From Clostridia bacterium (GTDB lineage: Bacteria; Bacillota; Clostridia; Christensenellales; Aristaeellaceae): 64,000 bases of DNA. Location of the stretch: contig JAFSOC010000010.1 of the NCBI GenBank assembly GCA_017447185.1, positions 1 through 64,000 of the forward strand, written 5' to 3'. The number at the start of each line of letters is the position of its first letter. Position 1 is the first letter of the stretch. Below are positions 1-64,000 of this stretch, one piece after another. The translations under genes and the position numbers were made by a program. The notes under the pieces are model-generated. The model saw only the letters and a list, made by a program, of their open reading frames with translations, ran no database searches and was not told the DNA's origin.

Positions 1-26
1 AATACGCTGGGAAGATAAGTACTCAT
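1..26 (-). CDS. rplM: Ribosomal protein L13, N-terminal codons only (partial)
   Basis: Only eight codons plus two bases lie in the window (reads MSTYLPSV on the minus strand). The ATG is at 24-26 and an ideal GGAGG ribosome site lies at 35-39. L13 proteins of many Clostridia start with MSTY/MSTF. The upstream RNA has the look of the L13 autoregulatory leader, which is the main reason for the call. The product would be the large-subunit protein L13, normally followed by rpsI. With so few residues the identity rests on the leader, so another gene cannot be excluded. Confidence 0.5.
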
Positions 27-149
27 AATAACAACCTCCATTCATGGCCTTCATCGCCGGGCTTCTCACCCGTCATGCCGGGTCGCAATCTGGCCTTTAT
101 GCAGGTCGTGCACTTTGTGGTCTCCGGCCACCCCGTTCTCCCGAACGCT
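27..149 (-). promoter_or_regulatory. Probable L13 ribosomal protein leader RNA
   Basis: About 120 nt separate the predicted transcription start (near 149) from the ATG at 26. The RNA contains compact hairpins (CGTTCGGGAGAACG; GTGGCCGGAGACCAC; ACCCGGCATGACGGGT) and the string GACCTGCATAAAGGCC. These resemble the Firmicutes L13 leader, in which L13 binds its own mRNA to repress the operon. Recognition is from memory of the motif; a covariance-model search (Rfam L13_leader) would decide it. Confidence 0.5.
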
Positions 150-155
150 GATTAT

Positions 156-183
156 ATTATATTCAAAGATCAAAGAAAGTCAA
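156..183 (-). promoter_or_regulatory. Sigma-A promoter of the L13 leader
   Basis: On the minus strand: -35 TTGACT (178-183), 16-bp spacer, -10 TATAAT (156-161). It points into the structured leader and the partial rplM. Confidence 0.75.
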
Positions 184-448
184 ACTTAAGATTGGCCGAT
201 GTACTCCGTTATCCGGCGACTGTTTGCTTTTTGTCCCTCTTTGTCTGTTTTCCTGAGAATTTCTGGATAATTCATTGTATTTCTAAAGATTTTCATTTGC
301 AGTTTTTTTGTCTCCAAAATCAATGCTCTGAATTTTCTGCATAGATATATCCAGGATTTTTGAGTATTTAACTGTCAGTTGAAAGACAAATCCTTTTTAA
401 ATATCCAGAAGCATGAATCCTTGATTCTTCTCCTCGATCAGCAAAAAA

Positions 449-487
449 GATTTGCTACCAAAAAGCGCTGAACCCTTGTGTTTTCAA
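449..487 (+). repeat. 39-nt imperfect direct repeat, copy 1
   Basis: Starts GATTTGCTAC and contains AGCGCTGAACCCTTG. Copy 2 lies at 653-691 and matches over the full length with a few substitutions and one shifted indel. Copy 1 lacks the hairpin 3' arm seen after copy 2. Confidence 0.6.
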
Positions 488-652
488 TGAATTTCTGATT
501 GATCGGCACTTTCATTGACTACTCCTCCTCCATAGAATCGTAGTAGTAATCACTCTGTTGCCGAACAAAGTCAACTATAAACCTTATCCGGCTGGCACTG
601 ATCAATCTGCTAAGCCGATAAAGCCGGAACATATTCGCTTGATCAATAATAT

Positions 653-691
653 GATTTACTACTGAAAAAGCGCCGAACCCTTGTTTTTCAA
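653..691 (+). repeat. 39-nt imperfect direct repeat, copy 2
   Basis: Starts GATTTACTAC and contains AGCGCCGAACCCTTG. It is followed by CAAAGGCCAGCG and a T-run, so this copy may form a terminator hairpin (CCTTG with CAAAGG, GCGC with GCG). Confidence 0.6.
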
Positions 692-783
692 AGGCCAGCG
701 TTTTTTCATATAGCGTTGATTTTCATATTTTCGGCAAAATTTCACCAGTAGTAGTAAAACAGTAGTAGGAAGAGGTCTGGATC

Positions 784-927
784 ATGAACCTTGATACGAT
801 CAGCAAACAGATGACGTCAGCATTTCTGGAAGGAAAGAAATATACACCCGCCGGAAGGGACAGGTACACTGATTTTGCCTGCCGGAATCCTCTGGTCAGA
901 TGGAATACATATCCCATCCGTCGCTGA
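784..927 (+). CDS. Short unrecognised ORF (47 aa), possible N-terminal remnant
   Basis: It opens with ATG at 784 after a purine-rich ribosome site (GGAAGAGG) and reads MNLDTISKQM... with plausible codon use. It then runs into the 3' end of the convergent Rrf2 gene and stops at 925-927. I do not recognise the family. The sequence up to about residue 40 looks like real coding sequence, while the last residues are antisense to the Rrf2 end. I infer a gene truncated by a rearrangement, though a chance ORF is possible. Confidence 0.3.
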   Translation: MNLDTISKQMTSAFLEGKKYTPAGRDRYTDFACRNPLVRWNTYPIRR

Positions 928-1339
928 TCTGGTTCCTGCATTCCTGCACAAACTCGGCAAGCGTTTTGCTCTCAGCAAATTCGGTCATCAGCCGGTTCAG
1001 TTTTCCCCACAGGCAGGCATTGACAGCGACGCGCAGGCTGCTGTCGTTTCCCCCGGCCGGGCTCATTTCCTCCAGGATGCTGGTGTCCAGGGCATTCAGT
1101 ACTTCTGAGAGTTTGATTTTCTCCGCCGGGTGTGACAGGGTATATCCCCCGCGCATACCCTTCTGTGCACGGATCAGCCCGGCCTGTTTCAGATGGGTCA
1201 GGATCTGTTCCAGGTATTTGCCGGAAATATTCTGCCTTTCCGCGATATCCGGTGCGGAGACACTCGTTCCGCCTTCCGTATGCAGCGCAATATCGGCCAG
1301 TGCCAGTATTCCGTATTCGACCCTTGTGGATACTCTCAT
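896..1339 (-). CDS. Rrf2 family transcriptional regulator
   Basis: A 147-residue protein with the Rrf2/IscR N-terminal winged helix (MRVSTRVEYGILALADIA, then a recognition-helix region near ISGKYLEQILTHLKQAGL) and the family turn RAQKGMRGGYTL. The three clustered cysteines that hold the Fe-S cluster in IscR/NsrR are absent; only isolated Cys residues near 109 and 134 remain. It is therefore more like CymR-type sensors than cluster-binding ones. It lies 55 bp downstream of the MalY/PatB gene on the same strand with a good RBS. By analogy with CymR it may control sulfur amino-acid genes, possibly the neighbouring lyase. Confidence 0.85.
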   Translation of the reverse strand: MRVSTRVEYGILALADIALHTEGGTSVSAPDIAERQNISGKYLEQILTHLKQAGLIRAQKGMRGGYTLSHPAEKIKLSEVLNALDTSILEEMSPAGGNDSSLRVAVNACLWGKLNRLMTEFAESKTLAEFVQECRNQISDGWDMYSI

Positions 1340-1394
1340 CGCGGTCCCATCCTTTCCTGTTGCATATTCTGTCCTGCCGGTTCGGTTGTTTCCC

Positions 1395-2585
1395 TCAGCG
1401 GGCCGTAAAAGTTGTCTTCAGTCTTTCCAATGCTTCCTGCAGGATGCTTCGAGGACAGGCTGTATTGATCCGCTGGAATCCTTCCCCTGCCTTACCGAAC
1501 ATCGCCCCGCTGTCCAGCCACAGGCGCGCCTGGTGAAGGATCCGGTCATCCAGTTCCGCTGCCTGCAGTCCTATTCCCCGGAAATCCAGCCAGATCAGGT
1601 ATGTCCCTTCCGGCTTGTTCATCCGGATCCCGGGAAGCTCTTCCCGTACAAAGCGGTCTGCAAAATCGATGTTGCCCGCGACATACGCTTTCATGGCCTC
1701 ATACCATTCATCGCCGTGCTCATAGGCAGCCTGTGCCGCTGTGATCCCGAAGATTGTCGGCTCGTCGAATCCGGTTTTTTCCATTTCTGCCTCCAGTTTT
1801 TTCCGCAGTTCCGGATTCGGTATGAATATGTTGGACTGCTGAAGTCCGGCCAGGTTAAATGTCTTGCTGGGTGCAGTGGCCGTCACCGTAAACTGCCGGA
1901 ATCCGGGACCGGTTTCCTGGAACACCCGGTGTTCCCCGCTCCAGATAAAATCCCCATGGATCTCATCGCTGAAGACAATCACCCGGTGTTCCGCGCAGAT
2001 CCGGCCGATCCTGAGCAGTTCCTCTTCAGGCCACGCCCGGCCCACAGGATTGTGCGGATTGCACAGGATAAACATTTTTACAGCATGCTCTGCGATCTTC
2101 TTCTCAAAATCATCAAAATCAATGACATAGTGTCCGTCCGTGTTCTGAACCAGGTCTGAGCTGACCGCCTGCCGTCCGTTCTTCCGGATCAGGTTGCCGA
2201 AAGGATAATAAACCGGCTCCTGGATCAGCACAGCATCTCCGGGTTCCGTAAACGCCCGGACCGCCATGGCAATTGCGAAGCATACGCCCGGTGTCTTGAT
2301 GTGCCAGTCTTCCTCCGGCTCCCAGTGATGGTGCCGCTTCATCCATCCCCTCACGCTCTCGAAAAAGCCGTCTCCCGGCAGCGTATTGCTGTATCCGTAG
2401 ATGTTGTGGCGTGTCAGTTCGCGCAGTGCATCCTCCACATAGGATGATGTCCTGAAATCCATATCCGCCACCCAAAGGGAGAGAATATCCTCCGGATAAC
2501 CTTTCAGGGGAGCGAGATCATATTTCACACACCGGGTATTTTTTCTGTTAATAATACGGTCAAAATCAAGATTTCTTTCTGCCAT
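1395..2585 (-). CDS. patB: MalY/PatB family C-S lyase (cystathionine beta-lyase type aminotransferase)
   Basis: A 396-residue PLP enzyme of fold type I. The Schiff-base lysine sits in APSKTFNLAG, and NPHNPVGRAW and the SDEIHGDF motif (PLP pyridine-binding Asp) are typical of MalY/PatB. Length is normal for the family. Such enzymes cleave cystathionine or cysteine to pyruvate, ammonia and a thiol; some also repress genes. The start is the ATG after AGGAGAAAGG. It probably forms a transcription unit with the downstream Rrf2 regulator, and a pyridoxal kinase (PLP supply) lies just upstream, which fits a sulfur/PLP role. Confidence 0.88.
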   Translation of the reverse strand: MAERNLDFDRIINRKNTRCVKYDLAPLKGYPEDILSLWVADMDFRTSSYVEDALRELTRHNIYGYSNTLPGDGFFESVRGWMKRHHHWEPEEDWHIKTPGVCFAIAMAVRAFTEPGDAVLIQEPVYYPFGNLIRKNGRQAVSSDLVQNTDGHYVIDFDDFEKKIAEHAVKMFILCNPHNPVGRAWPEEELLRIGRICAEHRVIVFSDEIHGDFIWSGEHRVFQETGPGFRQFTVTATAPSKTFNLAGLQQSNIFIPNPELRKKLEAEMEKTGFDEPTIFGITAAQAAYEHGDEWYEAMKAYVAGNIDFADRFVREELPGIRMNKPEGTYLIWLDFRGIGLQAAELDDRILHQARLWLDSGAMFGKAGEGFQRINTACPRSILQEALERLKTTFTAR

Positions 2586-2656
2586 ACAAACCTTTCTCCT
2601 GTATTTCTGTATGTCATTCCAATCCGTGATGCCCGTTTTTCTTCTGCCACTCCGTC

Positions 2657-2689
2657 AAGTTATCACCAATGGCCTACTATGTCAATAGG
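2657..2689 (-). promoter_or_regulatory. Promoter of the patB-Rrf2 unit with partial dyad
   Basis: On the minus strand: -35 TTGACA (2680-2685), 17-bp spacer, -10 TAACTT (2657-2662). The -35 is embedded in CCTACTATGTCAATAGG (2673-2689), whose ends are inverted (CCTA...TAGG). This could be a binding site for the local Rrf2 protein (inference). Confidence 0.5.
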
Positions 2690-2706
2690 TGTTTTACGTT
2701 TTCCTG

Positions 2707-3549
2707 TTATTTCCTGATTTCATTCAGTGAATGAATCAAAAACGGAATTGTTTCCTCAAAGTCCACCCCATACCAGGGATTCCCCGGATTTTTCAATGTT
2801 TCCGCTATCGTCAGGGCTGTATAGTCCGCAGCTGTTTTCAGCGCCTCCGTCCTGTCAATCCCCAGCACAAAAGCACCTGCCAGTACACTGGAAAAAATAT
2901 CCCCTGTTCCGTGATAGGATACCGGAACCCTGTCATTCTGATAATGGAAGAATTCTTTCTTCCCTGTATCATAGCCCATGGCACCGGTCTTTCCTTCGTT
3001 GAGGGAAACACCTGTCAGGATCGGTGTTTTCGTTCCGAGATCTGCGAGGGTAAGCAGCAGTTCCCTGATGTACTCCTCCGGATAGATTTCGCGGTAAGGA
3101 ATCCCCGTCAGGAAAGCCGCCTCCGTAATATTCGGATCTGCAATATCTGCGACAGCGCAAAGATCAGCGTTCTTCCGGGCATAGTGTTCGTTGAATGCCG
3201 GATACAGTTTTCCGTTGTCCCCCATCGCCGGATCAACAAAGACGAGCGTATCCTCCCTCCGGAAAGACTCGATAATTCCTATAGCTGTATCGATTTCTTC
3301 TTCTGTACCCAGATATCCGGTATAAATTGCGTCAAAGGTAATTCCCTCCTGCTTCCAGTGATCCGTGATAGGCATCAGCTGGTCTGAAAGATCCCTGCAG
3401 GTAAAGCCTTTGAATAGTGTATGTGTGCTCAGGACTGCTGTCGGCAGGATCACTGTCTCTATTCCCATGGCAGAAAGGAGCGGCAGCGCAACAGTCAGTG
3501 AGCATTTCCCGAAGCAGGAAATGTCCTGAATGGTCAGTATCCTTTTCAT
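2707..3549 (-). CDS. pdxY: Pyridoxal/pyridoxamine kinase (PdxY-like)
   Basis: A 280-residue ribokinase-fold kinase. The start MKRILTIQDISCFGKCS matches the pyridoxal-kinase N-terminus, and the C-terminal PVSYHGTGDIFSSVLAG holds the GTGD anion-hole/catalytic Asp motif of the family. VDPAMGDNGKLY is also typical. It phosphorylates pyridoxal, pyridoxine or pyridoxamine to the 5'-phosphate in the cytosol. The frame is open 21 codons further upstream, but the ATG at 3547-3549 follows GGGGGAAAAAGG and begins the conserved part. Its neighbour patB is a PLP enzyme. Single gene with a hairpin just upstream. Confidence 0.88.
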   Translation of the reverse strand: MKRILTIQDISCFGKCSLTVALPLLSAMGIETVILPTAVLSTHTLFKGFTCRDLSDQLMPITDHWKQEGITFDAIYTGYLGTEEEIDTAIGIIESFRREDTLVFVDPAMGDNGKLYPAFNEHYARKNADLCAVADIADPNITEAAFLTGIPYREIYPEEYIRELLLTLADLGTKTPILTGVSLNEGKTGAMGYDTGKKEFFHYQNDRVPVSYHGTGDIFSSVLAGAFVLGIDRTEALKTAADYTALTIAETLKNPGNPWYGVDFEETIPFLIHSLNEIRK

Positions 3550-3601
3550 GGCCTTTTTCCCCCTGTTTTCATAACCTGATTTCGATAAGAATGATAAAAT
3601 A

Positions 3602-3629
3602 AATCTGGCCACATGAAAATGGCCAGATT
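3602..3629 (-). terminator. Hairpin between VOC gene and pdxY
   Basis: Perfect 10-bp inverted repeat AATCTGGCCA/TGGCCAGATT with an 8-nt loop, followed on the minus strand by ATTTATTTTATC. It is downstream of the VOC gene and probably its terminator. Its position 50 bp before pdxY would also allow an operator role. Confidence 0.5.
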
Positions 3630-3724
3630 GAATTATATTTATATTGCCAGTCTGTCGGATCTCTTCCGCCTGCCCGGATCAATGTATATCCGGGAGTGTT
3701 TTTTGAAGGGAGACAGTCCGGCTC

Positions 3725-4099
3725 TTATTTCCTGATGTGTTTCACAACATTAATGGCGAATCCCGACGGGGACACCATGAATTGGGATTTGGAAGAACTG
3801 GTTTCAACCTGCTGCCCGGAATTGCCGTTCACAAATCCGTGTTTCTCAAGGAGGGCTACGGCTTCTTCAAGATCATCCACATTCATCCGGATGATCGTCA
3901 TATCCTTGTGAAGAACCTGCGACTGGGTAATGTCCACATGGAAGCCGTTGGGGTCTTTCATCCGGACAGCCGTGTAATTAAGATCATTGTTTACGGAGTC
4001 CTTGCTGTGCGTCTTTTCAAAGCCAAGTTCCTCAAACAATTTGGTGGCAGAAGCCGCGTCGGCGGAAACGATGAGTGGATTGAAGCTGGTGATCTTCAT
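3725..4099 (-). CDS. VOC family (glyoxalase-fold) protein
   Basis: A 124-residue protein with the beta-alpha-beta-beta-beta repeats of the vicinal oxygen chelate superfamily (ITSFNPLIVSADAASATKLFEELGF; MKDPNGFHVDITQ; MTIIRMNVDDLEEAVALLEKHGF). The specific reaction cannot be told; some members bind metals or drugs and some are non-catalytic. A paralogue with the same opening lies at 38019-38396, about 34 kb away. The ATG follows AAAGGAG. It appears to be a single-gene unit. Confidence 0.8.
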   Translation of the reverse strand: MKITSFNPLIVSADAASATKLFEELGFEKTHSKDSVNNDLNYTAVRMKDPNGFHVDITQSQVLHKDMTIIRMNVDDLEEAVALLEKHGFVNGNSGQQVETSSSKSQFMVSPSGFAINVVKHIRK

Positions 4100-4211
4100 G
4101 GATCAGATCTCCTTTCAGTTTTTAATTTTATTTGCTGTTCTGTAGTATAACGGCATTTCAGAAGAAAAACAATAATCATTCCGGGCGGACAGGTTTTTAC
4201 TTGTTTTTCAC

Positions 4212-4240
4212 TTGTGTGCCGGTCCGACACGTATTATGAT
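4212..4240 (+). promoter_or_regulatory. Candidate promoter of the ATP-grasp/MATE operon
   Basis: TTGTGT (4212-4217), 17-bp spacer, TATGAT (4235-4240), 30 bp before the likely ATG at 4271. The match is moderate. Confidence 0.45.
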
Positions 4241-4270
4241 TATCCTATCTCAGCAAGGGGGAATCCAGTC

Positions 4271-5956
4271 ATGCGCAATATCATCATCGTCGAAGCCGCA
4301 TCTACCGGATACAACTATATTGAGGACGTGGTCCGGAGGGGATACAATCCGGTCGTCCTGGAAGTGCGGACAGACAGTGAGGATCTCAAAAAGTTCCGTG
4401 AGGATGCCTACGCCGCCGCCTGGCACAAGCCGGACATCATCCGGGAATGCGGCACCTACGAAGAGACCCTTGAAGCGGTCCGGAAATACGATCCTGTACT
4501 GATCGTTCCGGGCAGTGAAGACGGAGTCACGCTCAGCGTGAAACTCTCCGCCTCCCTTGGGCTTCCCGGAAATCCCGTCGATATGCTCGATGCCATGAAG
4601 ACAAAGGACGGAATGCAGGAGGCGCTGAAGCAGGCCGGAATCCGCTATATCCTCGGCAAAAGGGTGCGTACGCCTGAAGAAGGTCTTGCCTTCTGCCGGG
4701 AGAACAAACTGAAGACCGCTGTGGTAAAGCCGATTTCCGGTGCGGGAAGCCAGGGACTTTACCTGTGCGACAATCTGGATGAAGTGGAGCGCGCGATTGC
4801 CAGCCTGGTAAACACCAAAAATTTCTTCGGCAAAGTGAACGAGGAAGTGCTGGTGCAGGAAAGAATCTATGGCGATGAATATATCGTCAATACGATCAGC
4901 TCCTGCGGAAGACACCGGCTGAATTCCGTTCTGCGCTACAAAAAGCATAAAACTGAAGAGGGCGGATATATTTACGATTACATCGAGTTCATCAACCATC
5001 TGGATGCCGGCCACAACAAACTGATTGAATACGCGCTCAGTGTGGCGGACGCCATCCATTACCGGAACGGCATGATTCACGGCGAATACATGATTGACGA
5101 AAAGGGCCCGGTGCTGATCGAAGTCAACTGCCGTCCCATGGGCTGCAGCCAGCCTGCGGAATATATGGACCTGATCATGGGGCAGCACGAAACGGACAGC
5201 ACGCTGGACGCGCTGCTCTATCCGGAAGCTTTTGCGGCCAGGCAGAATCAGCCTTACAGGCTGCAGCGGTATGGGTGCATGAAGATCCTGCAGATTCCGG
5301 AGGATATGGATGCGGTGGACCACCCGATCTGGGAAGTGGCCCGGCAGCTGAGGAGTACATACAAGATCAGCGCCAATGCACCGTCCTCCCCTTTCACCTA
5401 TGCCAAAACAAGGGACCTGGAAACAGCCGGCGGCCTGGTCTATATGGTTCATAAATACGAGCATGTGCTGAGAAGCGATCTGGAACTCCTGCGGAAAACA
5501 GAGAAATATTACTTCCAGTTCCTGCTGAACGACGGAAAATCCAGGAGATGGTTCCTGGACGGAAACATGGGTAAGCCGGATTTCCCGGCCCTGATGAAGG
5601 AATACAACTGCACGGGGGCCGTGCTTGTTGCGGCGGACGAGCAGCTGGAGATTCCCGGTGCGCAGTGTGTAACGGCCGGAAACATGGAAAACGCCCATAA
5701 AGGTTTTGACTGTGTGATTATCGGATTCCAGCATACCCTGCTGGAGCTCAATGAATCCGCGTGCCTGAAGCTGATCTTCACCGCCATGGACCTGGTCCGC
5801 CAGGGAGGAAAGGTGATCATTCCGAAGAACACTTACCGCTATCTTTCCTACGAGCGTGAAGGTGCGGAAGACCTGATGCTGATCAAGGGACTTACGCTGG
5901 AAGCGCCGCAGCCGGGCAAAACAGAAGTTGTGACAGGAACAAACGAGCGGCAGTAA
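4271..5956 (+). CDS. ATP-grasp ligase with extra C-terminal domain
   Basis: A 561-residue protein from the ATG at 4271 (RBS AAGGGGG); the frame is open 19 codons upstream but without an RBS. Residues 1-100 form a pre-ATP-grasp fold (MRNIIIVEAASTGYNYI). The ATP-grasp core follows (VVKPISGAGSQG phosphate loop; VLVQERIYGDEY; HGEYMIDEKGPVLIEVNCRPMG for Mg/ATP). This resembles L-amino-acid ligases (BacD, carnosine synthase), which form peptide bonds through acyl phosphates. Beyond about residue 410 lies an unassigned segment whose end (ALMKEYNCTGAVLVAAD; VIIGFQHTLLELNE; VRQGGKVIIP) looks like part of a Rossmann or methyltransferase-type fold. A MATE exporter starts 42 bp downstream, so ligase and exporter probably make and secrete a small peptide-like product, possibly with the convergent NRPS operon. 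Confidence 0.75.
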   Translation: MRNIIIVEAASTGYNYIEDVVRRGYNPVVLEVRTDSEDLKKFREDAYAAAWHKPDIIRECGTYEETLEAVRKYDPVLIVPGSEDGVTLSVKLSASLGLPGNPVDMLDAMKTKDGMQEALKQAGIRYILGKRVRTPEEGLAFCRENKLKTAVVKPISGAGSQGLYLCDNLDEVERAIASLVNTKNFFGKVNEEVLVQERIYGDEYIVNTISSCGRHRLNSVLRYKKHKTEEGGYIYDYIEFINHLDAGHNKLIEYALSVADAIHYRNGMIHGEYMIDEKGPVLIEVNCRPMGCSQPAEYMDLIMGQHETDSTLDALLYPEAFAARQNQPYRLQRYGCMKILQIPEDMDAVDHPIWEVARQLRSTYKISANAPSSPFTYAKTRDLETAGGLVYMVHKYEHVLRSDLELLRKTEKYYFQFLLNDGKSRRWFLDGNMGKPDFPALMKEYNCTGAVLVAADEQLEIPGAQCVTAGNMENAHKGFDCVIIGFQHTLLELNESACLKLIFTAMDLVRQGGKVIIPKNTYRYLSYEREGAEDLMLIKGLTLEAPQPGKTEVVTGTNERQ

Positions 5957-5998
5957 CAGCGAACGGCAGAAAACCACCGGAACGGAGAATGGCATGGA

Positions 5999-7756
5999 AT
6001 GAGCACAGCGGTAAATGCGGACAGGGAATTCCGCCGGACCAACAAAATTCTCAGAAATAAATTTACCAGATATCTGTTTCCAATGTTTGTTACCATGGCT
6101 GCCCTTTCCCTGAATGAATTTGTGGACAGCATGCTGGTTTCACGGCTGCTGGGAAGCGAGGGAATGGCAACCGTGAACCTCGGTTTTCCCGTGATGCTGA
6201 TCATGTCCGTGCTCTACACCCTGTTTGGCGCCGGCGGAGCGACGGTATATGCCGTTTCCCTGGGGGAAAGGAACCGGGAAAAAGCGGGAAAGAGCTTTTC
6301 CTGTGCCATGTTTATGGCGGTCTGCACCGGTATCGGATTGCTTCTGATCTGCACCGCCTTCTTTGGTCCCCTTTCCGGCCTTCTCTGCGCGGATATGGAA
6401 ATGCGGCCCGATTTTGAGCACTATTTCCGTGTGCTCACCTTCTCGGCGCCGCTGCTTGTAACCGTACTGACCCTGACGCAGTTCCTTCCGGCTGCCGGCC
6501 TTCCCGGCTACACAACTGCAGTGAACGTTGTGGCGAACGCAGTCAACATCGTCATGGACTATGTGTATATCAAATTTTGCGGAATGGGCGTGGAAGGCGC
6601 GGCATGGGCGACATTGACCGGTTATGCCTGCGGAGTCCTGGTGATCGTCTGGGCACTGATACGGAAGAAGCTCAAAATGTGCGTCTCCGGGAAGATCCGG
6701 GCTTCCTTCAGCACCCTCCCGGAAATCATCCGGCAGGGCGGAGCGGATGTCATGTCCCAGGGCGGTTTCGCGATCCAGATCGCGGTTTGCAACGGAATCG
6801 CCGCTTCCCGTGCCGGAGCCTTCGGTGTCCAGGCTTACGCGCTTTGCATACAGGCCCTGTCCGTTATCTCGGTTTTCCATGGGGCGCTGATCGGCGCATA
6901 TACTCCCATGATAGCGCTGCTTCACGGACAGCGCGATTACCGTGGTGAAGGGAACATGCTGAAACTGGTATTGAAGCTGGGAACCATCGTCGGACTGGTC
7001 GTCTGCGGCGCCTTTTTGATTTTTGCCCGGCCGGCCGCCGCGCTGTATAACATTACGGGGCCGGCAGAGTCGTCCCTGGCGGTGCACGCGCTCAGAATCT
7101 TCTCGATCTGCCTGTTCCTTCGCGGAACCATTATTCTCTACTTCCGGTATCTGAAGGTGATCGGCAGGACAGGCTATGCAATTTTCACAGGCGCACTGGA
7201 CGGTTTCCTGGGCGTAATCCCTGTTGTGCTGATCCTGACACAGTTCATTGGCGTGAACGGGATCTGGTATGGCTATGCGCTGAACGCAGCCCTGGCCCTG
7301 GTTTTCGTGGCTGTCTGTAACCTTATCATCGCCCGCCGCTCCAGGGGAAAACTCCACAGCGTCCTGCTGCTGGAAAAGGAAACAGAGCATGAGATCCTGC
7401 TGGATGCGACCATCACGAAAGACCAGGCGGATATCGCGGGCATCAGTGAGAAGCTGCAGAAGATCTGTGAGGCGAACGGCATAGACCATAAAGACGCCGC
7501 ACGGATCGGCCTAGCGGTCGAAGAGATGGCGGTATTCGCTGCAAACACGAAAACGCAAAGCTCCTTTATGGACATCCTGGTCTGGCGGAGCGAAGGAAAT
7601 ATTGAGATTGATTTCAGAAGCCTCGGAGAGAAAATTGATACAATGGAAAAGATCAGCGAGGCGAAAGAACCGAACCTCGCGCTGCTCCGTGGCATATCGA
7701 AAAGCGTTACAACCGAATATGCCATGGGGATGAATCTTTCCCACATCACTATATGA
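5999..7756 (+). CDS. MATE family exporter fused to an RsbW/SpoIIAB-like ATPase fold
   Basis: 585 residues. The first ~455 form a MATE/MOP-flippase transporter with about 12 hydrophobic helices (start region MFVTMAALSLNEFVDSMLVS is typical) that would export a solute in exchange for cations. The final ~130 residues are soluble and align by pattern with the HATPase domain of anti-sigma kinases (GLAVEEMAVFAANT; then IEIDFRSLGEKID). The N-box asparagine and G1-box aspartate seen in the homologue at 32355-34100 are not conserved, so ATP binding is doubtful. It is co-directional with the ATP-grasp gene and its 3' end overlaps the convergent NRPS gene by 8 bp. Confidence 0.82.
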   Translation: MSTAVNADREFRRTNKILRNKFTRYLFPMFVTMAALSLNEFVDSMLVSRLLGSEGMATVNLGFPVMLIMSVLYTLFGAGGATVYAVSLGERNREKAGKSFSCAMFMAVCTGIGLLLICTAFFGPLSGLLCADMEMRPDFEHYFRVLTFSAPLLVTVLTLTQFLPAAGLPGYTTAVNVVANAVNIVMDYVYIKFCGMGVEGAAWATLTGYACGVLVIVWALIRKKLKMCVSGKIRASFSTLPEIIRQGGADVMSQGGFAIQIAVCNGIAASRAGAFGVQAYALCIQALSVISVFHGALIGAYTPMIALLHGQRDYRGEGNMLKLVLKLGTIVGLVVCGAFLIFARPAAALYNITGPAESSLAVHALRIFSICLFLRGTIILYFRYLKVIGRTGYAIFTGALDGFLGVIPVVLILTQFIGVNGIWYGYALNAALALVFVAVCNLIIARRSRGKLHSVLLLEKETEHEILLDATITKDQADIAGISEKLQKICEANGIDHKDAARIGLAVEEMAVFAANTKTQSSFMDILVWRSEGNIEIDFRSLGEKIDTMEKISEAKEPNLALLRGISKSVTTEYAMGMNLSHITI

Positions 7757-10724
7757 CCCCGCTTTGAACGCTTCCTCCCGGATCCTCCGGAGCAGTAACA
7801 CAGCATCCCGGAGTTTCGCGCCTCCTGATTTCCTCCGACAGAGCGGCTGCCCGGTCAAGTATGGCCCGCATCATTTCTTCGGATATAAAATCCGGATCGT
7901 AATTGATCTGCACTGTTATCATCGTATCTTTTTCGATATAGCAGCAAATGTCAATATGCGGAATCGCTCTGCGGGCGCTTTTCTCCACCGGAGCAGTTTC
8001 GCCGGATACAGCGTATAAAATGAAATCCTCATTCTCACCGATCAGCTCCAGGCAGTTAAAGCTCACGTACGGAAACGGGGATTCATTTTTGCCCAGGATT
8101 CTGTAGTTAACGTCATGCTGGGGCGCGCTGTTTTCCATGGCGCGGAGCACATCCCTGCCGATGTGTTCAAAAAAACGCTCATCCCTGCTGAACGGAATCA
8201 TGATGCGATACGGGAAAAAGCCGGCGGAGCCGAGATATTCCGCGTCATTCCTTCCGCCGAAAACGTAAAACACCGCCAGATCCTCCAGACCCGTTACCTC
8301 CAGGCAGGCCTCACAGAGCAGGCCGAACATGTAGTCTCCGGTCTGGAGACGATATTTCGAGACAACAGGCTCCAGGGTTTCCATCCCGAAACGGGCTGTC
8401 ATATACGCATAGGAACGTACGGACGGCGGCTCCTTTCTGAGGGTTTTTGTGTAAAGCTCCGGCATGGCCGATGGCTTTTCCGCTTCAGCCTTCCATATCT
8501 TCTGTGTGTATTCAAAGTAGTCCGCATCTTCACGTATCCTGTATGCGGGATCCGGAAGGCTGCGTCGGATGTGCGTAATCAGCTTTTCTATAAATACATG
8601 ATCCATGAGGATGTGATGGATCCGCAGCAGGACGGTCACGGTTTCCGCCTTGAAGATCCTGATGTCAAACAGCCGCTCGGCGGTTCCGATGTCATACGGC
8701 TTGAAGAACGCCGCCTCATCTTCCTCCGAGGGAGCCCTGCCGAAGATCTCAATATCCTCTTCCCTGAGTCTTCTCTCCGGATGCGGTATCTGATACCACA
8801 CATCTTCCTGTTTTCGAAAGCATGTAAAAAGGTACGGAAAGGAATTGAACACCCTGACCAGGACAGCCCTGATCCCAGCGCCGTCCGTCCAGCGGTCCGT
8901 GAATTCGATTTCCCGGTACATGTTCGCTATCGGGCTTTGGTAAACAAACTGGTACTGCTGAGGCGTCAGCGGATATCTGTCAAGCCTTTCAGCCGGCGGA
9001 ACTTCGTTCCTCCCGCTTTCCCTGATCTTTTCCGCCAGCTTCCTGACGGTGACCTCTCCCGACAGGAAATCCGTCAGCTTCAGCTGCGCATGCATCTGGC
9101 TCAGGACCAGCGAAGCCAGTTCCGTAGATAGCAGCGAGGTGAAGCCGGCCTCCGCAAGGGGCGTTGTGACGCCGAACCCGTCGAAGGATACGATGCTTTT
9201 GCACCAGGACAGCAGCGTTTCCTCCGTCTCATCGGCCGGCGGGACAATGGGATGCTCATCGTCCCGGATTTCAGGAAGCATGCTGTAATCGAGTTTTCCG
9301 CCGGCATTGATCGGAAAACACTCCAGGTAACAATAACGGTCCGGGACCATATAGCCCGGCAGCCGGTGGGAAAGATAAGCCCGCAGCTCCTTTTCCTCCG
9401 CAGGCCCCTCACCGGTATAGTAAACCGCCAGATGCTGCGTACGGCGGATCTCGCAGACTTTTGCCGCGGCATAATCGATCTTTACGCCCGGGAATCCTCT
9501 GATGAGCGTTTCGATCTCTCCCGGTTCAATACGAAGTCCGCGCAGCTTGATCATCCGGTCCGCCCTTCCGACAATCTCATAACTGCCGTCGGAAAACCTT
9601 CTGGCATAATCTCCCGTACGGAAATACTTAACCCCGTCGATCACGACCGTCTTTTTCGCCGTCTCCTCCGGAAGGTTGAGATAGCCCATCATCATGTTTT
9701 CGCCGGCCATCAGGAGCTCCCCGGTTTCGCCGTCTCCCGTTTCGCGCCCCTCTTCATCCGCCACGAGGAGTTTCCAGCCCCGGTTTGGGAAGCTGTGGCC
9801 CGGCCGGTCAAGGATTTCCTTCGAAAGGAGCGTGCCGTTGGATTCCGTCTGGCTGTACAGGTTGTAGACGCGGCATGCCTTGGCATGGGCGCGGACTGTC
9901 TCCGCAATATCGGCAGGCAGCATCTCTCCCCCCAGGCCTACAAGGCGCACCTGTCTCAGGGCCTGCGCATAGGCGGGGACCTTCAGGAACTGCAGGAGGA
10001 CGGAAGGCGTCAAAGCTACAACATCCACCCCGTATTTATCCATGAGCCCGGCCATCAGCACAGGATTCCGGGATTGCTCCGCGTCCGCCATGATATAGGT
10101 GCACGCGGTGCTGAGCACCATGCAGTATTCAATATAGAAGAAAGAAAAGGTATGCCATGCGACGCCCAGGAAGGTATTCCCGTACTGTTGCAGGGCCCAG
10201 GCTCCCAGGTTCTCTCTGCAGGGGGATAGGGTAGCGATGAATCCCCTGTGCCTGAGGATCGCTCCCTTCGGCGCTCCGGTCGATCCGGAGGTATAGAGAA
10301 TCATGCACGGCGCGCTTCCGTCAATCCGGGGACGCTCCGGCTCGGAGTCTTCGGATTCCGATAGGATCTCCCCGAAGGCTGTTCTCCCTTCCTTCACCTC
10401 TGTACCGATCCGGAGGGCAGGCTTCAGATCGCTCTGCATCTTCCTGACCCGTTCCTCCGGGTAATCAGGGCCGACGGGTACGTACACCGCTCCGATCTTC
10501 ATGATCCCCAGCATTGCCACGATCGGCATGGCGTTTTTTGGGAGCGCCGCCATCACACGGTCTCCCTCCCGGATGCCGCGGCGTCTGAGGCCATTCGCAA
10601 ACCGGTTGACCGTCCGGTTCAGCTGTTCATAGGTATAGGAGACATCCGCTGCGATCACAGCCGGCCGGCTGCCGTGCTCCGCTGCATTTCGGATCAGAAA
10701 ATCTGAATAAAGGATTACATCCAT
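7749..10724 (-). CDS. Single-module NRPS (adenylation - carrier - condensation)
   Basis: 991 residues from the ATG at 10722-10724 (RBS AAAGGGAC). The adenylation domain spans about 1-490 (A3 LYTSGSTGAPKG at 144-154; A5 near YSQTESNG; A7/A8 YFRTGDYARR and RADRMIKLRGLRIE; A10 lysine K477). A carrier domain at 500-570 has the phosphopantetheine serine S530 in GFTSLL. A condensation domain at 580-960 has the HHxxxD motif as HHILMDH (703-709). The order A-PCP-C puts the condensation domain last, so it would pass the loaded unit to an acceptor made elsewhere. The A4 region (WHTFSFF) lacks the usual FD that holds an alpha-amino group, which suggests a non-standard acid. Third gene of the peptide operon, 41 bp after the glycosyltransferase. 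Confidence 0.88.
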   Translation of the reverse strand: MDVILYSDFLIRNAAEHGSRPAVIAADVSYTYEQLNRTVNRFANGLRRRGIREGDRVMAALPKNAMPIVAMLGIMKIGAVYVPVGPDYPEERVRKMQSDLKPALRIGTEVKEGRTAFGEILSESEDSEPERPRIDGSAPCMILYTSGSTGAPKGAILRHRGFIATLSPCRENLGAWALQQYGNTFLGVAWHTFSFFYIEYCMVLSTACTYIMADAEQSRNPVLMAGLMDKYGVDVVALTPSVLLQFLKVPAYAQALRQVRLVGLGGEMLPADIAETVRAHAKACRVYNLYSQTESNGTLLSKEILDRPGHSFPNRGWKLLVADEEGRETGDGETGELLMAGENMMMGYLNLPEETAKKTVVIDGVKYFRTGDYARRFSDGSYEIVGRADRMIKLRGLRIEPGEIETLIRGFPGVKIDYAAAKVCEIRRTQHLAVYYTGEGPAEEKELRAYLSHRLPGYMVPDRYCYLECFPINAGGKLDYSMLPEIRDDEHPIVPPADETEETLLSWCKSIVSFDGFGVTTPLAEAGFTSLLSTELASLVLSQMHAQLKLTDFLSGEVTVRKLAEKIRESGRNEVPPAERLDRYPLTPQQYQFVYQSPIANMYREIEFTDRWTDGAGIRAVLVRVFNSFPYLFTCFRKQEDVWYQIPHPERRLREEDIEIFGRAPSEEDEAAFFKPYDIGTAERLFDIRIFKAETVTVLLRIHHILMDHVFIEKLITHIRRSLPDPAYRIREDADYFEYTQKIWKAEAEKPSAMPELYTKTLRKEPPSVRSYAYMTARFGMETLEPVVSKYRLQTGDYMFGLLCEACLEVTGLEDLAVFYVFGGRNDAEYLGSAGFFPYRIMIPFSRDERFFEHIGRDVLRAMENSAPQHDVNYRILGKNESPFPYVSFNCLELIGENEDFILYAVSGETAPVEKSARRAIPHIDICCYIEKDTMITVQINYDPDFISEEMMRAILDRAAALSEEIRRRETPGCCVTAPEDPGGSVQSGVI

Positions 10725-10765
10725 TTCGCTTGTCCCTTTCGACTTTTGATGCGCGGGAAAACCGG

Positions 10766-12748
10766 CTAATGGTTCAGGATGGAAAACAACAAGGCATCCA
10801 GTTCCCTGATTGCAGGGAAGCTGCCGGCCGCCAGTTTTTCCCTTATACCGGTGAAAAGCGCTGTCAGCTGCTGCCGCTCCTTCCTGTTCCATACAGGCAG
10901 CTCATCCTCCGGAAGAAGCTGTCCCAGCAGCAGCTCATCCTCCCTTCCCAGGCTGACGCCGCTCATGCGAAGCGAATCACAGCGGATGCGGTTGTAGATC
11001 CCGGCCCGCTCCGCCGGATCCGTCAGGCGGGATCTTTCGGATATCTGACCGTCATGAACGCGGTACCGGTGGTGGATATCCGCAAGGCATGAGATCGCGC
11101 CCAGCTTGGACGCTTCCATAAAGAAGCGGTAGTCCTGCATGACGAAATAATCTTCCCGGTATGACAAACGGTTGTCCACCATAAACGACTTGCGGATCAT
11201 CGTGGAAGAATTGCAGAACTCCAGGTTCTCCAGCAGCAGTTTTGCCTGAAAATGCTCCGGTGATCCGGGGATTGCGGCGGAACGGGCGATGACTTTTCCT
11301 TCCCGTTCGATCCCCTGGGACGACGTCCCGAGGATCATGATCTCCCGGTTGTTTTCAAGAAAAGTCAGCTGTGCCTCCAGCCGATCCGGAAGCGAGACGT
11401 CATCTGCACCCATCAGGGCGATATATTCCCCCCGGCTTTCAGTGACGGCCATGTTCGCCGCCGCGGAGATTCCCGGACGACGCTCATTTTTCAGCAGGCG
11501 GATCCTCGGGTCCGAAAAGCCCCGGATCACATCACAGCCCGCATCCGTGGAACCGTCATCCACGATAATCAGTTCGAGGTTCCGCCAGGATTGCTCCAGG
11601 ATCGACGAAACGGCTTCGGCAAGAAACTCCTCCGCATTCCGGACAGGCATGATTACGCTTACCAGCGGATGCCTTTCCGGAGGGAGCGGAGGCGAAAAAT
11701 AGCGTTCCCGGTTGATCCGCCAGGCCCTGCCTTCCGGCCAGGCCCTGCCCGCCCTGCTGTTCCATGCTTCCGATTCTTCCGTTTTCCCTTCGTCATAGGC
11801 AAGGGCACACAGCTTCAGGCAGGGGAGGTAGTTGTCATATCCGGTAAACTCCAGCATAAATTTTGTGATGTCCGGGGGAATCCCTGTGGCCTTCCGGTAC
11901 TGTCTTTGCGCTTCCCCGGCTTCTCCCAGGCCTTCGGCAGCCAGACCCAGCTGATAGCAGAGGAAAGCGGAAAGCGGTACTCCGTACCGGTCAACCGAGA
12001 TGCTGATCAGCTGCCGGCACTTTTCGTATTCCTTCTGCCTGAGAAGCATCTCCGTCATAAACACCAGCGCATACTGGACCTGGGCGGCAGGAGGATCCGT
12101 CATCAGAAAGTCATGCCACGCTTCCGGCGCCCGGGGATCATCCCGGAGGGCCAGCTCACGGCAGTAATAGGAGCGCATATAGGATCCGGACAGCCTGCCG
12201 GAATCCCTTACCTTGTCAAAGATCTGCATGTTCCTTTCCGGCTCATTGATATATTCCTTTTTGTGGATAATCGTGATCTCCGGACAGAGCATGATGTTCC
12301 AGGTGCTGTCGATCCTGATGGCTTCGTGGATATCTCCCTCCCACCGGCAGGCAAGTTCACGCCGGTGTATCCTGTCCCGAAGACCGAGATCCGTCAGGAA
12401 TCCGTAATTACGGTAGGTCATGAACACCGCGTCCGTCTCAGGAGTCAGCCGGTCCCTGAGTTCAAGCAACTTCCGGATCCCGTCCGGATCCGGAACATCA
12501 TCGGCGTCAAGCCACATCACATGATCGCATCCGGCTTTCGACGCGGCAAAATTACGAGCCCTGGCAAAGCTGTTCTGCCAGGGCTCGCTGAAAACAAGGT
12601 CTGTGTATTCTCGGGCGATCTCTGTGCTTCTGTCTGTCGATCCGGTATCCACGACGATCAGCTCATCCGCGAACTGCACGGCAGCGGACAAACATCGCCC
12701 CAGAACACGCTCTTCATTTTTGACGATTAAACAAACGCTGAGGCTCAT
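10766..12748 (-). CDS. Double GT2 glycosyltransferase with TPR-like linker
   Basis: 660 residues. The first GT-A domain (1-~200) begins SVCLIVKNEERVLGRCL and has the metal-binding DADD at 81-84 plus a WEGDIHEAI segment, as in TPR-linked GT2 enzymes such as the glycocin transferase SunS. A helical TPR-like middle (about 200-340) follows, then a second GT2 domain starting PLVSVIMPVRNAEEFL with VDDGSTD and MGADD motifs (about 350-600). It would transfer sugar from a nucleotide sugar to a protein or peptide acceptor. The start codon overlaps the stop codon of the repeat peptide by one base and has no RBS of its own, so translation is probably coupled. The peptide is the natural candidate acceptor (inference). 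Confidence 0.83.
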   Translation of the reverse strand: MSLSVCLIVKNEERVLGRCLSAAVQFADELIVVDTGSTDRSTEIAREYTDLVFSEPWQNSFARARNFAASKAGCDHVMWLDADDVPDPDGIRKLLELRDRLTPETDAVFMTYRNYGFLTDLGLRDRIHRRELACRWEGDIHEAIRIDSTWNIMLCPEITIIHKKEYINEPERNMQIFDKVRDSGRLSGSYMRSYYCRELALRDDPRAPEAWHDFLMTDPPAAQVQYALVFMTEMLLRQKEYEKCRQLISISVDRYGVPLSAFLCYQLGLAAEGLGEAGEAQRQYRKATGIPPDITKFMLEFTGYDNYLPCLKLCALAYDEGKTEESEAWNSRAGRAWPEGRAWRINRERYFSPPLPPERHPLVSVIMPVRNAEEFLAEAVSSILEQSWRNLELIIVDDGSTDAGCDVIRGFSDPRIRLLKNERRPGISAAANMAVTESRGEYIALMGADDVSLPDRLEAQLTFLENNREIMILGTSSQGIEREGKVIARSAAIPGSPEHFQAKLLLENLEFCNSSTMIRKSFMVDNRLSYREDYFVMQDYRFFMEASKLGAISCLADIHHRYRVHDGQISERSRLTDPAERAGIYNRIRCDSLRMSGVSLGREDELLLGQLLPEDELPVWNRKERQQLTALFTGIREKLAAGSFPAIRELDALLFSILNH

Positions 12749-12972
12749 CAGTCACGGTCCGAAACGTTGATATTGGCCGAGTTGAGCCTGACTTTTTTGT
12801 TGTCTGGAATATCACCGTCCGAAACGTTGATATTGGCTGAGTTGAACCTGACTTTTTTTTCGCTTGGTTGATCTGGCGTATCTAACTCTTTTCCGGCGGA
12901 AACTTCCTGCATTTGGGTATCAGTCAGATCCTCCGCGTCCAACGGCCTTCCGGTTTCTTTTTTATTACTCAT
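12748..12972 (-). CDS. Repeat-core precursor-like peptide (candidate RiPP/glycopeptide precursor)
   Basis: 74 residues, no signal peptide, no cysteine. Residues 1-27 resemble a RiPP leader, ending EDLTDTQMQEVSAGK, close to the LSDxELxxVSGG style of leaders cut after a double-Gly-like site. The rest carries two near-identical units, KKVRFNSANINVSDGD (39-54) and KKVRLNSANINVSDRD (59-74), period 20. Each unit has Ser and Asn acceptors, including an N-V-S sequon. It is the first gene of the operon with its own strong promoter and RBS (AAAGGAG), and is followed by a coupled glycosyltransferase and an NRPS. I do not recognise a described family. Alternatively it could be a small regulatory protein. 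Confidence 0.7.
   Translation of the reverse strand: MSNKKETGRPLDAEDLTDTQMQEVSAGKELDTPDQPSEKKVRFNSANINVSDGDIPDNKKVRLNSANINVSDRD
12752..12858 (-). repeat. Two 47-bp tandem repeats, period 60, encoding the peptide cores
   Basis: Units at 12752-12798 and 12812-12858 differ at only three positions. The 60-bp period equals 20 codons and creates the duplicated core of the small peptide. DNA identity this high suggests a recent duplication or conversion. Confidence 0.9.
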
Positions 12973-13044
12973 TGCAAAAAAACTCCTTTCATGTCCGGCC
13001 GTAAATAACGGTTTGTCGGAATATTTTATTGTACATTCAAGCGT

Positions 13045-13074
13045 AATATATCACTGCAGAGGTTTTCCTGTCAA
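13045..13074 (-). promoter_or_regulatory. Promoter of the peptide-GT-NRPS operon
   Basis: On the minus strand: -35 TTGACA (13069-13074), 18-bp spacer, -10 TATATT (13045-13050). The predicted leader is about 65 nt to the ATG at 12972. Confidence 0.7.
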
Positions 13075-13083
13075 GAACGCTGT

Positions 13084-13281
13084 TTCCGCCGTATTCAGTT
13101 GTACAGGTTTCTGGCAATGTCAGGATCGTCGATGTTTTCAATGGCCGCCAGGGCGGAACGCGACGGCGGATACCGCTCGCTGCCGTGCAGGCTGCGCAAC
13201 GCGCCGGACCCGGCTTTCTGGTATGGCAGCGCCGGGATCGGCTTCGCGATGCTGGTTTATGCGGAGACCCTCACCGGATGA
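13084..13281 (+). pseudogene. C-terminal remnant of a LanM/LanC-like lanthipeptide cyclase
   Basis: The plus-strand frame reads ...ARAERDGGYRSLPC... then DPAFWYGSAGIGFAMLVYAE and stops at 13279-13281. The pattern (Gly-Tyr, ~15 residues, then Phe-Trp/Tyr-x-Gly-x-Ala-Gly-Ile-Gly-Phe) is that of the very end of type 2 lanthipeptide synthetases. About 60 residues remain of a protein normally near 900; no start or RBS is apparent. It lies divergent from and just upstream of the repeat-peptide operon. This suggests that a lanthipeptide-type locus once stood here, or that the peptide system replaced one. Confidence 0.65.
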
Positions 13282-13296
13282 CCCCACTGCGCCCGG

Positions 13297-14391
13297 TCAT
13301 TCCTCCCGGATGTGAATCTGGACCTGGTTGGGGTATTCCGCGTCTTTGTTCCAGGTATAGGCCATATTCGACTCAATACTTTTCAGCACTCTCATCGAGA
13401 GCACCTCGCCCTTTGCGGTGATGTCGAATTGCGGCCCGTTATAGCTGACCGTCATCACCGCCTCCATATCGGCTTCTGAAAATTCAATCACCGTATGAAT
13501 CTGCGGGTCCTTCAGGACGCGGATCAGCTGGATGTGCACCAGTTCCTCAAAAGCCAGGTGGATGCGGCTGGCTGTTTTCCAGGGAATATGGTTTTTGCTG
13601 CAGTATCTGTCGATCTCGCCCGTCGCGCCCGGAAAGTCATATTTCTTGTTCCCGATGCTGAGCTCCAGCACCTTGAGCCTGTGAATAAAGCGGCGGGTTT
13701 TTTCATTCTGCGGATTGTCAAAAATCTGTTCCGGGGATCCATCCTCGCAGATGCCGCCTTCGTCCATAAAGAAGACACGGTTGCTGATGTCCCTGGCAAA
13801 GCGCATCTCATGTGTCACGATAATGAGCGTCTTCCCTGTTTTCGCCAGCTCCCGGATGACGGCCTGCACTTCCCCGACCATGGTGGGATCCAGCGCGCTG
13901 GTGGGTTCGTCAAACAGGATGACACCCGGATCCATCGCCAGCGTGCGTGCGATGGCAATCCGCTGCTTCTGCCCGCCGGACAGTTCATCCGGATAGTTCA
14001 GCTCTTTGTCCGCCAGGCCGACCATCTGCAGCAGGCGCATGCCTTCATCATAGGCCTCCTGCCTGCTTTTCCCCAGCAGGTCCACAGGCGCCAGCATAAT
14101 GTTCTCAATCACTGACAGATGGCTGAACAGGTTGAAGGACTGGAAGACCATGCCCATCTTCTGCCGCACTTTATCCAGGTCGCAGGCGGGATCGGTCACT
14201 TCCGTTCCGTCAATCCAGATATGGCCTTCCGTAGGCTTTTCCAGCATGTTGATGCAGCGCAGCAGCGTGCTTTTTCCCGTGCCGGAGGGGCCGATGACGG
14301 CAATCACATCACCGTCGTTGATATCAACCGTCACGTCCTTCAGGGGAGTGGCATTCTGGTAGACCTTTTTCAGATGCTCAATCCGGATCAT
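13297..14391 (-). CDS. Amino-acid ABC transporter ATPase fused to an RsbW-like domain
   Basis: 364 residues. Residues 1-240 are a polar amino-acid ABC ATPase of the GlnQ/HisP type: Walker A GPSGTGKS (34-41), signature LSGGQKQRIAIARTLA, Walker B ILFDEPTSALDP. The usual family length is about 240-255. Here ~120 further residues resemble a serine-kinase anti-sigma fold (IHLAFEELVHIQLIRVL; MTVSYNGPQFDI), with the catalytic Asn and the G1-box Asp replaced. The ATG overlaps the permease gene by 14 bp, so this is the second gene of an import operon. The tail may sense nucleotide, dimerise or regulate transport (inference). Confidence 0.85.
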   Translation of the reverse strand: MIRIEHLKKVYQNATPLKDVTVDINDGDVIAVIGPSGTGKSTLLRCINMLEKPTEGHIWIDGTEVTDPACDLDKVRQKMGMVFQSFNLFSHLSVIENIMLAPVDLLGKSRQEAYDEGMRLLQMVGLADKELNYPDELSGGQKQRIAIARTLAMDPGVILFDEPTSALDPTMVGEVQAVIRELAKTGKTLIIVTHEMRFARDISNRVFFMDEGGICEDGSPEQIFDNPQNEKTRRFIHRLKVLELSIGNKKYDFPGATGEIDRYCSKNHIPWKTASRIHLAFEELVHIQLIRVLKDPQIHTVIEFSEADMEAVMTVSYNGPQFDITAKGEVLSMRVLKSIESNMAYTWNKDAEYPNQVQIHIREE

Positions 14392-15988
14392 GACGGTTCA
14401 CTCCCTTCAGCAAGGATTTCTTTTTGCGCCTGCGCGGGTTCGTGCGGATCAGGATCCTGTTGATCAGGAGAATCAGCAGCCCCTCCAGCAGGAAATAAAT
14501 CACCGTTATGGCAATCAGCGGGAAGAAAGCCTCATAGGTCCGGCTGCGCACGATATCGCCCATCTTTGTCAGGTCCTGCACCGCGATGTATCCCACGATG
14601 GCGGTGGCCTTGATGAGGCTCACAATTTCACTCTTATAGGCCGGCAGGATATGGGGAATGGCCTGGGGAAGGATAATCCGGAAGAAGGTGCGGCGGTTGG
14701 AGTAGCCCAGCGCGTAGGACGCTTCATACTGGCCCTGGTCAATCGTGCCGACCCCCATCCTCAGCAGGCTGAACACCGATGACCCGAAAGTGAGGGTAAA
14801 GCCGATGACCGCGACAGCAATGCCGCTGATCGAAACGCTGCCAAAGACGATGTAGTACAGCACCATGAGCAACACAACCATGGGCATTCCCTGCACCAGC
14901 CACATGCAGAAGCGTGTAATCGCGTTGGCGATAACATTCCCGTTCCTGCACAGCATAAAGACCAGGAATCCCAGGACCGTACCGCACAGGATGGACAGCA
15001 CCGTAATGAGCAGGGTTGTCAGGAGGCCGTCCGTAAACAGCTTCCAGCGGTCCTCCCGGATGAAGGTCTTCTCAAAGCTGGCGGCAATGCTGCCCAGGAA
15101 AGAGGTATCCTCCTGCACCGCGGCAGTGCCTCCCCGGGTTTTCATGACCGCCATCACGATGCCGCCGTGGTAGTTCGCGGAGCTGAAGAGCATGCTCTCC
15201 TTCCGTTCGTCGGTGATGGTAATGCAGCTGTCGGCAAAGTCGGCTTTTCCTGTCTGCACCGCTGCCAGTACGCTGTCAAAGGTCATCTGGGTAATTTCAA
15301 GCCGGTACCCGTTTGCCTGGCAGAACCGGGCGGCGATGTCCACATCATAGCCTACCACCCGTCCGTCCTTGATAAATGCGAAAGGCGGAATGGTGGAGTC
15401 CACCGCCATCTGCAGGGTGCCGTTTGTGTCGGGCAGCGCGGTATAGTCGAAGACCGTGCGCTTATCCTCGTCCGTGCTGAACCAGAGCGCGTCGATCTCC
15501 TTCATGGTTCCGTCCTTCCACAGTTCGTCCACGAAAGCGCTGTACTGGTCCCGCAGCTTCTGCCCCTCATCGGTTTTCGGAAACACGGCTGCCAGTTCGC
15601 TGTCAGCCATCTTCTCATCCAGGATAACCAGATCGGAATGACTGAGCGTCATATAGCGGGCAACGGGTTCATCGCAGCACCAGCCATCCACTTTCCCGTT
15701 CTGCAGCGCGATCAGGGCGTCCGTCTGGGAGTTGTAGTAGTTGATTTTAACATTCGGAACGCGCTGCTGCGTCAGCGTATCGCAGATCATGCCTGTCTGC
15801 ACCCCGACGGTGCCTCCGGCCAGTTCGTCGATGGAAGTGATTCCCCCTGCAGGGGAAGCGCTTCCCGCGGGAGAAGCGCTTTCCGCTGGAGGAGCACTTT
15901 CCGTGGCGGTTTCACTTTCCGCGAAAGCTGCGCCGGCGCAGAGCAAAAAAAAGCAAAGCAGCAGGCTCAGGATCCGTTTATGATTCAT
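14378..15988 (-). CDS. Amino-acid ABC transporter: substrate-binding halves fused to permease
   Basis: 536 residues from the ATG at 15988 (RBS AAAGGAG); a longer open frame upstream lacks an RBS. A signal peptide (1-~23, MNHKRILSLLLCFFLL) is followed by an Ala/Ser/Pro-rich linker (about 30-48). Then comes a second-lobe-type binding segment (IDELAGGTVGVQTG; ALIALQNGKVDGW), then a first-lobe-type segment (IPPFAFIKDGRVVGYDVDIAARFC; DERKESMLFSS), so the lobes are in permuted order. The C-terminal ~220 residues are the HisM/GlnP-type permease (LLTTLLITVLSILCGTVLGF; EASYALGYSNRRTFFRIILPQA, the EAA loop). With the next gene it forms an amino-acid importer in the cell membrane. Confidence 0.85.
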   Translation of the reverse strand: MNHKRILSLLLCFFLLCAGAAFAESETATESAPPAESASPAGSASPAGGITSIDELAGGTVGVQTGMICDTLTQQRVPNVKINYYNSQTDALIALQNGKVDGWCCDEPVARYMTLSHSDLVILDEKMADSELAAVFPKTDEGQKLRDQYSAFVDELWKDGTMKEIDALWFSTDEDKRTVFDYTALPDTNGTLQMAVDSTIPPFAFIKDGRVVGYDVDIAARFCQANGYRLEITQMTFDSVLAAVQTGKADFADSCITITDERKESMLFSSANYHGGIVMAVMKTRGGTAAVQEDTSFLGSIAASFEKTFIREDRWKLFTDGLLTTLLITVLSILCGTVLGFLVFMLCRNGNVIANAITRFCMWLVQGMPMVVLLMVLYYIVFGSVSISGIAVAVIGFTLTFGSSVFSLLRMGVGTIDQGQYEASYALGYSNRRTFFRIILPQAIPHILPAYKSEIVSLIKATAIVGYIAVQDLTKMGDIVRSRTYEAFFPLIAITVIYFLLEGLLILLINRILIRTNPRRRKKKSLLKGVNRHDPD

Positions 15989-16127
15989 ACGGTTTTTCTC
16001 CTTTGACAATTCCGGGCTCATAGGTCTGCCATCCGGTTGTGACATTGTATCATCATTCCGCGGGAAAAGCCATTAAATTGATAATTCCCCCGTATTCCAT
16101 CCTGAACACTTTCGCCGATCCCGTCAA

Positions 16128-16360
16128 TCAGTTTTTCAGGAATATTTCTTCCAGTCTCTCATAGCTGGTTTCCTCTTCTGTCAGGGCCAGCCGGAGCAGG
16201 ATGGCAGCCTTCTGCGGGGAGAGCGTGTTCGCGGCGATCGTAGTTTTGCACAGCAGGTTTTCCTTCAGGATGACGCTGTTGTCGATCCGGGAGTTTCAAT
16301 TTCTGCAATTTCGTGGGCGCCGAAAATGTCCTCAAAGCGCATTTCATACTTTCCGATGTT
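16128..16360 (-). pseudogene. L-asparaginase C-terminal remnant with frameshift
   Basis: Minus-strand reading gives ...CKTTIAANTLSPQKAAILLRLALT... and ends EEIFLKN at the stop 16128-16130. This matches the C-terminus of bacterial L-asparaginases (the ...LNPQKARVLLQLALT... region). Upstream, a second frame (NIGKYEMRFEDIFGAHEIAEIETPG) carries protein-like sequence that must shift frame to join it. Only about 75 residues remain of a ~330-residue enzyme. It sits directly after the MBL hydrolase on the same strand. Confidence 0.5.
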
Positions 16361-16370
16361 TCACTTTCAT

Positions 16371-17057
16371 TCATCCTATATCGCTCATCAGGTCCGCCAG
16401 CGTATCTTCCGGATCCACCGGAACCCAGTGGCCTTCCACGCAGGTTGCAGGCCGGATCTCCCGGATCCTGTCCGCCAGCTTTTTGCACAGTTCCGGGCTT
16501 TTCACCCCGGTCGTGAAATCCTTGCAGGTGCAGTCGCCCAGGAACAGGGTTTTGTCCTGTTCCGCATAGATCAGCGTGGAGTCATCCGTATGGGGCGCCT
16601 CCGCCTGGATCACCCGGATCCTGCATCCGCCCGGGTCCAGCACAACCTCTCCGGAAAACACCATGTCCGCCTCCCGGACAATCACTTCGGTGCCGGCAGG
16701 GTATTCCCGCCGGATGCTTTCATCCAGCGCAAGGAATTCCCCCGGCCCGTTCTTATCAATTTTGTCCTTCCACTCCGCAAGATACCCGTTTGTCTTTTCG
16801 TTTGCCAGGGTCAGGCCGTTGACGGCATGCATTCCGAAGGTGTGGTCCCAGTGCCAGTGGGTCAGCACCGTCAGGCCGGGGAGCGGCAGGTTCTCTTTTT
16901 CCAGGAGTGCGTAGAACTCCCGCACATGGGCCGCCGAGTGCCCCGCGTCAATCGCCAGGCTCCAGCGGTCGCCCTTCACATAGCAGAGGTTCGGCCGGTC
17001 CCGCTCCTCTTCATACGGCATATACCAGATATGCTCCGTCAGCCGTTTCAGTTCCAT
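16371..17057 (-). CDS. MBL-fold metallo-hydrolase
   Basis: 228 residues from the ATG at 17055-17057, preceded by AGGAGGCAGGG; the frame is open 28 codons further up without better support. The zinc motif is HWHWDH (HxHxDH type), followed by downstream ligands in GDCTCKDF and EGHW. It is a hydrolase of the beta-lactamase superfamily; the substrate is unknown (thioesterase, lactonase or phosphodiesterase all possible). A GNAT gene ends 16 bp upstream on the same strand, so the two are probably co-transcribed. Confidence 0.83.
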   Translation of the reverse strand: MELKRLTEHIWYMPYEEERDRPNLCYVKGDRWSLAIDAGHSAAHVREFYALLEKENLPLPGLTVLTHWHWDHTFGMHAVNGLTLANEKTNGYLAEWKDKIDKNGPGEFLALDESIRREYPAGTEVIVREADMVFSGEVVLDPGGCRIRVIQAEAPHTDDSTLIYAEQDKTLFLGDCTCKDFTTGVKSPELCKKLADRIREIRPATCVEGHWVPVDPEDTLADLMSDIG

Positions 17058-17073
17058 TTTCCCTGCCTCCTGT

Positions 17074-17520
17074 TTATACACGCTTTGAAAACGATACATT
17101 GGTTGTCTGTTCGGTAAAGCCGTTTTTCCTGTAGAATTCATAGGCCGGTACGTTGGAATCCGTCAGCAGGAAGATCTGTTTGATTCCCAGCTCCCGGATG
17201 GCCTTTTCAATCTCCCGGATGAAGAACGTTCCCGCGCCGGCGCCCTGCCGTTCCGTCCGGATGCACAGTTCATTGATAATATATTCCGTGCCGGAATACC
17301 AGTGCTTGATATACCCCAGGGAGATCCCGATCAGCTCGCCCGCGTCATCATACAGCCCGTAGGTCAGGGAATAGCCCTGGGCCGTCAGGTCCTGCAGATA
17401 CAGGTCCAGCTGCTCCGCGTCCGACCAGTCGTCGCACCAGGGTTCCGCCGTAAATACGCTGACAAAGACCTCCTTGATGGCTTCCCGGTCTTCCGGTCCG
17501 AGTCTTTTGAGGATATACAT
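17074..17520 (-). CDS. GNAT family N-acetyltransferase
   Basis: 148 residues with the GNAT acetyl-CoA motif A as RTERQGAGAGTFFIREIE (R/QxxGxG/A) and the C-terminal ...NVPAYEFYRKNGFTEQ. It would acetylate an amine with acetyl-CoA; the substrate is unknown. It lies 16 bp before the MBL hydrolase in a likely two-gene unit. Confidence 0.85.
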   Translation of the reverse strand: MYILKRLGPEDREAIKEVFVSVFTAEPWCDDWSDAEQLDLYLQDLTAQGYSLTYGLYDDAGELIGISLGYIKHWYSGTEYIINELCIRTERQGAGAGTFFIREIEKAIRELGIKQIFLLTDSNVPAYEFYRKNGFTEQTTNVSFSKRV

Positions 17521-17635
17521 CCTGTCTTCCTCCGTTTGCTGCCGGTCGCTGCCGGATCTGTTTTCATCTGATTTTTTTGCCTGATCTCTTCCGCTTCAGC
17601 ATACCACAGATAAATATCCCGTACAATACAGGCGG

Positions 17636-17665
17636 TTGACAAAACCGGACGGGCCCATATATAAT
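17636..17665 (+). promoter_or_regulatory. Strong sigma-A promoter of the structured RNA
   Basis: TTGACA (17636-17641), 18-bp spacer, TATAAT (17660-17665), both hexamers exact. Predicted start near 17672. Confidence 0.85.
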
Positions 17666-17671
17666 CTGCTC

Positions 17672-17838
17672 AGCAGCGATCCTGACAATAGCAGGCAATC
17701 CTGCATACGAGGTGTGTTTGGAGACTGTACTGTAACGGGGAACATGGCAAATGAAATGATGCGGTGACATGACCGCTTGTTTGCTGATGCCATGGCGCGG
17801 TGCAGGCAGGAACCGGGCACTTTTTTGTATGCTTTTTT
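17672..17838 (+). ncRNA. Rod-like small RNA, candidate 6S RNA
   Basis: The ~167-nt region can fold into one long rod. GCATAC-GAGG-GTGTTTGG (from about 17703) pairs with CCGGGCAC-TTTT-GTATGC (to about 17832) including G-U pairs. A large internal bubble follows, then CATGGCAAA with TTTGC...GCCATG and an apical hairpin GCGGT/ACCGC. The 3' arm ends GTATGC followed by a T6 run. A closing helix, a large central bubble mimicking open promoter DNA, and a terminal stem are the hallmark of 6S RNA, which binds sigma-A RNA polymerase. The call is from structure only. It could instead be a long leader of the following mutS2-like gene. Confidence 0.55.
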
Positions 17839-17899
17839 CCTGTGCCGCCTTCCCCGATGTCTTGTTCATGTCGATCAAAATGAACAAGAGGGATCTGTA

Positions 17900-19825
17900 A
17901 TGACACAGGATATGATTTCACTCGGTTTTGACCGGATCATTGAAAAACTGAAGGACCAGGCTGTTTCCGGAGCGGCGCGCCGGATCCTGGCGGAAACCGC
18001 CCCGCTTATGGGCGAAGGGCTTTGCCGCGCCCGGATGGAGGAAACCACGGCCGCGCGCCGTGTCATGGAAAACACGGGCACTCCGCCGCTGGCGGAAACG
18101 GAGGGAACGGAAACAGGCTTGTCGGAAGCGCTCCAGGGCGGTATGCTGATGCCTGCGGAGCTGTGCTCCGTCGCCCGCTTCTGCGCCGCGGTCCGGCGCC
18201 TGTACCGCTATCTGCACAACGCGCAGATCCACAGCGCCGGTATCGCCTCCTGGCATACCGGGCTGCCGGATCTGGGATTGCTGGAGGAGGACATTGACCG
18301 TTCCGTCCGGGAGGACGCGGTCCTGGATGACGCCTCCCCTGCCCTGCGGAATCTGCGCCGCCAGCGGGAACACACGGAACAGGGCATCCGTGAAAAGCTG
18401 AATCAGCTCATCTTCCATCACAAAAAGGAACTGGCGGATACCTATATCACCCAGCGGGGCGGAACTTTTGTGCTGCCCGTGCAGAAGCGGTTCCAGAGCC
18501 AGTTCCCCGGCCGTGTCGTGGAGGTCTCCGGCAAGGGTTCCACGGTATTCATGGAGCCTTCCGCTGTCCAGTCCATGCGCCAGGAACTGGATCAGCTGAT
18601 GATTGAGATTGATACGGAGGAACGCCGTGTCCTCTGGGAGCTCAGTGACCGGGTCGCTTCCGAAGCGGACGCCCTGCGGGCTGCCATCCGCGTCATGACA
18701 GACCTGGATGTGCTTTTCGCCCGGGCGAAGCTGAGCATGGAAATGGATGCCTGCCCGGCGGAGATCACTTCCGAACGCCGGATCTGTCTCCGGGAGGCCC
18801 GGCATCCCCTGCTGGATCCCGCCTCCTGTGTTCCGCTGAACCTGGAGGTAGCCCTGCCGGATGCCGGCATCGCCATCACCGGGCCGAACACCGGCGGCAA
18901 AACCGTCTGCCTGAAAACCGTAGGCCTGCTGACCCTGATGGCCCAGAGCGGCCTGCATATTCCCTGCGCGCAGGGAACCGTCATCGGGATGATGGACCGG
19001 GTCCTGTGCGATATCGGGGACAGCCAGAGCATCAGCCAGAACCTTTCCACCTTCTCCGGTCACATGACAAATGTGATCCGGATTCTGGGGGAATGCAGCC
19101 GGGACAGCCTGGTCCTGCTGGACGAGCTCGGCAGCGGCACCGACCCGGCGGAAGGTTCCGGCCTGGCCGCCGCAATCCTGGAAGAGCTGCTCCGGCGCAG
19201 CTGTTTCTTCCTGGTAACCACCCATGACCCGCAGATCAAGCAGTGGGCGGAGCAGACGGAACACGTGATCTCCGCCCGGATGGCTTTTGACCGGGTATCC
19301 CTGATGCCGCTTTACCGGCTGGAGCTGGGCAAGAGCGGCAAAAGCTGTGCCATTGAGATTGCCCGGCGCCTCGGCATGGATGAAGGCCTGCTGGACCGGG
19401 CCCGGCAGGTGGCGGACTTCGGGCCGGATACGAAGCCGGAATCCCGGCACAGGCCTATGCGGATTCCTTCCACCCGCCTGCAGCACCTGGAGAAGAAGGC
19501 GGAAGGCAGCTTTGAGCGTTTCAGCATGGGCGACAGCGTCCAGCTGCTGCCGGATAAAAAGAACGCCATCGTATACCGTCCCGCGGATGATGAAGGCAAT
19601 GTCATCATCCAGCTGCAGGGAGAGAAAATCACCGTGCGCCACAACCGGCTGAAGCTCCTGGTTCCGGCCGCCCGGCTCTACCCGCCGGATTATGATTTCT
19701 CCATTATTTTCGATACCGTAGCCAACCGGAAGGCCGCCCATACCATGGACCGGAAATTCGATCCGGACGCGGTCATCGTCCTGAAGGAAGGTAAAAATTT
19801 GAATCAGCAGGGAAAGGATGAATGA
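17900..19825 (+). CDS. MutS2-like DNA-binding ATPase lacking the Smr domain
   Basis: 641 residues from the ATG at 17900 (RBS AAGAGGGA). The core helical/clamp region is followed by the MutS ATPase: Walker A GPNTGGKT near residue 330, the QNLSTFSGHM motif, Walker B LLDELGSGTDPAEGSG and the VTTHDPQIKQ segment. MutS2 proteins are usually ~780 residues and end in an Smr nuclease domain; here the C-terminus stops after a short beta-rich stretch, so nuclease activity from Smr is absent. A 9-bp hairpin (CTTGTTCAT/ATGAACAAG, 17861-17888) abuts the RBS and could modulate translation. The stop overlaps the next ATG by 4 bp. Confidence 0.85.
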   Translation: MTQDMISLGFDRIIEKLKDQAVSGAARRILAETAPLMGEGLCRARMEETTAARRVMENTGTPPLAETEGTETGLSEALQGGMLMPAELCSVARFCAAVRRLYRYLHNAQIHSAGIASWHTGLPDLGLLEEDIDRSVREDAVLDDASPALRNLRRQREHTEQGIREKLNQLIFHHKKELADTYITQRGGTFVLPVQKRFQSQFPGRVVEVSGKGSTVFMEPSAVQSMRQELDQLMIEIDTEERRVLWELSDRVASEADALRAAIRVMTDLDVLFARAKLSMEMDACPAEITSERRICLREARHPLLDPASCVPLNLEVALPDAGIAITGPNTGGKTVCLKTVGLLTLMAQSGLHIPCAQGTVIGMMDRVLCDIGDSQSISQNLSTFSGHMTNVIRILGECSRDSLVLLDELGSGTDPAEGSGLAAAILEELLRRSCFFLVTTHDPQIKQWAEQTEHVISARMAFDRVSLMPLYRLELGKSGKSCAIEIARRLGMDEGLLDRARQVADFGPDTKPESRHRPMRIPSTRLQHLEKKAEGSFERFSMGDSVQLLPDKKNAIVYRPADDEGNVIIQLQGEKITVRHNRLKLLVPAARLYPPDYDFSIIFDTVANRKAAHTMDRKFDPDAVIVLKEGKNLNQQGKDE

Positions 19826-20547
19826 ATATCATGAACAGAGCAGAACATTATAAACAGTATTTCACAAAGGATTACCTGATGGGGCCCAACTCCTTCTGCC
19901 TGCTGGACGAACTGATCCGCAGGAACCCTTATGAAGCGCGATATGACCGTACGCTGGATCTGGGATGCGGCATGGCCCTGACCTCCGTTTTCCTGGCGAA
20001 GGAAACCCCTGCGAAATCCGTTTACGCCTTTGACCTTTGGGTCAGCGCAACGGATAACCTGAAGCGGATCCGGGATCTTTCCCTGGAAGACCGGATTGTC
20101 CCGATCCACGGCGACGCGCTGGATATGCCCTTTGCGCAGGACTGGTTTGACGCCATTGTCAGCGTGGATTCCTATCATTATTTCGGCTGTAAGGAAGGAA
20201 TTTTTGCCGAACGGATCCTGCCGTTTGTCCGCCGGGGCGGTTCTGTCATGATCGCCGTTCCCGGCCTCCGGGAGGAACCGCAGGGAGAACTGCGCACCCT
20301 CTTTGAAACCTGGGCGGAAGGCGACGATTCCCTGTGCTTCAAAACCACCGGCTGGTGGAAAGACCTGCTGAAAAAGGAATGCGGAAACCAGTGCAATATC
20401 TCTGTCCTGGAGGCTGAGTGCTATGATGAAGCCTGGGAGGACTGGTTCAACACCGGCCATGAATACGGAATCCGGGACATGGAGTTCCTGTCCCGGGGTC
20501 TGGATAAGCTCCTGAACTTTGTAATGATCTATGTGCAGAAGAAATGA
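19822..20547 (+). CDS. Class I SAM-dependent methyltransferase
   Basis: 241 residues with SAM motif I as TLDLGCGMALTSVFLAK and acidic motif II (YAFDLW), plus motif IV-like DAIVSVDSYHYF. It is of the small-molecule methyltransferase type related to cyclopropane-synthase-like proteins; the substrate is unknown. Its ATG overlaps the stop of the MutS2-like gene (ATGA), so it is translationally coupled to that gene. Confidence 0.83.
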   Translation: MNIMNRAEHYKQYFTKDYLMGPNSFCLLDELIRRNPYEARYDRTLDLGCGMALTSVFLAKETPAKSVYAFDLWVSATDNLKRIRDLSLEDRIVPIHGDALDMPFAQDWFDAIVSVDSYHYFGCKEGIFAERILPFVRRGGSVMIAVPGLREEPQGELRTLFETWAEGDDSLCFKTTGWWKDLLKKECGNQCNISVLEAECYDEAWEDWFNTGHEYGIRDMEFLSRGLDKLLNFVMIYVQKK

Positions 20548-20624
20548 AAAGCTAACCTCATCTGTTCGTCATTTCTCTACACAGTATAATGAGCTTGAGA
20601 TAAAAGCAATGATTCAAATCGGTT

Positions 20625-20663
20625 GAATTTACCGTTGAATTTGATGGTAAATTCGGGTATACT
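20625..20663 (+). promoter_or_regulatory. Toxin-antitoxin promoter with overlapping operator
   Basis: Promoter TTGAAT (20635-20640), 17-bp spacer, TATACT (20658-20663). A perfect 9-bp inverted repeat GAATTTACC (20625-20633) / GGTAAATTC (20646-20654) brackets the -35. This is the expected layout for autorepression by the antitoxin-toxin complex. Confidence 0.7.
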
Positions 20664-20685
20664 GTTGCTGAAAGGAGTGTGTTTT

Positions 20686-20931
20686 ATGACAAACATTGTT
20701 CCGATTTCAGATTTGAAGAATTATACTGAAGTTCTCAGTTGTTGTGATGATGGGTCCGTTGTTTACCTGACAAGAAACGGACGTGGAAAATATGTGGTTC
20801 AGACCATGCTTGAATATGAAAAGATGAAAGCAACTGTTCAGCTTCTTGCAGATCTTTCCAAAGGTATTGAATCTCTGCGGACAGAAGGCGGTCTGACGAT
20901 TGAAGAGGCCTTTGAAGGTCTGGAGGAATAA
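20686..20931 (+). CDS. Phd/YefM-type antitoxin
   Basis: 81 residues from the ATG at 20686 (RBS AAAGGAG). MTNIVPISDLKNYTEVLS and YLTRNGRGKYVVQTMLEYEKMK match the Phd/YefM DNA-binding fold; the acidic C-terminal tail (TIEEAFEGLEE) is the usual toxin-binding segment. It neutralises the RelE/ParE toxin encoded 3 bp downstream and would bind the inverted repeat in its promoter. The pair is more AT-rich than its neighbours, which fits horizontal arrival. Confidence 0.85.
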   Translation: MTNIVPISDLKNYTEVLSCCDDGSVVYLTRNGRGKYVVQTMLEYEKMKATVQLLADLSKGIESLRTEGGLTIEEAFEGLEE

Positions 20932-20934
20932 GCA

Positions 20935-21252
20935 ATGTTCCGAGTGATCGTTTCTAAGGCAGCACAAAGAGACCTGGTTAATATTCGGAACTATATCCGG
21001 GATGAACTATGTAATCCGGATGCCGCTGGAAGGATTATCCGCGAACTGCGCACAGCAGTACAGGATCTCCGGAGTTTTCCTAACCGCGGAAGACCACTGG
21101 ATACAATGATTTCGATTCACACAGAATATCGTTATCTTCCCTGTGAAAACTACTGTATTTTCTATCTTGCAAGCGAAAACGAAGTCTTTATTATTCGTAT
21201 CCTTCATCAAAAGCAGGATACTCTGAAAGCGTTATTTATTGACTTGGACTAA
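20935..21252 (+). CDS. RelE/ParE family toxin
   Basis: 105 residues with the RelE/ParE fold pattern: MFRVIVSKAAQRDLVNIRNYI, FPNRGRPLD, YRYLPCENYCIFYLA and VFIIRILHQKQD. Members are either ribosome-dependent mRNA interferases or gyrase poisons; the sequence does not settle which, though RILHQKQD is common in ParE-like members. It starts 3 bp after the antitoxin and is followed by a strong terminator. Confidence 0.85.
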   Translation: MFRVIVSKAAQRDLVNIRNYIRDELCNPDAAGRIIRELRTAVQDLRSFPNRGRPLDTMISIHTEYRYLPCENYCIFYLASENEVFIIRILHQKQDTLKALFIDLD

Positions 21253-21335
21253 AAATATAGAAGAATCACATCTTATTCATCGTTATATAAATGGTTCCGT
21301 ACAGCGGCAGAAGTCCACGTGTGCGGAGCAGGGGC

Positions 21336-21370
21336 AACTGGTTTGTTCAGTCTGAACAGACCAGTTTTTT
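21336..21370 (+). terminator. Terminator of the toxin-antitoxin unit
   Basis: AACTGGT-TT-GTTCAG-T-CTGAAC-AG-ACCAGTT followed by T7. It overlaps the last codons of the convergent amidohydrolase gene. Confidence 0.85.
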
Positions 21371-22498
21371 TCCGTCCACAATCACATACCGGATGTCCGC
21401 GTCGCTGACCATCGGATCCCCGTTCACCAGGACAATATCCGCGTCCTTCCCTGCTTCCAGACTGCCCACCCGGTCTTCCACGCCGATATGCCGGGCCGCA
21501 TTGATGGTGATCGCCTGCAGCGCCTGGAAGGGATCCATCCCCGCCTTGACGGCCAGGCCCGCGCACAGCGGCAGGTACTGCTGGGGAATCACCGGCGCGT
21601 CTGTGATAATCGACACCTGCAGTCCGGCGGCAGCCAGTTTCCCCGGCGTCTCCCAGGATTTGTTCAGCAGCTCAAGCTTGGAGGCATTGGTCAGCGTGGG
21701 GCCGACTGCCACCGGCACGCCGGCTTCCTTCAGTTCATTGACGATCAGGTGGCCTTCCGTGCAGTGCTCAATGGTAATCCGGACGTTGAACTCCTTTGCA
21801 ATCCGGATCGCCGTCATGATATCGTCACTCCGGTGGGCATGGGCTTTCAGGGGAATCTCCCGCTTCAGCACGGGGATCAGCGCTTCCAGCTTCATATCGA
21901 ATTTGGGACATTTGGAAATGTCATCCCCGGCGGCTTCCTTGCGCATCATATAGTCCCGGGCATCAAACAGCATCTCCCGCAGCTTCGCGGCCGTGGTCAT
22001 CCGCGCGGAAGCGCTCCTGTCCTTATAGAACCGCTTCGGGTTTTCGCCAAAGGCGCATTTCATGCCGATGGCGTCCCGGAGCATGTTTTCTTCCACCGTG
22101 TTGCCGTAGAGTTTTGTAGCGAAGAACGTCCCACCGAGCACATTGGCGGATCCGGGGCCCGCCGCCACGGTGGTCACTCCGCCCGCCAGCCCCATGGGAA
22201 TCGCCGCGTCCTGGGCATAATAGCTGTCATAGCCCCTCAGCTGGGGACAGCAGATATCGTTCTGCTCGTTGTAATCGAAAGTTGTTCCGGTGGGTCCGCC
22301 GTAATTGTCCAGTCCGATATGGCTGTGGGCGTCGACGAATCCCGGATAGGCATTCAGCCCGGAAGCATCCAGGATTTCCTCATCCGCTTCCGCGGCTTTC
22401 CCGCCGACGGAAACCAGCTTCCCGTCGCGGATCACGATATCCCCCTGGTAAGGCTCCCGGTGAATCGCGTCATGAATCATTACGTTCCTGATAATCAT
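21347..22498 (-). CDS. Amidohydrolase (imidazolonepropionase/dihydroorotase-like superfamily)
   Basis: 383 residues of the metal-dependent amidohydrolase fold: GFVDAHSHIG (HxH metal pair), KAHAHRSDDI, TIEHCTEG and ITDAP (final Asp), ending in the beta-sandwich return VGSLEAGKDADIVLVNGDP. There is no signal peptide, so it acts in the cytosol. The substrate is unknown; related clostridial proteins are annotated as generic amidohydrolases. It lies 27 bp downstream of a DUF1254 secreted protein on the same strand and may end that operon. Confidence 0.85.
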   Translation of the reverse strand: MIIRNVMIHDAIHREPYQGDIVIRDGKLVSVGGKAAEADEEILDASGLNAYPGFVDAHSHIGLDNYGGPTGTTFDYNEQNDICCPQLRGYDSYYAQDAAIPMGLAGGVTTVAAGPGSANVLGGTFFATKLYGNTVEENMLRDAIGMKCAFGENPKRFYKDRSASARMTTAAKLREMLFDARDYMMRKEAAGDDISKCPKFDMKLEALIPVLKREIPLKAHAHRSDDIMTAIRIAKEFNVRITIEHCTEGHLIVNELKEAGVPVAVGPTLTNASKLELLNKSWETPGKLAAAGLQVSIITDAPVIPQQYLPLCAGLAVKAGMDPFQALQAITINAARHIGVEDRVGSLEAGKDADIVLVNGDPMVSDADIRYVIVDGKKLVCSD

Positions 22499-22525
22499 AC
22501 TGTATATTCCTTCCCTTTTTTTCTG

Positions 22526-23908
22526 TCACTTTTTTGTCAGCGTGGGGGCCTTCCATGTTCCGTTGATGACTGCTTCCCGGGGCAGGTAAATCCGCATAAA
22601 CAGGTGGAACCCGGCTGTGCCCGTAGGAAGCCAGTTGCTGGCATGTTCATCCGGCTGATTGGCCTGCAGGAGAATATCAAGGGAGCCGTCCCCATTCAGT
22701 TCAAATTCCGAGCGATCGTTAATTGCGTACCGGTTCAGCGGATTGTCGATCAGGAAATCATCATCGCCATATGCGGTGATCGACCAGAATCCGTTTTCCT
22801 CCACAGGCGGCAGTGCATCCGGTTCAAAATGGAGAATATAAGCATTTTCACCATTCAGCACATTCCCCGCATCGTCCAGGCCGGCTTTCATGTATACCGC
22901 GACATCCGCGGGATTTGCCCCAAAGCCGCCGATGGCTACCAGTGCGCGGTAATCATATTCCTGTCCGAAACGGCTGATCGGTTCGCCCATAAACCGGAAT
23001 GCGCCGTTATCCACCAGGAACTTTCCCGCGCTCTGCGTCAGTTCCGCTGTCAGGTTTTTCAGCATGGCTGTCCAGCGTTCTGCTGCGTCCCCGCCCAGGA
23101 TGGCAGGATCGAAAGTCAGTCCGGGGCCGACGCCGATCGCGGATATTGCTTCCATCACTCCCGCGTCTTCTGGGTAAGCGGGATTCTTGATCAGCAGCTC
23201 ATTCACCTTGTCAAAAAATGCTTTCGGCCCCATGGTGATTGCCCGCTGGAAGGGTACACCGTCGTTTTCCGGCCGGTACGTTCCTTTGGGCTGTCCTTCC
23301 CCGGACTGCCACAGGGCCAGCGTGCGTACATCCATTTGCCCCTGAATGGCATAGATGTTTTCCAGGTCCTCCGGACCGTAGCACAGGGTGCGCCCGATGA
23401 TCCATCCGATATTGGTTGAAACGGGAATCTGCGTCATCCCTTCCGGCACTTCCCCGGTAAACTGCGGACCGGTCAGCAGGTAGGTCCTGGCATCCTGTGT
23501 ATCGACGCCGGTACCCAGCACAGCCACCGTGTCCGACCAGGCATTCATGACCTGGAAGGTCAGGTACCGTTCCACCGCAGGCTTTTGTATCACCACCGCG
23601 TCTTCGCTCAGGTCATAGAAAATTTGGGAATAAAGGGTATCCACATTGGGCGTGACCACCTGCCGGAAAGCGGCATTGGCCAGTCCGCGCGCGTGGCTGA
23701 CCTGGTTTACGGGTGCTTTCCCGTTTACCGCTTCTTCTGTATTTGTGCCCACTGCCAGCGTTTCGTTCATCAGCACCAGCGGAAAAGAAAAAATGTATGC
23801 CTGCCGCACAAGCGCCCAGGTTTCATCCTGGGAAAGAATCGTTTCGGCATGTGCGCTCATGCCTCCCAGAAGCATTATTGCCAGCAGGAGTGAAATCAGC
23901 TTTTTCAT
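22526..23908 (-). CDS. Secreted DUF1254/DUF1214 protein
   Basis: 460 residues with a clear signal peptide (MKKLISLLLAIMLLGGMSAHA). The body matches the DUF1254-DUF1214 architecture: QAYIFSFPLVLMNET, TPNVDTLYSQIFYDLS, RYLTFQVMNAWSD, then C-terminal FWSITAYGDDDFLIDNPLNRYAI. The biochemical role of this family is not established. It lies 15 bp after another secreted protein of related style and shares the operon of the alkylsulfatase-like enzyme. It acts outside the cell or at the wall (inference from the signal peptide). Confidence 0.82.
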   Translation of the reverse strand: MKKLISLLLAIMLLGGMSAHAETILSQDETWALVRQAYIFSFPLVLMNETLAVGTNTEEAVNGKAPVNQVSHARGLANAAFRQVVTPNVDTLYSQIFYDLSEDAVVIQKPAVERYLTFQVMNAWSDTVAVLGTGVDTQDARTYLLTGPQFTGEVPEGMTQIPVSTNIGWIIGRTLCYGPEDLENIYAIQGQMDVRTLALWQSGEGQPKGTYRPENDGVPFQRAITMGPKAFFDKVNELLIKNPAYPEDAGVMEAISAIGVGPGLTFDPAILGGDAAERWTAMLKNLTAELTQSAGKFLVDNGAFRFMGEPISRFGQEYDYRALVAIGGFGANPADVAVYMKAGLDDAGNVLNGENAYILHFEPDALPPVEENGFWSITAYGDDDFLIDNPLNRYAINDRSEFELNGDGSLDILLQANQPDEHASNWLPTGTAGFHLFMRIYLPREAVINGTWKAPTLTKK

Positions 23909-23923
23909 GGAACCCTCTCCTTT

Positions 23924-25459
23924 TTATTTTTTGTGGAAAACGATCACCCGGTCGTTGACCAGTTCGTAATAGGACGCGCCGACACCTGTCTCGTCCAGAT
24001 ATAGCCGGAACAGGACAAATACCGGTTTTTCATTGTCAACGCCATAGAACTTCCCCTGTTCGTTCCCGGTGGAATATGGAATAACAGTCGTGTTCTCATC
24101 CATTTTCGTACGGGCCATTTTGTATACATAGAATCCTTCTGCGGCTTCGGTGTTCCCCGGAAGGAACGCTGCCGCGGTTCCGTTAACCATTGAGTCAAAT
24201 ACCGTGCACACGCCGTTAAACAGGGGCCTGGCATGCAGAACCGCATTGAAATAGTGCGCCTTCCCGGTCTTTGCGTGGTTCACCCCGTATACCACAACAA
24301 AGTCCTCATCGCCTTTGAGGGTGAAGTCGGGCGTAATCAGGTAGGCCGCGTCATGAACATCCCCGTTGGCGTTAACATCATTGGAATAGGCAGTCAGGCC
24401 GTCAATAATCGAAATCTCTGTGGTCAGTTCCTCATAATCGTATTCATCCGCGTATCTGTCGATGATTGCCTTTCGGATCTGATCAAGGTTTTCCGTACAG
24501 GCCTCCACCTGCGCGGCCTCATGGACTCCGCTTCCCCTCGGCGTGAGCGGTTTCGCCTCAAATGCTTCTGACGGAATCTCCGTCTTCGGTGTCACACGGA
24601 ATACGGATGCCGTTTCCGGCAGCGCAGCCATGTAAGCATCGTAGGCTTCCCGGTCATCCGGCTGCGAAATGCGTCCAAACAGGCTGAAGGTATCCTTGCC
24701 CTTCTCCAGGCCCATTCGGTAAATCCCGGCGGGAATCTCCATGATGTTGACCATGCTTTCCGGATAGCCGGCCCCCTTCAGGGCTGCCGTCACACGGTCT
24801 CCTGTCCGGCGATTGGCGCACAGCACGATCACCGCCGTTGTTCCAAAGGGGCTGTCCCCGTCGTGCCTGGCATTGAGCATATTCACCGGCTCTCCGATGG
24901 AACCGAAAATGGTATGGTACAGGCCGGATTCCTCATTCCCGATTCCAAAGAAACCCTTCTGGTTCGAGTAATCTTTCCCTTCCTGCTGCGCCGTGAACAT
25001 CTGGTACGCGATAAACGACCAGTATTTGCAGGCCCCGGGCAGTTTTGTGACCACGATGACAGCCTCATCCTGGCGCAATTTGAAGTGGATGCCGGCCGGG
25101 TTGAAAAACGGATTCGCCGGGGCGTTTTCCACTTCCGGGTCATCATAAGCGGATGCCTTTTCTCCGTCCCAGCCCCGTTCCTCATTTCCCTTTGCCGCGT
25201 CCTGTTCCGGGGCGGGAGGCAGGTTCAGAATCAGGTAGGCTGATCCCGCATTGTTGCCGAAACAGGTCAGGAGCTTGCCTTCCGAAGCGAGCCGGAGCGT
25301 ATCAAACTCATAGAGGGTGCCTTCCTGGACATAGAATCCGTCGTCTTCCAGCAGTGTTCTGATTTCTTTCGTTGAACCTTCAGGGGGCAGACCGTTTTCT
25401 GCGCCGGCAGCGCCAATGCAGAGCATCACTGCCAGCAGGATGATCATCAGTTTCTTCAC
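23924..25459 (-). CDS. Secreted protein related to DUF1254-type proteins
   Basis: 511 residues, GTG start after GGAGGAAAG, signal peptide MKKLMIILLAVMLCIGAAGA. The sequence shows no catalytic motif I know. Segments such as KYWSFIAYQMFTAQQEGKDYSNQKGFFG, PEGSTKEIRTLLEDD and the C-terminal FVLFRLYLDETG echo the DUF1254/DUF1214 neighbour, so a distant shared fold is likely. It stands between that neighbour and the alkylsulfatase-like gene with short gaps (15 and 57 bp), consistent with one operon. Confidence 0.6.
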   Translation of the reverse strand: MKKLMIILLAVMLCIGAAGAENGLPPEGSTKEIRTLLEDDGFYVQEGTLYEFDTLRLASEGKLLTCFGNNAGSAYLILNLPPAPEQDAAKGNEERGWDGEKASAYDDPEVENAPANPFFNPAGIHFKLRQDEAVIVVTKLPGACKYWSFIAYQMFTAQQEGKDYSNQKGFFGIGNEESGLYHTIFGSIGEPVNMLNARHDGDSPFGTTAVIVLCANRRTGDRVTAALKGAGYPESMVNIMEIPAGIYRMGLEKGKDTFSLFGRISQPDDREAYDAYMAALPETASVFRVTPKTEIPSEAFEAKPLTPRGSGVHEAAQVEACTENLDQIRKAIIDRYADEYDYEELTTEISIIDGLTAYSNDVNANGDVHDAAYLITPDFTLKGDEDFVVVYGVNHAKTGKAHYFNAVLHARPLFNGVCTVFDSMVNGTAAAFLPGNTEAAEGFYVYKMARTKMDENTTVIPYSTGNEQGKFYGVDNEKPVFVLFRLYLDETGVGASYYELVNDRVIVFHKK

Positions 25460-25516
25460 GGGTATTCTTTCCTCCCGGACGCATAGAATCTGTCTTTTCC
25501 CCGTTACGGTATTCCC

Positions 25517-27493
25517 TTACGGCTCAATGATATTGAAGCTGAAGTTATAGGAAGTCATGTATTTCACCAGCCGGGCGGGTACGGTGGCGTCTCCTTCGGC
25601 CTGCAGCTTTTCAAACACTTCCGGATAACCCATCATCATGCCCATCAGCTGGAGCTTTGTGCAGGTCAGCGTACAGTCAGCGTTCGGGTCGGTCTTTCCG
25701 GGATATACAAGCAGCACACCGCTGAGGCGCCGGATAAAGTAGGTATCGCCCGTATCGGAGAGAACCAGGTTCAATGTCAGGTCGTCATCCTGGGCCGCGA
25801 TTGCGTCCGTGGCGATATCGATGAAGTCCAGGATCATATCTCCCGTCATCGACTGGCGTACATCCGTTCCGCCGTTGGCCACCATTCCGTTTTCGGTCTG
25901 GTTTCCCGTCCGCAGTTCCAGCGCACCGGTCAGGTACGCGTTGCGCCATGTGCCGCTCTCCGCCTGGTAACCGAGCTGTTCCAGTGCGTCTGCGCAAAGA
26001 TCGCGGGCCGCCTGGTTGGACGGATCGGCAAACACCAGTTCCTTCGTGACCTGTGCCACCCACTGGTATTCACCCTTTTCATAGTCGGCCCTGGCCATCT
26101 CCAGTACGCGGTCCACATCTCCCAGGTACTCCACCCATTTCTTTGCGGTGTCCTCCGGGGTCAGGAGATTCAGGTTCACAGGGTTCGCGTCGTACCATCC
26201 CATATACCGCTGGTAAACCGCCTTGATATTATGGGACAGCGTACCGTAATACTGGCGGGTATACCAGACCCGGTTCAGTTTGTCCGGCAGCTTCAGCGTG
26301 TTGCTGATTTCAGTACTGGTAAGTCCCATGTTGATATAATGCAGTGTCTGGTCATTGATATATTTGTATACGGCCGCGGTATTCTCCAGGTATACCTTGA
26401 TTTTGTCGGTGTCCCAGTGCGGCCAGTTATGGCTCTGGAACACGACATCCGTTTCGTCCCCGAAGCGCTGCTCCGCTGCCAGGATGTACTTGGCCCATGC
26501 GAGGGCATCCCGCACCTGCGCCCCGCGCAGGGTGTACAGGTTATGCATGGTGCCAGTGCAGTTTTCCGCGAGCCACAGGCCGCGGTACCTGGGGAAGTAG
26601 GCGTTCATCTCAGCAGGCGCTTCCGTGCCGGGAGTCAGCTGGAACTGTATCTCAAGGCCGTCAATGGTGATGGTTTCATCGCTGCACACTTCATATGTCG
26701 GCGCGATGAGCCCGATGTTCCCCACCGCCTGGCCCAGTCCGATACCCATCGCCATTTTCCCGGTCGCACCGGGTTTGAGCAGCACGCCATACTGATACAT
26801 GGCGCGGCGGCTCATGGCCGCATTGCAGTAGATATTTTCGGACACGGCATGCTCCAGGAAACCTTCCGGCGCCAGGATTACCACTTTGCCGGATTTCAGC
26901 TGTTCCTCCAGGGGCAGGCTCGCGTCAGCGGCGTCCTCCCGGTCCATCAGGCCCAGGATGCCGCCGTAATGGTCCACATGGGAATGGCTGTACAGCACAG
27001 CCTTGATGTCCAGCTTTCCGAAATGCTTTTCCATCAGTGCTTTTGCCGCCGCCATATCCTGGGTGCACATCAGCACATCAAACACAATCCATCCGTTGTC
27101 GGTACGGATAAAGGTGGCATTCGCCATGTCATAGCCGCGCACCTGGTAAATCCCGTCGCATACTTCAAACAGGCCCGCATACTGATTGTACAGCGTATTG
27201 CGCCACAGGCTGGGATTCACGGTGTCGGGTATGGTTTCCAGTTCGTTGACAAAGCTGTAATTGGCAACGTTCCAGACTTCATTCCCCTCATCATCGTAGA
27301 TCACCAGCGACTCTGGTGCCTCAATCAGTCCGCGCAGGGCGCATTCCTGCTCAGACACATCGGAAAAATCCAGTTTGTCGTACCAGCTTTGATTCGCTTC
27401 AACGGTGAATTCCGTTGCGGGCTTGCTCTCCGCCATCGCGGAGCACGTCAAAACCATCAGGAGCGCAAGGGTGACAGAAATAAACTTTTTCAC
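25517..27493 (-). CDS. Secreted alkylsulfatase-type MBL hydrolase (SdsA/BDS1-like)
   Basis: 658 residues. GTG start at 27493 after a strong GGAGGAGG, which also starts the signal peptide (VKKFISVTLALLMVLTCSAMA); the frame is open 30 codons further without support. The zinc motif SHSHVDHYGG (H170, H172, D174, H175) is followed by a dimerisation helix region (QRYMGWYDANPVNL) and a C-terminal SCP2-like domain. That order is the one of linear alkylsulfatases such as SdsA1 and YjcS. It would hydrolyse primary or secondary alkyl sulfates outside the membrane. First gene of the run of secreted proteins. Confidence 0.83.
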   Translation of the reverse strand: MKKFISVTLALLMVLTCSAMAESKPATEFTVEANQSWYDKLDFSDVSEQECALRGLIEAPESLVIYDDEGNEVWNVANYSFVNELETIPDTVNPSLWRNTLYNQYAGLFEVCDGIYQVRGYDMANATFIRTDNGWIVFDVLMCTQDMAAAKALMEKHFGKLDIKAVLYSHSHVDHYGGILGLMDREDAADASLPLEEQLKSGKVVILAPEGFLEHAVSENIYCNAAMSRRAMYQYGVLLKPGATGKMAMGIGLGQAVGNIGLIAPTYEVCSDETITIDGLEIQFQLTPGTEAPAEMNAYFPRYRGLWLAENCTGTMHNLYTLRGAQVRDALAWAKYILAAEQRFGDETDVVFQSHNWPHWDTDKIKVYLENTAAVYKYINDQTLHYINMGLTSTEISNTLKLPDKLNRVWYTRQYYGTLSHNIKAVYQRYMGWYDANPVNLNLLTPEDTAKKWVEYLGDVDRVLEMARADYEKGEYQWVAQVTKELVFADPSNQAARDLCADALEQLGYQAESGTWRNAYLTGALELRTGNQTENGMVANGGTDVRQSMTGDMILDFIDIATDAIAAQDDDLTLNLVLSDTGDTYFIRRLSGVLLVYPGKTDPNADCTLTCTKLQLMGMMMGYPEVFEKLQAEGDATVPARLVKYMTSYNFSFNIIEP

Positions 27494-27655
27494 GTGAATT
27501 GTTCCTCCTCCGTCCGGATATTTTAGGGGAACCGTTTTCCGGGCACTTCTGTTATTAGGTTGTCGGGTTACCTTTTGCCACATCCTTCCGGATACAGCCT
27601 CTATTCTCTATATTCGCCGCATCCCCCGTTCTTCCTTCATCATTTCTCCGTAATT

Positions 27656-28585
27656 TCAGATATCCCCGATGGCCAGCAGGTTGTCTTTTCCCATGCCGCA
27701 TACATAGGGGTTGGAATCATACTGATAGCAGAAGTCCAGGAAATCCTTTTTCTGTTCCGGATCGGACATCAGCCTGACGAGGATCTCCCGGGGAATGGTC
27801 CTGCCGTACGCTCCGGGACCGGAAAGCCGGATGTTCTTCACGCCGCAGCCTTGCAGGACACGTTCCAGTTCGTCCGGCATAAAGGTATAAGTGATGCACC
27901 AGGGCGTCTCCCCGGCCTCATATGCATCGATCTCCTGCTGCCCGCCGAACAGGCCGTCCTCCATCACCTTTTCCGCGTTCTTTTTGTCGAACCGGAAGGA
28001 CCGGATCATCTTCTCCCGGTTTTCCACGCACCAGCGGACGAAGGGATCGTCATCATCTTCGCGGAGAAAGAACTGATTCTTCTGCACCGGGTTGCACAGG
28101 TACGGCAGCGAGCCCAGCCTGCCGGAGACGCTGAACATGATCCGTTTCTTCGCCATCCGCACCAGGTCGCCGATTACCTTGTATTGATTCGGATACGTAT
28201 AGGAAATCGGTGCGTCAAAGGACATAACCAGGTCAAAGGAGCGGTCGGCATAATCCTTCAGCTCCTCCAGTGCGCCCTGCACAAACGTGATGCGGTCGGA
28301 CACCCCTTCCGCCTCGGCCAGCTCCTTCGCCTTGTCGATCATCGGCTGTGAAATGTCAAAATGGGTCACCTGGCAGCCGTGCTTGGCCAGGAGGATCGAA
28401 AAGCGCCCGCTGCCCGCGCCGCCGTCGAATACTGTCTCAATTCCGTCCAGATGTTCCAGCAGTTTCCGCTGGATATGGTCCTTCTGGATGATGTCGTCCA
28501 TATAGGTTTCTTCCCGCCGGCTCTCCAGCTCGCCCTTGTCCGGGAGATTCCACTGGCGTTCAGAGATCTTTCTGCTGTAGTCCAT
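27656..28585 (-). CDS. Class I SAM-dependent methyltransferase
   Basis: 309 residues from the ATG at 28583-28585 (RBS AAGGGG). SAM motif I reads VFDGGAGSGRFSILLAKHG, motif II HFDIS and motif IV SFDLVMSFDAPISYTYP. The N-terminus (SERQWNLPDKGE) and the long C-terminal part are not diagnostic; the substrate is unknown. It is followed on the same strand, 43 bp upstream in genome order, by the GH43 gene, and may be co-transcribed with it. Confidence 0.82.
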   Translation of the reverse strand: MDYSRKISERQWNLPDKGELESRREETYMDDIIQKDHIQRKLLEHLDGIETVFDGGAGSGRFSILLAKHGCQVTHFDISQPMIDKAKELAEAEGVSDRITFVQGALEELKDYADRSFDLVMSFDAPISYTYPNQYKVIGDLVRMAKKRIMFSVSGRLGSLPYLCNPVQKNQFFLREDDDDPFVRWCVENREKMIRSFRFDKKNAEKVMEDGLFGGQQEIDAYEAGETPWCITYTFMPDELERVLQGCGVKNIRLSGPGAYGRTIPREILVRLMSDPEQKKDFLDFCYQYDSNPYVCGMGKDNLLAIGDI

Positions 28586-28628
28586 GTTCCGCCCCTTCAC
28601 CTTTCATTCACTGTTTTTCATCATTTCG

Positions 28629-30038
28629 TCAGTCAAACCGGAAGGTCCTGAAATCCGCAGCCCCGGCGCCTTCATACGTGAAATACAGCGCATGCTTTCC
28701 GTTACCGATCGCAAGCGGCGCGGTGTGGGGCGTCCAGTTTTCCGAGGGACTCACCGGAATGCGGGCCGCCACCGGGCCGTTCCGTCCGTCCCGCACCGTG
28801 AATTCGCCGTTCGCCGTGCCCCGGGTTTCCACGGTGATCTGTTTCGCAGTCCGGATCTCAAAATACCGGTAGCCGGCGGTGGCGCCGTCCGTCATATTGC
28901 TGATGTACTGATTGGGATTGTCTTCCCGGTCCTCGCCTTCCTGGGTAAAGGCAGGATGATTCGCATCCTGCTGTTCAGGCAGGCTTTCCGTGGTGCCGTT
29001 CCGGCTGTACAGGTGGCAGGCGATCCGGGCTTCATAGCACCCCTCGTCCTTCAGCGGTCCGCCGTTCAGGCCGCAGGAGGTGATTTCCGCCTGGTGGAAT
29101 CTTTCTCCGTCAAAGCAGATTTCCTCCGCGCAGGCCTGGCGGGAAAAGAAGTGGCGGTTGGTCTGGCGATGGTAGAATACATACCATTTCCCGTTCACGA
29201 AAGCCACGCTTCCGTGGGTGTTTCCCCGATAGTTGAGGGCCTCCGTATTGCCGTTCGCGCCGATATCCGCGTTGGAAACCAGCACGCCGCCGAAACGGTA
29301 ATCCCCCAGCGGGGTGTCCGCCACGGCCCAGCAGAGCTCATGCATCAGGCAGGAGGAATAGATGAAATAGTATTTCCCGTTGATTTTGCGGACGGAGCTG
29401 GCCTCAAAGAACGGATGCGCCTCATATTCCGTTCCGTCCGCAGCATTGATGGTGGGCAGGTTATGATACGGTCCGTCCTTGACCGTGATCATGTCCTGCT
29501 CCAGTTCCATTTTCAGGCTGTCCTTGTCCACCGGAGTCTGTTTATACCGGGGGCTGTTGCCTGAAAAAAGGTAAACCCGTTTGTCATCATCGATAAAAAT
29601 GCCCGGATCGAACTGGCGGATTTCATCCGGCCGGGAGCCGAGAATCTCTCCGTTCGGCCGGCGCACAAAATCCAGGAATTCAAACGGCCCCGTGGGTTTA
29701 TCCGCCACGGCCACGCCGATTTCCTTCAGGAAATCCAGGCAGTAATAGAGATAGTATTTGCCGTCGTTTCCCCGGCATACGTCCGGTGCCCACAGCGCGT
29801 GGGCCCCGTCCGGATTCCTGGGATCCTGGGTCTTCCTGAAAATCACGCCCTCATACCGCCAGTCCGAAAGGTCCTCTTCCGGTGCCGACCAGCAGACATA
29901 GTCGTTGGCACAGTATACCTCCCCGTTGAATCTGTCGTGGCTGCCGTAGATATAAAGCCTTCCGTCAAACACCCGGGGTTCGCCGTCCGGAATATACTCA
30001 TAGCTGGGAAGATAGGGATTAAATACCTGTTTTTTCAT
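28629..30038 (-). CDS. Glycoside hydrolase family 43 with C-terminal carbohydrate-binding-like domain
   Basis: 469 residues without a signal peptide. The five-bladed propeller of GH43 is recognisable: catalytic base region EYIPDGEPRVFDGRLYIYGSHD, LWAPDVCRGNDGKYYLYYC with the modulating Asp, QFDPGIFIDDDKRVYLF, and the general acid near HPFFEASSVRKINGKYYFIYS. After about residue 320 a CBM6-like beta-sandwich follows (GYRYFEIRTAKQITVETRG...). The enzyme probably removes xylose or arabinose units from plant oligosaccharides in the cytosol. A promoter with extended -10 lies about 115 bp upstream. Confidence 0.85.
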   Translation of the reverse strand: MKKQVFNPYLPSYEYIPDGEPRVFDGRLYIYGSHDRFNGEVYCANDYVCWSAPEEDLSDWRYEGVIFRKTQDPRNPDGAHALWAPDVCRGNDGKYYLYYCLDFLKEIGVAVADKPTGPFEFLDFVRRPNGEILGSRPDEIRQFDPGIFIDDDKRVYLFSGNSPRYKQTPVDKDSLKMELEQDMITVKDGPYHNLPTINAADGTEYEAHPFFEASSVRKINGKYYFIYSSCLMHELCWAVADTPLGDYRFGGVLVSNADIGANGNTEALNYRGNTHGSVAFVNGKWYVFYHRQTNRHFFSRQACAEEICFDGERFHQAEITSCGLNGGPLKDEGCYEARIACHLYSRNGTTESLPEQQDANHPAFTQEGEDREDNPNQYISNMTDGATAGYRYFEIRTAKQITVETRGTANGEFTVRDGRNGPVAARIPVSPSENWTPHTAPLAIGNGKHALYFTYEGAGAADFRTFRFD

Positions 30039-30153
30039 GACACTTCCTCCTGTCGCATATCATGATCTGATAAACTGCGGAGCTTGCTTATTTTTTCTGC
30101 TGTTTGTCCCGGGTGGAATACCGGTTTTTGTTTTGTCAGGTTCTTTCCATCAG

Positions 30154-30162
30154 ATTATACCA
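30154..30162 (-). promoter_or_regulatory. Extended -10 promoter of the GH43 gene
   Basis: TGGTATAAT on the minus strand; no clear -35 at standard spacing. A TTGACA occurs only 8 bp upstream of the -10 and cannot pair with it. Confidence 0.45.
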
Positions 30163-30282
30163 TCACCTGTCAAACGAAACGGAATTCCCCGCCTGCCGGA
30201 CGCGCCGGGGTGCATTCATCATGGCGAAAGATCTTTTGCAGATTGAATCTGATACGTATTGATGGTAAAATACAGGTTGAAG

Positions 30283-30300
30283 CGGAAATCATTATTTCCG
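30283..30300 (+). promoter_or_regulatory. Inverted repeat upstream of the GGDEF gene
   Basis: CGGAAAT-CATT-ATTTCCG, a perfect 7-bp dyad 38 bp before the GTG start of the diguanylate cyclase. Possible operator; TATAAT lies a few bases downstream (about 30317-30322). Confidence 0.4.
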
Positions 30301-30337
30301 GTATTCTGCCAGAATCTATAATTCGGGGGACATCATC

Positions 30338-31420
30338 GTGTTTCTTGATTACATTATTCAGAACTGGGCAATGATCCTGATCGGGATTGCCTTTGCGATT
30401 TCTTTGAAAATAACAGGTTTTCAGGACAAGGCTTCTGTAAAACGGATGTATATCCTGATTGCCGGGGTATTTCTTCTTTCCATTGTCGTGTTTGAAGAGT
30501 TTTACCTGGCCGATCTCGGCGGGCATCTGATGACCCGGACCGTCCTGATGGCTGTCCGGTACAGCGCGACGCCCGTAATTGTCGCGATGGTTCTCTATAC
30601 CCTTCAGAAAAAGACAAGGTGGTATGTCTTTATACCCGCGCTTGTGCTTGCGGTGATCAATGTTATCTCTGTCTTTACCGGCATTGTTTTCAGCCTGTCG
30701 GAGAGCGGAACGCTGCAGCGCGGCCTGCTTGGCTATATTCCGTATATCGTTGCCGGGCTTTACGGCGCTTACCTGATCTATGTTCTTTATAAGCGGAGCA
30801 ACAAGCTGTATACGGAAATCATTCCGATTGCCTTCCTTGCGCTGGCTTTTGCTTCCGGCGTATTCCTGCCATTCATCTTTGGAACGAAATTTGCGCAGAT
30901 CTTCTGCCCAACCATCATGATCGCCCTGTTCGTCTATTATGTATTCTCTATCCATCAGCTGAGCAAAATTGATCCGCTGACCGGCGTGCTGAATCTCCAG
31001 GCTTTCTATGCCGACAGTACGGTCATTCCGGAGGATATCACGGCGCTGATTTCCATGGATATGAACGGCCTGAAGGAAATCAACGATACCCTGGGCCATG
31101 CTGCCGGTGACCAGGCGCTGGTTGCGGTGGCGGAATGCTTCATGGGTGAGCTGAACAGCCATCAGGCCATTTACCGCATCGGCGGGGATGAATTTGTGAT
31201 CATCTGCCGGAAAACATCGCAAAGCGAAGTGGAGGATCTGATCCAACAGATCCGGGAAAAGCTTTCCAAAACAAAGTACAGCAGTTCCATCGGATACAGT
31301 TATGCAGAGAACGGGAATAAGTCCGTCAATGAAATGCTCCGGGAATCCGATGAGAATATGTATGCCGCGAAAGCAAAGTATTATTCAGACACCCATACAG
31401 ACCGGCGGAGAAGAAGGTAA
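30338..31420 (+). CDS. Membrane GGDEF diguanylate cyclase
   Basis: 360 residues, GTG start after GGGGGA. About six to seven hydrophobic segments (1-~200) form a membrane sensor, and the GGDEF domain follows: DPLTGVLNLQAFYAD, SMDMNGLKEINDTLGHAAGDQAL and the intact active loop RIGGDEFVI. It would make cyclic di-GMP from two GTP at the membrane. No RxxD inhibitory site is evident just before the loop. It lies 53 bp upstream of the GT8 and MATE genes on the same strand, so these three may respond together. Confidence 0.87.
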   Translation: MFLDYIIQNWAMILIGIAFAISLKITGFQDKASVKRMYILIAGVFLLSIVVFEEFYLADLGGHLMTRTVLMAVRYSATPVIVAMVLYTLQKKTRWYVFIPALVLAVINVISVFTGIVFSLSESGTLQRGLLGYIPYIVAGLYGAYLIYVLYKRSNKLYTEIIPIAFLALAFASGVFLPFIFGTKFAQIFCPTIMIALFVYYVFSIHQLSKIDPLTGVLNLQAFYADSTVIPEDITALISMDMNGLKEINDTLGHAAGDQALVAVAECFMGELNSHQAIYRIGGDEFVIICRKTSQSEVEDLIQQIREKLSKTKYSSSIGYSYAENGNKSVNEMLRESDENMYAAKAKYYSDTHTDRRRRR

Positions 31421-31473
31421 AAACGGAAGAACGGTTTCAGGACTCTTGAATACGTTTTAAGGAGTATCGTTCG

Positions 31474-32358
31474 ATGAATACAGTCCGTACGATGAATATT
31501 GGATATTCCTTAAACCGGTATTATTTGCCGTATACCCTGATCAGTATGTATTCCCTTCTGACCGCGGGGAAAGGAGACCGGAACCTGCGGATTCTGCTGT
31601 CCGTGGATAAGGACCTGAGCAGGGAGGATTTGTCCCCGCTTTTCCGGATGGTTTCCGCCTTTCCGGGCTGCACGCTTGAAGCCAGATGGCCGCTTTCCAT
31701 GACCGCACGGCGTTTTACCTCGGATGAGACGTGCTGCCTCAGTCCGGATGCGGTTCAGGTGGCCTACTTCCGTCTTTTCCTTCCGGAGTTTTTCGGCAGC
31801 GAAGCGCGCTGCCTGTATCTGGACGGCGACCTGGTGATTACCCGGTCCCTGGCCGACCTGTATGATACGGAAATGGACGGGATGTGCATTGCCGGGGTTA
31901 CCGACCGGCTCTGCCTGGAGGAACCGCATCTTCGGCATCAGAAGGATGCGTGGGGCATTGAGCCGGGATATTATGTCAATGCCGGGGTGATCCTTATGAA
32001 CCTGGAGGAAATGCGCGCATCCGGCGGAGCTGCGGAATCCCTGGAACTGGCGTATACCAGGCCGTTCCGCTACCTGGACCAGGATGTTCTGAACCAGGTA
32101 TACCACGGTAAGGTCCGGCTGCTTCCGAAGGCATACAACGTATTCCCGGACGACCGGAAGGAAGACCTTGCTTTTTTGCGCAGGCTGCTCCCCGGCCGGG
32201 AAGATCTTTTTCCGGATCGGGCGCTGACAGATCCCGCCGTCATCCATTTTATCGGTCAGAAAAAGCCCTGGTCCGCCCGGGGAGTTCCTTACGGGGAATA
32301 CTGGGATGATACGGTACAGGCATATGAAAAACGCTTCAAAGCACAGGAGGCCGAATGA
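31474..32358 (+). CDS. Glycosyltransferase family 8
   Basis: 294 residues of the GT8 (LPS galactosyl/glucosyltransferase-like) family: NIGYSLNRYYLPYTLISMYSLL, the metal-binding DxD as YLDGDLVI, and GYYVNAGVILMNLEEMR. It uses a UDP-sugar with retention of configuration. The acceptor is unknown. The stop codon overlaps the ATG of the following MATE exporter (ATGA), so the two products are coupled: a glycosylated product may be exported by that MATE protein. Confidence 0.85.
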   Translation: MNTVRTMNIGYSLNRYYLPYTLISMYSLLTAGKGDRNLRILLSVDKDLSREDLSPLFRMVSAFPGCTLEARWPLSMTARRFTSDETCCLSPDAVQVAYFRLFLPEFFGSEARCLYLDGDLVITRSLADLYDTEMDGMCIAGVTDRLCLEEPHLRHQKDAWGIEPGYYVNAGVILMNLEEMRASGGAAESLELAYTRPFRYLDQDVLNQVYHGKVRLLPKAYNVFPDDRKEDLAFLRRLLPGREDLFPDRALTDPAVIHFIGQKKPWSARGVPYGEYWDDTVQAYEKRFKAQEAE

Positions 32359-34100
32359 AAACAGAACAGCCGGATAGCCAGTTGATCCGCGGCTCCTTTG
32401 TCAGGATGCTCTTTGTGAATATGTTTGTCATGTTGACCATGAGTATCTGCGGCTTTGTGGACAGCCTGGTGATCAGCAACCGCCTGGGGACGGAAGCCCT
32501 TGCGGCGGTAGGTTTTTTCTCGCCGGTGTCCACAGCTGTCGGGATGTTCAACATGGTTGTGATCGGTTCCCAGATCCTGATCGGGAACTTTATCGGAGCC
32601 GGAAAGAAAGACCGGATCGGAACCCTGTTTTTCAGTTCATTCCTTGTTTTAGCCTGTTTCTATACCCTGTTCGCAGTCACCGGCATCTTTTTCCGGGACG
32701 GTCTTGCTGCGCTTCTGGGCGCCGGGGGAGAAGTCCGCACCATGCTCAGTGATTACATCCTGGGTTATCTCCCCGGCATCCCGCTGCAGGCGCTGACGGC
32801 CCTGCTGATGGCGTTTGTTTCTTTCAACAATGATATGCGAAGGTCCTACCTTTCCGCCGGAGTGATGTCCGTCGGAAATCTGGTCGGTGACCTGCTCCTG
32901 GCCGGTTCCGGAACGTTTGGTATCGGTCTGGCAACAACCCTCTCCTATGCAATCGGTTTCCTGATCCTGCTGCCGGGATATCTGAAAAAAGAAAAAACCG
33001 TCCACTTTGAACGGACCGTTCCGGATCTGCGCCTTGTGGGAAAAGCAGTGCTGCGGGGTTTCCCCGTTCTGATGCTGACCATCGGCCTGGTGATGAAAAA
33101 CACGCTGATGAACAGTGCCATTTCCGGCGCCAGCGGGGATCCCGGCATCGCCGTGGTGAAAGTGCTGGTTTCTGTCTGTGATATCGTGGGCATCTTTACA
33201 GGCGGCTGTTCCTCCGCCTATTCCACGCTGGTCGGGGTTTTCTACGGTGAACAGGACCGGCAAAGCTTCTGCGCTCTCTTCCGGACAGCCGCGAAGATCG
33301 GTTTCACCATATGCGTTCTCATGATGATTGTGATCATGTCCGCCTCTTCCCTCCTGACCGGCCTTTTCTTCAAACCGGGTTTTTCGGCAATGGGGGCGGC
33401 CCGGAATATGTTCCTGCTGGGCTTCACCTTCCTCCCGATGAATATTTTGATGAACCTGCTGCTGAGCTCCTATCAGGCGCAGGGGAAAATGAAGCTTGTA
33501 AACATCCTCTCCGTTGCCGAGACAACCATGGTCGGTTTGTTTGCTTTTCTCTTTGTCCCGGTTTTCGGCCTGGACGCCGCCTGGCTTGTCAATACGGTGG
33601 TCGACCTGATCTGCCTTGGCATTGTCCTTGCTTCGGTCTGGATCCGGAAAGGCGGTTTCACCCTCCGTACGGAAGACTTACTCAAGCTTCCTGATCACTT
33701 CGGAGCTGCTCCGGATGAACTGTGGGAATGCGCCCTGCGCAACCGGGACAGGATCTGCGAGACTTCCGAATCCGCTGTCTCCTTCTGTCTGGAAAAAGGA
33801 ATCAGCCGGCGCACCGCTTCCTTTGCCGGCCTGTGTATTGAAGAAATGGCCCGCAACATTTTCCAGCATGGAGGCCATCAGGAAAAGGACGTCCATGTGG
33901 ACGTCCGTATGGTCGTTCAGAACGAACTGACGATCCGTATTCGTGACAACTGTATTGCTTTTGACCCGAGAAAGCGCCTGGAACAGTTTCATCCGGAGGA
34001 TCCCGGACAGAATATCGGCATTCGCCTGACGGCCGGTATTGCCAGGCAGATTGACTGGTACAACAACGCCGGCGTCAATACCCTGATCATGAAGCTGTAA
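32355..34100 (+). CDS. MATE exporter fused to an intact RsbW/SpoIIAB-like ATPase domain
   Basis: 581 residues. The first ~440 are a MATE transporter (start FVRMLFVNMFVMLTMSICGFVDSLVIS; about 12 helices). The final ~135 residues are a soluble HATPase fold of the anti-sigma kinase type, with the N-box asparagine kept in CIEEMARNIFQHGG and the G1 box in IRIRDNCIAFDP, then GQNIGIRLTAGIA as the G2-like turn. Unlike the two other fusions in this window, this one could bind ATP. It is translationally coupled to the GT8 gene and ends in a strong terminator. Confidence 0.85.
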   Translation: MKTEQPDSQLIRGSFVRMLFVNMFVMLTMSICGFVDSLVISNRLGTEALAAVGFFSPVSTAVGMFNMVVIGSQILIGNFIGAGKKDRIGTLFFSSFLVLACFYTLFAVTGIFFRDGLAALLGAGGEVRTMLSDYILGYLPGIPLQALTALLMAFVSFNNDMRRSYLSAGVMSVGNLVGDLLLAGSGTFGIGLATTLSYAIGFLILLPGYLKKEKTVHFERTVPDLRLVGKAVLRGFPVLMLTIGLVMKNTLMNSAISGASGDPGIAVVKVLVSVCDIVGIFTGGCSSAYSTLVGVFYGEQDRQSFCALFRTAAKIGFTICVLMMIVIMSASSLLTGLFFKPGFSAMGAARNMFLLGFTFLPMNILMNLLLSSYQAQGKMKLVNILSVAETTMVGLFAFLFVPVFGLDAAWLVNTVVDLICLGIVLASVWIRKGGFTLRTEDLLKLPDHFGAAPDELWECALRNRDRICETSESAVSFCLEKGISRRTASFAGLCIEEMARNIFQHGGHQEKDVHVDVRMVVQNELTIRIRDNCIAFDPRKRLEQFHPEDPGQNIGIRLTAGIARQIDWYNNAGVNTLIMKL

Positions 34101-34104
34101 GCGT

Positions 34105-34135
34105 GCAGGCCGGGATACCCCGGCCTGCTGTTTTA
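34105..34135 (+). terminator. Terminator after the GT8-MATE unit
   Basis: GCAGGCCGGG-ATA-CCCCGGCCTGC followed by TGTTTTA. It lies between convergent genes. Confidence 0.8.
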
Positions 34136-35110
34136 CTGTATCCCGGCTTCTTCCCGTTCAAAGGAGCGGAGTCCGTCCCGCTGCTGCGGGGTGATCACCG
34201 CTTCGCCGGCTTCACGCAAAGCCAGGATCTGCTCAATCCGGCTGCCCGAGGCCAGGGCGAAGGAAGGGAACGGCTGGTGCGTCAGGTATGCCAGTGCAAG
34301 CGCGCCTACGGACCATCCGGTCTCCCCACGGAGCTTCCTGAGCTTCTCCATGATCTGCATATTCTCTTCGCAGCCGTAGTCGTTTTTCAGGTTCTCCGGC
34401 AGCCTGTCCCATCCCATTTCATCCAGCTTGGTAAAGAATCCGCTTGCCTGGGAGGTAAAGCACCAGCATGCCATACCGGTCTGCCTGTGCATCTCCCAGG
34501 TCTTTTGGTCCATGGTAACCAGCGTGGGATCGTAGCAGTGTACCATGCGGGCCAGGCTGAACTGGACCTGGTTGGCTTTCAGCGTCGTCAGGCCGTGGGA
34601 AGCGGCGTACTGATTGGCTTCCATGATTCTCTCCGGCCGCCAGTTGGAAACGCCAATCATCCGCGTGCTCCCGTCTTCGATCAGGCTTTGCAGCGTTTCC
34701 ATGATATCGCCCACCGGACGTTTTTCGTCATCCCGGTGCAGCCAGTAAATATTCACATAATCCGTCTGCAGGTCCTCCAGGCTTTCCGCCATGTCGCTGC
34801 GGATTTCCTCCCTGCTCAGGCGGCTGTGCTGCATATCGGAAAACGGCGGATGGCCGCCTTTGGAGCTGAGGAAGATCTGCTCCCGGCAGTGATGGTCCGT
34901 GAGCCAGCGGCCGATGATTTTCTCGCTCTCCCCGTTCCGGGGTGTGACAAAGTCACCGTATACACGGGCTGTATCGATCAGGTTCCCTCCCATGGCTGCA
35001 TAGGCATCCATGAATTCCCGGGCCCGGCTTTCGGCGATCTTTCCGCCGTAATCCCCGGTGCCCAGGCCGATCACTGATACCTGCCATTCTCCGAAAGCCT
35101 GTTTCCGCAT
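34133..35110 (-). CDS. Aldo/keto reductase
   Basis: 325 residues with the (beta/alpha)8 AKR fold: NLIDTARVYGD (catalytic Asp and Tyr), FLSSKGGHPPF (Lys), YVNIYWLHRDDE (His) and the NADP-binding end ALASGSRIEQI. It reduces carbonyl compounds or oxidises sugars with NADP(H); the substrate is unknown. Its ATG follows AGGAGGAATC. It ends facing the MATE gene, and the following gene on this strand is the large toroid-like protein, 55 bp upstream, so these could be one unit. Confidence 0.87.
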   Translation of the reverse strand: MRKQAFGEWQVSVIGLGTGDYGGKIAESRAREFMDAYAAMGGNLIDTARVYGDFVTPRNGESEKIIGRWLTDHHCREQIFLSSKGGHPPFSDMQHSRLSREEIRSDMAESLEDLQTDYVNIYWLHRDDEKRPVGDIMETLQSLIEDGSTRMIGVSNWRPERIMEANQYAASHGLTTLKANQVQFSLARMVHCYDPTLVTMDQKTWEMHRQTGMACWCFTSQASGFFTKLDEMGWDRLPENLKNDYGCEENMQIMEKLRKLRGETGWSVGALALAYLTHQPFPSFALASGSRIEQILALREAGEAVITPQQRDGLRSFEREEAGIQ

Positions 35111-35165
35111 GCTTTGATTCCTCCTGAATTCAAGTCATCCTTACCGGAAAAGCACCTGCAGGGAG

Positions 35166-37139
35166 TTATAAAGGTAGTACGGGAGGTTGTTCCCAGTATT
35201 CACCCGCAAGACCCTCCAGGATACATCCGCAAGCCCAGGGCATCAGCGCGAACCATGTGCTTGCCGGAGAACCGTCCGGATAGGTTTCCGTCAGGAGTCC
35301 TTCGCTGTGGCAGAAGCGCTCGCTCATCCACCCGGTTTTGCCGTAATCAAATTCACCGTCCCGGGTGTTGCTGACCTGGCAGCTCCAGAAAGCCGTATCC
35401 TCCATCCTGCTCCGGATATACGCATCCCCGGTCCGGCTGACATAATACAAGAGTTCATCCATCACAGAGCTGGACATGGGATGAATATGCGGATTGCTTA
35501 CGGAGGTAATGCTCCCGCCGCAGCTGGACCAGCCCACCTTGCTCAGGGGCGGAACCTTGATCGGCGAATTATAGCAGAATTTGAAGGTGAACTCATATTC
35601 CAGCGCGTCCCTTAAATGCGCAAGAAGCTCCGGCTCCCCTGTTATTTCATGCAGCCGGCGGACTGCCCGGATATAGGCCAGCACGCCTTCCGAATCCACC
35701 TGCTTGTCGATATCCAGCGGTCCGCCATAGCATTCCATGCGGGAAACAAAAGCGCGGTAATAGTACCGTTCACTGTTCATCAGGCCCGCAAGCCAGTCTG
35801 TTTCCCCGGTCAGCGCGCAGTACAGGGAAGCGGCCGCCATACACCATGCGCCGGAAAGGGAATCGTAACAAAGGCCTGCGCCGGTTTTGTCAGAAAAGAC
35901 ATACGGATATTCTCCGTCGCTGTTGCGGCTCTGCTCCGTGACGAACAGTACTTTCCGGGCATACTCCAGCCAGTCCTCATGCTTTTCCCCGGAAAGCTGT
36001 TCCTCATACATATATGCTTTCAGGATCAGATATACAGCCTGGCCGACCAGATAGGCAGCATGTCCCGGAACAGGCTGGATATCATACCACCAGCCCCGGT
36101 TGCACCATATGCCGTCGATCTCCGCTGTGAAAGGAAGGCCGTTCAGGGGATTGATGCTCGTCTTTACAATATGATCAATGCACTGCAGCGCCTGATCCCT
36201 GAGATCCCCGCGGTGCAGGCGGAGACTTGCCTGCAGCATCGGCACAGCGGCCGCCAGCCCGTTTGTCCAGGATATGGATGGAATCAGGCGTACTTCCTGG
36301 CTGTCCGGTTTGTCAAAAACGAATCCGGCATATGCCTGGTACTGCGGCAGCCAGGCGGTGCTTCCGACAGCTTCCGCAATCGTCCGTACCGCCGATTCAG
36401 GAGACTGGCACCGGCGCGGCGGTTCATGATACATGCTGTAAACTGTCCGCATGGCGGCATTCAGTCCTGTTTCATTCCCTGCCGGATAGGAAAACTCCGC
36501 AACCGTGAAGCGGACTTCTTCTCCTGGCGCCAGGCAGAAGCAGTTGCCGGACAGCGGGGCGCGGGGAAAATAATGATGGGAATCCCGGAAGAACCAGGGG
36601 GCATTTTCATAGCCAAGGGTGTAGCTGATCTGCTTCCGGTCCAGGTCGCAGCCAAAGCCGGCATACTGCAGCCAGTCGCCGGTGACTCCCGGAGCCCATG
36701 CAGCAATCCTGCCGCCTGCCTTCAGGAAATAAGGGGATGCACACAGTCCCAGAATCCTTTCCCCGGTAAAGGCAAAAACCGCAGGATGGGACAGCCTGTC
36801 ACTCCGGGTCATCCACCAGGAAGACGCAGGAAAGTCCGGATTCCCTTCTCTCAGGCGGGGCGCCTTGCTGCCTGTCTGCAGCGGTGCATCCCCGCGATTT
36901 GTTCCGTAGAGGAAACCCGGCATGAAGAACCGCGGGGAAACAGCATCGAAAGACAGGTCCATCCTGATAACACCGTTCCAGGAAACACCGCCCTCATTGC
37001 GGATCGTCACTTCATGCAGAAACGGAGAATCCGCGGAGCCGTCTCCCTTCAGGGCTGTACAGCCGACTGAAAGATTGTGCGTCTCCGGCGCGGTATATTC
37101 AGGACAGTCACGGTCCGATCGAACAGAAAATGTAAGCAT
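35166..37139 (-). CDS. Large unrecognised protein, probably an alpha/alpha-toroid carbohydrate enzyme
   Basis: 657 residues from the ATG at 37139 (RBS GGAAGGAG), no signal peptide. Residues 1-~220 are beta-rich (IRNEGGVSWNGVIRMDLSF...), like the N-terminal sandwich of many polysaccharide lyases and hydrolases. From ~230 onward, helical repeats with aromatic/Asp-rich turns (IWCNRGWWYDIQPVPGHAAYLVGQ; AGLCYDSLSGAWCMAAASLY; PMSSSVMDELLYY) suggest an (alpha/alpha)6 barrel as in heparinase or GH88/GH105-type proteins. No catalytic residues can be named. The aldo-keto reductase downstream fits a sugar-catabolic role. Confidence 0.6.
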   Translation of the reverse strand: MLTFSVRSDRDCPEYTAPETHNLSVGCTALKGDGSADSPFLHEVTIRNEGGVSWNGVIRMDLSFDAVSPRFFMPGFLYGTNRGDAPLQTGSKAPRLREGNPDFPASSWWMTRSDRLSHPAVFAFTGERILGLCASPYFLKAGGRIAAWAPGVTGDWLQYAGFGCDLDRKQISYTLGYENAPWFFRDSHHYFPRAPLSGNCFCLAPGEEVRFTVAEFSYPAGNETGLNAAMRTVYSMYHEPPRRCQSPESAVRTIAEAVGSTAWLPQYQAYAGFVFDKPDSQEVRLIPSISWTNGLAAAVPMLQASLRLHRGDLRDQALQCIDHIVKTSINPLNGLPFTAEIDGIWCNRGWWYDIQPVPGHAAYLVGQAVYLILKAYMYEEQLSGEKHEDWLEYARKVLFVTEQSRNSDGEYPYVFSDKTGAGLCYDSLSGAWCMAAASLYCALTGETDWLAGLMNSERYYYRAFVSRMECYGGPLDIDKQVDSEGVLAYIRAVRRLHEITGEPELLAHLRDALEYEFTFKFCYNSPIKVPPLSKVGWSSCGGSITSVSNPHIHPMSSSVMDELLYYVSRTGDAYIRSRMEDTAFWSCQVSNTRDGEFDYGKTGWMSERFCHSEGLLTETYPDGSPASTWFALMPWACGCILEGLAGEYWEQPPVLPL

Positions 37140-37193
37140 CACCTGATACTCCTTCCTCAGTTTTCCCTGTGCGCTTTGGCAGTCGTTCAGGCC

Positions 37194-37463
37194 TTACTTT
37201 CCCCAGATGTTCAGCCGGTCTTCCGGCTTGATATACATGCCGTCGCCTTCCGTCACGCCGTAGGTGTCGATAAACTGCTGCAGCTCGTCGTAATTCACGC
37301 TCAGATAAAAGTCGTCCACAGCCGCCGGCGCTTTCCCCGGCAGGTTTCCGGCCAGCGTCGAGTTGATCCAGGGAGAGCCGCCTAACGCCCCGCCCTGTTC
37401 CTGCTGCGATTCCGCAGCGGCAAAGCTCCCGGCCGGACTGTCTCTCACAGGATATATTACCAT
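37194..37463 (-). pseudogene. Internally deleted M13 (PepO/neprilysin-like) metallopeptidase
   Basis: 89 residues from the ATG at 37461-37463. After a short odd start, the sequence reads SPWINSTLAGNLPGKAPAAVDDFYLSVN, the N-terminus of clostridial M13 peptidases. It passes without a break into FIDTYGVTEGDGMYIKPEDRLNIWGK, the extreme C-terminus of the same family. The ~550 residues between, with the zinc site HExxH, are gone, as is a proper signal peptide. An in-frame internal deletion explains this; the product cannot be a peptidase. Confidence 0.75.
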
Positions 37464-37573
37464 AGATTGTTCCTGCCTTCCATACCGGAAGCGGAAGGAA
37501 CATGCTGCATGGGTGTATAATTTATTCAGGTATGGCATGAGCATGTGAAAACAATCATCAGGAGGAAAAAACC

Positions 37574-37951
37574 ATGGCACTTCAGATCATCCGGACCGCG
37601 GCCGCGCCGGCCGCCATCGGCCCGTATTCCCAGGCGATTCAGACCGGAAACCTGCTGCTGACCTCCGGCCAGCTTGGGCTGGATCCGGTAACCGGTTCCC
37701 TGCCGGAAGGCGTGGAGGCCCAGGCGGAGCAGGCGCTGAAGAATATCGGCGCGATCCTGTCGGAAGCCGGCTACACCAAAGAAGATGTGGTAAAGACCAC
37801 TGTGTTCATCCGGAACATGGGCGATTTCGGAAAAGTGAACACGATTTATGCCGCCTTCTTCGGCGATCATAAGCCGGCCCGCTCCTGCGTGGAGGTTTCC
37901 GCGCTTCCCAAAGGCGGACTGGTGGAGATCGAAGTCATCGCCTCCAGGTAA
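37574..37951 (+). CDS. ridA: RidA family reactive intermediate deaminase
   Basis: 125 residues, a full-length YjgF/YER057c/UK114 protein: AAAPAAIGPYSQAIQTGNLLLTSGQLGLDP, NIGAILSEAGYTKEDVVKTTVFI and ARSCVEVSALPKGGLVEIEVIAS. The catalytic Arg (in PARSCVEV) and the Glu near the end are present. It hydrolyses 2-aminoacrylate and similar enamines released by PLP enzymes, as a trimer in the cytosol. RBS AGGAGG. Single gene on the plus strand, divergent from the M13 remnant. Confidence 0.92.
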   Translation: MALQIIRTAAAPAAIGPYSQAIQTGNLLLTSGQLGLDPVTGSLPEGVEAQAEQALKNIGAILSEAGYTKEDVVKTTVFIRNMGDFGKVNTIYAAFFGDHKPARSCVEVSALPKGGLVEIEVIASR

Positions 37952-37967
37952 AAAAGAATGAAAGAAG

Positions 37968-37999
37968 AGCACCCTGGTGAAGCATTTCACCGGGGTGCT
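37968..37999 (-). terminator. Terminator between ridA and the VOC gene
   Basis: AGCACCCTGGTGAA/TTCACCGGGGTGCT hairpin. On the minus strand it is followed by a T-rich stretch (CTTCTTTCATTCTTTTTT), serving the VOC gene; it may also stop ridA transcripts. Confidence 0.75.
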
Positions 38000-38018
38000 G
38001 TGCATCCTCGCGGGAGGA

Positions 38019-38396
38019 TCAGTCGTTGTCCTTGATGTGCTGGGAAACAGCGAAGATCGTTCCGGTAGCGGAAACCATGATGTTGAATCGGGAAGATCCG
38101 GTATCCACGGTTTTATTCGCGGCTTCGTGCCTTGCCTTGTGGAATCCGCGCGCCTCGAGGAATTCAATCGCCTCTTCCAGGTTGTCCACGTTCATACGGA
38201 TCATCGTCCATTCACCGCTGCCCTGTGAAACATCCACATGGAAGCCGTTGGCATCCTTCATCCGGACGTCAGTGACATTTTCGATGCCAATGCTGTCTTT
38301 TGTGTGCCGCCGCTCAAAGCCCAGCGCTTCAAAAAGCTTGATGGCGCTTTCAGCGTCCTTGGTAACGATCAGTGGGTTAAACGATGTGATTTTCAT
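38019..38396 (-). CDS. VOC family protein, paralogue of 3725-4099
   Basis: 125 residues from the ATG at 38396 after GGAGGG. MKITSFNPLIVTKDAESAIKLFEALGFERRHTKD, MKDANGFHVDVSQ and MTIIRMNVDNLEEAIEFLEARGF match the VOC protein at 3.7-4.1 kb closely along the full length. The function is unknown for both; the pair may bind similar ligands. Single-gene unit with its own terminator. Confidence 0.82.
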   Translation of the reverse strand: MKITSFNPLIVTKDAESAIKLFEALGFERRHTKDSIGIENVTDVRMKDANGFHVDVSQGSGEWTMIRMNVDNLEEAIEFLEARGFHKARHEAANKTVDTGSSRFNIMVSATGTIFAVSQHIKDND

Positions 38397-38488
38397 GGTA
38401 TTTCCCTCCTGGACCAAAATTTTTTCTATCTGATGCGGCAGAGCCGCAGAACAGCATTTACAGGGGAACCGTATGAATCCTCTTCCGG

Positions 38489-39472
38489 TTACTTGCTCAG
38501 GATTTTGATGATACCTTCAATGATTTCGGGGTTTGCATAGCCGTCTCCCCTCGGTCCTTCCATCCCGAAACGCACCGCAAAGCTGAAGTTGTCCGCCATG
38601 CACTCTTCCGGATCAATCACATATCCCGTATTTTTTCCGAAAACCTCGTCAAAGTTCGACGCTTGTTCCTTGGTATAGTACATATCCGATCCGTCAACCG
38701 GCACAAGGGCCGTAGCCCGGTTGAGGAAAAACGCATCTCCCTCTTTTTCGAAGAACTTTGTGACGATGAAGGCGGTGTAGCAGTCGATATTCTTCCCGTC
38801 GATTGTAAAGGTCGCATAGGAATTGTGATGCTCCACATCGGGATTCGCAATGAATCTTTCCCATACGGAGGGCGGCAGCTCATAGTCCCTGTCCACCACG
38901 GTGAACCCGATAATATTATATATATCCTCGCGGAAGTCCGGATTGCAGCGGGTCAGGCAGTGGAAAAGCTCATGGGCAAGAATAATACTGAGGGAGGCGG
39001 GAATCCTGTCATCCGTCGCGCCTCGATCACGGTATCCCTGGATAAAGTCTCCCAGGTAGATCTGCGTTCCGTGGGTATAACCAGCCGGTCCGTTTTCTTC
39101 CAGCATGGTTGTCCGGATAAAGACGATGGTATCCAGCGGCGGCATTTTCCAGCCGTTCTCCGTGAAGATGTCCTCGATGATCTTCATGCCCTTGGCAATG
39201 TAATCCTTTTCCTCTTCCGTCCAGTCCCGCACCTGCTCCCTGGCGAAGGCGTAAAACTCCTCCATGGTGGCGTCTTTCCGCTGCATGATATATGCCAGCT
39301 TGGCCGGAGAGAAGGTGTCATAATACTCCTTGTTGGCCAACAGCAGTTCCTGTCCTTCTTCCTTTGTTGCGAAGCGGTACGGAATCGTAACGGTATTCTC
39401 ACTCTCCGCCACCGCCGGGATGATGCCGGTCATCAGGCACAGGCAGAGCATCAGGGCAATCAGTTTCTTCAT
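38489..39472 (-). CDS. Secreted zinc-metallopeptidase-like protein (HExxH)
   Basis: 327 residues with a signal peptide (MKKLIALMLCLCLMTGIIPAVA). The mature part has HELFH at 167-171 (ILAHELFHCL) and, near the C-terminus, DPEECMADNFSFAV, where a glutamate in ExxxDNF could be the third zinc ligand of a gluzincin. I cannot place it in a named family. It would act on proteins or wall material outside the cell. Start: ATG after AAAGGAG. Single gene on the minus strand. Confidence 0.7.
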   Translation of the reverse strand: MKKLIALMLCLCLMTGIIPAVAESENTVTIPYRFATKEEGQELLLANKEYYDTFSPAKLAYIMQRKDATMEEFYAFAREQVRDWTEEEKDYIAKGMKIIEDIFTENGWKMPPLDTIVFIRTTMLEENGPAGYTHGTQIYLGDFIQGYRDRGATDDRIPASLSIILAHELFHCLTRCNPDFREDIYNIIGFTVVDRDYELPPSVWERFIANPDVEHHNSYATFTIDGKNIDCYTAFIVTKFFEKEGDAFFLNRATALVPVDGSDMYYTKEQASNFDEVFGKNTGYVIDPEECMADNFSFAVRFGMEGPRGDGYANPEIIEGIIKILSK

Positions 39473-39582
39473 AATACGGGGGGCTCCTTTCAGGTTCCGG
39501 CAGGAAAAAATGAATCGCCGGTTACGCTTTTTATATACTGTTATTCATCAGATGTGACCATTATATCGTAATCTTTCTTTTT

Positions 39583-39711
39583 TCACAAGACCGCATTTCC
39601 CTGCCCGCTGCCCTCCCCTGTGATCCGTTTTCTCAGGTTGGCAAGATGGTCGGACGGCAGGCATCCGATCTCCTGCAGGAAAGCACGGCGGAAGGTCCGC
39701 ATGTTGTTATG
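39583..39711 (-). pseudogene. C-terminal end of an AraC-type regulator
   Basis: Minus-strand reading ...NNMRTFRRAFLQEIGCLPSDHLANLRKR... matches the second helix-turn-helix of AraC/XylS proteins (xxFxRxFKxxxGxxPxxYRxx), ending at the stop 39583-39585. Only about 40 residues remain. Its broken 5' end abuts the broken 5' end of the esterase remnant on the other strand. Confidence 0.6.
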
Positions 39712-39960
39712 CCCTTCACCGGACGCCACTATGATCTGGCCCGCCAGATGTGCGACTATTTCTGCAACTTTATCAAAACCGGCGATCCGAACGGAAAGGA
39801 CCTGTGCGGCCTGGATCTGCCCCGGTGGGAAACCTGGTCTGAGGAGAAACCCTGCACCATGATGTTCCTGCGGGACGGCGCCGCGCCTTCCTCCGAACCG
39901 CTGCCGCCCTTCAAAAGCTTTATCTCCGGGCAGATTATGGAACGGATGCGGAAAATCTGA
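39700..39960 (+). pseudogene. C-terminal end of a type B carboxylesterase
   Basis: Plus-strand reading PFTGRHYDLARQMCDYFCNF, IKTGDPNG and LPRWETWSEE is the C-terminal signature of clostridial PnbA-like carboxylesterases (DLxxQMxxYWxNFxKTGDPN). About 85 of ~500 residues remain; the catalytic Ser, Glu and His are lost. Its natural terminator is still present at 39973-40014. Confidence 0.72.
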
Positions 39961-39972
39961 CAGGAAAATATC

Positions 39973-40014
39973 AGCGGACCCGGTTCAGTTGCGATTGAAC
40001 CGGGTCCGCTTTTT
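39973..40014 (+). terminator. Strong terminator of the lost esterase gene
   Basis: AGCGGACCCGGTTCA/TGAACCGGGTCCGCT, a perfect 15-bp stem with an 8-nt loop, then TTTTG. Confidence 0.9.
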
Positions 40015-40044
40015 GCTGCAACTCTTTCGAAAATATACCGCCGG

Positions 40045-40716
40045 TCAGATCACGCCGGCCGGGATCAGCACCGCCAGCAGCACCGCCACCAGCACCCATT
40101 CACAGATCAGGAACTTCTTCCTCTTTGCCGGTTTCATATCCGGCACATAGTTGCTCGCCAGGAAGAACGGAATATATGTCGTGATGAATACCGGGATCAC
40201 GCCCCACCAGGGATATACCCAGATGAAGGAATGATTGCTCGTCCCGGCCAGGAAGGATTCAACCAGCGCGAACAGCAGTGCCATTTCCAGCGCTGTGACC
40301 AGTTTGCAGCTGATTCCCTTCTTCCCGAGCTTCCCGACCAGGTAGCGCTTTGTCCGGTCCTGCGGCATCATCTTGAATGAAATGATGCCCGCCAGGGAGA
40401 ACATCATCGACAGCTCCCAGCAGACGCCGATCAGCAGGATAAAGGTGGTGGACTGATTGCTGACGGACCACAACGGGTATCCGAAGATTTTCCCGATCAC
40501 CGCGTTGCAGATCTCATACAGCCAGTGCACCCCGTACAGCGCCAGACCCGCGTATACCGCTTCGTAATGCTTCTTATGGATCTCCGACCAGTATACATAG
40601 AAAACCACCGCGAGAATGAAAATGAAGGTCCAGTTGAAGTTCTCCGTGGACCGCACCTGGATTGCCTTCACCAGGTCCATCGCTTCCTGCGATCCGTCAC
40701 CCCAGAATTTGAACAT
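40045..40716 (-). CDS. Hypothetical polytopic membrane protein
   Basis: 223 residues with about six hydrophobic segments (WTFIFILAVVFYVYW, YAGLALYGVHWLYEI, TTFILLIGVCWELSMMFSL, ALEMALLFALVES, WWGVIPVFITTYIPFFLA, WVLVAVLLAVLIPAGVI). I recognise no family or catalytic motif. RBS AGGGAGGGG. It is followed 27 bp away, upstream in genome order, by the small SnoaL-like gene on the same strand. Confidence 0.7.
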   Translation of the reverse strand: MFKFWGDGSQEAMDLVKAIQVRSTENFNWTFIFILAVVFYVYWSEIHKKHYEAVYAGLALYGVHWLYEICNAVIGKIFGYPLWSVSNQSTTFILLIGVCWELSMMFSLAGIISFKMMPQDRTKRYLVGKLGKKGISCKLVTALEMALLFALVESFLAGTSNHSFIWVYPWWGVIPVFITTYIPFFLASNYVPDMKPAKRKKFLICEWVLVAVLLAVLIPAGVI

Positions 40717-40742
40717 GTACTCCCCTCCCTTTATAAATTTCT

Positions 40743-41111
40743 TTATGCTTCACCGTAGGGCAGATAATGCTCCGCCTTGGACTGGAACTCACACAGTTTC
40801 ACAATCCTGCAATCATCGTCAAAATCGGCGATTGTCACCCCGTCAAAGCCGTCTACGGTGCCTTCATATTCGCATTTGAAATACCATTCCGCAAACACCG
40901 TCCTGCCGACCGTGTGGATCCGTTTGATATTCCATTCCAGTACCCGGCCCTTCCGGTTCCAGTCCCTGAACCATCTGGCAATCTGATCAGCTCCATGGTA
41001 TTCCGGGCCATAGCATTCACTGTAGACCGTCTGATCCGAGAAGATTTCTTTGATCAGCGTTCCGTCAGCTTTTACCCATGCTTCAAAGTATTTCCGGATG
41101 ATATCTTCCAT
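40743..41111 (-). CDS. SnoaL/NTF2-like small protein
   Basis: 122 residues with the NTF2/SnoaL cone-fold pattern: IIRKYFEAWVKADGTLIKEIFSDQTVYSECYGPEYHGADQIARWF, then RTVFAEWYFKCEYEGTVDGFDGVTIADF. Members range from polyketide cyclases to inert binding proteins; the function here is unknown. Its upstream region shares a 35-nt motif with that of the GNAT gene at 47463-47921. Confidence 0.78.
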   Translation of the reverse strand: MEDIIRKYFEAWVKADGTLIKEIFSDQTVYSECYGPEYHGADQIARWFRDWNRKGRVLEWNIKRIHTVGRTVFAEWYFKCEYEGTVDGFDGVTIADFDDDCRIVKLCEFQSKAEHYLPYGEA

Positions 41112-41150
41112 TTTCAGCCTCCATAAGCCTTACCGGCTTCCTCCCCCGAA

Positions 41151-41185
41151 TCATATCATATCTTCCGGATTTTCGGCAGAAAAAT
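41151..41185 (-). promoter_or_regulatory. Upstream motif shared with 47971-48006, probable promoter
   Basis: On the minus strand the segment contains TTCTGCCGAAAATCCGGAAG followed by ATATGATATGAT; TATGAT could be the -10. The same block, with few changes, lies before the GNAT gene at 47463-47921. Confidence 0.45.
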
Positions 41186-41227
41186 TTCGCTGCCGGTATT
41201 CAGATGCTGAATACCGGCGGCGTTCTG

Positions 41228-42442
41228 TCATTTGGAATCCGGCAGCCAGTATACCGGATACTCTGTTTCGATCTCAAAGCCGAATTTCTCCGCCATATGC
41301 CGGGAAATATCGTTCTGCGCATCCCAGTGAACCGTGATTCCCCGCTCCATGCAGTCCCGCAGCATCCGGGCAGCGCAGGCAGCAGCCAGTCCTTTCCCCC
41401 GATGGGCTTCCTCCGTGGACAGGTCCATCTCCACTTCCCCCTCCAGGCTCAGAAAGGATGAAGCGGAAGCCACAATTCTGCCGTCACAGTACGCTACAGC
41501 TCCGGAACCCTCCGCCCGGAATGCGTCCCAGGAAGCATAATTCGCCCCGTGGGAAAAGGGATGCGTTTCAAATGCGGCTTCATCCATCCCGGCCAGCCGG
41601 TATCCTTCCGGAAGAGCCGGAAGCTTCGGCAGGGTGAAACGGTTCGCGGGTTTCATCATGAACCGGTGGTAGACTGTCGCGTCGGGATACTGTACTTCAA
41701 TCTGTTCTTTCCAGGCCTCTGTCAGGCATACGACCGGCCTGTTCCTGTAATGCGCATCTACCTCATGGATCGCATCCGGTTCCGGATCCCCGTCCAGATA
41801 GACAAACAGCGCGTCTGTAATGCTGCCCTTCCCGAACTCCATCCGTTTGCCGAAGGTCCCTTTCCGGGCTGCCCGGTACAGAAGGGGATCGTTCCTTTTC
41901 GGTCCGTCCGCATGTGCCTTCAGGTAGTCCTCGAATGCCTCGGTCTGTGACCAGTATTTGATCCCCCAGTTTTCAAAATTCCATTCTTTCATGTATTCGT
42001 TGCACTCATAATCCACATACCAGATCACACCGTCCTGTACAACGAAATTCGTCGGAAAATAGTCGATATTCAGGCCGGCTGCCTTTGCGAACGCTGCCAT
42101 CTCCCGGACCTGTGCCAGATAGGGCTGGACGGATCTGCCGTCCCGGACATAATCAAAAATCGTATCGCCGGCGAGGTATTCCTTTACGATCCGCTCAGCC
42201 TCCGTGTCCACCGCGATCATTTTGGGGATCCGGATCCCTGCGTCCAGCAGCCTTTTGTAATCCCTGCACTCGGCTTCGATTTTGTTCCCGAAATGATAGT
42301 AGTCGCACGGTTCATGGTGAATCTGCTTCAGTACAACCTGTTTGCCGTCCGCTTCCGCAAGGTAGGAATACCCGCCCTTGCCATGTCCGAGCAGGCGGAC
42401 CAGCCTGTACTCCACGCCGCAGACCGTCAGCATATCCTCCAT
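41228..42442 (-). CDS. Kinase-like domain fused to a GNAT acetyltransferase
   Basis: 404 residues from the ATG at 42440-42442 (RBS GGGGGATAC). Residues 1-~180 resemble a small protein-kinase/aminoglycoside-phosphotransferase fold: LLGHGKGGYSYLAEADGKQVVLKQIH (Gly loop and Lys), KEYLAGDTIFDYV, AGLNIDYFPTNFVV and WYVDYECNEYM (a D-x-E in place of DFG). Residues ~200-404 are a GNAT domain with SFLSLEGEVEMDLSTEEAHRGKGLAAACAARML (acetyl-CoA loop) and MAEKFGFE. The fusion of these two folds could modify one substrate twice, as in antibiotic-modifying enzymes (inference). Confidence 0.75.
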   Translation of the reverse strand: MEDMLTVCGVEYRLVRLLGHGKGGYSYLAEADGKQVVLKQIHHEPCDYYHFGNKIEAECRDYKRLLDAGIRIPKMIAVDTEAERIVKEYLAGDTIFDYVRDGRSVQPYLAQVREMAAFAKAAGLNIDYFPTNFVVQDGVIWYVDYECNEYMKEWNFENWGIKYWSQTEAFEDYLKAHADGPKRNDPLLYRAARKGTFGKRMEFGKGSITDALFVYLDGDPEPDAIHEVDAHYRNRPVVCLTEAWKEQIEVQYPDATVYHRFMMKPANRFTLPKLPALPEGYRLAGMDEAAFETHPFSHGANYASWDAFRAEGSGAVAYCDGRIVASASSFLSLEGEVEMDLSTEEAHRGKGLAAACAARMLRDCMERGITVHWDAQNDISRHMAEKFGFEIETEYPVYWLPDSK

Positions 42443-42481
42443 TTTCTGTATCCCCCGCACTTCCGTCTGTCAGTTCTTCCG

Positions 42482-43372
42482 TTATTTTTCCATCAGGGTC
42501 ACATGGTTCTTCCCGTCGTCGCTCAGGCCGACCTGGCAGGTAATGCCGCCGCCCTTTGTCAGCGCCTGCTTCTTGGCAGCCATCACCGCCAGCATCATCG
42601 AAGAGAACCCGCTGTCCGTCACAGGGCTGTCCTTCCGGACACGGAACCGGAAATAACGTTCCTTGCAGTCACTCAGGTCCGGAACCTCATCCAGCCAGTC
42701 CGCCACATGTTCCCATCCATCCCGGGCAAAGATTTCCTTTGCGTTTTCCAGGATCTTGTCCTCGTATTCCCTGCTCTCCCGGCTGAGAAGCACGCGGTCC
42801 GCGCTGTCCAGGATTCCGTTTTCAATCTGTTCCGCCACATTCTTCAGGCCGCTGGACTCCATGTTGTCCGCGAACAGGGAAATATTGGCTCCTTCCGCGC
42901 GGCACTGGGTGATCCAGTCCGTCAGGACCTCATGCACTTTGGCGATAATCTCTGTGTCCCGCTGCGCGTCCAGTCCGAACTCCTGCCAGAGAACCGGGGT
43001 CTCCATCTTCTTTTCCACATAGTTCATAATCGTGTTAACCGCATTCCGCATTTCCATCATTTCATCGAGATATGCTCTTTGTATTTTCCGGATATTCGCC
43101 AGCTTCTGTTTCTGCTCCTCCACTTTCCGGTCAAATGCCGCCATGACATACTGATCATCCTTCCCCAGCAGGATTTTGATCTCCTCAATGGAGAAATCCG
43201 CCTGCTGCAGGTTCCGGATCCTTACAAACTGCATGGCCTGCTCCTCTTCGTAGTACCGGTAGCCGGTCCACTCGTCCACCCTGGCCGGAGCCAGCAGGCC
43301 GATCCGGTCATAGTAGCGCAGCGTCTGTGCGTTGCATCCGCAAAGCTTCGCGAATCCCTGGATCGTGATCAT
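42482..43372 (-). CDS. MerR family transcriptional regulator with effector domain
   Basis: 296 residues. The N-terminal MerR domain reads ITIQGFAKLCGCNAQTLRYYDRIGLL, then TGYRYYEEEQ and the dimer helix. A ~170-residue C-terminal part after the coiled coil includes DILSYL-like helices and a terminal SGFSSMMLAVMAAKKQALTKGG segment; the ligand is unknown. The promoter just upstream has the MerR hallmark of a palindrome in a long -35/-10 spacer, so autoregulation is likely. RBS GAGGAGG. It lies 39 bp upstream of the kinase-GNAT fusion, which it may control. Confidence 0.87.
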   Translation of the reverse strand: MITIQGFAKLCGCNAQTLRYYDRIGLLAPARVDEWTGYRYYEEEQAMQFVRIRNLQQADFSIEEIKILLGKDDQYVMAAFDRKVEEQKQKLANIRKIQRAYLDEMMEMRNAVNTIMNYVEKKMETPVLWQEFGLDAQRDTEIIAKVHEVLTDWITQCRAEGANISLFADNMESSGLKNVAEQIENGILDSADRVLLSRESREYEDKILENAKEIFARDGWEHVADWLDEVPDLSDCKERYFRFRVRKDSPVTDSGFSSMMLAVMAAKKQALTKGGGITCQVGLSDDGKNHVTLMEK

Positions 43373-43401
43373 ATCTCAACCTCCTCGCGGATACGGTATC
43401 A

Positions 43402-43423
43402 TTGCACTTAAGTGCAAGGTCAA
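43402..43423 (-). promoter_or_regulatory. MerR-type operator-promoter
   Basis: Minus strand: TTGACC (43418-43423) directly followed by the 16-bp perfect palindrome TTGCACTTAAGTGCAA (43402-43417). A 19-bp spacer leads to a TACCGT -10. The long spacer occupied by a palindrome is typical of MerR-controlled promoters. Confidence 0.75.
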
Positions 43424-43458
43424 GCACATTTTCAAAAAATTTTTTTGGCCCGGAATCT

Positions 43459-43710
43459 TCCTGCAGAATCCTGATCCTGACCGGCGGGGAAAGGTGCGCC
43501 TGTGAGCTGCTGGAGCAGCTGCAGATTACCCAGCCCACACTGTCCCATCATATGAAGACGCTGGAGGACTGCGGCCTTGTCTCCTCCAGGAGGAAAGGCA
43601 AATGGAGCCATTATTCCCTGAACAGCGATCAATGGACTGCCTTCCGCGATTATATCGAATCGATCCGGATCGCCGGTGAAAGAAAAGACGAAAGCGGGTG
43701 CTGCTCATGA
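43459..43710 (+). pseudogene. ArsR-type regulator lacking its N-terminus
   Basis: The frame encodes ILTGGERCACELLEQLQITQ, then LSHHMKTLEDCGLVSSRRKGKWSHYSLN, a clear ArsR/SmtB winged helix with the CAC metal-binding pair. The first ~25 residues of the normal protein (start, helix 1, DETRLKIL region) are missing: the frame runs back into the MerR palindrome without an ATG or RBS. A very short functional version cannot be excluded. It overlaps the next gene by 4 bp (ATGA), as in intact arsR-type operons. Confidence 0.65.
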
Positions 43711-44006
43711 ACCGTAAAACCAATCGCAAGGAAAAAGCGCTGCAGTGCTTCTCGGAGGATCTGCATTGCTCCCAGTCGGTCCTGGCCGCCTTTTCGGAAG
43801 AATGCGGCATCACGGAGGAACAGGCATTCCGGCTGGGTTCCTGCTTCGGCAGCGGCATGCGCAGGGGAAACGTCTGCGGCGCATGTGCCGGCGCCCTGAT
43901 GGTCCTCGGCCTGGTCCACGGCGAAACCCGCCCGGGGGATGCGGAAGGCCGCCGGCGGACCAACATGCTGAACGACCTTTTTTCAGAACGGCTTCCACAG
44001 TCTTGA
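43707..44006 (+). CDS. C_GCAxxG_C_C family redox protein, C-terminally short
   Basis: 99 residues with the family signature: a Cys (LHCSQSVLAAF), GSCFGSGMRRGNVCGACAGALMVLG. Full-length members run to ~130-150 residues and end with a further Cys pair; here the end (MLNDLFSERLPQS) comes early, so the protein seems truncated. The family often accompanies ArsR regulators and thioredoxin or permease genes. It is coupled to the ArsR fragment upstream and probably belongs to the same decayed island. Confidence 0.7.
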   Translation: MNRKTNRKEKALQCFSEDLHCSQSVLAAFSEECGITEEQAFRLGSCFGSGMRRGNVCGACAGALMVLGLVHGETRPGDAEGRRRTNMLNDLFSERLPQS

Positions 44007-44028
44007 AGCTTCCTGATCCGGCTGTAGC

Positions 44029-44553
44029 TTACTTTGTCACCTGGCCCTTCCGGTATCTGCCGAAAAGAATGCCGTCATCCACATATTTGTCCGCCTGGGA
44101 GACCCACATGGGGAACTGGCCTGTTGTCAGCGCTGTCTGCCCGTTCAGCATTCCTGTATGGAATGAGATATGGCGGAACTGCCTGAGCACCAGTTCCAGT
44201 CTTGTGTGCTCACAGTTTTCAGGACATTCATACAGCATTTCATCCGTGAGGGAATCAAGATACGCATAGGTCTTCTGCTCAATGCTGTCGAGATACTTAA
44301 GCAGCTGTTCATCTGTCAGAACGACTGAAGCAGGCTTGTCGGGGTTGTCCAGGCCTTCTTCGTGAAACGGCGGTTCATCATATATGCAGGGATTGATAAA
44401 CCACTTGTCCGCGGAATGAAGCGCATGATACGCCCATCTCCAGCACGGCGCGCCGCAGCACAGGGCATCCCGGTCGTAGGTCCGGATCGAAGTCCTGATA
44501 TTCAGGAAATTCGGCTTTACCATTTCTTTGATAATCATACATAATTCGTTCAT
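44029..44553 (-). CDS. DinB family protein
   Basis: 174 residues of the DinB/YfiT four-helix fold: WRWAYHALHSADKWFINP near the N-terminus and LVLRQFRHISFHTGMLN near the C-terminus, with His residues that form the metal triad. Members are metal-dependent thiol transferases or unknown. RBS GGGAGGATTTC. It ends facing the C_GCAxxG gene. Confidence 0.78.
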   Translation of the reverse strand: MNELCMIIKEMVKPNFLNIRTSIRTYDRDALCCGAPCWRWAYHALHSADKWFINPCIYDEPPFHEEGLDNPDKPASVVLTDEQLLKYLDSIEQKTYAYLDSLTDEMLYECPENCEHTRLELVLRQFRHISFHTGMLNGQTALTTGQFPMWVSQADKYVDDGILFGRYRKGQVTK

Positions 44554-44653
44554 TGTGAAATCCTCCCGTTATTTTTTACCCTGTCTCCGTGTTTCACATC
44601 CGGATCAGTTCGTTGCCAATCTTCCGGAGTGTCCTTACCGACTCTTCTTGCTT

Positions 44654-45082
44654 TTACTCTTCATCCCGGATCGTATCCAGCGCGCTGTTGATCTTCTTTT
44701 CATCCTGCTTGTCCAGCCAGTGGCTTAATAGCCAGACAAAGGCATAGACGATGAAGAAGATAATGCTCACGCTGATAAAACTTTTCACATCAGTGTACCA
44801 TTTGAAAATCCATCCTGCACCGGTAACGATCACGTAGAGCGCCAGGCAGTGAATGGATACCCGGGCCCAGAATGTTTTCCTGTCCCACTGGTCCGCCTCC
44901 CGCAGCAGCACTGTCGGCAAAGCACAGAGGATTCCGGTCATGACAATCGTGATGGGATGATACCACTGCAGGACGATATCATTTCCGGCAAAGTGCTGTA
45001 TGACCGCGTTGATTCCATTCAGGAAAAGGATGGCTGTGGCGATGGCCATACTTTGGACAAAGATCTTCTTTGTGATGTTCAC
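44654..45082 (-). CDS. DUF3021 membrane protein
   Basis: 142 residues with four hydrophobic helices (ATAILFLNGINAVI, ITIVMTGILCALPTVLL, IHCLALYVIVTGAGWIF, ISVSIIFFIVYAFVWLLSHWL). DUF3021 proteins pair with LytTR regulators throughout Bacillota and probably control them from the membrane. Its ATG overlaps the stop of the LytTR gene by 4 bp, so both are made together. Confidence 0.85.
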   Translation of the reverse strand: MNITKKIFVQSMAIATAILFLNGINAVIQHFAGNDIVLQWYHPITIVMTGILCALPTVLLREADQWDRKTFWARVSIHCLALYVIVTGAGWIFKWYTDVKSFISVSIIFFIVYAFVWLLSHWLDKQDEKKINSALDTIRDEE

Positions 45083-45516
45083 TGGATCCCAAGCCTCCTT
45101 TTTATGTCCTTGACATAGCTCCTGGAAATAATCACCCGCTCCCCGTTCAGGAGAACAGCAACCATCCTTCCGCCCGGTTCCGCGCTGACATTCCGGATCT
45201 TCCGCAGGTTCACAATCATGGACTTAGAGATGCGCACATAATACATTCCCAGCTTTTCTTCCAGCTCATACAGGCGGTCCCGGCTTTCATAGCACTCGCC
45301 CTTGGTATAGACATACGTCCGCTTGTCCACAGATTCGATATAGTAGATCTGCGTCAGTTTGCAGAAAAAGGTGTTCCTGTCCTTGATCACCTGGATACCG
45401 CCGGAACCGTTTTCCAGCAGATCCATGGCGCTGAGGATATCCGCGGTTTTCTCCACCGCGCGGATCAGCGCCTGTTCCTTCTCTTTCTCATCCACCTGTT
45501 CAAAACGGACTCGCAT
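45079..45516 (-). CDS. LytTR family DNA-binding regulator
   Basis: 145 residues. The C-terminal ~100 residues are a LytTR domain: YYIESVDKRTYVYTKGECYESRDRLYELEEKLGMYYVRISKSMIVNLRKIRNV and the end IISRSYVKDIKRRL. The N-terminus (RFEQVDEKEKEQALIRAV) lacks a receiver domain, typical of the stand-alone LytTR/DUF3021 pairs. It probably regulates nearby genes, possibly the flavodoxin pair immediately upstream or its own operon. Confidence 0.87.
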   Translation of the reverse strand: MRVRFEQVDEKEKEQALIRAVEKTADILSAMDLLENGSGGIQVIKDRNTFFCKLTQIYYIESVDKRTYVYTKGECYESRDRLYELEEKLGMYYVRISKSMIVNLRKIRNVSAEPGGRMVAVLLNGERVIISRSYVKDIKRRLGIQ

Positions 45517-45539
45517 GATGTTTTCCCCTTTGCCGCGTG

Positions 45540-46310
45540 TCAGTGATCTTTCGCTGCAATTATACTACAACCGATGTCCGGCTTAAACCTGGAAAACCAT
45601 CCGCGGAAGATTCCGCCCTGGAAAACGGACAGGATTGTGAAGAAAATGTCCGCAAACAGGATAAAGATGAATGAGGGAAGCATGATGCGTGTATACCGTT
45701 TCCCCGCGTTTGTTCCCCTGTTGATATGCACTGCCAGGCGCACGCCAAAGGCAATGATCCCGCAGCAGAGGAGCAGGAATACCCCGATAGTCCTTCCGAA
45801 AGATCCAACCGGCTCCAGAATGTTTTCCCCCTGGGAACCGCGAAGCACCATGTTCAGGATCATCAGGCCGAACATGATCGGAATCATGATCCGCTCCACA
45901 TTCAGCATGACGCCGCCGCCAATGCCGATTCCGCCGCACCATTCCAGCCCGGCACGGCTGCAGAAATGCTCCATGACCTGCATCAGGGGTTCGTTCTGCC
46001 GGCCTTCGATAAACCCGTTGTTCGCGATCACGTAAATCTTCAGGGACAGGTTGTTTTCCCGGCAGAAAGCTTCCATTTCCTTCAGGAACGCCAGCACATG
46101 CGAAGGAAGGCTGTCCACATACAGCGGAACGACAAAGACCGCCTTGTCCGCATCCGTCAGCGCCTGCAGGATTCCCTTCCGGTTATCAGGCGTCCGCAGG
46201 TGTAGGTACTCCTTCCTGCCCCGGATCATAAGTCCGGCGCATCTCATGATAAAACCCGAAACACTCCATTTCTTTTTCGGGCTGCAGTTGATCATTACTG
46301 TTTTTTCCAT
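45540..46310 (-). CDS. Flavodoxin-like oxidoreductase fused to a C-terminal membrane domain
   Basis: 256 residues. Residues 1-~125 follow the flavodoxin/NADPH-FMN reductase pattern (MINCSPKKKWSVSGF phosphate loop; ADKAVFVVPLYVDSLPSHVLAFLKEME; LKIYVIANNGFIEGRQ). From ~145 three to four hydrophobic helices follow (ERIMIPIMFGLMILNMVL; GRTIGVFLLLCCGIIAFGVRLAV; RIMLPSFIFILFADIFFTIL), which is not the usual layout. It overlaps the upstream flavodoxin gene by 1 bp and may serve as a membrane-bound FMN protein. Confidence 0.72.
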   Translation of the reverse strand: MEKTVMINCSPKKKWSVSGFIMRCAGLMIRGRKEYLHLRTPDNRKGILQALTDADKAVFVVPLYVDSLPSHVLAFLKEMEAFCRENNLSLKIYVIANNGFIEGRQNEPLMQVMEHFCSRAGLEWCGGIGIGGGVMLNVERIMIPIMFGLMILNMVLRGSQGENILEPVGSFGRTIGVFLLLCCGIIAFGVRLAVHINRGTNAGKRYTRIMLPSFIFILFADIFFTILSVFQGGIFRGWFSRFKPDIGCSIIAAKDH

Positions 46311-46798
46311 TATGCCATTCCTCCCGCTTCTTCCGCGTCCGCACAGAACAGGACGCTGTGTTCCCTGAATCCCCAGTTGACCGCATTGCGCTCAGCCATC
46401 AGCTGCAGGGTGTTCTTTTCTCCTTCGGTAATGTCCCCGTAAACGATCACCCGCAGGCTGTTCCGTTTTCCGTAACGGAGCGTGTGATGCATCTGTCCTC
46501 CGCGGTATGTGCTCATCGGCGTGGAAACCCCAATGCTTCTGTCCAGCAGGTTCTTGACTTCCGGGCTGTACCCTCCGTACAGGTTTTCGGTAATGATGGT
46601 CAGGTCCTCGCTGGTTCCCAGGATCCGGCAGGACTGGTTCAGCGCGTCCTTTAGCTCACAGGCGGCAGGATGCTTTGTCCAGCATTTGAAGCACCCCTGG
46701 CAGGGAGCATACCGTCCGTCCGCGCAAACCACCTGGTCCGCCGCAGCAAGCAGCCTTTCGTTCTGTTCTTTTCCAAGATCGTGAATGATGGTTTTCAT
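46310..46798 (-). CDS. Flavodoxin family NAD(P)H-dependent oxidoreductase
   Basis: 162 residues: MKTIIHDLGKEQNERLLAAADQVVCADG, then CQGCFKCWTKHPAACELKDAL, the CxGCxxCW segment of iron-sulfur-flavoprotein-type and NADPH-FMN reductase proteins. LTIITENLYGGYSPEVKNLLDRSIG follows. The N-terminal flavin loop is short. It would carry electrons by FMN to an unknown acceptor. First of two coupled flavodoxin genes followed by LytTR/DUF3021. Confidence 0.75.
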   Translation of the reverse strand: MKTIIHDLGKEQNERLLAAADQVVCADGRYAPCQGCFKCWTKHPAACELKDALNQSCRILGTSEDLTIITENLYGGYSPEVKNLLDRSIGVSTPMSTYRGGQMHHTLRYGKRNSLRVIVYGDITEGEKNTLQLMAERNAVNWGFREHSVLFCADAEEAGGMA

Positions 46799-46928
46799 AC
46801 TGTGCCTTCCTTCCGGTCATTCATAGCAGCTTTGCGTCTCCGCAGAACAGATCATACAGGAATCTGCCATTGAATCAATATTTTCGCTACCAGGATGCAC
46901 TCAGGCACAACCAAGATGCATCCGGACA

Positions 46929-46962
46929 TAAAAAATCCTTCATAAGCGTTTCTTATGAAGGA
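46929..46962 (-). terminator. Terminator of the GNAT gene 46973-47440
   Basis: TCCTTCATAAG-AAACG-CTTATGAAGGA followed by T6 on the minus strand. Confidence 0.9.
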
Positions 46963-46972
46963 GAATGGCTGC

Positions 46973-47440
46973 TTATAAGTCTTTACCCATGCACAGGGAC
47001 TCCGGCATGTTGACATATGCTCCGTAATTCGGGATCTGGCTGAATCCGAGTTTTTTGTATACGTGACAGGATTCCGCAAGCAGCGCCCCCGTCTCCAGGA
47101 TCATTCTTTTATATCCCAGTTCCTTTGCCCATTCGATCAACCCGGCTACCAGCGCCGAGCCCACGCCCTTTCCCTGATATTCCGGCCTAACGAACACCCG
47201 CTTCAGTTCCATGGTCGTTTCATCGTAAGCCCGGATCGCCCCGCCTCCTGCAGGTCTTCCTTCATGGTATACCATAAGGGCCTCGTGAATCTTGTCCAGC
47301 TGGTTGTACTGGTGATACTTGTCCCGCTGGATCACTTTGCCGACACGCCTGTCCAGGTCTTCATCCAGCAGTCTGCAGTTTTCGATAAAATCCGCGTTCG
47401 TGCCGTCACACCGCACGAAAGTATATTCAATCATAGCCAT
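46973..47440 (-). CDS. GNAT family N-acetyltransferase
   Basis: 155 residues with the acetyl-CoA motif [30 protein letters not shown] and the C-terminal [18 protein letters not shown]. Substrate unknown. RBS AAAGGA; clean terminator directly after the stop. It lies 23 bp after another GNAT gene on the same strand. Confidence 0.87.
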
Positions 47441-47462
47441 CCATCATATCCTTTCCCTGCTG

Positions 47463-47921
47463 TCACGGCATAGAGAACTCAATCTCGTCCAGCTTGTCCG
47501 TGATGGCGTTTTTCCTGCCTGTCTCCCTGAACCCTTCCCGGCGGTATAGCTTTTCTGCCCCCTTGTTGTTTTCAAGGATCCAGAGGGTGGGCGTACCGTC
47601 GCAATGTTCCATCGCAAAATGAAGCAGGCGGGTGCCAAAGCCCTTGTGCTGATATGCAGGGAGCATGTAAAGATCCTCGATCAGGCTTCCTGTTACGGAC
47701 ACAACTCCGATAGGCTGGTCCGCAATCATCATGAACAGCCTGCTGCCTTGGTCCATCTTCTCCCGCAGGTATTTTTCCTGGTGCTCCGGCGTATGCAGAG
47801 CGATGAAATCAGGGGAGCAAAAGGAGCGATGCGATTCCTGCCAGGAAACGGAATGGATTCGGGCTGCTTCCGGCAGGTTTGATGAATCAACTGTTACGAT
47901 TATCGTCTTATCCGAAGTCAC
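47463..47921 (-). CDS. GNAT family N-acetyltransferase
   Basis: 152 residues starting at GTG 47921, 9 bp after GGGAGGCG; upstream in-frame ATGs lack a site. Acetyl-CoA motif LYMLPAYQHKGFGTRLLHFAMEH, then LWILENNKGAEKLYRREGFRETG. Substrate unknown. With the next GNAT gene it forms a two-gene unit. Confidence 0.85.
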   Translation of the reverse strand: MTSDKTIIVTVDSSNLPEAARIHSVSWQESHRSFCSPDFIALHTPEHQEKYLREKMDQGSRLFMMIADQPIGVVSVTGSLIEDLYMLPAYQHKGFGTRLLHFAMEHCDGTPTLWILENNKGAEKLYRREGFRETGRKNAITDKLDEIEFSMP

Positions 47922-47970
47922 TGTAATCGCCTCCCAATCATTACATTCCCCGCCGATCCTTCCGGCTCCC

Positions 47971-48006
47971 ATCATAGCATATCTTCCGTTTTTCGGCAGA
48001 AGAATT
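47971..48006 (-). promoter_or_regulatory. Upstream motif shared with 41151-41185, probable promoter
   Basis: Minus strand contains TTCTGCCGAAAAACGGAAG followed by ATATGCTATGAT (candidate -10 TATGAT). Second copy of the block found before the SnoaL-like gene. Confidence 0.45.
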
Positions 48007-48149
48007 ATCTGATTCTGCTGTCATCTCTCCGCCCTTATGCGTATATATTGGTTTCCACGGTAATGACCGGGACAGAGATAGAGGATAACACCTGACTACG
48101 ACAGCTTCCCCGGTTTCCCCCGTGTGCCGAAACTTCCGATTTTGATTGC

Positions 48150-48338
48150 TCACGTCAACAGATCCGGCAGTTCTGTCATTTTTCTGATGGTATAATCCTG
48201 GCCGAAGTTTTTCTCTTCCTCACTTCGGTTGATCCTGGTATTGTATTTTGCAAGGACAGCTCCGGCATGCTGATAGTCGTCCTCTGTCAGGTTCAGCTGA
48301 TTCTTCCCGGCTACATACTCAAAGTCTTCATTCTTCAT
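48150..48338 (-). CDS. Small hypothetical protein (62 aa)
   Basis: ATG preceded by AGGTGA. The sequence MKNEDFEYVAGKNQLNLTED... is charged, soluble, with a helix-like YQHAGAVLAKYNTRINRSEEE part. I recognise no family. It starts 20 bp after the P-loop kinase gene on the same strand and could be co-transcribed. It may be a full small protein or a shortened remnant. Confidence 0.45.
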   Translation of the reverse strand: MKNEDFEYVAGKNQLNLTEDDYQHAGAVLAKYNTRINRSEEEKNFGQDYTIRKMTELPDLLT

Positions 48339-48358
48339 TCACCTGCAGATTGTATGAT

Positions 48359-48793
48359 TCATAAACGCATCTCAAGCGCAGCAATCAATGCCTCCGGATC
48401 GCCATTCACACCGTCATAGCGGAAATCATACTGCCCGTCATCAAACGTGCCATGCTTCTGTTCCAGCATCCGTTCCACCGGAGCAGGCAAATTTCCATGC
48501 AGTCTGGCACGGAACCGCTGTTTGATGGTCTCAAGATCCGCTGTGACAAGGATCCTGACTGTCCCTTCCGGCAGCCAGGCCAGCGGCCCCGTTTCTGAGA
48601 TAACATAAATCAGGTTTGCGCCGCAGACCGCATCCTGCAGCTTCTTCCGGAACAGTACCGATGCCTCTGACTCCGATTTTGCCATGCGAAGCCAGTCCTT
48701 TCCGGAAACAACTTCCGATGAAAAATGCGCGGCCAGTGCTTTTGCCAGAGTAGACTTTCCGCTGCAGTTTTCCCCGATAATCGCAATCAACAT
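48359..48793 (-). CDS. P-loop kinase-like ATPase
   Basis: 144 residues from the ATG at 48791-48793 (RBS AAGGAG). Walker A is GENCSGKST; the layout (SSEVVSGKDWLRMAK, YVISETGPLAWLPEGTVRILVTADLETIKQRFRARL with lid-like Arg residues) is that of small AAA_33/shikimate- or cytidylate-kinase-like proteins. The substrate is unknown. It has an exact TTGACA/TATAAT promoter flanked by an inverted repeat, so it is probably repressed by a TetR-like factor not encoded nearby. Confidence 0.75.
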   Translation of the reverse strand: MLIAIIGENCSGKSTLAKALAAHFSSEVVSGKDWLRMAKSESEASVLFRKKLQDAVCGANLIYVISETGPLAWLPEGTVRILVTADLETIKQRFRARLHGNLPAPVERMLEQKHGTFDDGQYDFRYDGVNGDPEALIAALEMRL

Positions 48794-48833
48794 ACCTTTT
48801 TCTCCTTCATAGGAATCTCCCCGGCACAAATGT

Positions 48834-48878
48834 GACCGATCGTTCTCATATTATAGAAAGCGGTCGGTCTTATGTCAA
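48834..48878 (-). promoter_or_regulatory. Consensus promoter with flanking inverted repeat (TetR-like operator)
   Basis: Minus strand: TTGACA (48873-48878), 17-bp spacer, TATAAT (48850-48855). GACCGACCG lies inside the spacer (48861-48869) and CGATCGGTC just past the -10 (48834-48842): a 9-bp dyad with one mismatch. GACCGxCCG half-sites are common for TetR regulators. Confidence 0.75.
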
Positions 48879-48925
48879 TATGCTCCCTGTTATTTATCAT
48901 AGAAGGATTCAATTACATAGTGAGC

Positions 48926-49292
48926 TTATGAATCGGCAATGAGCGATCTGAGCCTTGTATAAACAAGATCAGCAATCACCGCATGACCGGCCTCATTCGG
49001 ATGAATTCCGTCAGCACAGAACAGGGACGGATAATCCAGCCGGTCAAGAAGCCAGCTCCGGATATCGATCAGGCGGCAGTTTTCACCCGCTGCCACTTCC
49101 CGAACCGCGGTGGCATACCGTTCCTGCCAGCGGCACATGCTTTCTGTATCTTCACGGAGATAGGAAAGGATATGATCTGCGTCCCGTTCCCGGCTGACCC
49201 AGCGATAAAAGCGGGTGGAAATCAGCGCCAGCGGTGTGACCAGCATCGGTTCCAGGAATCTGTCCCGCGCTTCCCGGACAAAGCGGACCAGG
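48926..49292 (-). pseudogene. C-terminal part of an SGNH/GDSL hydrolase
   Basis: Reads VRFVREARDRFLEPMLVTPLALISTRFY..., ...YATAVREVAAGENCRLIDIRSWLLD and ends LFCADGIHPNEAGHAVIADLVYTRLRSLI. DGIHPNEAGH is the catalytic Asp-His block V of SGNH esterases. The N-terminal half with the nucleophile Ser and the GxND block is missing; upstream the frame is taken over by the HTH-TPR gene. About 120 residues remain. Confidence 0.72.
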
Positions 49293-50315
49293 TCATTCCT
49301 GCAGCCGGCGGATGGCCCTTTCCACCGCTTCACGTTCTTCGCCGCTGATGATTCCCCATTCTTCCTTTTGCAGGCGCAATACCTCCCGGTAGGCGGAAAT
49401 AGCCCCAGCCCTGTCGCCCCTGATTTCACAGATGTGGGCGATGCTCGTCGCGCTGTCCGTAAACTTGGGGGATGGCTGCATTTCCTGTCCTTTGCGGTAC
49501 CATTCGATGGCCTTGTCGTATTCCTGCCGCAGGGTATAGATATCACCCATGGTAACCGCCCAGCACCATTCCTGATCTTCCATAGCTTCCAATTTATGAA
49601 GCTGCTCCGCCGCCCGGTTCGTATCTCCCGCCGCCTGGCAGATCAGATAGTGATACATGGGTACACGGAAGGTGTGATCGATCTGGGCCAGCTTCTTCAG
49701 CCATTCTTCGGCTTCCGTAAGCCGCCGGTCGTCGATCAGGTTGTCCAGCAGCCACATGAGGGCAGAACGGTTCTCCGGATTGCGGCGGCAATAATCGTCA
49801 TACCAGGTAATCAGGGCATGGTGATTGCGTACGTTCCAGTCGGGAATATAGCTGCCCCATGCATTGGCCAGCTCGCTGATGGCGTCGCTGCTGCCGCCGG
49901 TCTTTTCCACCGCTTCCCTGCCGGATTCCACTGCCATCATACGGTACTGTTCGGCCTGATGGTTATATAGCTTTGTCATCAGGAGCCTCGCCTGCCCGAT
50001 ATGTTCCGGTTTCCCGGCAAAGGTATGCAGCTGCTGTTCTATCTGCTTCTCTTCTGCCGCCTCCAGCAGCCCCTGGCTGTAAATCCGGTTCTCGATCCGT
50101 TCCATCTGCTGTTCAGGCGCCATGGCAAACAGCTGGTCGATCGTGACACCAAAATAGATGGCAATCTCCGGCAGCATCTGCACATCCGGCATACTGGTGC
50201 CGCGCTCCCATTTGCTGACGGTCTGCGCCGTCACGTTCAATGCTTCTGCAAGCGCTTCCTGCGTGATACCCCTGCTGTTCCTCAGCCGGTGAATTTCCTT
50301 ACCCAGTTCCATCAT
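49293..50315 (-). CDS. XRE-family regulator with TPR-like repeats
   Basis: 340 residues. The N-terminal helix-turn-helix reads LGKEIHRLRNSRGITQEALAEALNVTAQTVSKWERGTSMPDVQMLPEIAIYFGVTIDQLF. From ~80 on, helical repeats with TPR character follow (QARLLMTKLYNHQAEQYRMMAV; AEEWLKKLAQIDHTF; QEYDKAIEWYRKGQEM; DRAGAISAYREVLRLQKEEW). Such proteins often respond to peptides or protein partners through the repeats. RBS GGAGGACTCC. A perfect 8-bp dyad lies about 65 bp upstream and could be its operator. Confidence 0.87.
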   Translation of the reverse strand: MMELGKEIHRLRNSRGITQEALAEALNVTAQTVSKWERGTSMPDVQMLPEIAIYFGVTIDQLFAMAPEQQMERIENRIYSQGLLEAAEEKQIEQQLHTFAGKPEHIGQARLLMTKLYNHQAEQYRMMAVESGREAVEKTGGSSDAISELANAWGSYIPDWNVRNHHALITWYDDYCRRNPENRSALMWLLDNLIDDRRLTEAEEWLKKLAQIDHTFRVPMYHYLICQAAGDTNRAAEQLHKLEAMEDQEWCWAVTMGDIYTLRQEYDKAIEWYRKGQEMQPSPKFTDSATSIAHICEIRGDRAGAISAYREVLRLQKEEWGIISGEEREAVERAIRRLQE

Positions 50316-50378
50316 GGAGTCCTCCTCTCTGTTGCATCTCCATCATACCGGATAAAAAAGAGACACAACAGCGACCGT

Positions 50379-50398
50379 CACGCGAGTCAGCTCGCGTG
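50379..50398 (-). promoter_or_regulatory. Inverted repeat upstream of the HTH-TPR gene
   Basis: CACGCGAG-TCAG-CTCGCGTG, perfect 8-bp arms. It lies between two minus-strand genes; an operator for the XRE protein or a weak terminator for the GNAT gene upstream (a T6 run follows only ~20 nt later). Confidence 0.5.
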
Positions 50399-50432
50399 TC
50401 AGTTGAGTGCCAACAATCGCGCTGATGACCAT

Positions 50433-50888
50433 TTACCTCTCCAAAACAAACCTGTACACTTTTACATTCCCGTCCATTTCAGCGGACGCGATCGTAAAAC
50501 CGCATTTCACTGTATAAAATCTCACGTTTTCACTTTTGTCCACCGGCGTTACCAGGGTGAACTGTTTCCAGTTCCTGAAATGTGACTTCGCGAATTCCAT
50601 GGCAGTCGTCCCGATACCCCTGCCCTGATACTCCGGAATCACGCACAGGCAGCCGACTTCATAGATTCCGTTATCCGTCTCTTTACAGGAAATACATCCT
50701 ACCGGCCGACCGTCACAGAGGATCAGGAATTTGGGGAAATCCAGGATAGACTGCTCCATCATTTCCTTTGTTCTGCCATATGCCGGGCACTCCCCGTACC
50801 GGATATAATCGCTGTAAAACGCAGCGTTGTAGATATCCACAAGCTGCTTTGCATCGGTGATTTCAGCATTCCTGAATTCAATCTCCAT
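50433..50888 (-). CDS. GNAT family N-acetyltransferase
   Basis: 151 residues from the ATG at 50886-50888 (RBS GGAGAAAG); an earlier in-frame ATG overlaps the deaminase stop. GNAT motif: VGCLCVIPEYQGRGIGTTAMEFAKSHF; C-terminal NVRFYTVKCGFTIASAEMDG. Substrate unknown. It closely follows the deaminase gene and may be part of its transcript. Confidence 0.86.
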   Translation of the reverse strand: MEIEFRNAEITDAKQLVDIYNAAFYSDYIRYGECPAYGRTKEMMEQSILDFPKFLILCDGRPVGCISCKETDNGIYEVGCLCVIPEYQGRGIGTTAMEFAKSHFRNWKQFTLVTPVDKSENVRFYTVKCGFTIASAEMDGNVKVYRFVLER

Positions 50889-50904
50889 ACATCTTTCTCC
50901 ATGG

Positions 50905-51426
50905 TCACTCATTCCCCGATTGCTGTTTCCGGATCTCCGCCATTTCCGTAATCAGTTCCTCCAGCGGGCGGTAATCGCCGCCCCACCATTCAAAGACATG
51001 CATTCCTTCATCCTCCAGAATCGGGCCGGTCAGTTTCATCCTGATCCCCAGTTTCTGCAGCAAGCCTTCCCTGTCAACCGGCACCGCGTCCTGCGGCGTC
51101 AGCTGCGAAAAAGCCTCATAGGAAACGCCGAAAACGACGTTTTCAACGCCCAGTGAGGCAATCGAGCAGAGGCAGCGTTCGCAGGGCGCGCAGCTGGTAT
51201 ACAGCGTGGACTCCTTCAGGACGGTGTCCGGATACCGGTTCGCGCATTTGTGTACCAGGTTGAACTCCGCGTGTCCGAAGATTCCCTTCTGCCAGTCCGC
51301 TGTGTTCTCAGCTTCCTCCAGGATCTCCCCGTCATGGACCAGCACAGCGCCGAAGGTATCATAGCCCTTCTTCCCTGCCTGAACTGCCAGTTCATAGCAG
51401 CGTTTCATCACTTTTTCGTTGTCCAT
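50905..51426 (-). CDS. Nucleoside/CMP deaminase-family protein
   Basis: 173 residues from the ATG at 51424-51426. Zinc-deaminase signatures: FGHAEFNLVHKC (HAE) and TSCAPCERCLCSIASLG (PCxxC). The fold is that of the cytidine/guanine deaminase superfamily (nucleoside deaminase, guanine deaminase or tRNA adenosine deaminase-like). The long C-terminus (LEDEGMHVFEWWGGDYRPLEELI) suggests a small-molecule deaminase rather than TadA. Substrate not determined. Confidence 0.85.
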   Translation of the reverse strand: MDNEKVMKRCYELAVQAGKKGYDTFGAVLVHDGEILEEAENTADWQKGIFGHAEFNLVHKCANRYPDTVLKESTLYTSCAPCERCLCSIASLGVENVVFGVSYEAFSQLTPQDAVPVDREGLLQKLGIRMKLTGPILEDEGMHVFEWWGGDYRPLEELITEMAEIRKQQSGNE

Positions 51427-51462
51427 TCCCAACCTCATCCTATGTGTCAGATCACAGGATCA

Positions 51463-52116
51463 TCATTTCTGTACCATCAGGGAATCCGGCTCCACCCGGC
51501 AAGGAAGGAACAGCACTTCCACGCCCGCCTTCACCGCTTCCTCCCAGGCCGTCCCGAACTCCGGATGTGTCTGCACATTCGGCCGGACCTCGCAGACCCC
51601 GGGCATCTGGATCGCGAAAGCAATGACCGCCCGGTACCCATCCCGGACAGCTTTCGCCAGTTCCCGCAGGTGCTTCACGCCGCGCTCTGTCGGCGCGTCC
51701 GGAAAATACCCGATACCGTCGACTTCCAGGGTGCAGCCTTTCACTTCCATCAGGGTCTGCTCCTTCCCCCGCCGGAGATAGAAGTCGATCCTGGAATCGC
51801 CGTGTGTATACTCGGGGATCACCTTGTCATATCCCTGGCGCTCCAGCCATTCCTTCACCACCGCGTTGGGCGCCTGGCTGTCGATGTTGATCAGCAGGCC
51901 GTTGCCCTTCCGCACGGTCACCAGGTCATACCGGGTCTTTCTTCCCTCGGTCCCCGGCGCCGTCAGCCATACCTCCGCCCCCGGCAGAAGCAGTTCCCTG
52001 CACCGGCCCGTGTTTTTCACATGGACCGTCTCCGTCCGGCCGTCCACCTTCACATGCGCGACGAACCGGTTGGGCCTGTCCACAAAGATTCCTTTGGTAA
52101 TATTGTCGTATTTCAT
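51463..52116 (-). CDS. sfsA: SfsA family DNA/RNA nuclease
   Basis: 217 residues, full length: KGIFVDRPNRFVAHVKVDGRTETVHVKNTGRCRELLLPGAEV, then VIPEYTHGDSRIDFYL and LMEVKGCTLEVDGIGYFPDAPTERGVKHLREL with the E-V-K and PDAPT motifs. SfsA was first described as a sugar fermentation stimulation factor and has an OB-fold with nuclease-like residues. It lies 8 bp after the flavin-reductase gene, so the two are probably co-transcribed. Confidence 0.93.
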   Translation of the reverse strand: MKYDNITKGIFVDRPNRFVAHVKVDGRTETVHVKNTGRCRELLLPGAEVWLTAPGTEGRKTRYDLVTVRKGNGLLINIDSQAPNAVVKEWLERQGYDKVIPEYTHGDSRIDFYLRRGKEQTLMEVKGCTLEVDGIGYFPDAPTERGVKHLRELAKAVRDGYRAVIAFAIQMPGVCEVRPNVQTHPEFGTAWEEAVKAGVEVLFLPCRVEPDSLMVQK

Positions 52117-52124
52117 ATCTGTCT

Positions 52125-52700
52125 TTATTTCTTTTCAAGGAAATCGCCGATGTTCCCGAGCAGTTTCCCCAGGCTGTGGTACTTGCCCGAATAGATCACC
52201 GGATCCAGTACAGTCAGATCCACATCAAAAACATCCCTGCAAGTTAGCCGCTCATCTATCTGGATGTTCCGGATGCGGCAGAAAAACGTCGTGGAATCAC
52301 CGGTTTCCACCGCCTTCTCCACTTCGCATTCATATACCCATCTGCTTGCGTCCAGCACCGGCACATCCAGCACTTCGCCCCGGCTGAAGGTATAGGAGAC
52401 TCCGTCCTTTTTCCCGTCCCTGGCATGGTGCGAGCCAAAGTAATCCATCAGGGGCAGCATATCCGTGCTGACCAGGTTCGCGCTGAAGATGCCTGTGCGC
52501 AGGATGTTCAGCTTAGTCATTTTCGTTCCGAACATGCTGATCACCAGCAGGTATCCGTCCCCTTCCTCATGGGTGATGCTGACCCATGTGATCGGGGCAA
52601 AATTGGCGGAACCGTCCTCATTGCTGGTACCGATGATAAAAGACGGCTGCACGCACATCGAGTAGATCGGATCCACAGATCTTCTCTTCGGCTTTTCCAT
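52125..52700 (-). CDS. Flavin reductase-like (FMN-binding split barrel) protein
   Basis: 191 residues from the ATG at 52698-52700 (RBS AAGGAG). PSFIIGTSNEDGSANFAPITWVSITHEEGDGYLLVIS, TKMTKLNILRTGIFSANLVS and VDLTVLDPVIYSGKYHSLGK are typical of flavoredoxin/flavin reductase (RutF-like) proteins. It would bind FMN and move electrons between NAD(P)H and an acceptor. First gene of the pair with sfsA. Confidence 0.82.
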   Translation of the reverse strand: MEKPKRRSVDPIYSMCVQPSFIIGTSNEDGSANFAPITWVSITHEEGDGYLLVISMFGTKMTKLNILRTGIFSANLVSTDMLPLMDYFGSHHARDGKKDGVSYTFSRGEVLDVPVLDASRWVYECEVEKAVETGDSTTFFCRIRNIQIDERLTCRDVFDVDLTVLDPVIYSGKYHSLGKLLGNIGDFLEKK

Positions 52701-52800
52701 GATCATACTCCTTCATTGTCGGTATGGATGATCCGGGTTAAGCATTCCAGCGTGTCCGGATAGGGTTTGTATGGTTGCAGGAAACCCAATCAAATGGCAT

Positions 52801-52929
52801 TTATACTTCTTCAGTCTTATATCTTGTATATCCCTCATACCGGTAACTGGCATCTATACTGTGCATGAATATTGCCCGGTTTTCTGTCTCATCTGTAAGT
52901 GCAGCATGCAGGATAAAGGAATCTGCAAT
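52801..52929 (-). pseudogene. Unrecognised C-terminal coding remnant
   Basis: Minus-strand frame reads IADSFILHAALTDETENRAI..., ...SYRYEGYTRYKTEEV and stops at 52801-52803. Codon use is protein-like but there is no start or RBS. About 42 residues; family not recognised. It fills the gap between the CPBP and flavin-reductase genes. Confidence 0.35.
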
Positions 52930-52948
52930 TTAACGAAATATAGCGAAG

Positions 52949-53830
52949 TCATTCAATAACAGCTGCCTGTTTTTTGCGCATATGCCTTCCGATCAGCACC
53001 ACAATCACACAGGCCGCGATATTCACCAGAATGGCCATCCAGCTGCCCTCGATACCGAAAGCTTCGTCATAGAAGAACCCGGAGCCGTGTGTTTCCGAGT
53101 TGAAGAAGGAAAGCGCGGCTGGTTTCCCGCTGTCCGGCAGGCCGAAGATGAAATCCTGCGTAAAGTTCCACATCATGTGGGCCATGCAGACAAACCAGAG
53201 GTTACCGAAATAGTGGTAGCATAACGCATACAGAATTCCGACAACAAAGATGCTGAACAGCGGCAGCCATCCGAAGCCCGGGTTTGCCGCGTGGAGATAG
53301 GAAAAATAGAAAGCGCTGATGACCACCGCCGGTCCCATCGGAACCCCCTGGTCCCTCATGCGGCCGAAGATCAGGGACCTGCTTTCCAGTTCTTCGATGG
53401 AAGCCTGCAGGATGACCGCAACGATGGAAAGCAGCAGCAGGGGGAAGCTGATGCCTGCGGCCGGCGTGATCGTCAGGTTGCCGTTCAGCGATGCAGCAAG
53501 GATACAGATTCCCATCATGGCCAGGCCGGTCAGGGCACCCAGCACCGCGAACTTCAGGTTCCGTCCGGGCTTATCCGTGAAAAGAACCGTCAGGTATTTA
53601 CGGTCCTTCCTCACCGCCAGCACATACAGCACCATAATAGCCAGGAAGAACAGATGCCCCATATACTCAAGCGCATGGCCCAGCGCCTCCTCCAGTCCCA
53701 GGCCGTCCAGCCAGGTAAAGTACCTGGCCCGGAGAAAATAGGCCAGGTAATGCAGGCCGTAACCCAGAACAAACGTACCTACGGCGGCCTCAATCCATTT
53801 TACGGTGCTTTTTGTTTCGTTCTGTTTCAT
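52949..53830 (-). CDS. CPBP family intramembrane glutamic endopeptidase
   Basis: 293 residues from the ATG at 53828-53830 (RBS GGGAGG). About eight membrane helices with the CPBP/Abi motifs: QASIEELESRSLIFGRM (EExxxR), FYFSYLHAANPGF (FxxxH) and CMAHMMWNFTQD (HxxxN). These residues build the Rce1-type active site in the membrane. Roles include bacteriocin self-protection and protein maturation. It overlaps the Nudix gene region closely, 54 bp downstream of it, and the last 10 codons are duplicated at 62122-62150. Confidence 0.87.
   Translation of the reverse strand: MKQNETKSTVKWIEAAVGTFVLGYGLHYLAYFLRARYFTWLDGLGLEEALGHALEYMGHLFFLAIMVLYVLAVRKDRKYLTVLFTDKPGRNLKFAVLGALTGLAMMGICILAASLNGNLTITPAAGISFPLLLLSIVAVILQASIEELESRSLIFGRMRDQGVPMGPAVVISAFYFSYLHAANPGFGWLPLFSIFVVGILYALCYHYFGNLWFVCMAHMMWNFTQDFIFGLPDSGKPAALSFFNSETHGSGFFYDEAFGIEGSWMAILVNIAACVIVVLIGRHMRKKQAAVIE
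52962..52990. repeat. 29-bp exact repeat, copy 1 (3' end of CPBP gene)
   Basis: Identical to 62122-62150, more than 9 kb away. Here it encodes the end of the CPBP protease (GRHMRKKQAA). Confidence 0.85.
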
Positions 53831-53884
53831 CGTTTTCATTCCTCCCATAGATTCGTCTTTTTTCACACCAGTTTTATAAATCAT

Positions 53885-54400
53885 TCACTCATTAGCGCAT
53901 GATATTGTGTCCAGATATGGTTTGTACCGCGGATACTGGATCTTCAGCACCGGCTCCTCCTGAATCATGCGGAGGAAGGTCGGTGTGTCCATCCACTGAT
54001 AGTCCACGGTTTCCCCCTCCTGCAGCCGTACGGAATGCTTATCGCAGTCCACCACCGCCAGATAGGCATAGATCACTGAGCGGCTTTTCGGCCTCCAGGT
54101 CGTTCCGATCAGCTCCAGCTTGTCCGCCGTCAGTCCGGTTTCTTCCAGCATTTCCCGGCGGGCCCCCTCTTCCGGGGTTTCGCCGGCCAACGCGGAACCG
54201 CCTGCGCTGGCTTCCAGGCAGCCGGGATAAACATCTTTTTCAGGATCCCTGCGGGTCAGCAGGAACTCCCCGTCCCGGTGGCGGATCAGGATATCGCAGA
54301 CGATATGATACCTGCCTTCGGGAATCTCCCGGGCGCGGCTGCGCTCCCAGGTCTCTCCGGTTTTCCTTCCCTGCTCGTCATACAGATCCCACATTTCCAT
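53885..54400 (-). CDS. Nudix hydrolase (IDI-like)
   Basis: 171 residues from the ATG at 54398-54400 (RBS GGAAGAGG). EMWDLYDEQGRKTGETWERSRAREIPEGRYHIVCDILI is the start typical of Nudix proteins related to isopentenyl-diphosphate isomerase. The Nudix box is GSALAGETPEEGARREMLEETGL. It hydrolyses a nucleoside-diphosphate-linked or other pyrophosphate; the substrate is unknown. It is co-directional with the CPBP protease that follows. Confidence 0.87.
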   Translation of the reverse strand: MEMWDLYDEQGRKTGETWERSRAREIPEGRYHIVCDILIRHRDGEFLLTRRDPEKDVYPGCLEASAGGSALAGETPEEGARREMLEETGLTADKLELIGTTWRPKSRSVIYAYLAVVDCDKHSVRLQEGETVDYQWMDTPTFLRMIQEEPVLKIQYPRYKPYLDTISCANE

Positions 54401-54454
54401 ACAGGTACCTCTTCCCATTTTCATGAACTTCTTCACAAACCGGATTTGCCTGTA

Positions 54455-54598
54455 TCAGGGATTCGCCTGATCGTCCCCTGTTTCTTCCGTCCCGGAATTG
54501 TTGTCCGCTGATGTGGCCGTCTCCGCGCGGTGGATCGCCTCATCCATATTCCGGCCCAGATCCATGCTCTGGAAATCAGCGTCATCTTCGGGCAGCAT
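54455..54598 (-). CDS. Small acidic ORF (47 aa), uncertain
   Basis: It reads MLPEDDADFQSMDLGRNMDE... and ends GDDQANP. Very acidic, no hydrophobic stretch, no known family, weak ribosome site. The frame is open to a TTG at 54652, but that lies before the predicted transcript start (near 54648). It may be a short protein at the start of the Nudix-CPBP transcript or a leftover tail. Confidence 0.3.
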   Translation of the reverse strand: MLPEDDADFQSMDLGRNMDEAIHRAETATSADNNSGTEETGDDQANP

Positions 54599-54654
54599 CA
54601 GCTCAAAGCCGGGGGTTCTGTCCAGCGAGGCAACGGTAGTTTTCGTATGCAAGG

Positions 54655-54663
54655 ATTATACCA
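54655..54663 (-). promoter_or_regulatory. Extended -10 promoter for the Nudix-CPBP unit
   Basis: TGGTATAAT on the minus strand, immediately after the terminator of the nucleotidyltransferase gene. Confidence 0.6.
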
Positions 54664-54691
54664 CAAAAAAAGCAGCTGCGCATGCAGCTGC
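54664..54691 (-). terminator. Terminator of the nucleotidyltransferase gene
   Basis: GCAGCTGC-ATGC-GCAGCTGC followed by T8 on the minus strand. It is spaced only a few bases from the next promoter. Confidence 0.9.
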
Positions 54692-54795
54692 ATCAAAAGC
54701 CTGGGGTTTCCCCTTAATTTTCCGCGTCTCCCAGATCCCGCAGCTTTTCGTTTTCCGCGTGCACGTGATCTGTTCCTTGTTTTGCCCATTCCTTT

Positions 54796-55560
54796 TCATA
54801 TCATTTTTCCCTTCAGCCGCCTGATCGCATACCCGGCATAGCGCTTTGCAAGAGCCCCGTCATAGGCGGCATCTGTTTCTTCAGAATATTCCCGCATGGC
54901 CTCCGCAATCAGCGGATGATACTCCGCAGGCAGGTGGTTCACCGCCCATTCCCCGCCTTCCTTTTTGGAAAGCACCAGCCCATCTTCCTGATACGCCAGC
55001 ACCCGTGCCAGGTTCAGCGTCAGATACATGGTGTTTTCTGTGATTTCGTCTTCGGCTCCTTCAATGTCATACCATAAGGCATCCAGATAGCAGCTGTCCG
55101 GCACCTCTGCAAACACGTCCTGAATCGGTGCGCCCCACAGGCATATGCCTCTTTTGCTGATCACCGTAAAATGCGCCGCCAGATCCTTATCGGTGCCGTT
55201 CATCTTCCGGATATAATCCTCCGGATCCTCCCTGTACCATTTCAGGTGGCCTGACGAAAAATGCAGTTCAAACGGCGTCGGATAAACAAAGGGACTGCAT
55301 ACCTCCCTGAGAACGATGCTCATCTCGATTCCCTTTGCAGGGCCCGAAGCGTTGCATCCGACAACCATATCCATGTATGCTCTTTTGACCGTATCCGTCA
55401 GGGGCCGGTCGACCACGGTGATCAGGTCAATATCGCTCTTTCCGGGATGGAAGCACCCCATGGCCAGGGAGCCGTGCAGGTATATTCCGACCAGGTTGTC
55501 CTGCAGAATGTTTTTTGATTCCTTAACGAATTCCCAGAGCAGGCTGTCAGTCTGCAGCAT
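54796..55560 (-). CDS. Aminoglycoside-type nucleotidyltransferase (AadA/DUF4111-like)
   Basis: 254 residues. The N-terminal nucleotidyltransferase motif is YLHGSLAMGCFHPGKSDIDLITVV (GSxxxGxxxxxSDIDL), and the C-terminal DUF4111 helices follow (LTLNLARVLAYQEDGLVLSKKEGGEWAVNHLP). This is the layout of streptomycin/spectinomycin adenylyltransferases (AadA, ANT(9)). Resistance is possible, but many chromosomal copies have unknown substrates. RBS GGGAGGTG; own terminator. Confidence 0.85.
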   Translation of the reverse strand: MLQTDSLLWEFVKESKNILQDNLVGIYLHGSLAMGCFHPGKSDIDLITVVDRPLTDTVKRAYMDMVVGCNASGPAKGIEMSIVLREVCSPFVYPTPFELHFSSGHLKWYREDPEDYIRKMNGTDKDLAAHFTVISKRGICLWGAPIQDVFAEVPDSCYLDALWYDIEGAEDEITENTMYLTLNLARVLAYQEDGLVLSKKEGGEWAVNHLPAEYHPLIAEAMREYSEETDAAYDGALAKRYAGYAIRRLKGKMI

Positions 55561-55566
55561 CCCGGA

Positions 55567-55725
55567 TCACCTCCCGCCAGTTTGATGGCTTTTTCCTTTG
55601 AAGTCCCCTCTCAGGCAGCATTCGGACGTCCTGAAAAAAGTCTTGAGCCGCCCGGGATCCGTCCCTGTTATGATAAATGTATATCTTCCTTCATTGGACA
55701 GTTTAATATAACCCGCCGGAATTAG
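55567..55725 (-). pseudogene. Open frame continuing after the polyferredoxin stop, possible remnant
   Basis: After the TGA that ends the polyferredoxin gene, the same frame stays open for 53 codons with protein-like content (GYIKLSNEGRYTFIITGTDP, GRLKTFFRTSECCLRG). There is no start or RBS. It could be a C-terminal extension lost by a stop mutation, or an unrelated 3' remnant. Family not recognised. Confidence 0.3.
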
Positions 55726-56553
55726 TCAAAGCGCTTTTTTAGGGCAGTTCTTTACACACTCCATGCAGAGGATGCATTCCGTTCCGTTCTTCCTGCTCCT
55801 TGAATTGTCCGTCACATCCACGTCCATCGGACATACCTGTTTGCATTTTCCGCAGTTCACGCACAGGTCCTTATTGCATTGGACGCGGAGCATTGAGAAA
55901 TAACTCATGGGCTTGAGAAAAACAGTGATCGGACAGATATACTTGCAGAATGCCCGGTTGTCTTTGAATGCGAATGCCAGGATAATCCCGATTCCATAAT
56001 AAACGATATTCCCCGCGATGAATGCCCAGAACATTATTCTTTCGATATTGCCGGCTTTCGCAAGGAAAAGCGTTGCCACGAAAATAAGGGACACGGCAAA
56101 CGTGATATACCTGATCCATCCGATTTTCTTTCTCGGCTGTGCGGGGACCTTATACGGGAGGAAATCAAGTACCATTGCCGTCCAGCAGGCGTATCCGCAC
56201 CATCCGCGGCCGAAGATCAGCGGGCCGAAGATCTTTGCCACAGCGTAATGGATGGTGGCCGCCTCAAACACACCTGTGAAGAGATAGTACCAGAATCCCT
56301 CGATCTGCATGTTTTCATTGCAGATCAATCCGAGATAGACCAGCATATACAGACCGACAAGCAGCTGGACAATCCGCCGGGCATGCTTGTATTTTCGGAT
56401 AAACAGGATCATCCCCAGGGAGACGGATAGCCCGATATAGCTGAAATTGAACAGGTAGAACAGGTTGTTCTTCGTCAGCCACAGCGTCACGGCGACCGCT
56501 TCAAAAATAATCAGTATCAGAATCGGATACAGATATTTCCGGATATTTTTCAT
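55726..56553 (-). CDS. Membrane-bound 4Fe-4S polyferredoxin (NapH-like)
   Basis: 275 residues. Six hydrophobic helices (LYPILILIIFEAVAVTLWL; FSYIGLSVSLGMILFI; LLVGLYMLVYLGLIC; RGWCGYACWTAMVLDFLPY with the CxxxC of NapH-type proteins; others) precede two 4Fe-4S motifs, CVNCGKCKQVCP and CILCMECVKNCP. It would pass electrons between quinone/membrane and cytosolic carriers. RBS GGAGGC. Single gene. Confidence 0.85.
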   Translation of the reverse strand: MKNIRKYLYPILILIIFEAVAVTLWLTKNNLFYLFNFSYIGLSVSLGMILFIRKYKHARRIVQLLVGLYMLVYLGLICNENMQIEGFWYYLFTGVFEAATIHYAVAKIFGPLIFGRGWCGYACWTAMVLDFLPYKVPAQPRKKIGWIRYITFAVSLIFVATLFLAKAGNIERIMFWAFIAGNIVYYGIGIILAFAFKDNRAFCKYICPITVFLKPMSYFSMLRVQCNKDLCVNCGKCKQVCPMDVDVTDNSRSRKNGTECILCMECVKNCPKKAL

Positions 56554-56588
56554 CTGTTGCCTCCGCAGTTTTCACAGGAATTTGCTCC

Positions 56589-56700
56589 TCAGAAATCTTT
56601 TACGAATAAATGATCTGTCCCGCCGCCGTAATTGACGATATCCTTCAGGTATGTATATCCGTAATGTTCATATAGCCCCATAAACTCCGTGTGGATACCT
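56589..56700 (-). pseudogene. GNAT acetyltransferase C-terminal remnant
   Basis: Reads EFMGLYEHYGYTYLKDIVNY then GGGTDHLFVKDF and stops at 56589-56591. The FMGLYEHYGY part is the last GNAT motif (xxLYEKxGF). About 37 residues remain, directly after the stop of the hypothetical gene at 56701. Confidence 0.6.
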
Positions 56701-57087
56701 TTATGGTTTCCAGACAAAGAGGCCTTCGCCGGATGCAATCTTTCGGATCATCTCCAGCAGGGGTTTGTCCGGATTATATACAGTCATATACGTATCGTCT
56801 TTTTCAGATAGGATCATGGCGTTTCCGATCCGGATGGAAACGTCCGCATCCTTCATCGTGTTCCGGATTTCTTCAGGGGATGGATTGATTTCATCATCAA
56901 TGGAAATATCCATGTAGCAGTTGAGCTTCAGGATCAGATTGAATTGCTTCTGCCGGATTTCCGCCCTTTGGTTTTCCAGCCAGTATTTTTCAATTTTGAA
57001 ATATTGCCCGGGACTGTTGCCAGGAACCTGCTTGGGCAGGATATCGATAATCCAGTATGGCTTCTCCATGATTTCATCCAGGTTCAT
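56701..57087 (-). CDS. Hypothetical protein (128 aa)
   Basis: ATG after GAGGTGAAGG. The sequence MNLDEIMEKPYWIIDILPKQVP, then KYWLENQRAEIRQKQFNLILKLNCYMDISIDDEIN and a C-terminal MILSEKDDTYMTVYNPDKPLLEMIRKIASGEGLFVWKP. It is soluble, with mixed helix and strand, and looks like a small intact protein. I do not recognise the family. Confidence 0.65.
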   Translation of the reverse strand: MNLDEIMEKPYWIIDILPKQVPGNSPGQYFKIEKYWLENQRAEIRQKQFNLILKLNCYMDISIDDEINPSPEEIRNTMKDADVSIRIGNAMILSEKDDTYMTVYNPDKPLLEMIRKIASGEGLFVWKP

Positions 57088-57135
57088 TTGCCTTCACCTC
57101 ATAAAGCTGGACTCAAAACTGTCTGGATCTGTATT

Positions 57136-57900
57136 TTACAGGTTCTGCGGCTTCCTTGCCAGATACAGAACGTAAGTATCCTCGAATACTACTTTCCCGC
57201 CGTTTTCTTCGACCGCATTCCTGAGTCCTTCAAAGAACAGGGTTTTATACGGTTCCGGAATCACAATATGATCACAATGGGTACCGCAGTAAGAAACGTA
57301 TTCATCCGCGCTCATTTCCCGTCTCCCATGGAAATCATGTTCCTGGAAGTCCACAAAACCGTAGTTCTGAGCGTTATCGTATTTGAAGCCACGGTGGGCA
57401 TAGGGGATTTCCGGTTTGAAATACTGACCGTATATTTTTTGAATCTGCTGATAAAGCTCCTCGTTCGGTGTCCTGTAATCTGCTCTTGTCAACATCATTG
57501 CAAGGGTTCCGCCCGGCTTGAGCAACCCAAACGTTTTTGAGAAGGCGGTTTCTTCCGGAATCCATTGAATGGTTGCAGCAGAATAAATCAGGTCAAAACG
57601 CTGCTGCCCGAAATCGTAAGTAATGAAGTCATCGTTCACGATATGGAAGTTAGGATACTGATCATACTTTTCTCTCATCTTTGTATAAAGATGTTCGCCA
57701 AGTTCAATCGCGTTGTAATCGCATCCCGTTTCAAGGATTGGATCCGTTGCCTGGCCGGTCCCCGGACCAAGCTCCAGAACCTTCTTCTCCGGGCCAAGCT
57801 GTGTGAAGTTTACCAGATATTCGAATAATTCCCCGCTGTATTTCGGCCTGAACTGATCGAATTGCTCGGGGATCGTATCAAAGATTTTTCTGAGTTCCAT
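57136..57900 (-). CDS. Class I SAM-dependent methyltransferase
   Basis: 254 residues from the ATG at 57898-57900. MELRKIFDTIPEQFDQFRPKY is a common start of this methyltransferase group; SAM motif I is VLELGPGTGQATDPIL, with NAIEL and motif IV FDLIYSAATIQWIPEETAF. Small-molecule methyl transfer, substrate unknown. It begins only 2 bp after the stop of the 36-codon remnant upstream, from which its RBS (AGAGG) is borrowed. Confidence 0.86.
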   Translation of the reverse strand: MELRKIFDTIPEQFDQFRPKYSGELFEYLVNFTQLGPEKKVLELGPGTGQATDPILETGCDYNAIELGEHLYTKMREKYDQYPNFHIVNDDFITYDFGQQRFDLIYSAATIQWIPEETAFSKTFGLLKPGGTLAMMLTRADYRTPNEELYQQIQKIYGQYFKPEIPYAHRGFKYDNAQNYGFVDFQEHDFHGRREMSADEYVSYCGTHCDHIVIPEPYKTLFFEGLRNAVEENGGKVVFEDTYVLYLARKPQNL

Positions 57901-57902
57901 AT

Positions 57903-58013
57903 TTAACCTCTGCAAATTACCTGTTTTTCAATATCAACGATCAGGATTCCCTCTTCATCGAACGGAAGCCTTGCGGCAATCTGCCCGTCATGAAACAGGA
58001 AAGCATATCGCAT
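57903..58013 (-). pseudogene. Unrecognised 36-residue C-terminal remnant
   Basis: Reads MRYAFLFHDGQIAARLPFDE then EGILIVDIEKQVICRG and stops. Codon use is protein-like, no RBS, and the frame opens shortly upstream at a stop. It fills the gap between the methyltransferase and a GNAT gene; family unknown. Confidence 0.35.
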
Positions 58014-58030
58014 CCACGCTGCTCTTCACA

Positions 58031-58546
58031 TTATCCGATCGTTAAAGTAAAAACATCTGATTCAAAGGTAGCGCTCCCATCATTTTTCGTATATGAAGAA
58101 CTATGGTCGTATATCATTCCAAGTTTCTCCATAACTTTCCTGCTGCCTGTATTTTCCCTGGCACACTCTCCCTCAAACGTGTGCGCGCCATATTCTTTTA
58201 CGGCATGATCCATCAATGCTTTCATTCCCTCTGCAGTATATCCTTTTCCCCAATCATCGTATCTGTTGACATAAGATAAAGTCCAGACATCTCTTTCAAG
58301 ATCATGGTTAACCGCATAAATACCTACTGCGTGTCCGTCATTTTTCGCAGAAACCAGCATCAGTATATTAACCTTTGAAGCAGGATCTTTTTTTGGAAGC
58401 CATGCCAATGGCTCCTCAGGAGTCTTGCATGCAGAACCAAGCAGGTATTTATAGACTCTTTCATCCATATCCCAAGCTGCCATTGCCTTATAGTCCTCAG
58501 GCATCAGCCGTCTCATAATGAGCCTTTCAGTTTCAATCATTTCCAT
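58031..58546 (-). CDS. GNAT family N-acetyltransferase (RimJ/RimL type)
   Basis: 171 residues from the ATG at 58544-58546 (RBS AGGAGG). MEMIETERLIMRRLMPEDYKAMAAWDMDERVYKYL is the RimJ/RimL start; acetyl-CoA motif YDDWGKGYTAEGMKALMDHAV; C-terminal ENTGSRKVMEKLGM. Such enzymes acetylate protein N-termini or small amines. Starts 22 bp after the Nudix gene. Confidence 0.87.
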   Translation of the reverse strand: MEMIETERLIMRRLMPEDYKAMAAWDMDERVYKYLLGSACKTPEEPLAWLPKKDPASKVNILMLVSAKNDGHAVGIYAVNHDLERDVWTLSYVNRYDDWGKGYTAEGMKALMDHAVKEYGAHTFEGECARENTGSRKVMEKLGMIYDHSSSYTKNDGSATFESDVFTLTIG

Positions 58547-58568
58547 GGATGCCCAACCTCCTGCCACG

Positions 58569-59072
58569 TTATTTTACGTCTGCTCCATCCTTCCAGTATT
58601 CCAGCAGCTTTTCATCTATTACAGCTATTTCTTCCTTGCCTTTAATATCGCTGTAGAAGGCAAGTTTTTCAATTTCTTCCTTGTCATTTCTGTATGCTTC
58701 AATCATTGGCAGATATTCCTTTGGCAAGGTTATCCCGTATAATCCGCCATACTCATCATGCCATTCAGGATTGAAATATCCGGGAGCCATTTTGTAATAC
58801 ATGAGTCCCAGATACCTGAAGTCTGCATGATCAAGCCCCAGCTCTTCTTTGCACTCTCTCGTAATGCATTCCCTGAGGGTTTCATTTTCTTCTCTGCAGC
58901 CCCCAAATATCTCCCAGTCTTTTCTCCAGTGATTCCATCCCATCAGATAATCATCGCCTATTTTCACAACAGCCAGGCAATGATTAATGGGTCCGTATTC
59001 TTTATCTGCATCCGCTTCGTTGACATTAATAATATCAAGGAGTTCATTCCCTTTACGGTCAACAACGATCAT
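58569..59072 (-). CDS. Nudix hydrolase
   Basis: 167 residues with the Nudix box GGCREENETLRECITRECKEELGL and start MIVVDRKGNELLDIINV. Pyrophosphate hydrolase of unknown substrate. Same strand as the GNAT gene that follows at 22 bp; the two may share a transcript. Confidence 0.88.
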   Translation of the reverse strand: MIVVDRKGNELLDIINVNEADADKEYGPINHCLAVVKIGDDYLMGWNHWRKDWEIFGGCREENETLRECITRECKEELGLDHADFRYLGLMYYKMAPGYFNPEWHDEYGGLYGITLPKEYLPMIEAYRNDKEEIEKLAFYSDIKGKEEIAVIDEKLLEYWKDGADVK

Positions 59073-59100
59073 ATTTCCTCCCCAATCCGGAACCTGTTTA

Positions 59101-59865
59101 TTAAATCAGTCTGACCAGTTCTGAGCATAACTGAACAAGATCATAGCGCACGCCTTCCCGGCTCCGCCATACCCTGCCGTCCCAGTCATCGCCTGACAGA
59201 TCGTCCCCGCTGTAGATCAATGCACCGTACGCAAATTTGCGGAACTGCGCCACGGCGATACATCCCGCCTGTTCCATCTCAACGATCTTTGCGCCTTCTT
59301 TTTTCCGGAGCTCTATCCGGTCCAGGGTTTCGCGGAAGATGGCATCTGTGGTCCATACCAGGCCGCGCAGATAGGATACTTCCCGTTTTTCCAGGTAATC
59401 AATGATTTTCTCTGTGACGGCGGGATCCGTATAGAGCACCCGGGATGCGGGGATATAGTGATAGGAGAACCCCTCGTCCCGGATCGCTCCATCCACAACC
59501 AGGATCTGGCCCACATCCAGGTCTTTCACCAGGACGCCGCCTCCGCCGCAGAACATCACCTTTGTGACGCCCATAGCGTTGAACAGGTCAAGATTCCCGC
59601 CGCACGCAGGACAGCCTACCTGCCCCAGTGTCAGCAGTACGTCCGGTTTCCCGGTGAATCTGTATATATCCACCGGATTCTCCCCGGGAATGACTCTTTC
59701 TTTTTCAATCTGCCCGGCAGATAACAGTTTCTGAATCACTTCGGGGAAGAAAGTAATCACCATCTTATTCGTATCGAATCCACTGCCGGAGAAATGCGTC
59801 GGATTCAGTTTCGCGGTCGGATTGTCGTCAAATTCCATGATCGGCCAGTCGTTTCTGTGCAGCAT
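59101..59865 (-). CDS. Nucleoside phosphorylase family protein (uridine phosphorylase-like)
   Basis: 254 residues from the ATG at 59863-59865 (RBS GGAGGG). DVLLTLGQVGCPACGGNLDLFNAMGVTKVMFCGGGGVL and EGAKIVEMEQAGCIAVAQF (EMExA) are the phosphorylase motifs, with SGDDLSGDDWD in the ribose/base pocket. It splits a nucleoside with phosphate to sugar-1-phosphate and base; it is near Udp-type proteins, but the base is not certain. Confidence 0.83.
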   Translation of the reverse strand: MLHRNDWPIMEFDDNPTAKLNPTHFSGSGFDTNKMVITFFPEVIQKLLSAGQIEKERVIPGENPVDIYRFTGKPDVLLTLGQVGCPACGGNLDLFNAMGVTKVMFCGGGGVLVKDLDVGQILVVDGAIRDEGFSYHYIPASRVLYTDPAVTEKIIDYLEKREVSYLRGLVWTTDAIFRETLDRIELRKKEGAKIVEMEQAGCIAVAQFRKFAYGALIYSGDDLSGDDWDGRVWRSREGVRYDLVQLCSELVRLI

Positions 59866-60021
59866 ATTTTTTCCCTCCGGAATATTTTTTTGATTCCTTT
59901 TCATCCTCTGATGATTTCCAGCAGTATCCTGCCTCGTCAGATACTGATTTGTTGACATCCCGGAAAACAGGGAATCTGTTTATCCTGTCCTCTGCATGTT
60001 CCTCCGCACTTTGTCTACACC

Positions 60022-60097
60022 TCACAGATCCTTGCTCACATCCACCCAGTCCTTATAGCCGCTGCATTTTTCAAGCTCTGCCAGGCTTTTGCCTTTT
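60022..60097 (-). pseudogene. Short C-terminal coding remnant
   Basis: Reads GKSLAELEKCSGYKDWVDVS then KDL and stops at 60022-60024. About 24 residues, no start. Family not recognised; listed because the 59866-60148 gap holds nothing else that I can support. Confidence 0.3.
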
Positions 60098-60148
60098 CAA
60101 ATGCCATTATTTCTCTTTCCTTTCAGGTCCATCCTTAAAAACCGGAAT

Positions 60149-60622
60149 TCACCGCTTTATGAATACAGGCATATCATATTCATCTTTCCCGTTCTCTGTA
60201 AACCCGACAGATTTCCAAAACCGTACGGAATCTTCTTTCTCGCTGTTTATTTCATAGTATTTTGCGCCGTCCGCCTTCGTGTACTTTTCCAGTGCATAAA
60301 AGCATTCATGCCCTGTGCCCTTTCCCCTGTGCTCCGGGAAAACCCAAAAGTCCAGGATGAAACATTTCCCGTCCTCACTCTGGTAAGTATTATACTGTGC
60401 TGCCCCGATTCTTGTATTTCCGTCAACGAAATATACCATGTGATGTCTGTCTGTTTCCCTCATCATGTTTGCCCGGATGATGCCCCTGTATTCGTCGCCG
60501 GAAAAGTATTCAATATCTTCTTCGTCAATAATCTCATCATCAATCAGATATCTGAGATGAATCTCCCAAAAAGCATCAATATGCTCTACCGGGATTTCTT
60601 CTATTTTGATCAGGATTCCCAT
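60149..60622 (-). CDS. GNAT family N-acetyltransferase
   Basis: 157 residues: N-terminal IEEIPVEHIDAFWEIHLRYL, acetyl-CoA motif FWVFPEHRGKGTGHECFYALEKY, and VRFWKSVGFTENGKDEYDMPVF. Substrate unknown. RBS GGAGGCC. It starts 35 bp after the effector-binding protein gene on the same strand. Confidence 0.86.
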   Translation of the reverse strand: MGILIKIEEIPVEHIDAFWEIHLRYLIDDEIIDEEDIEYFSGDEYRGIIRANMMRETDRHHMVYFVDGNTRIGAAQYNTYQSEDGKCFILDFWVFPEHRGKGTGHECFYALEKYTKADGAKYYEINSEKEDSVRFWKSVGFTENGKDEYDMPVFIKR

Positions 60623-60657
60623 ATGCGATATCAGGCCTCCTTACACATCCTTCCCGC

Positions 60658-61119
60658 TTACCGTCTCCGGATCGGGAAATACATATCATCCTTCCCCGTT
60701 TGCGGGTCGGAATGGTCATATACGGCCCCGGCAAGCGGAATGTTGTTCTCTTTCATGTATTTCCACATGTCCGAAAAGGTATTGTCCCCTTCGCATTCAA
60801 CCACAAGGTAATCAGATGCCGGACACACCCATTTGACCCATCCTTCGGGAGCCTCCGCGTCGTCCCTGCATTCCGCTCCCGCCAGGTAAAGCCCGCTGTT
60901 GAAATCATCCCACGGCTTGAATGAACGGGAAAAGTCCGTCATAGCGCCCCAGATACCGACGAGGTTTCCGGCTTCGTCCTTTTTGGCCAGGTCGGCGATC
61001 TCATCAAAATGGCTGTTGGCATCCTGCCAGAGCTTCTGGATGAATCCTTCCCCGTCCCGGGTGGATCCTTCTTTCCCGATCACCACAAACGACTCTTTGC
61101 TGATTTCTTTGATCTTCAT
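60658..61119 (-). CDS. GyrI-like/effector-binding domain protein
   Basis: 153 residues. MKIKEISKESFVVIGKEGSTRDGEGFIQKLWQDANSHFDEI and GLYLAGAECRDDAEAPEGWVKWVCPASDYLVVE match the stand-alone SOUL/GyrI (AraC effector-binding) fold, ending WKYMKENNIPLAGAVYDHSD. Such proteins bind small, often cationic, drugs, or act as decoys. No DNA-binding domain is present. Confidence 0.82.
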   Translation of the reverse strand: MKIKEISKESFVVIGKEGSTRDGEGFIQKLWQDANSHFDEIADLAKKDEAGNLVGIWGAMTDFSRSFKPWDDFNSGLYLAGAECRDDAEAPEGWVKWVCPASDYLVVECEGDNTFSDMWKYMKENNIPLAGAVYDHSDPQTGKDDMYFPIRRR

Positions 61120-61191
61120 TTTCCCTCATACCTCCACCGATATATTGATCCTTTCGCCCATTTCCCGCGCCTGGCGGATACCGTCTGTGAT

Positions 61192-62097
61192 TCATTCCCC
61201 AAGCATTGCGTCAATACAGTCTTCGATATGATCCGCCCTTCGCAACAGCCTCTTCCGCCGGATATCCTCTCCCGCGGGCCATTCCATCAGCTTCTTGATT
61301 CTTCCCAGGGCGAGGGTTTCATGGAACCGGTCTTTCCAGTCCTCATAGAGCGTCATGTACCACGCTGCCAGCTCTTCCCGGCTGGCCTCTGCCCCGCCGC
61401 GGATCATCCGGGCCAGGGCGGGATTGGCCAGCAGTCCGCGGCCGATCATGATCGCTTCCGTCCCGGGGCAGTCACGGAGCAGCTCTTCCACATCCCCGGC
61501 GGTGCGCAGGTCCCCGTTATAGACCGGATGCGGCGTCCCGCTCTGCAGCGCCAGGGAAAAGGCGTCGTGATGCACCGCGCCGGAATACTGTTCCCGGGTC
61601 GTCCGGGCATGGATTGTCACATGCGCCAGCGGATAATCATTCAGCACCTCCAGGATCCGCGGCCATTCCTCCGCGCTGTCGTATCCGATGCGGGTCTTGA
61701 CCGAAAGCGATACCGGCAGCGTGCTGGAGAACACCCGGTCCATAAAGGAGCGCAGGTATCCCAGGTCCAGGAGCATTCCGCTTCCCCGTCCCTTTTTGGT
61801 CACCGTCGGGGACGGGCATCCGATATTCAGGTCCGCGCAGCTGTAGCCGCATTCGCTCACGTAGAACAGCCACGCGGATAACTGGTCCGGATCCCGGGTC
61901 AGCGCCTGCGGCAAAACATTCAGGCCCTCGTTTTCCTCCGGGGATATATCCCGCTCCTCCCGCGTCAGCAGGGACATCGTTTGCGTCAGCTTGTGGAAGG
62001 GCAGGCAGTAGACGTCAACTCCGCCGAAAATTTTCCGGTGGGCCTGCCGCAGGATCCCGTCCGTCATGCCTTCCATCGGCGCAAAATAGATTTTCAA
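61192..62097 (-). CDS. tRNA-dihydrouridine synthase family protein
   Basis: 301 residues if started at the TTG 62095-62097, which follows GGGAAGGA; the frame is open 24 codons upstream into the CPBP-like duplicate. LKIYFAPMEGMTDGILRQAHRKIFGG is the Dus N-terminus with FMN site; DLNIGCPSPTVTKKGRGSGMLLDL carries the catalytic Cys; VKTRIGYD and HARTTREQYSG complete the family pattern. It reduces uridines in tRNA with NADPH. The non-ATG start is a reading of the RBS, not proof. Confidence 0.87.
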   Translation of the reverse strand: MKIYFAPMEGMTDGILRQAHRKIFGGVDVYCLPFHKLTQTMSLLTREERDISPEENEGLNVLPQALTRDPDQLSAWLFYVSECGYSCADLNIGCPSPTVTKKGRGSGMLLDLGYLRSFMDRVFSSTLPVSLSVKTRIGYDSAEEWPRILEVLNDYPLAHVTIHARTTREQYSGAVHHDAFSLALQSGTPHPVYNGDLRTAGDVEELLRDCPGTEAIMIGRGLLANPALARMIRGGAEASREELAAWYMTLYEDWKDRFHETLALGRIKKLMEWPAGEDIRRKRLLRRADHIEDCIDAMLGE

Positions 62098-62121
62098 TGC
62101 AAGATCCTTCCCGCCTGTCAG

Positions 62122-62150
62122 GCTGCCTGTTTTTTGCGCATATGCCTTCC
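62122..62150. repeat. 29-bp exact repeat, copy 2 (CPBP-like C-terminal stub)
   Basis: Identical to 52962-52990. On the minus strand it reads GRHMRKKQAA and then a stop, the C-terminus of a CPBP-type protein with the rest of the gene gone; it lies directly upstream of the Dus gene. Confidence 0.8.
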
Positions 62151-62309
62151 TCTTGGTTTGTTTCCGCATCGGGCAGGAAAACTCCTGCCCGCCGGCCCCT
62201 GTTTCACCAAAAAAGAGGTTCCGGCTTCGTTCCCATTGTGGATTCCGGGGCCTGTGGCGTATAATAAAGCCACTTGTTTGAGGGAAAGCAGAAAGGCAGG
62301 CAACCGGAT

Positions 62310-62822
62310 ATGCTGAGACTGAGGCCGTACAAAAGCTGTGACGCGGAAATCATCGCCGGGTGGATCACGGATCAGGATGTGTTCCGGAAATGGGGCGGAA
62401 ACCTGATCGGGGACTATCCGCTCTCCGCGGAAGCCATTGACCGGAAATACCGGCTCGAAAACGGGGCCTGTCCGGAGCCGGACAACTTCTATCCCTGGGT
62501 CGCCGTCGATGAGGATAACAACGTGGTCGGCCATTTCATCATGCGCTACCTGCATGGTGATCACCGCTTCCTGCGCTTCGGATGGGTGATTGTGGACCAT
62601 ACCCTCCGCGGAAAAGGATATGGCACCGAAATGCTCCGCGCCGGGCTGAAATATGCCTTTGAGATCCTGGATGCGGATGTGGTCACCCTCGGCGTATACG
62701 TCAATAACGACCTTGCGCATCACTGCTATCGCAAGGCCGGATTCACCGACACGGAACTCCTTGAGCGGTCCCCGTGGAACCAGATGGAGATGGAAATCCG
62801 CAAAGCGGATTATTTCGCCTGA
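62310..62822 (+). CDS. GNAT family N-acetyltransferase
   Basis: 170 residues from the ATG at 62310 (RBS GGCAGG); an upstream in-frame start at 62274 is not supported. MLRLRPYKSCDAEIIAGWI, acetyl-CoA motif WVIVDHTLRGKGYGTEMLRAGLKYAF, then VYVNNDLAHHCYRKAGF. Substrate unknown. A TATAAT at about 62255 probably drives it. Confidence 0.87.
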   Translation: MLRLRPYKSCDAEIIAGWITDQDVFRKWGGNLIGDYPLSAEAIDRKYRLENGACPEPDNFYPWVAVDEDNNVVGHFIMRYLHGDHRFLRFGWVIVDHTLRGKGYGTEMLRAGLKYAFEILDADVVTLGVYVNNDLAHHCYRKAGFTDTELLERSPWNQMEMEIRKADYFA

Positions 62823-62841
62823 TCCCTGCATCAGGCCTGTT

Positions 62842-62958
62842 GATCCTTCCGTCCTTATATTTCCTCCGGAGCATACCGCCGGATCCGGCATCCAGTTCCG
62901 GCCCGGGGACCTGATCATTCTCCTCGGCAGCGATCATATCTTTTCGAGTTTGCTCTAA
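62842..62958 (+). pseudogene. C-terminal stub of a TrkA-C/RCK-domain protein
   Basis: Plus-strand frame reads SVLIFPPEHTAGSGIQFRPG then DLIILLGSDHIFSSLL and stops at 62956-62958. The strand pattern with RPGDLIILLGS is the last part of a TrkA-C domain (xxGDxLxxxG). About 38 residues remain, no start. Confidence 0.5.
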
Positions 62959-63048
62959 GTCAATAGAGGATCCCGCGAAACAGTTCCCACCATTGTTTTT
63001 TCGCTGCGTTCCCGTCCCCTGCTGCTTTTTTCACTCCCGGAATTCTGC

Positions 63049-63054
63049 TATAAT
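63049..63054 (+). promoter_or_regulatory. -10 element of the azlCD promoter
   Basis: TGCTATAAT (TG-extended) about 50 bp before the azlC ATG. A strong hairpin TCCGGCGGG/CCCGCCGGA follows at about 63064-63088, just before the RBS, and may affect expression. Confidence 0.5.
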
Positions 63055-63101
63055 CGGCAGGAATCCGGCGGGTGGTCTTCCCGCCGGAAGAAAGGTGTGC
63101 C

Positions 63102-63791
63102 ATGAAGTCTGAAATCGTCCGGAAAGCGTTCCTGAAGTCCCTTCCCGTGATGGCGGGCTATGTCATCCTGGGCATCGGCTTCGGCATTCTCCTGCGGGAC
63201 GCCGGCTACGGCCTGCCCTGGGCCTTTGCCATGGCCGTCGCCATCTACGCCGGATCGATGCAGTATGTCGGGGTCGGCCTGCTGGCCGGCGGCGCCGGAA
63301 TCCTCACGACAATCCTGACAACGATCATGGTCAACGCCCGCCATCTCTTCTACAGTATTTCCATGATCGATAAATACAAGAACGCGGGAAAGTATAAGCC
63401 CTATATGATTTTCGCCCTCACGGACGAAACCTATTCCCTCCTGTGCGACGGGGATACGCCTGACCGGGAGAACGCGGACCTGTACCGTTTCCTGGTCTCC
63501 CTTTTCAACCAGCTGTACTGGATCACCGGCTGCGTCCTGGGCAGCCTCCTCGGCACGGTACTCCCCTTCCCGACCACGGGGATCGAGTTTTCCATGACCG
63601 CCCTGTTCATCGCTTCCTTCACGGAGCAGTGGATCCGCACGAAGGATCACCTGCCGGCTGTCACGGGACTCCTTTCCACCCTGCTGTGCCTGCTGGTGTT
63701 CGGTCCGGAACGTTTCCTCATCCCGGCCATGCTGCTGATTACGCTTGTGCTGACGCTGCTGCGCAGCCGGCGGGGAAGGAAGGCCGTATGA
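63102..63791 (+). CDS. azlC: AzlC family branched-chain amino acid exporter subunit
   Basis: 229 residues from the ATG at 63102 (RBS GAAAGG). KAFLKSLPVMAGYVILGIGFGILLRDAGYGLPWAFAMAVAIYAGSMQYVGVGLL and MVNARHLFYSISM are the AzlC signatures (the AGSxQ and NxRH motifs). With AzlD it exports branched-chain amino acids. The stop overlaps the azlD ATG (ATGA). Confidence 0.93.
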   Translation: MKSEIVRKAFLKSLPVMAGYVILGIGFGILLRDAGYGLPWAFAMAVAIYAGSMQYVGVGLLAGGAGILTTILTTIMVNARHLFYSISMIDKYKNAGKYKPYMIFALTDETYSLLCDGDTPDRENADLYRFLVSLFNQLYWITGCVLGSLLGTVLPFPTTGIEFSMTALFIASFTEQWIRTKDHLPAVTGLLSTLLCLLVFGPERFLIPAMLLITLVLTLLRSRRGRKAV

Positions 63792-64000
63792 ACACACATG
63801 CCGCGATCCTGGTGGCCGTCATGGCCGCCGTCACCATGCTGCTGCGCTTCCTTCCCTTCCTGGTCTTCCGGAAGAAAACGCCGCCCTATATCGCTTATCT
63901 CGGAGAAGTGCTCCCGGCTGCCATCATCGGCATGCTGGTGGTTTACTGCCTGAAGGATACCGCCGTCACCCGGCCGCCCTTCGGCGCCCCGGAACTCATT
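63788..64000 (+). CDS. azlD: AzlD family protein (partial, runs off the window)
   Basis: 71 codons visible: MNTHAAILVAVMAAVTMLLRFLPFLVF, RKKTPPYIAYLGEVLPAAIIGMLVVYCLK, the small membrane partner of AzlC (~105 residues when complete). Translationally coupled to azlC. Confidence 0.92.
   Translation, partial: MNTHAAILVAVMAAVTMLLRFLPFLVFRKKTPPYIAYLGEVLPAAIIGMLVVYCLKDTAVTRPPFGAPELI

Follow-up and report, generated by a model that had tools for sequence, protein, structure and literature searches.

The window (the whole stretch of DNA analysed, 64,000 nucleotides) carries three genes on its minus strand in the order precursor peptide (74 aa, 12748..12972), double-GT2 glycosyltransferase (GT; 660 aa, 10766..12748) and A-PCP-C NRPS-like protein (991 aa, 7749..10724). 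The TGA of the peptide gene and the ATG of the GT gene have one base in common, AAAGGAG stands ahead of the peptide ATG, and the A-PCP-C ATG at 10724 lies 41 bp past the GT stop with AAAGGGACA ahead of it. A first-pass annotation of this DNA had described this gene order, including the overlapping ATG and the 41-bp spacing, and the open reading frames confirmed it. It had also proposed one promoter, which corresponds to a single promoter-like site, TTGACA-18-TATATT (13045..13074, minus strand), identified by consensus match only. Read from 13074 to 13045, this site agrees with the consensus at 11 of 12 positions and has TG ahead of the second hexamer, but it is only suggestive because shuffled sequences gave a mean of 0.6 such sites against the one found here. 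Together, the peptide, GT and A-PCP-C genes form one apparent transcription unit.

The end of the A-PCP-C ORF (7749) overlaps a convergent MATE gene by 8 bp. This gene belongs to a plus-strand pair (4214-7756) in which an ATP-grasp gene is followed after 42 bp by the gene for a MATE transporter whose C-terminal part weakly matches HATPase_c_2. Kinship between the ATP-grasp protein and the GT was not supported, and neither was kinship for the tail domains of the transporter. The pair, convergent on the NRPS-like gene, may be a separate ligase/exporter unit.

We scanned genome contigs with the GT and recovered seven related loci (L014-L020) in six MAGs named Clostridiales, Lachnospiraceae or Oscillospiraceae, so that the set with the window comprises eight loci from seven genomes. 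The MAGs come from RUG and RUI isolates, which we take to be a rumen series. Just upstream of the GT, seven of the eight loci have a small ORF of the same kind, preceded by a GGAG-like sequence. Its spacing to the first possible GT start runs from an overlap of one base up to a gap of 39 bp; stop and start overlap at two loci. The remaining locus is L018, where an RPLD-type peptide was not found upstream of the GT and where the GT also lacks its N-terminal part. A peptide unlinked or absent in related loci, an outcome that had been named as speaking against the original reading, was thus seen at L018 and not at the other seven. The precursor profile gave no match with a significant E-value elsewhere in these genomes. 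Both the window (3725-4099, minus strand) and L018 (6083-6463) encode a small protein within a few kb of the system; the two are 48% identical, a likeness given no weight as evidence here. At L016, a 3.7-kb contig, a group II intron maturase-specific domain (1-549) lies upstream of the precursor, and an opposite-strand ORF with an LPKTG-type tail lies beyond the GT.

Alignment of the seven precursors showed invariant columns for M, R, P, L, D and E, for the G at the leader end and for one Asn; the motif RPLDxE is invariant and the core is variable. In the window, the leader covers residues 1-27 (12892..12972), contains RPLD at 12937-12948 and ends in AG, where the other six precursors have GG, with the cleavage site predicted to follow. 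The core contains two 16-residue repeats, KKVRFNSANINVSDGD (12811..12858) and KKVRLNSANINVSDRD (12751..12798), which had been noted on first inspection and are real, with 14 of 16 residues identical; in the DNA they appear as two 56-nt copies, 88% identical and 60 nt apart.

A finer period runs through the cores. Pairs of Asn five residues apart numbered 19 across the seven cores against 7.5 in shuffles (none of 2000 shuffles had as many), and pairs at lag 11 numbered 11 against 6.1 (42 of 2000 shuffles); within lags 1-12 there was no excess at any other lag. Asn follows directly after F, I, L, V, M or Y in 31 of 48 cases, where 11.5 were expected and none of 5000 shuffles had as many. These shuffles kept composition but took no account of how the peptides are related, and for L017 counting began two residues after the GG. 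The five-residue unit is plainest in the L016 core (FNASY FNTSS FNASN FNTAD FNTAK FNT) and can be read in the window as VRFNS ANINV and VRLNS ANINV. Superimposed on this five-residue period, the 16-residue repeats represent a local duplication.

Model searches placed the peptide in no named family. Among the seven precursors, pentapeptide Pfam models matched only that of L016 (PF13599, E 0.002, 18.6 bits where the cut-off is 38) and none of the other six. The window peptide had no NCBIfam match at E 10, with no curated Nif11 or NHLP leader model reaching its cut-off, and among the six other precursors only L016 gave one (NF038167, 21.2 bits against a cut-off of 32). The precursor profile had a single chance-level match (E 1.4) in the PDB set. 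Membership in a known regulator or other named family, which the first-pass annotation had listed as counting against its reading, found no support; the candidate match, to PP1_inhibitor (E 0.023), was below cut-off and was rejected. A conserved leader and a variable repeat core beside a putative modifying enzyme at seven of the eight GT loci bear out the earlier description of a RiPP-like precursor, and we consider it very likely that the 74-aa peptide is a real exported precursor.

The GT has two GT2 stretches. The N-terminal domain (approximately residues 1-105, 12434..12748, with DADD at 12497-12508) is assigned from profile matches to solved structures, the best being GmaR (E 1.9e-24, profile 8-102), followed by SunS (E 3.9e-14 and 1.1e-13, profile 7 to 252-255) and then by 7msk, which is annotated only as GT2-like and which we take to be ThuS. 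The C-terminal domain (approximately residues 361-590, 10979..11668, with GADD at 11399-11410) is assigned from Pfam and profile matches, with chondroitin synthase (E 2.2e-28) and SpsA as the best solved matches. The protein had been called a double GT2 and GT2-TPR; the double GT2 assignment stands, whereas the TPR between the two domains (TPR_8, E 0.0086) is below the Pfam cut-off. The SunS-family model TIGR04195 scored 43.6 bits against a cut-off of 350. A structure model of the GT (pLDDT 51) was unusable.

Five of the eight GTs (window and L014-L017) are whole and are 63-85% identical to each other, and three are broken in the assemblies: L018 begins approximately 100 residues late, L019 is in pieces, and L020 was read over 163 aa with a large internal gap. 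The genome holding L020 also holds the whole GT of L017. The N-domain DADD is kept at all seven loci having that part. The second motif varies among loci as GADD, DADD, DDDD, GASD and DASD, the window form, GADD, having Gly in place of the first acidic residue. Given the position of the GT next to the peptide and the homology of its N-domain, we think it probable that the GT modifies the precursor.

The NRPS-like protein has a clear Pfam match to AMP-binding (E 2e-67), while PP-binding (19.9 bits against a cut-off of 20.8) and Condensation (27.7 against 30.6 bits) are below their cut-offs. The earlier A-PCP-C call is clear for the A domain and tentative for the PCP and C domains, for which motif residues are present: the carrier Ser530 in AGFTSL (9135..9137) and HHILMDH at residues 703-709 (8598..8618). 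Proteins of the same type occur at L020 and in a further genome (G094, locus L058); these two had no C-domain match at E 0.001, and searching the PDB set with a C-domain profile brought up no C domain. The carrier Ser and the second His of the C motif are kept in all three proteins, the motif being HHxxxDH in two and QHxxxDH in one.

In A domains the Asp of the FD motif holds the alpha-amino group of the substrate. An ungapped stretch against DltA (3e7w) places Ser194 (10143..10145) at this position in the window, and Thr and Ile stand there in L020 and L058, respectively. The window protein thus does not have the residue expected of an amino-acid-activating A domain and looks suited to an acid lacking an alpha-amino group, in line with the NRPS-activated acid proposed at first. 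Condensation proteins of fatty-acid-amide pathways in gut Clostridia are described as departing from HHxxxDG at its first and last places and as acting on free amines (PMC13142362). Because the Asp is replaced in the A domain and the C motif, HHxxxDH, departs from HHxxxDG as it does in these pathways, the sequences suggest that the protein would pass an acid without an alpha-amino group to a free amine, for which an amino sugar or a lysine could be the acceptor.

The check that had been proposed for the three-gene order, a search across related genomes, showed that the order is not conserved as a unit. An A-PCP-C gene follows the GT at two of the eight loci, the window and L020; the two proteins are 73% identical, and the window and L020 GTs are 79% identical over 163 aligned residues, the highest of the values for L020. 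Elsewhere, L014 has a further GT2 gene and an NTP-transferase/HAD gene beside the GT, L015 has an NTP-transferase/HAD gene, and L017 has a further GT2 gene; no obvious partner was found at L016, L018 and L019, and at L016 and L017 the contig stops no more than about 1 kb past the GT. Since seven of eight loci have the peptide and two have the A-PCP-C gene, the peptide and GT look like the core of the system and the A-PCP-C gene like an optional, exchangeable third gene. The A-PCP-C protein in G094 is 46% identical, and an RPLD peptide was not found in the 16-kb L058 stretch. The A-PCP-C gene there is followed by a fusion (L058, 1321-4059) in which a GT2 domain precedes GH3 domains. An A-PCP-C gene thus stands beside a GT2 protein in all three places: the window, L020 (with its broken GT) and L058 (the GT2-GH3 fusion).

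The system is rare and patchy. At E 1e-60 the GT profile matched 4 of the 308 genomes of the family, a count from which distant members may be missing because only about three candidates were scored per genome, and the NRPS profile matched 2 of 308 at E 1e-120 (two candidates scored per genome). One of the four GT-profile genomes (G258, L024) was set aside; its tandem GT2 pair is of another kind, and a look for an RPLD peptide across the 4,080 bp of the locus found none. With the single window peptide as query, 13 of the 250 genomes searched in the family had a match at E 1, and only its own genome had one below 0.03. At E 0.01 the peptide profile had matches in 4 of the 396 genomes from the order, and three of these, when inspected, seem to be unrelated: part of a 2056-aa frame, an ORF with a GG leader and a different tail, and a GG ORF that we labelled Nif11-like. 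The same profile found 1 of 145 relatives of G311, the genome that holds L020, namely G311 itself, and 1 of 398 phylum genomes at E 0.001, the window genome itself. A virus origin was considered and rejected, since 103 pattern matches in IMG/VR contigs yielded no confirmed GT relative; a plasmid origin was likewise dropped, with no GT relative in plasmids at E 1e-40.

No exporter gene lies in the window operon. Leaders of the double-glycine type (GG in six of seven, AG in the window) go together with C39-peptidase exporter genes in all seven genomes searched, and the window genome (88.66% complete) has one such exporter, above the TIGR03796 (NHLP) cut-off and with a TIGR03797 partner. Export of the window peptide in trans, by an exporter encoded elsewhere, is plausible from these gene contents. 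A lanthipeptide-type cluster neighbours L020 on its contig (L061, C382, 3-7515, same strand). It encodes a LanM and a RiPP radical SAM C-methyltransferase, both above cut-off, along with a Nif11-like precursor scoring 29.7 bits, below its cut-off of 32.3, a protein that partly matches NHLP HlyD, and an NHLP C39 exporter of which only the start precedes the contig end. The window genome (L028, at G000:C1:7015) and two others (L040 and L037) also encode double-glycine-leader ORFs with different, longer tails, possibly other cargo of the same exporters.

We propose that the 74-aa precursor is made and that its RPLD/double-glycine-type leader guides the GT. By homology, the GmaR/SunS-like N-domain would put a sugar on the Ser/Thr (or Asn) of five-residue units of the form x-x-[F/I/L/V]-N-[S/T/A/V], and the second GT2 domain, which in the window has Gly for the first acidic residue of its motif, may extend this sugar. 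The A-PCP-C protein would activate an acid lacking an alpha-amino group and load it on Ser530, from which the terminal C domain would transfer it to a free amine of the glycopeptide; the sugar is the most likely site and the Lys before each repeat the alternative. This activation and transfer is the least certain step. An NHLP-type C39-peptidase ABC exporter encoded elsewhere, a gene for which is present, would then remove the leader and export the product. That the operon yields a secreted, Cys-free glycopeptide of RiPP type, acylated in this strain, falls a little short of an even chance in our judgement; the same holds for the A-PCP-C protein acylating the product of the peptide and GT, and for the scheme as a whole this is the most that we would allow. 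Of the scheme first put forward, a RiPP-like peptide linked to an enzyme resembling peptide glycosyltransferases is supported, as is activation of an acid by an A domain that does not look made for ordinary alpha-amino acids; the three-gene order as a unit is not.

The fullest version of this scheme holds that the A-PCP-C protein joins an acid other than an amino acid to a ribosomal peptide that already carries sugar. The result would be a hybrid belonging to a new family of Asn-pentapeptide glycopeptide RiPPs, in which the third gene is swapped between NRPS-like and NTP-transferase/HAD types; we regard this as possible but doubtful. The peptide and GT could also form a glycopeptide system with which an A-PCP-C protein making an independent small acyl amide is only co-transcribed. 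The A-PCP-C gene is found at only two of the eight GT loci, L058 has it in the absence of a precursor, and the best-known A/ACP/C analogues, as far as the text consulted describes them, make free fatty-acid amides (PMC13142362), but the 41-bp spacing within one apparent transcription unit, the same order at L020 and the GT2 protein alongside in three of three places make such independence unlikely. A different placement of the acyl group, on the Lys before each repeat rather than on the sugar, would resemble lipidated RiPPs of the selidamide kind. For these, fatty acyl groups are described on the side chains of Lys or (hydroxy)ornithine (PMC9505594). Both NRPS loci have Lys-Val before Asn units (twice in the window, once in L020) and the five other cores have none. 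This comparison sets two related loci against five, however, the L016 and L019 cores also contain Lys, and core Lys would not be a general acceptor because L058 has no peptide; we consider this placement rather improbable.

The remaining alternative concerns the target of the GT, which might be another protein, such as a surface or flagellar one; the peptide would then be a secreted signal or a bacteriocin with no tie to the GT. Flagellin is the target of GmaR, which matches the N-domain best, and these genomes encode further double-glycine-leader ORFs whose tails differ. Against this, the peptide is directly upstream of the GT at seven of eight loci, with stop and start overlapping at two, and its profile has no significant match elsewhere in the same genomes, so we hold this reading to be very unlikely. 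Returning to acylation of a glycosylated peptide, if it is true, a small self-contained operon joins ribosomal and NRPS-type chemistry on one peptide, peptide glycosyltransferases gain a repeat core free of Cys and an enzyme with two domains, and the loci with differing third genes become a natural series for testing the decoration of peptide sugars.

In the titles and abstract openings of open-licence PMC literature, the combination of peptide, GT and A-PCP-C was not found among the matches listed, and the literature search found no paper treating GmaR and SunS together. The glycocins (sublancin, glycocin F and their SunS-type GTs) are like the window system in having a short leader precursor with an adjoining SunS-like GT2 and, in most cases, export through a C39 peptidase. 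They differ in lacking the Asn-repeat core, the second GT2 domain and the NRPS-like gene, and no exporter was seen beside the window genes. Five of the seven cores, the window's included, contain no Cys, and L014 and L015 contain one each; glycocin membership was ruled out because the window core has no Cys for nested disulfides. OaaA, OaaACP and OaaC of gut Clostridia share adenylation, carrier and condensation functions with the window protein, as well as a C motif departing from HHxxxDG and an acid apparently without an alpha-amino group (PMC13142362). The likeness is one of functions and motif; unlike the Oaa pathway, the window has a single protein whose gene shares an operon with the peptide and GT genes. 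Selidamides match the proposed scheme in having a ribosomal precursor, export thought to be of the NHLP type and acylation, but they are acylated by a GNAT enzyme, and the passages of PMC9505594 on these compounds name no A-PCP-C protein. The type A flagellin glycan genes of C. difficile (cd0240-cd0244), going by the sections of PMC10714395 on these genes, resemble L014 and L015 in combining a GT with sugar-decorating nucleotidyltransferase and phosphatase-like proteins. There the target is flagellin and the proteins are separate, whereas L014 and L015 have an NTP-transferase/HAD fusion, and the window differs again in having an NRPS-like gene instead of the nucleotidyltransferase and phosphatase-like genes.
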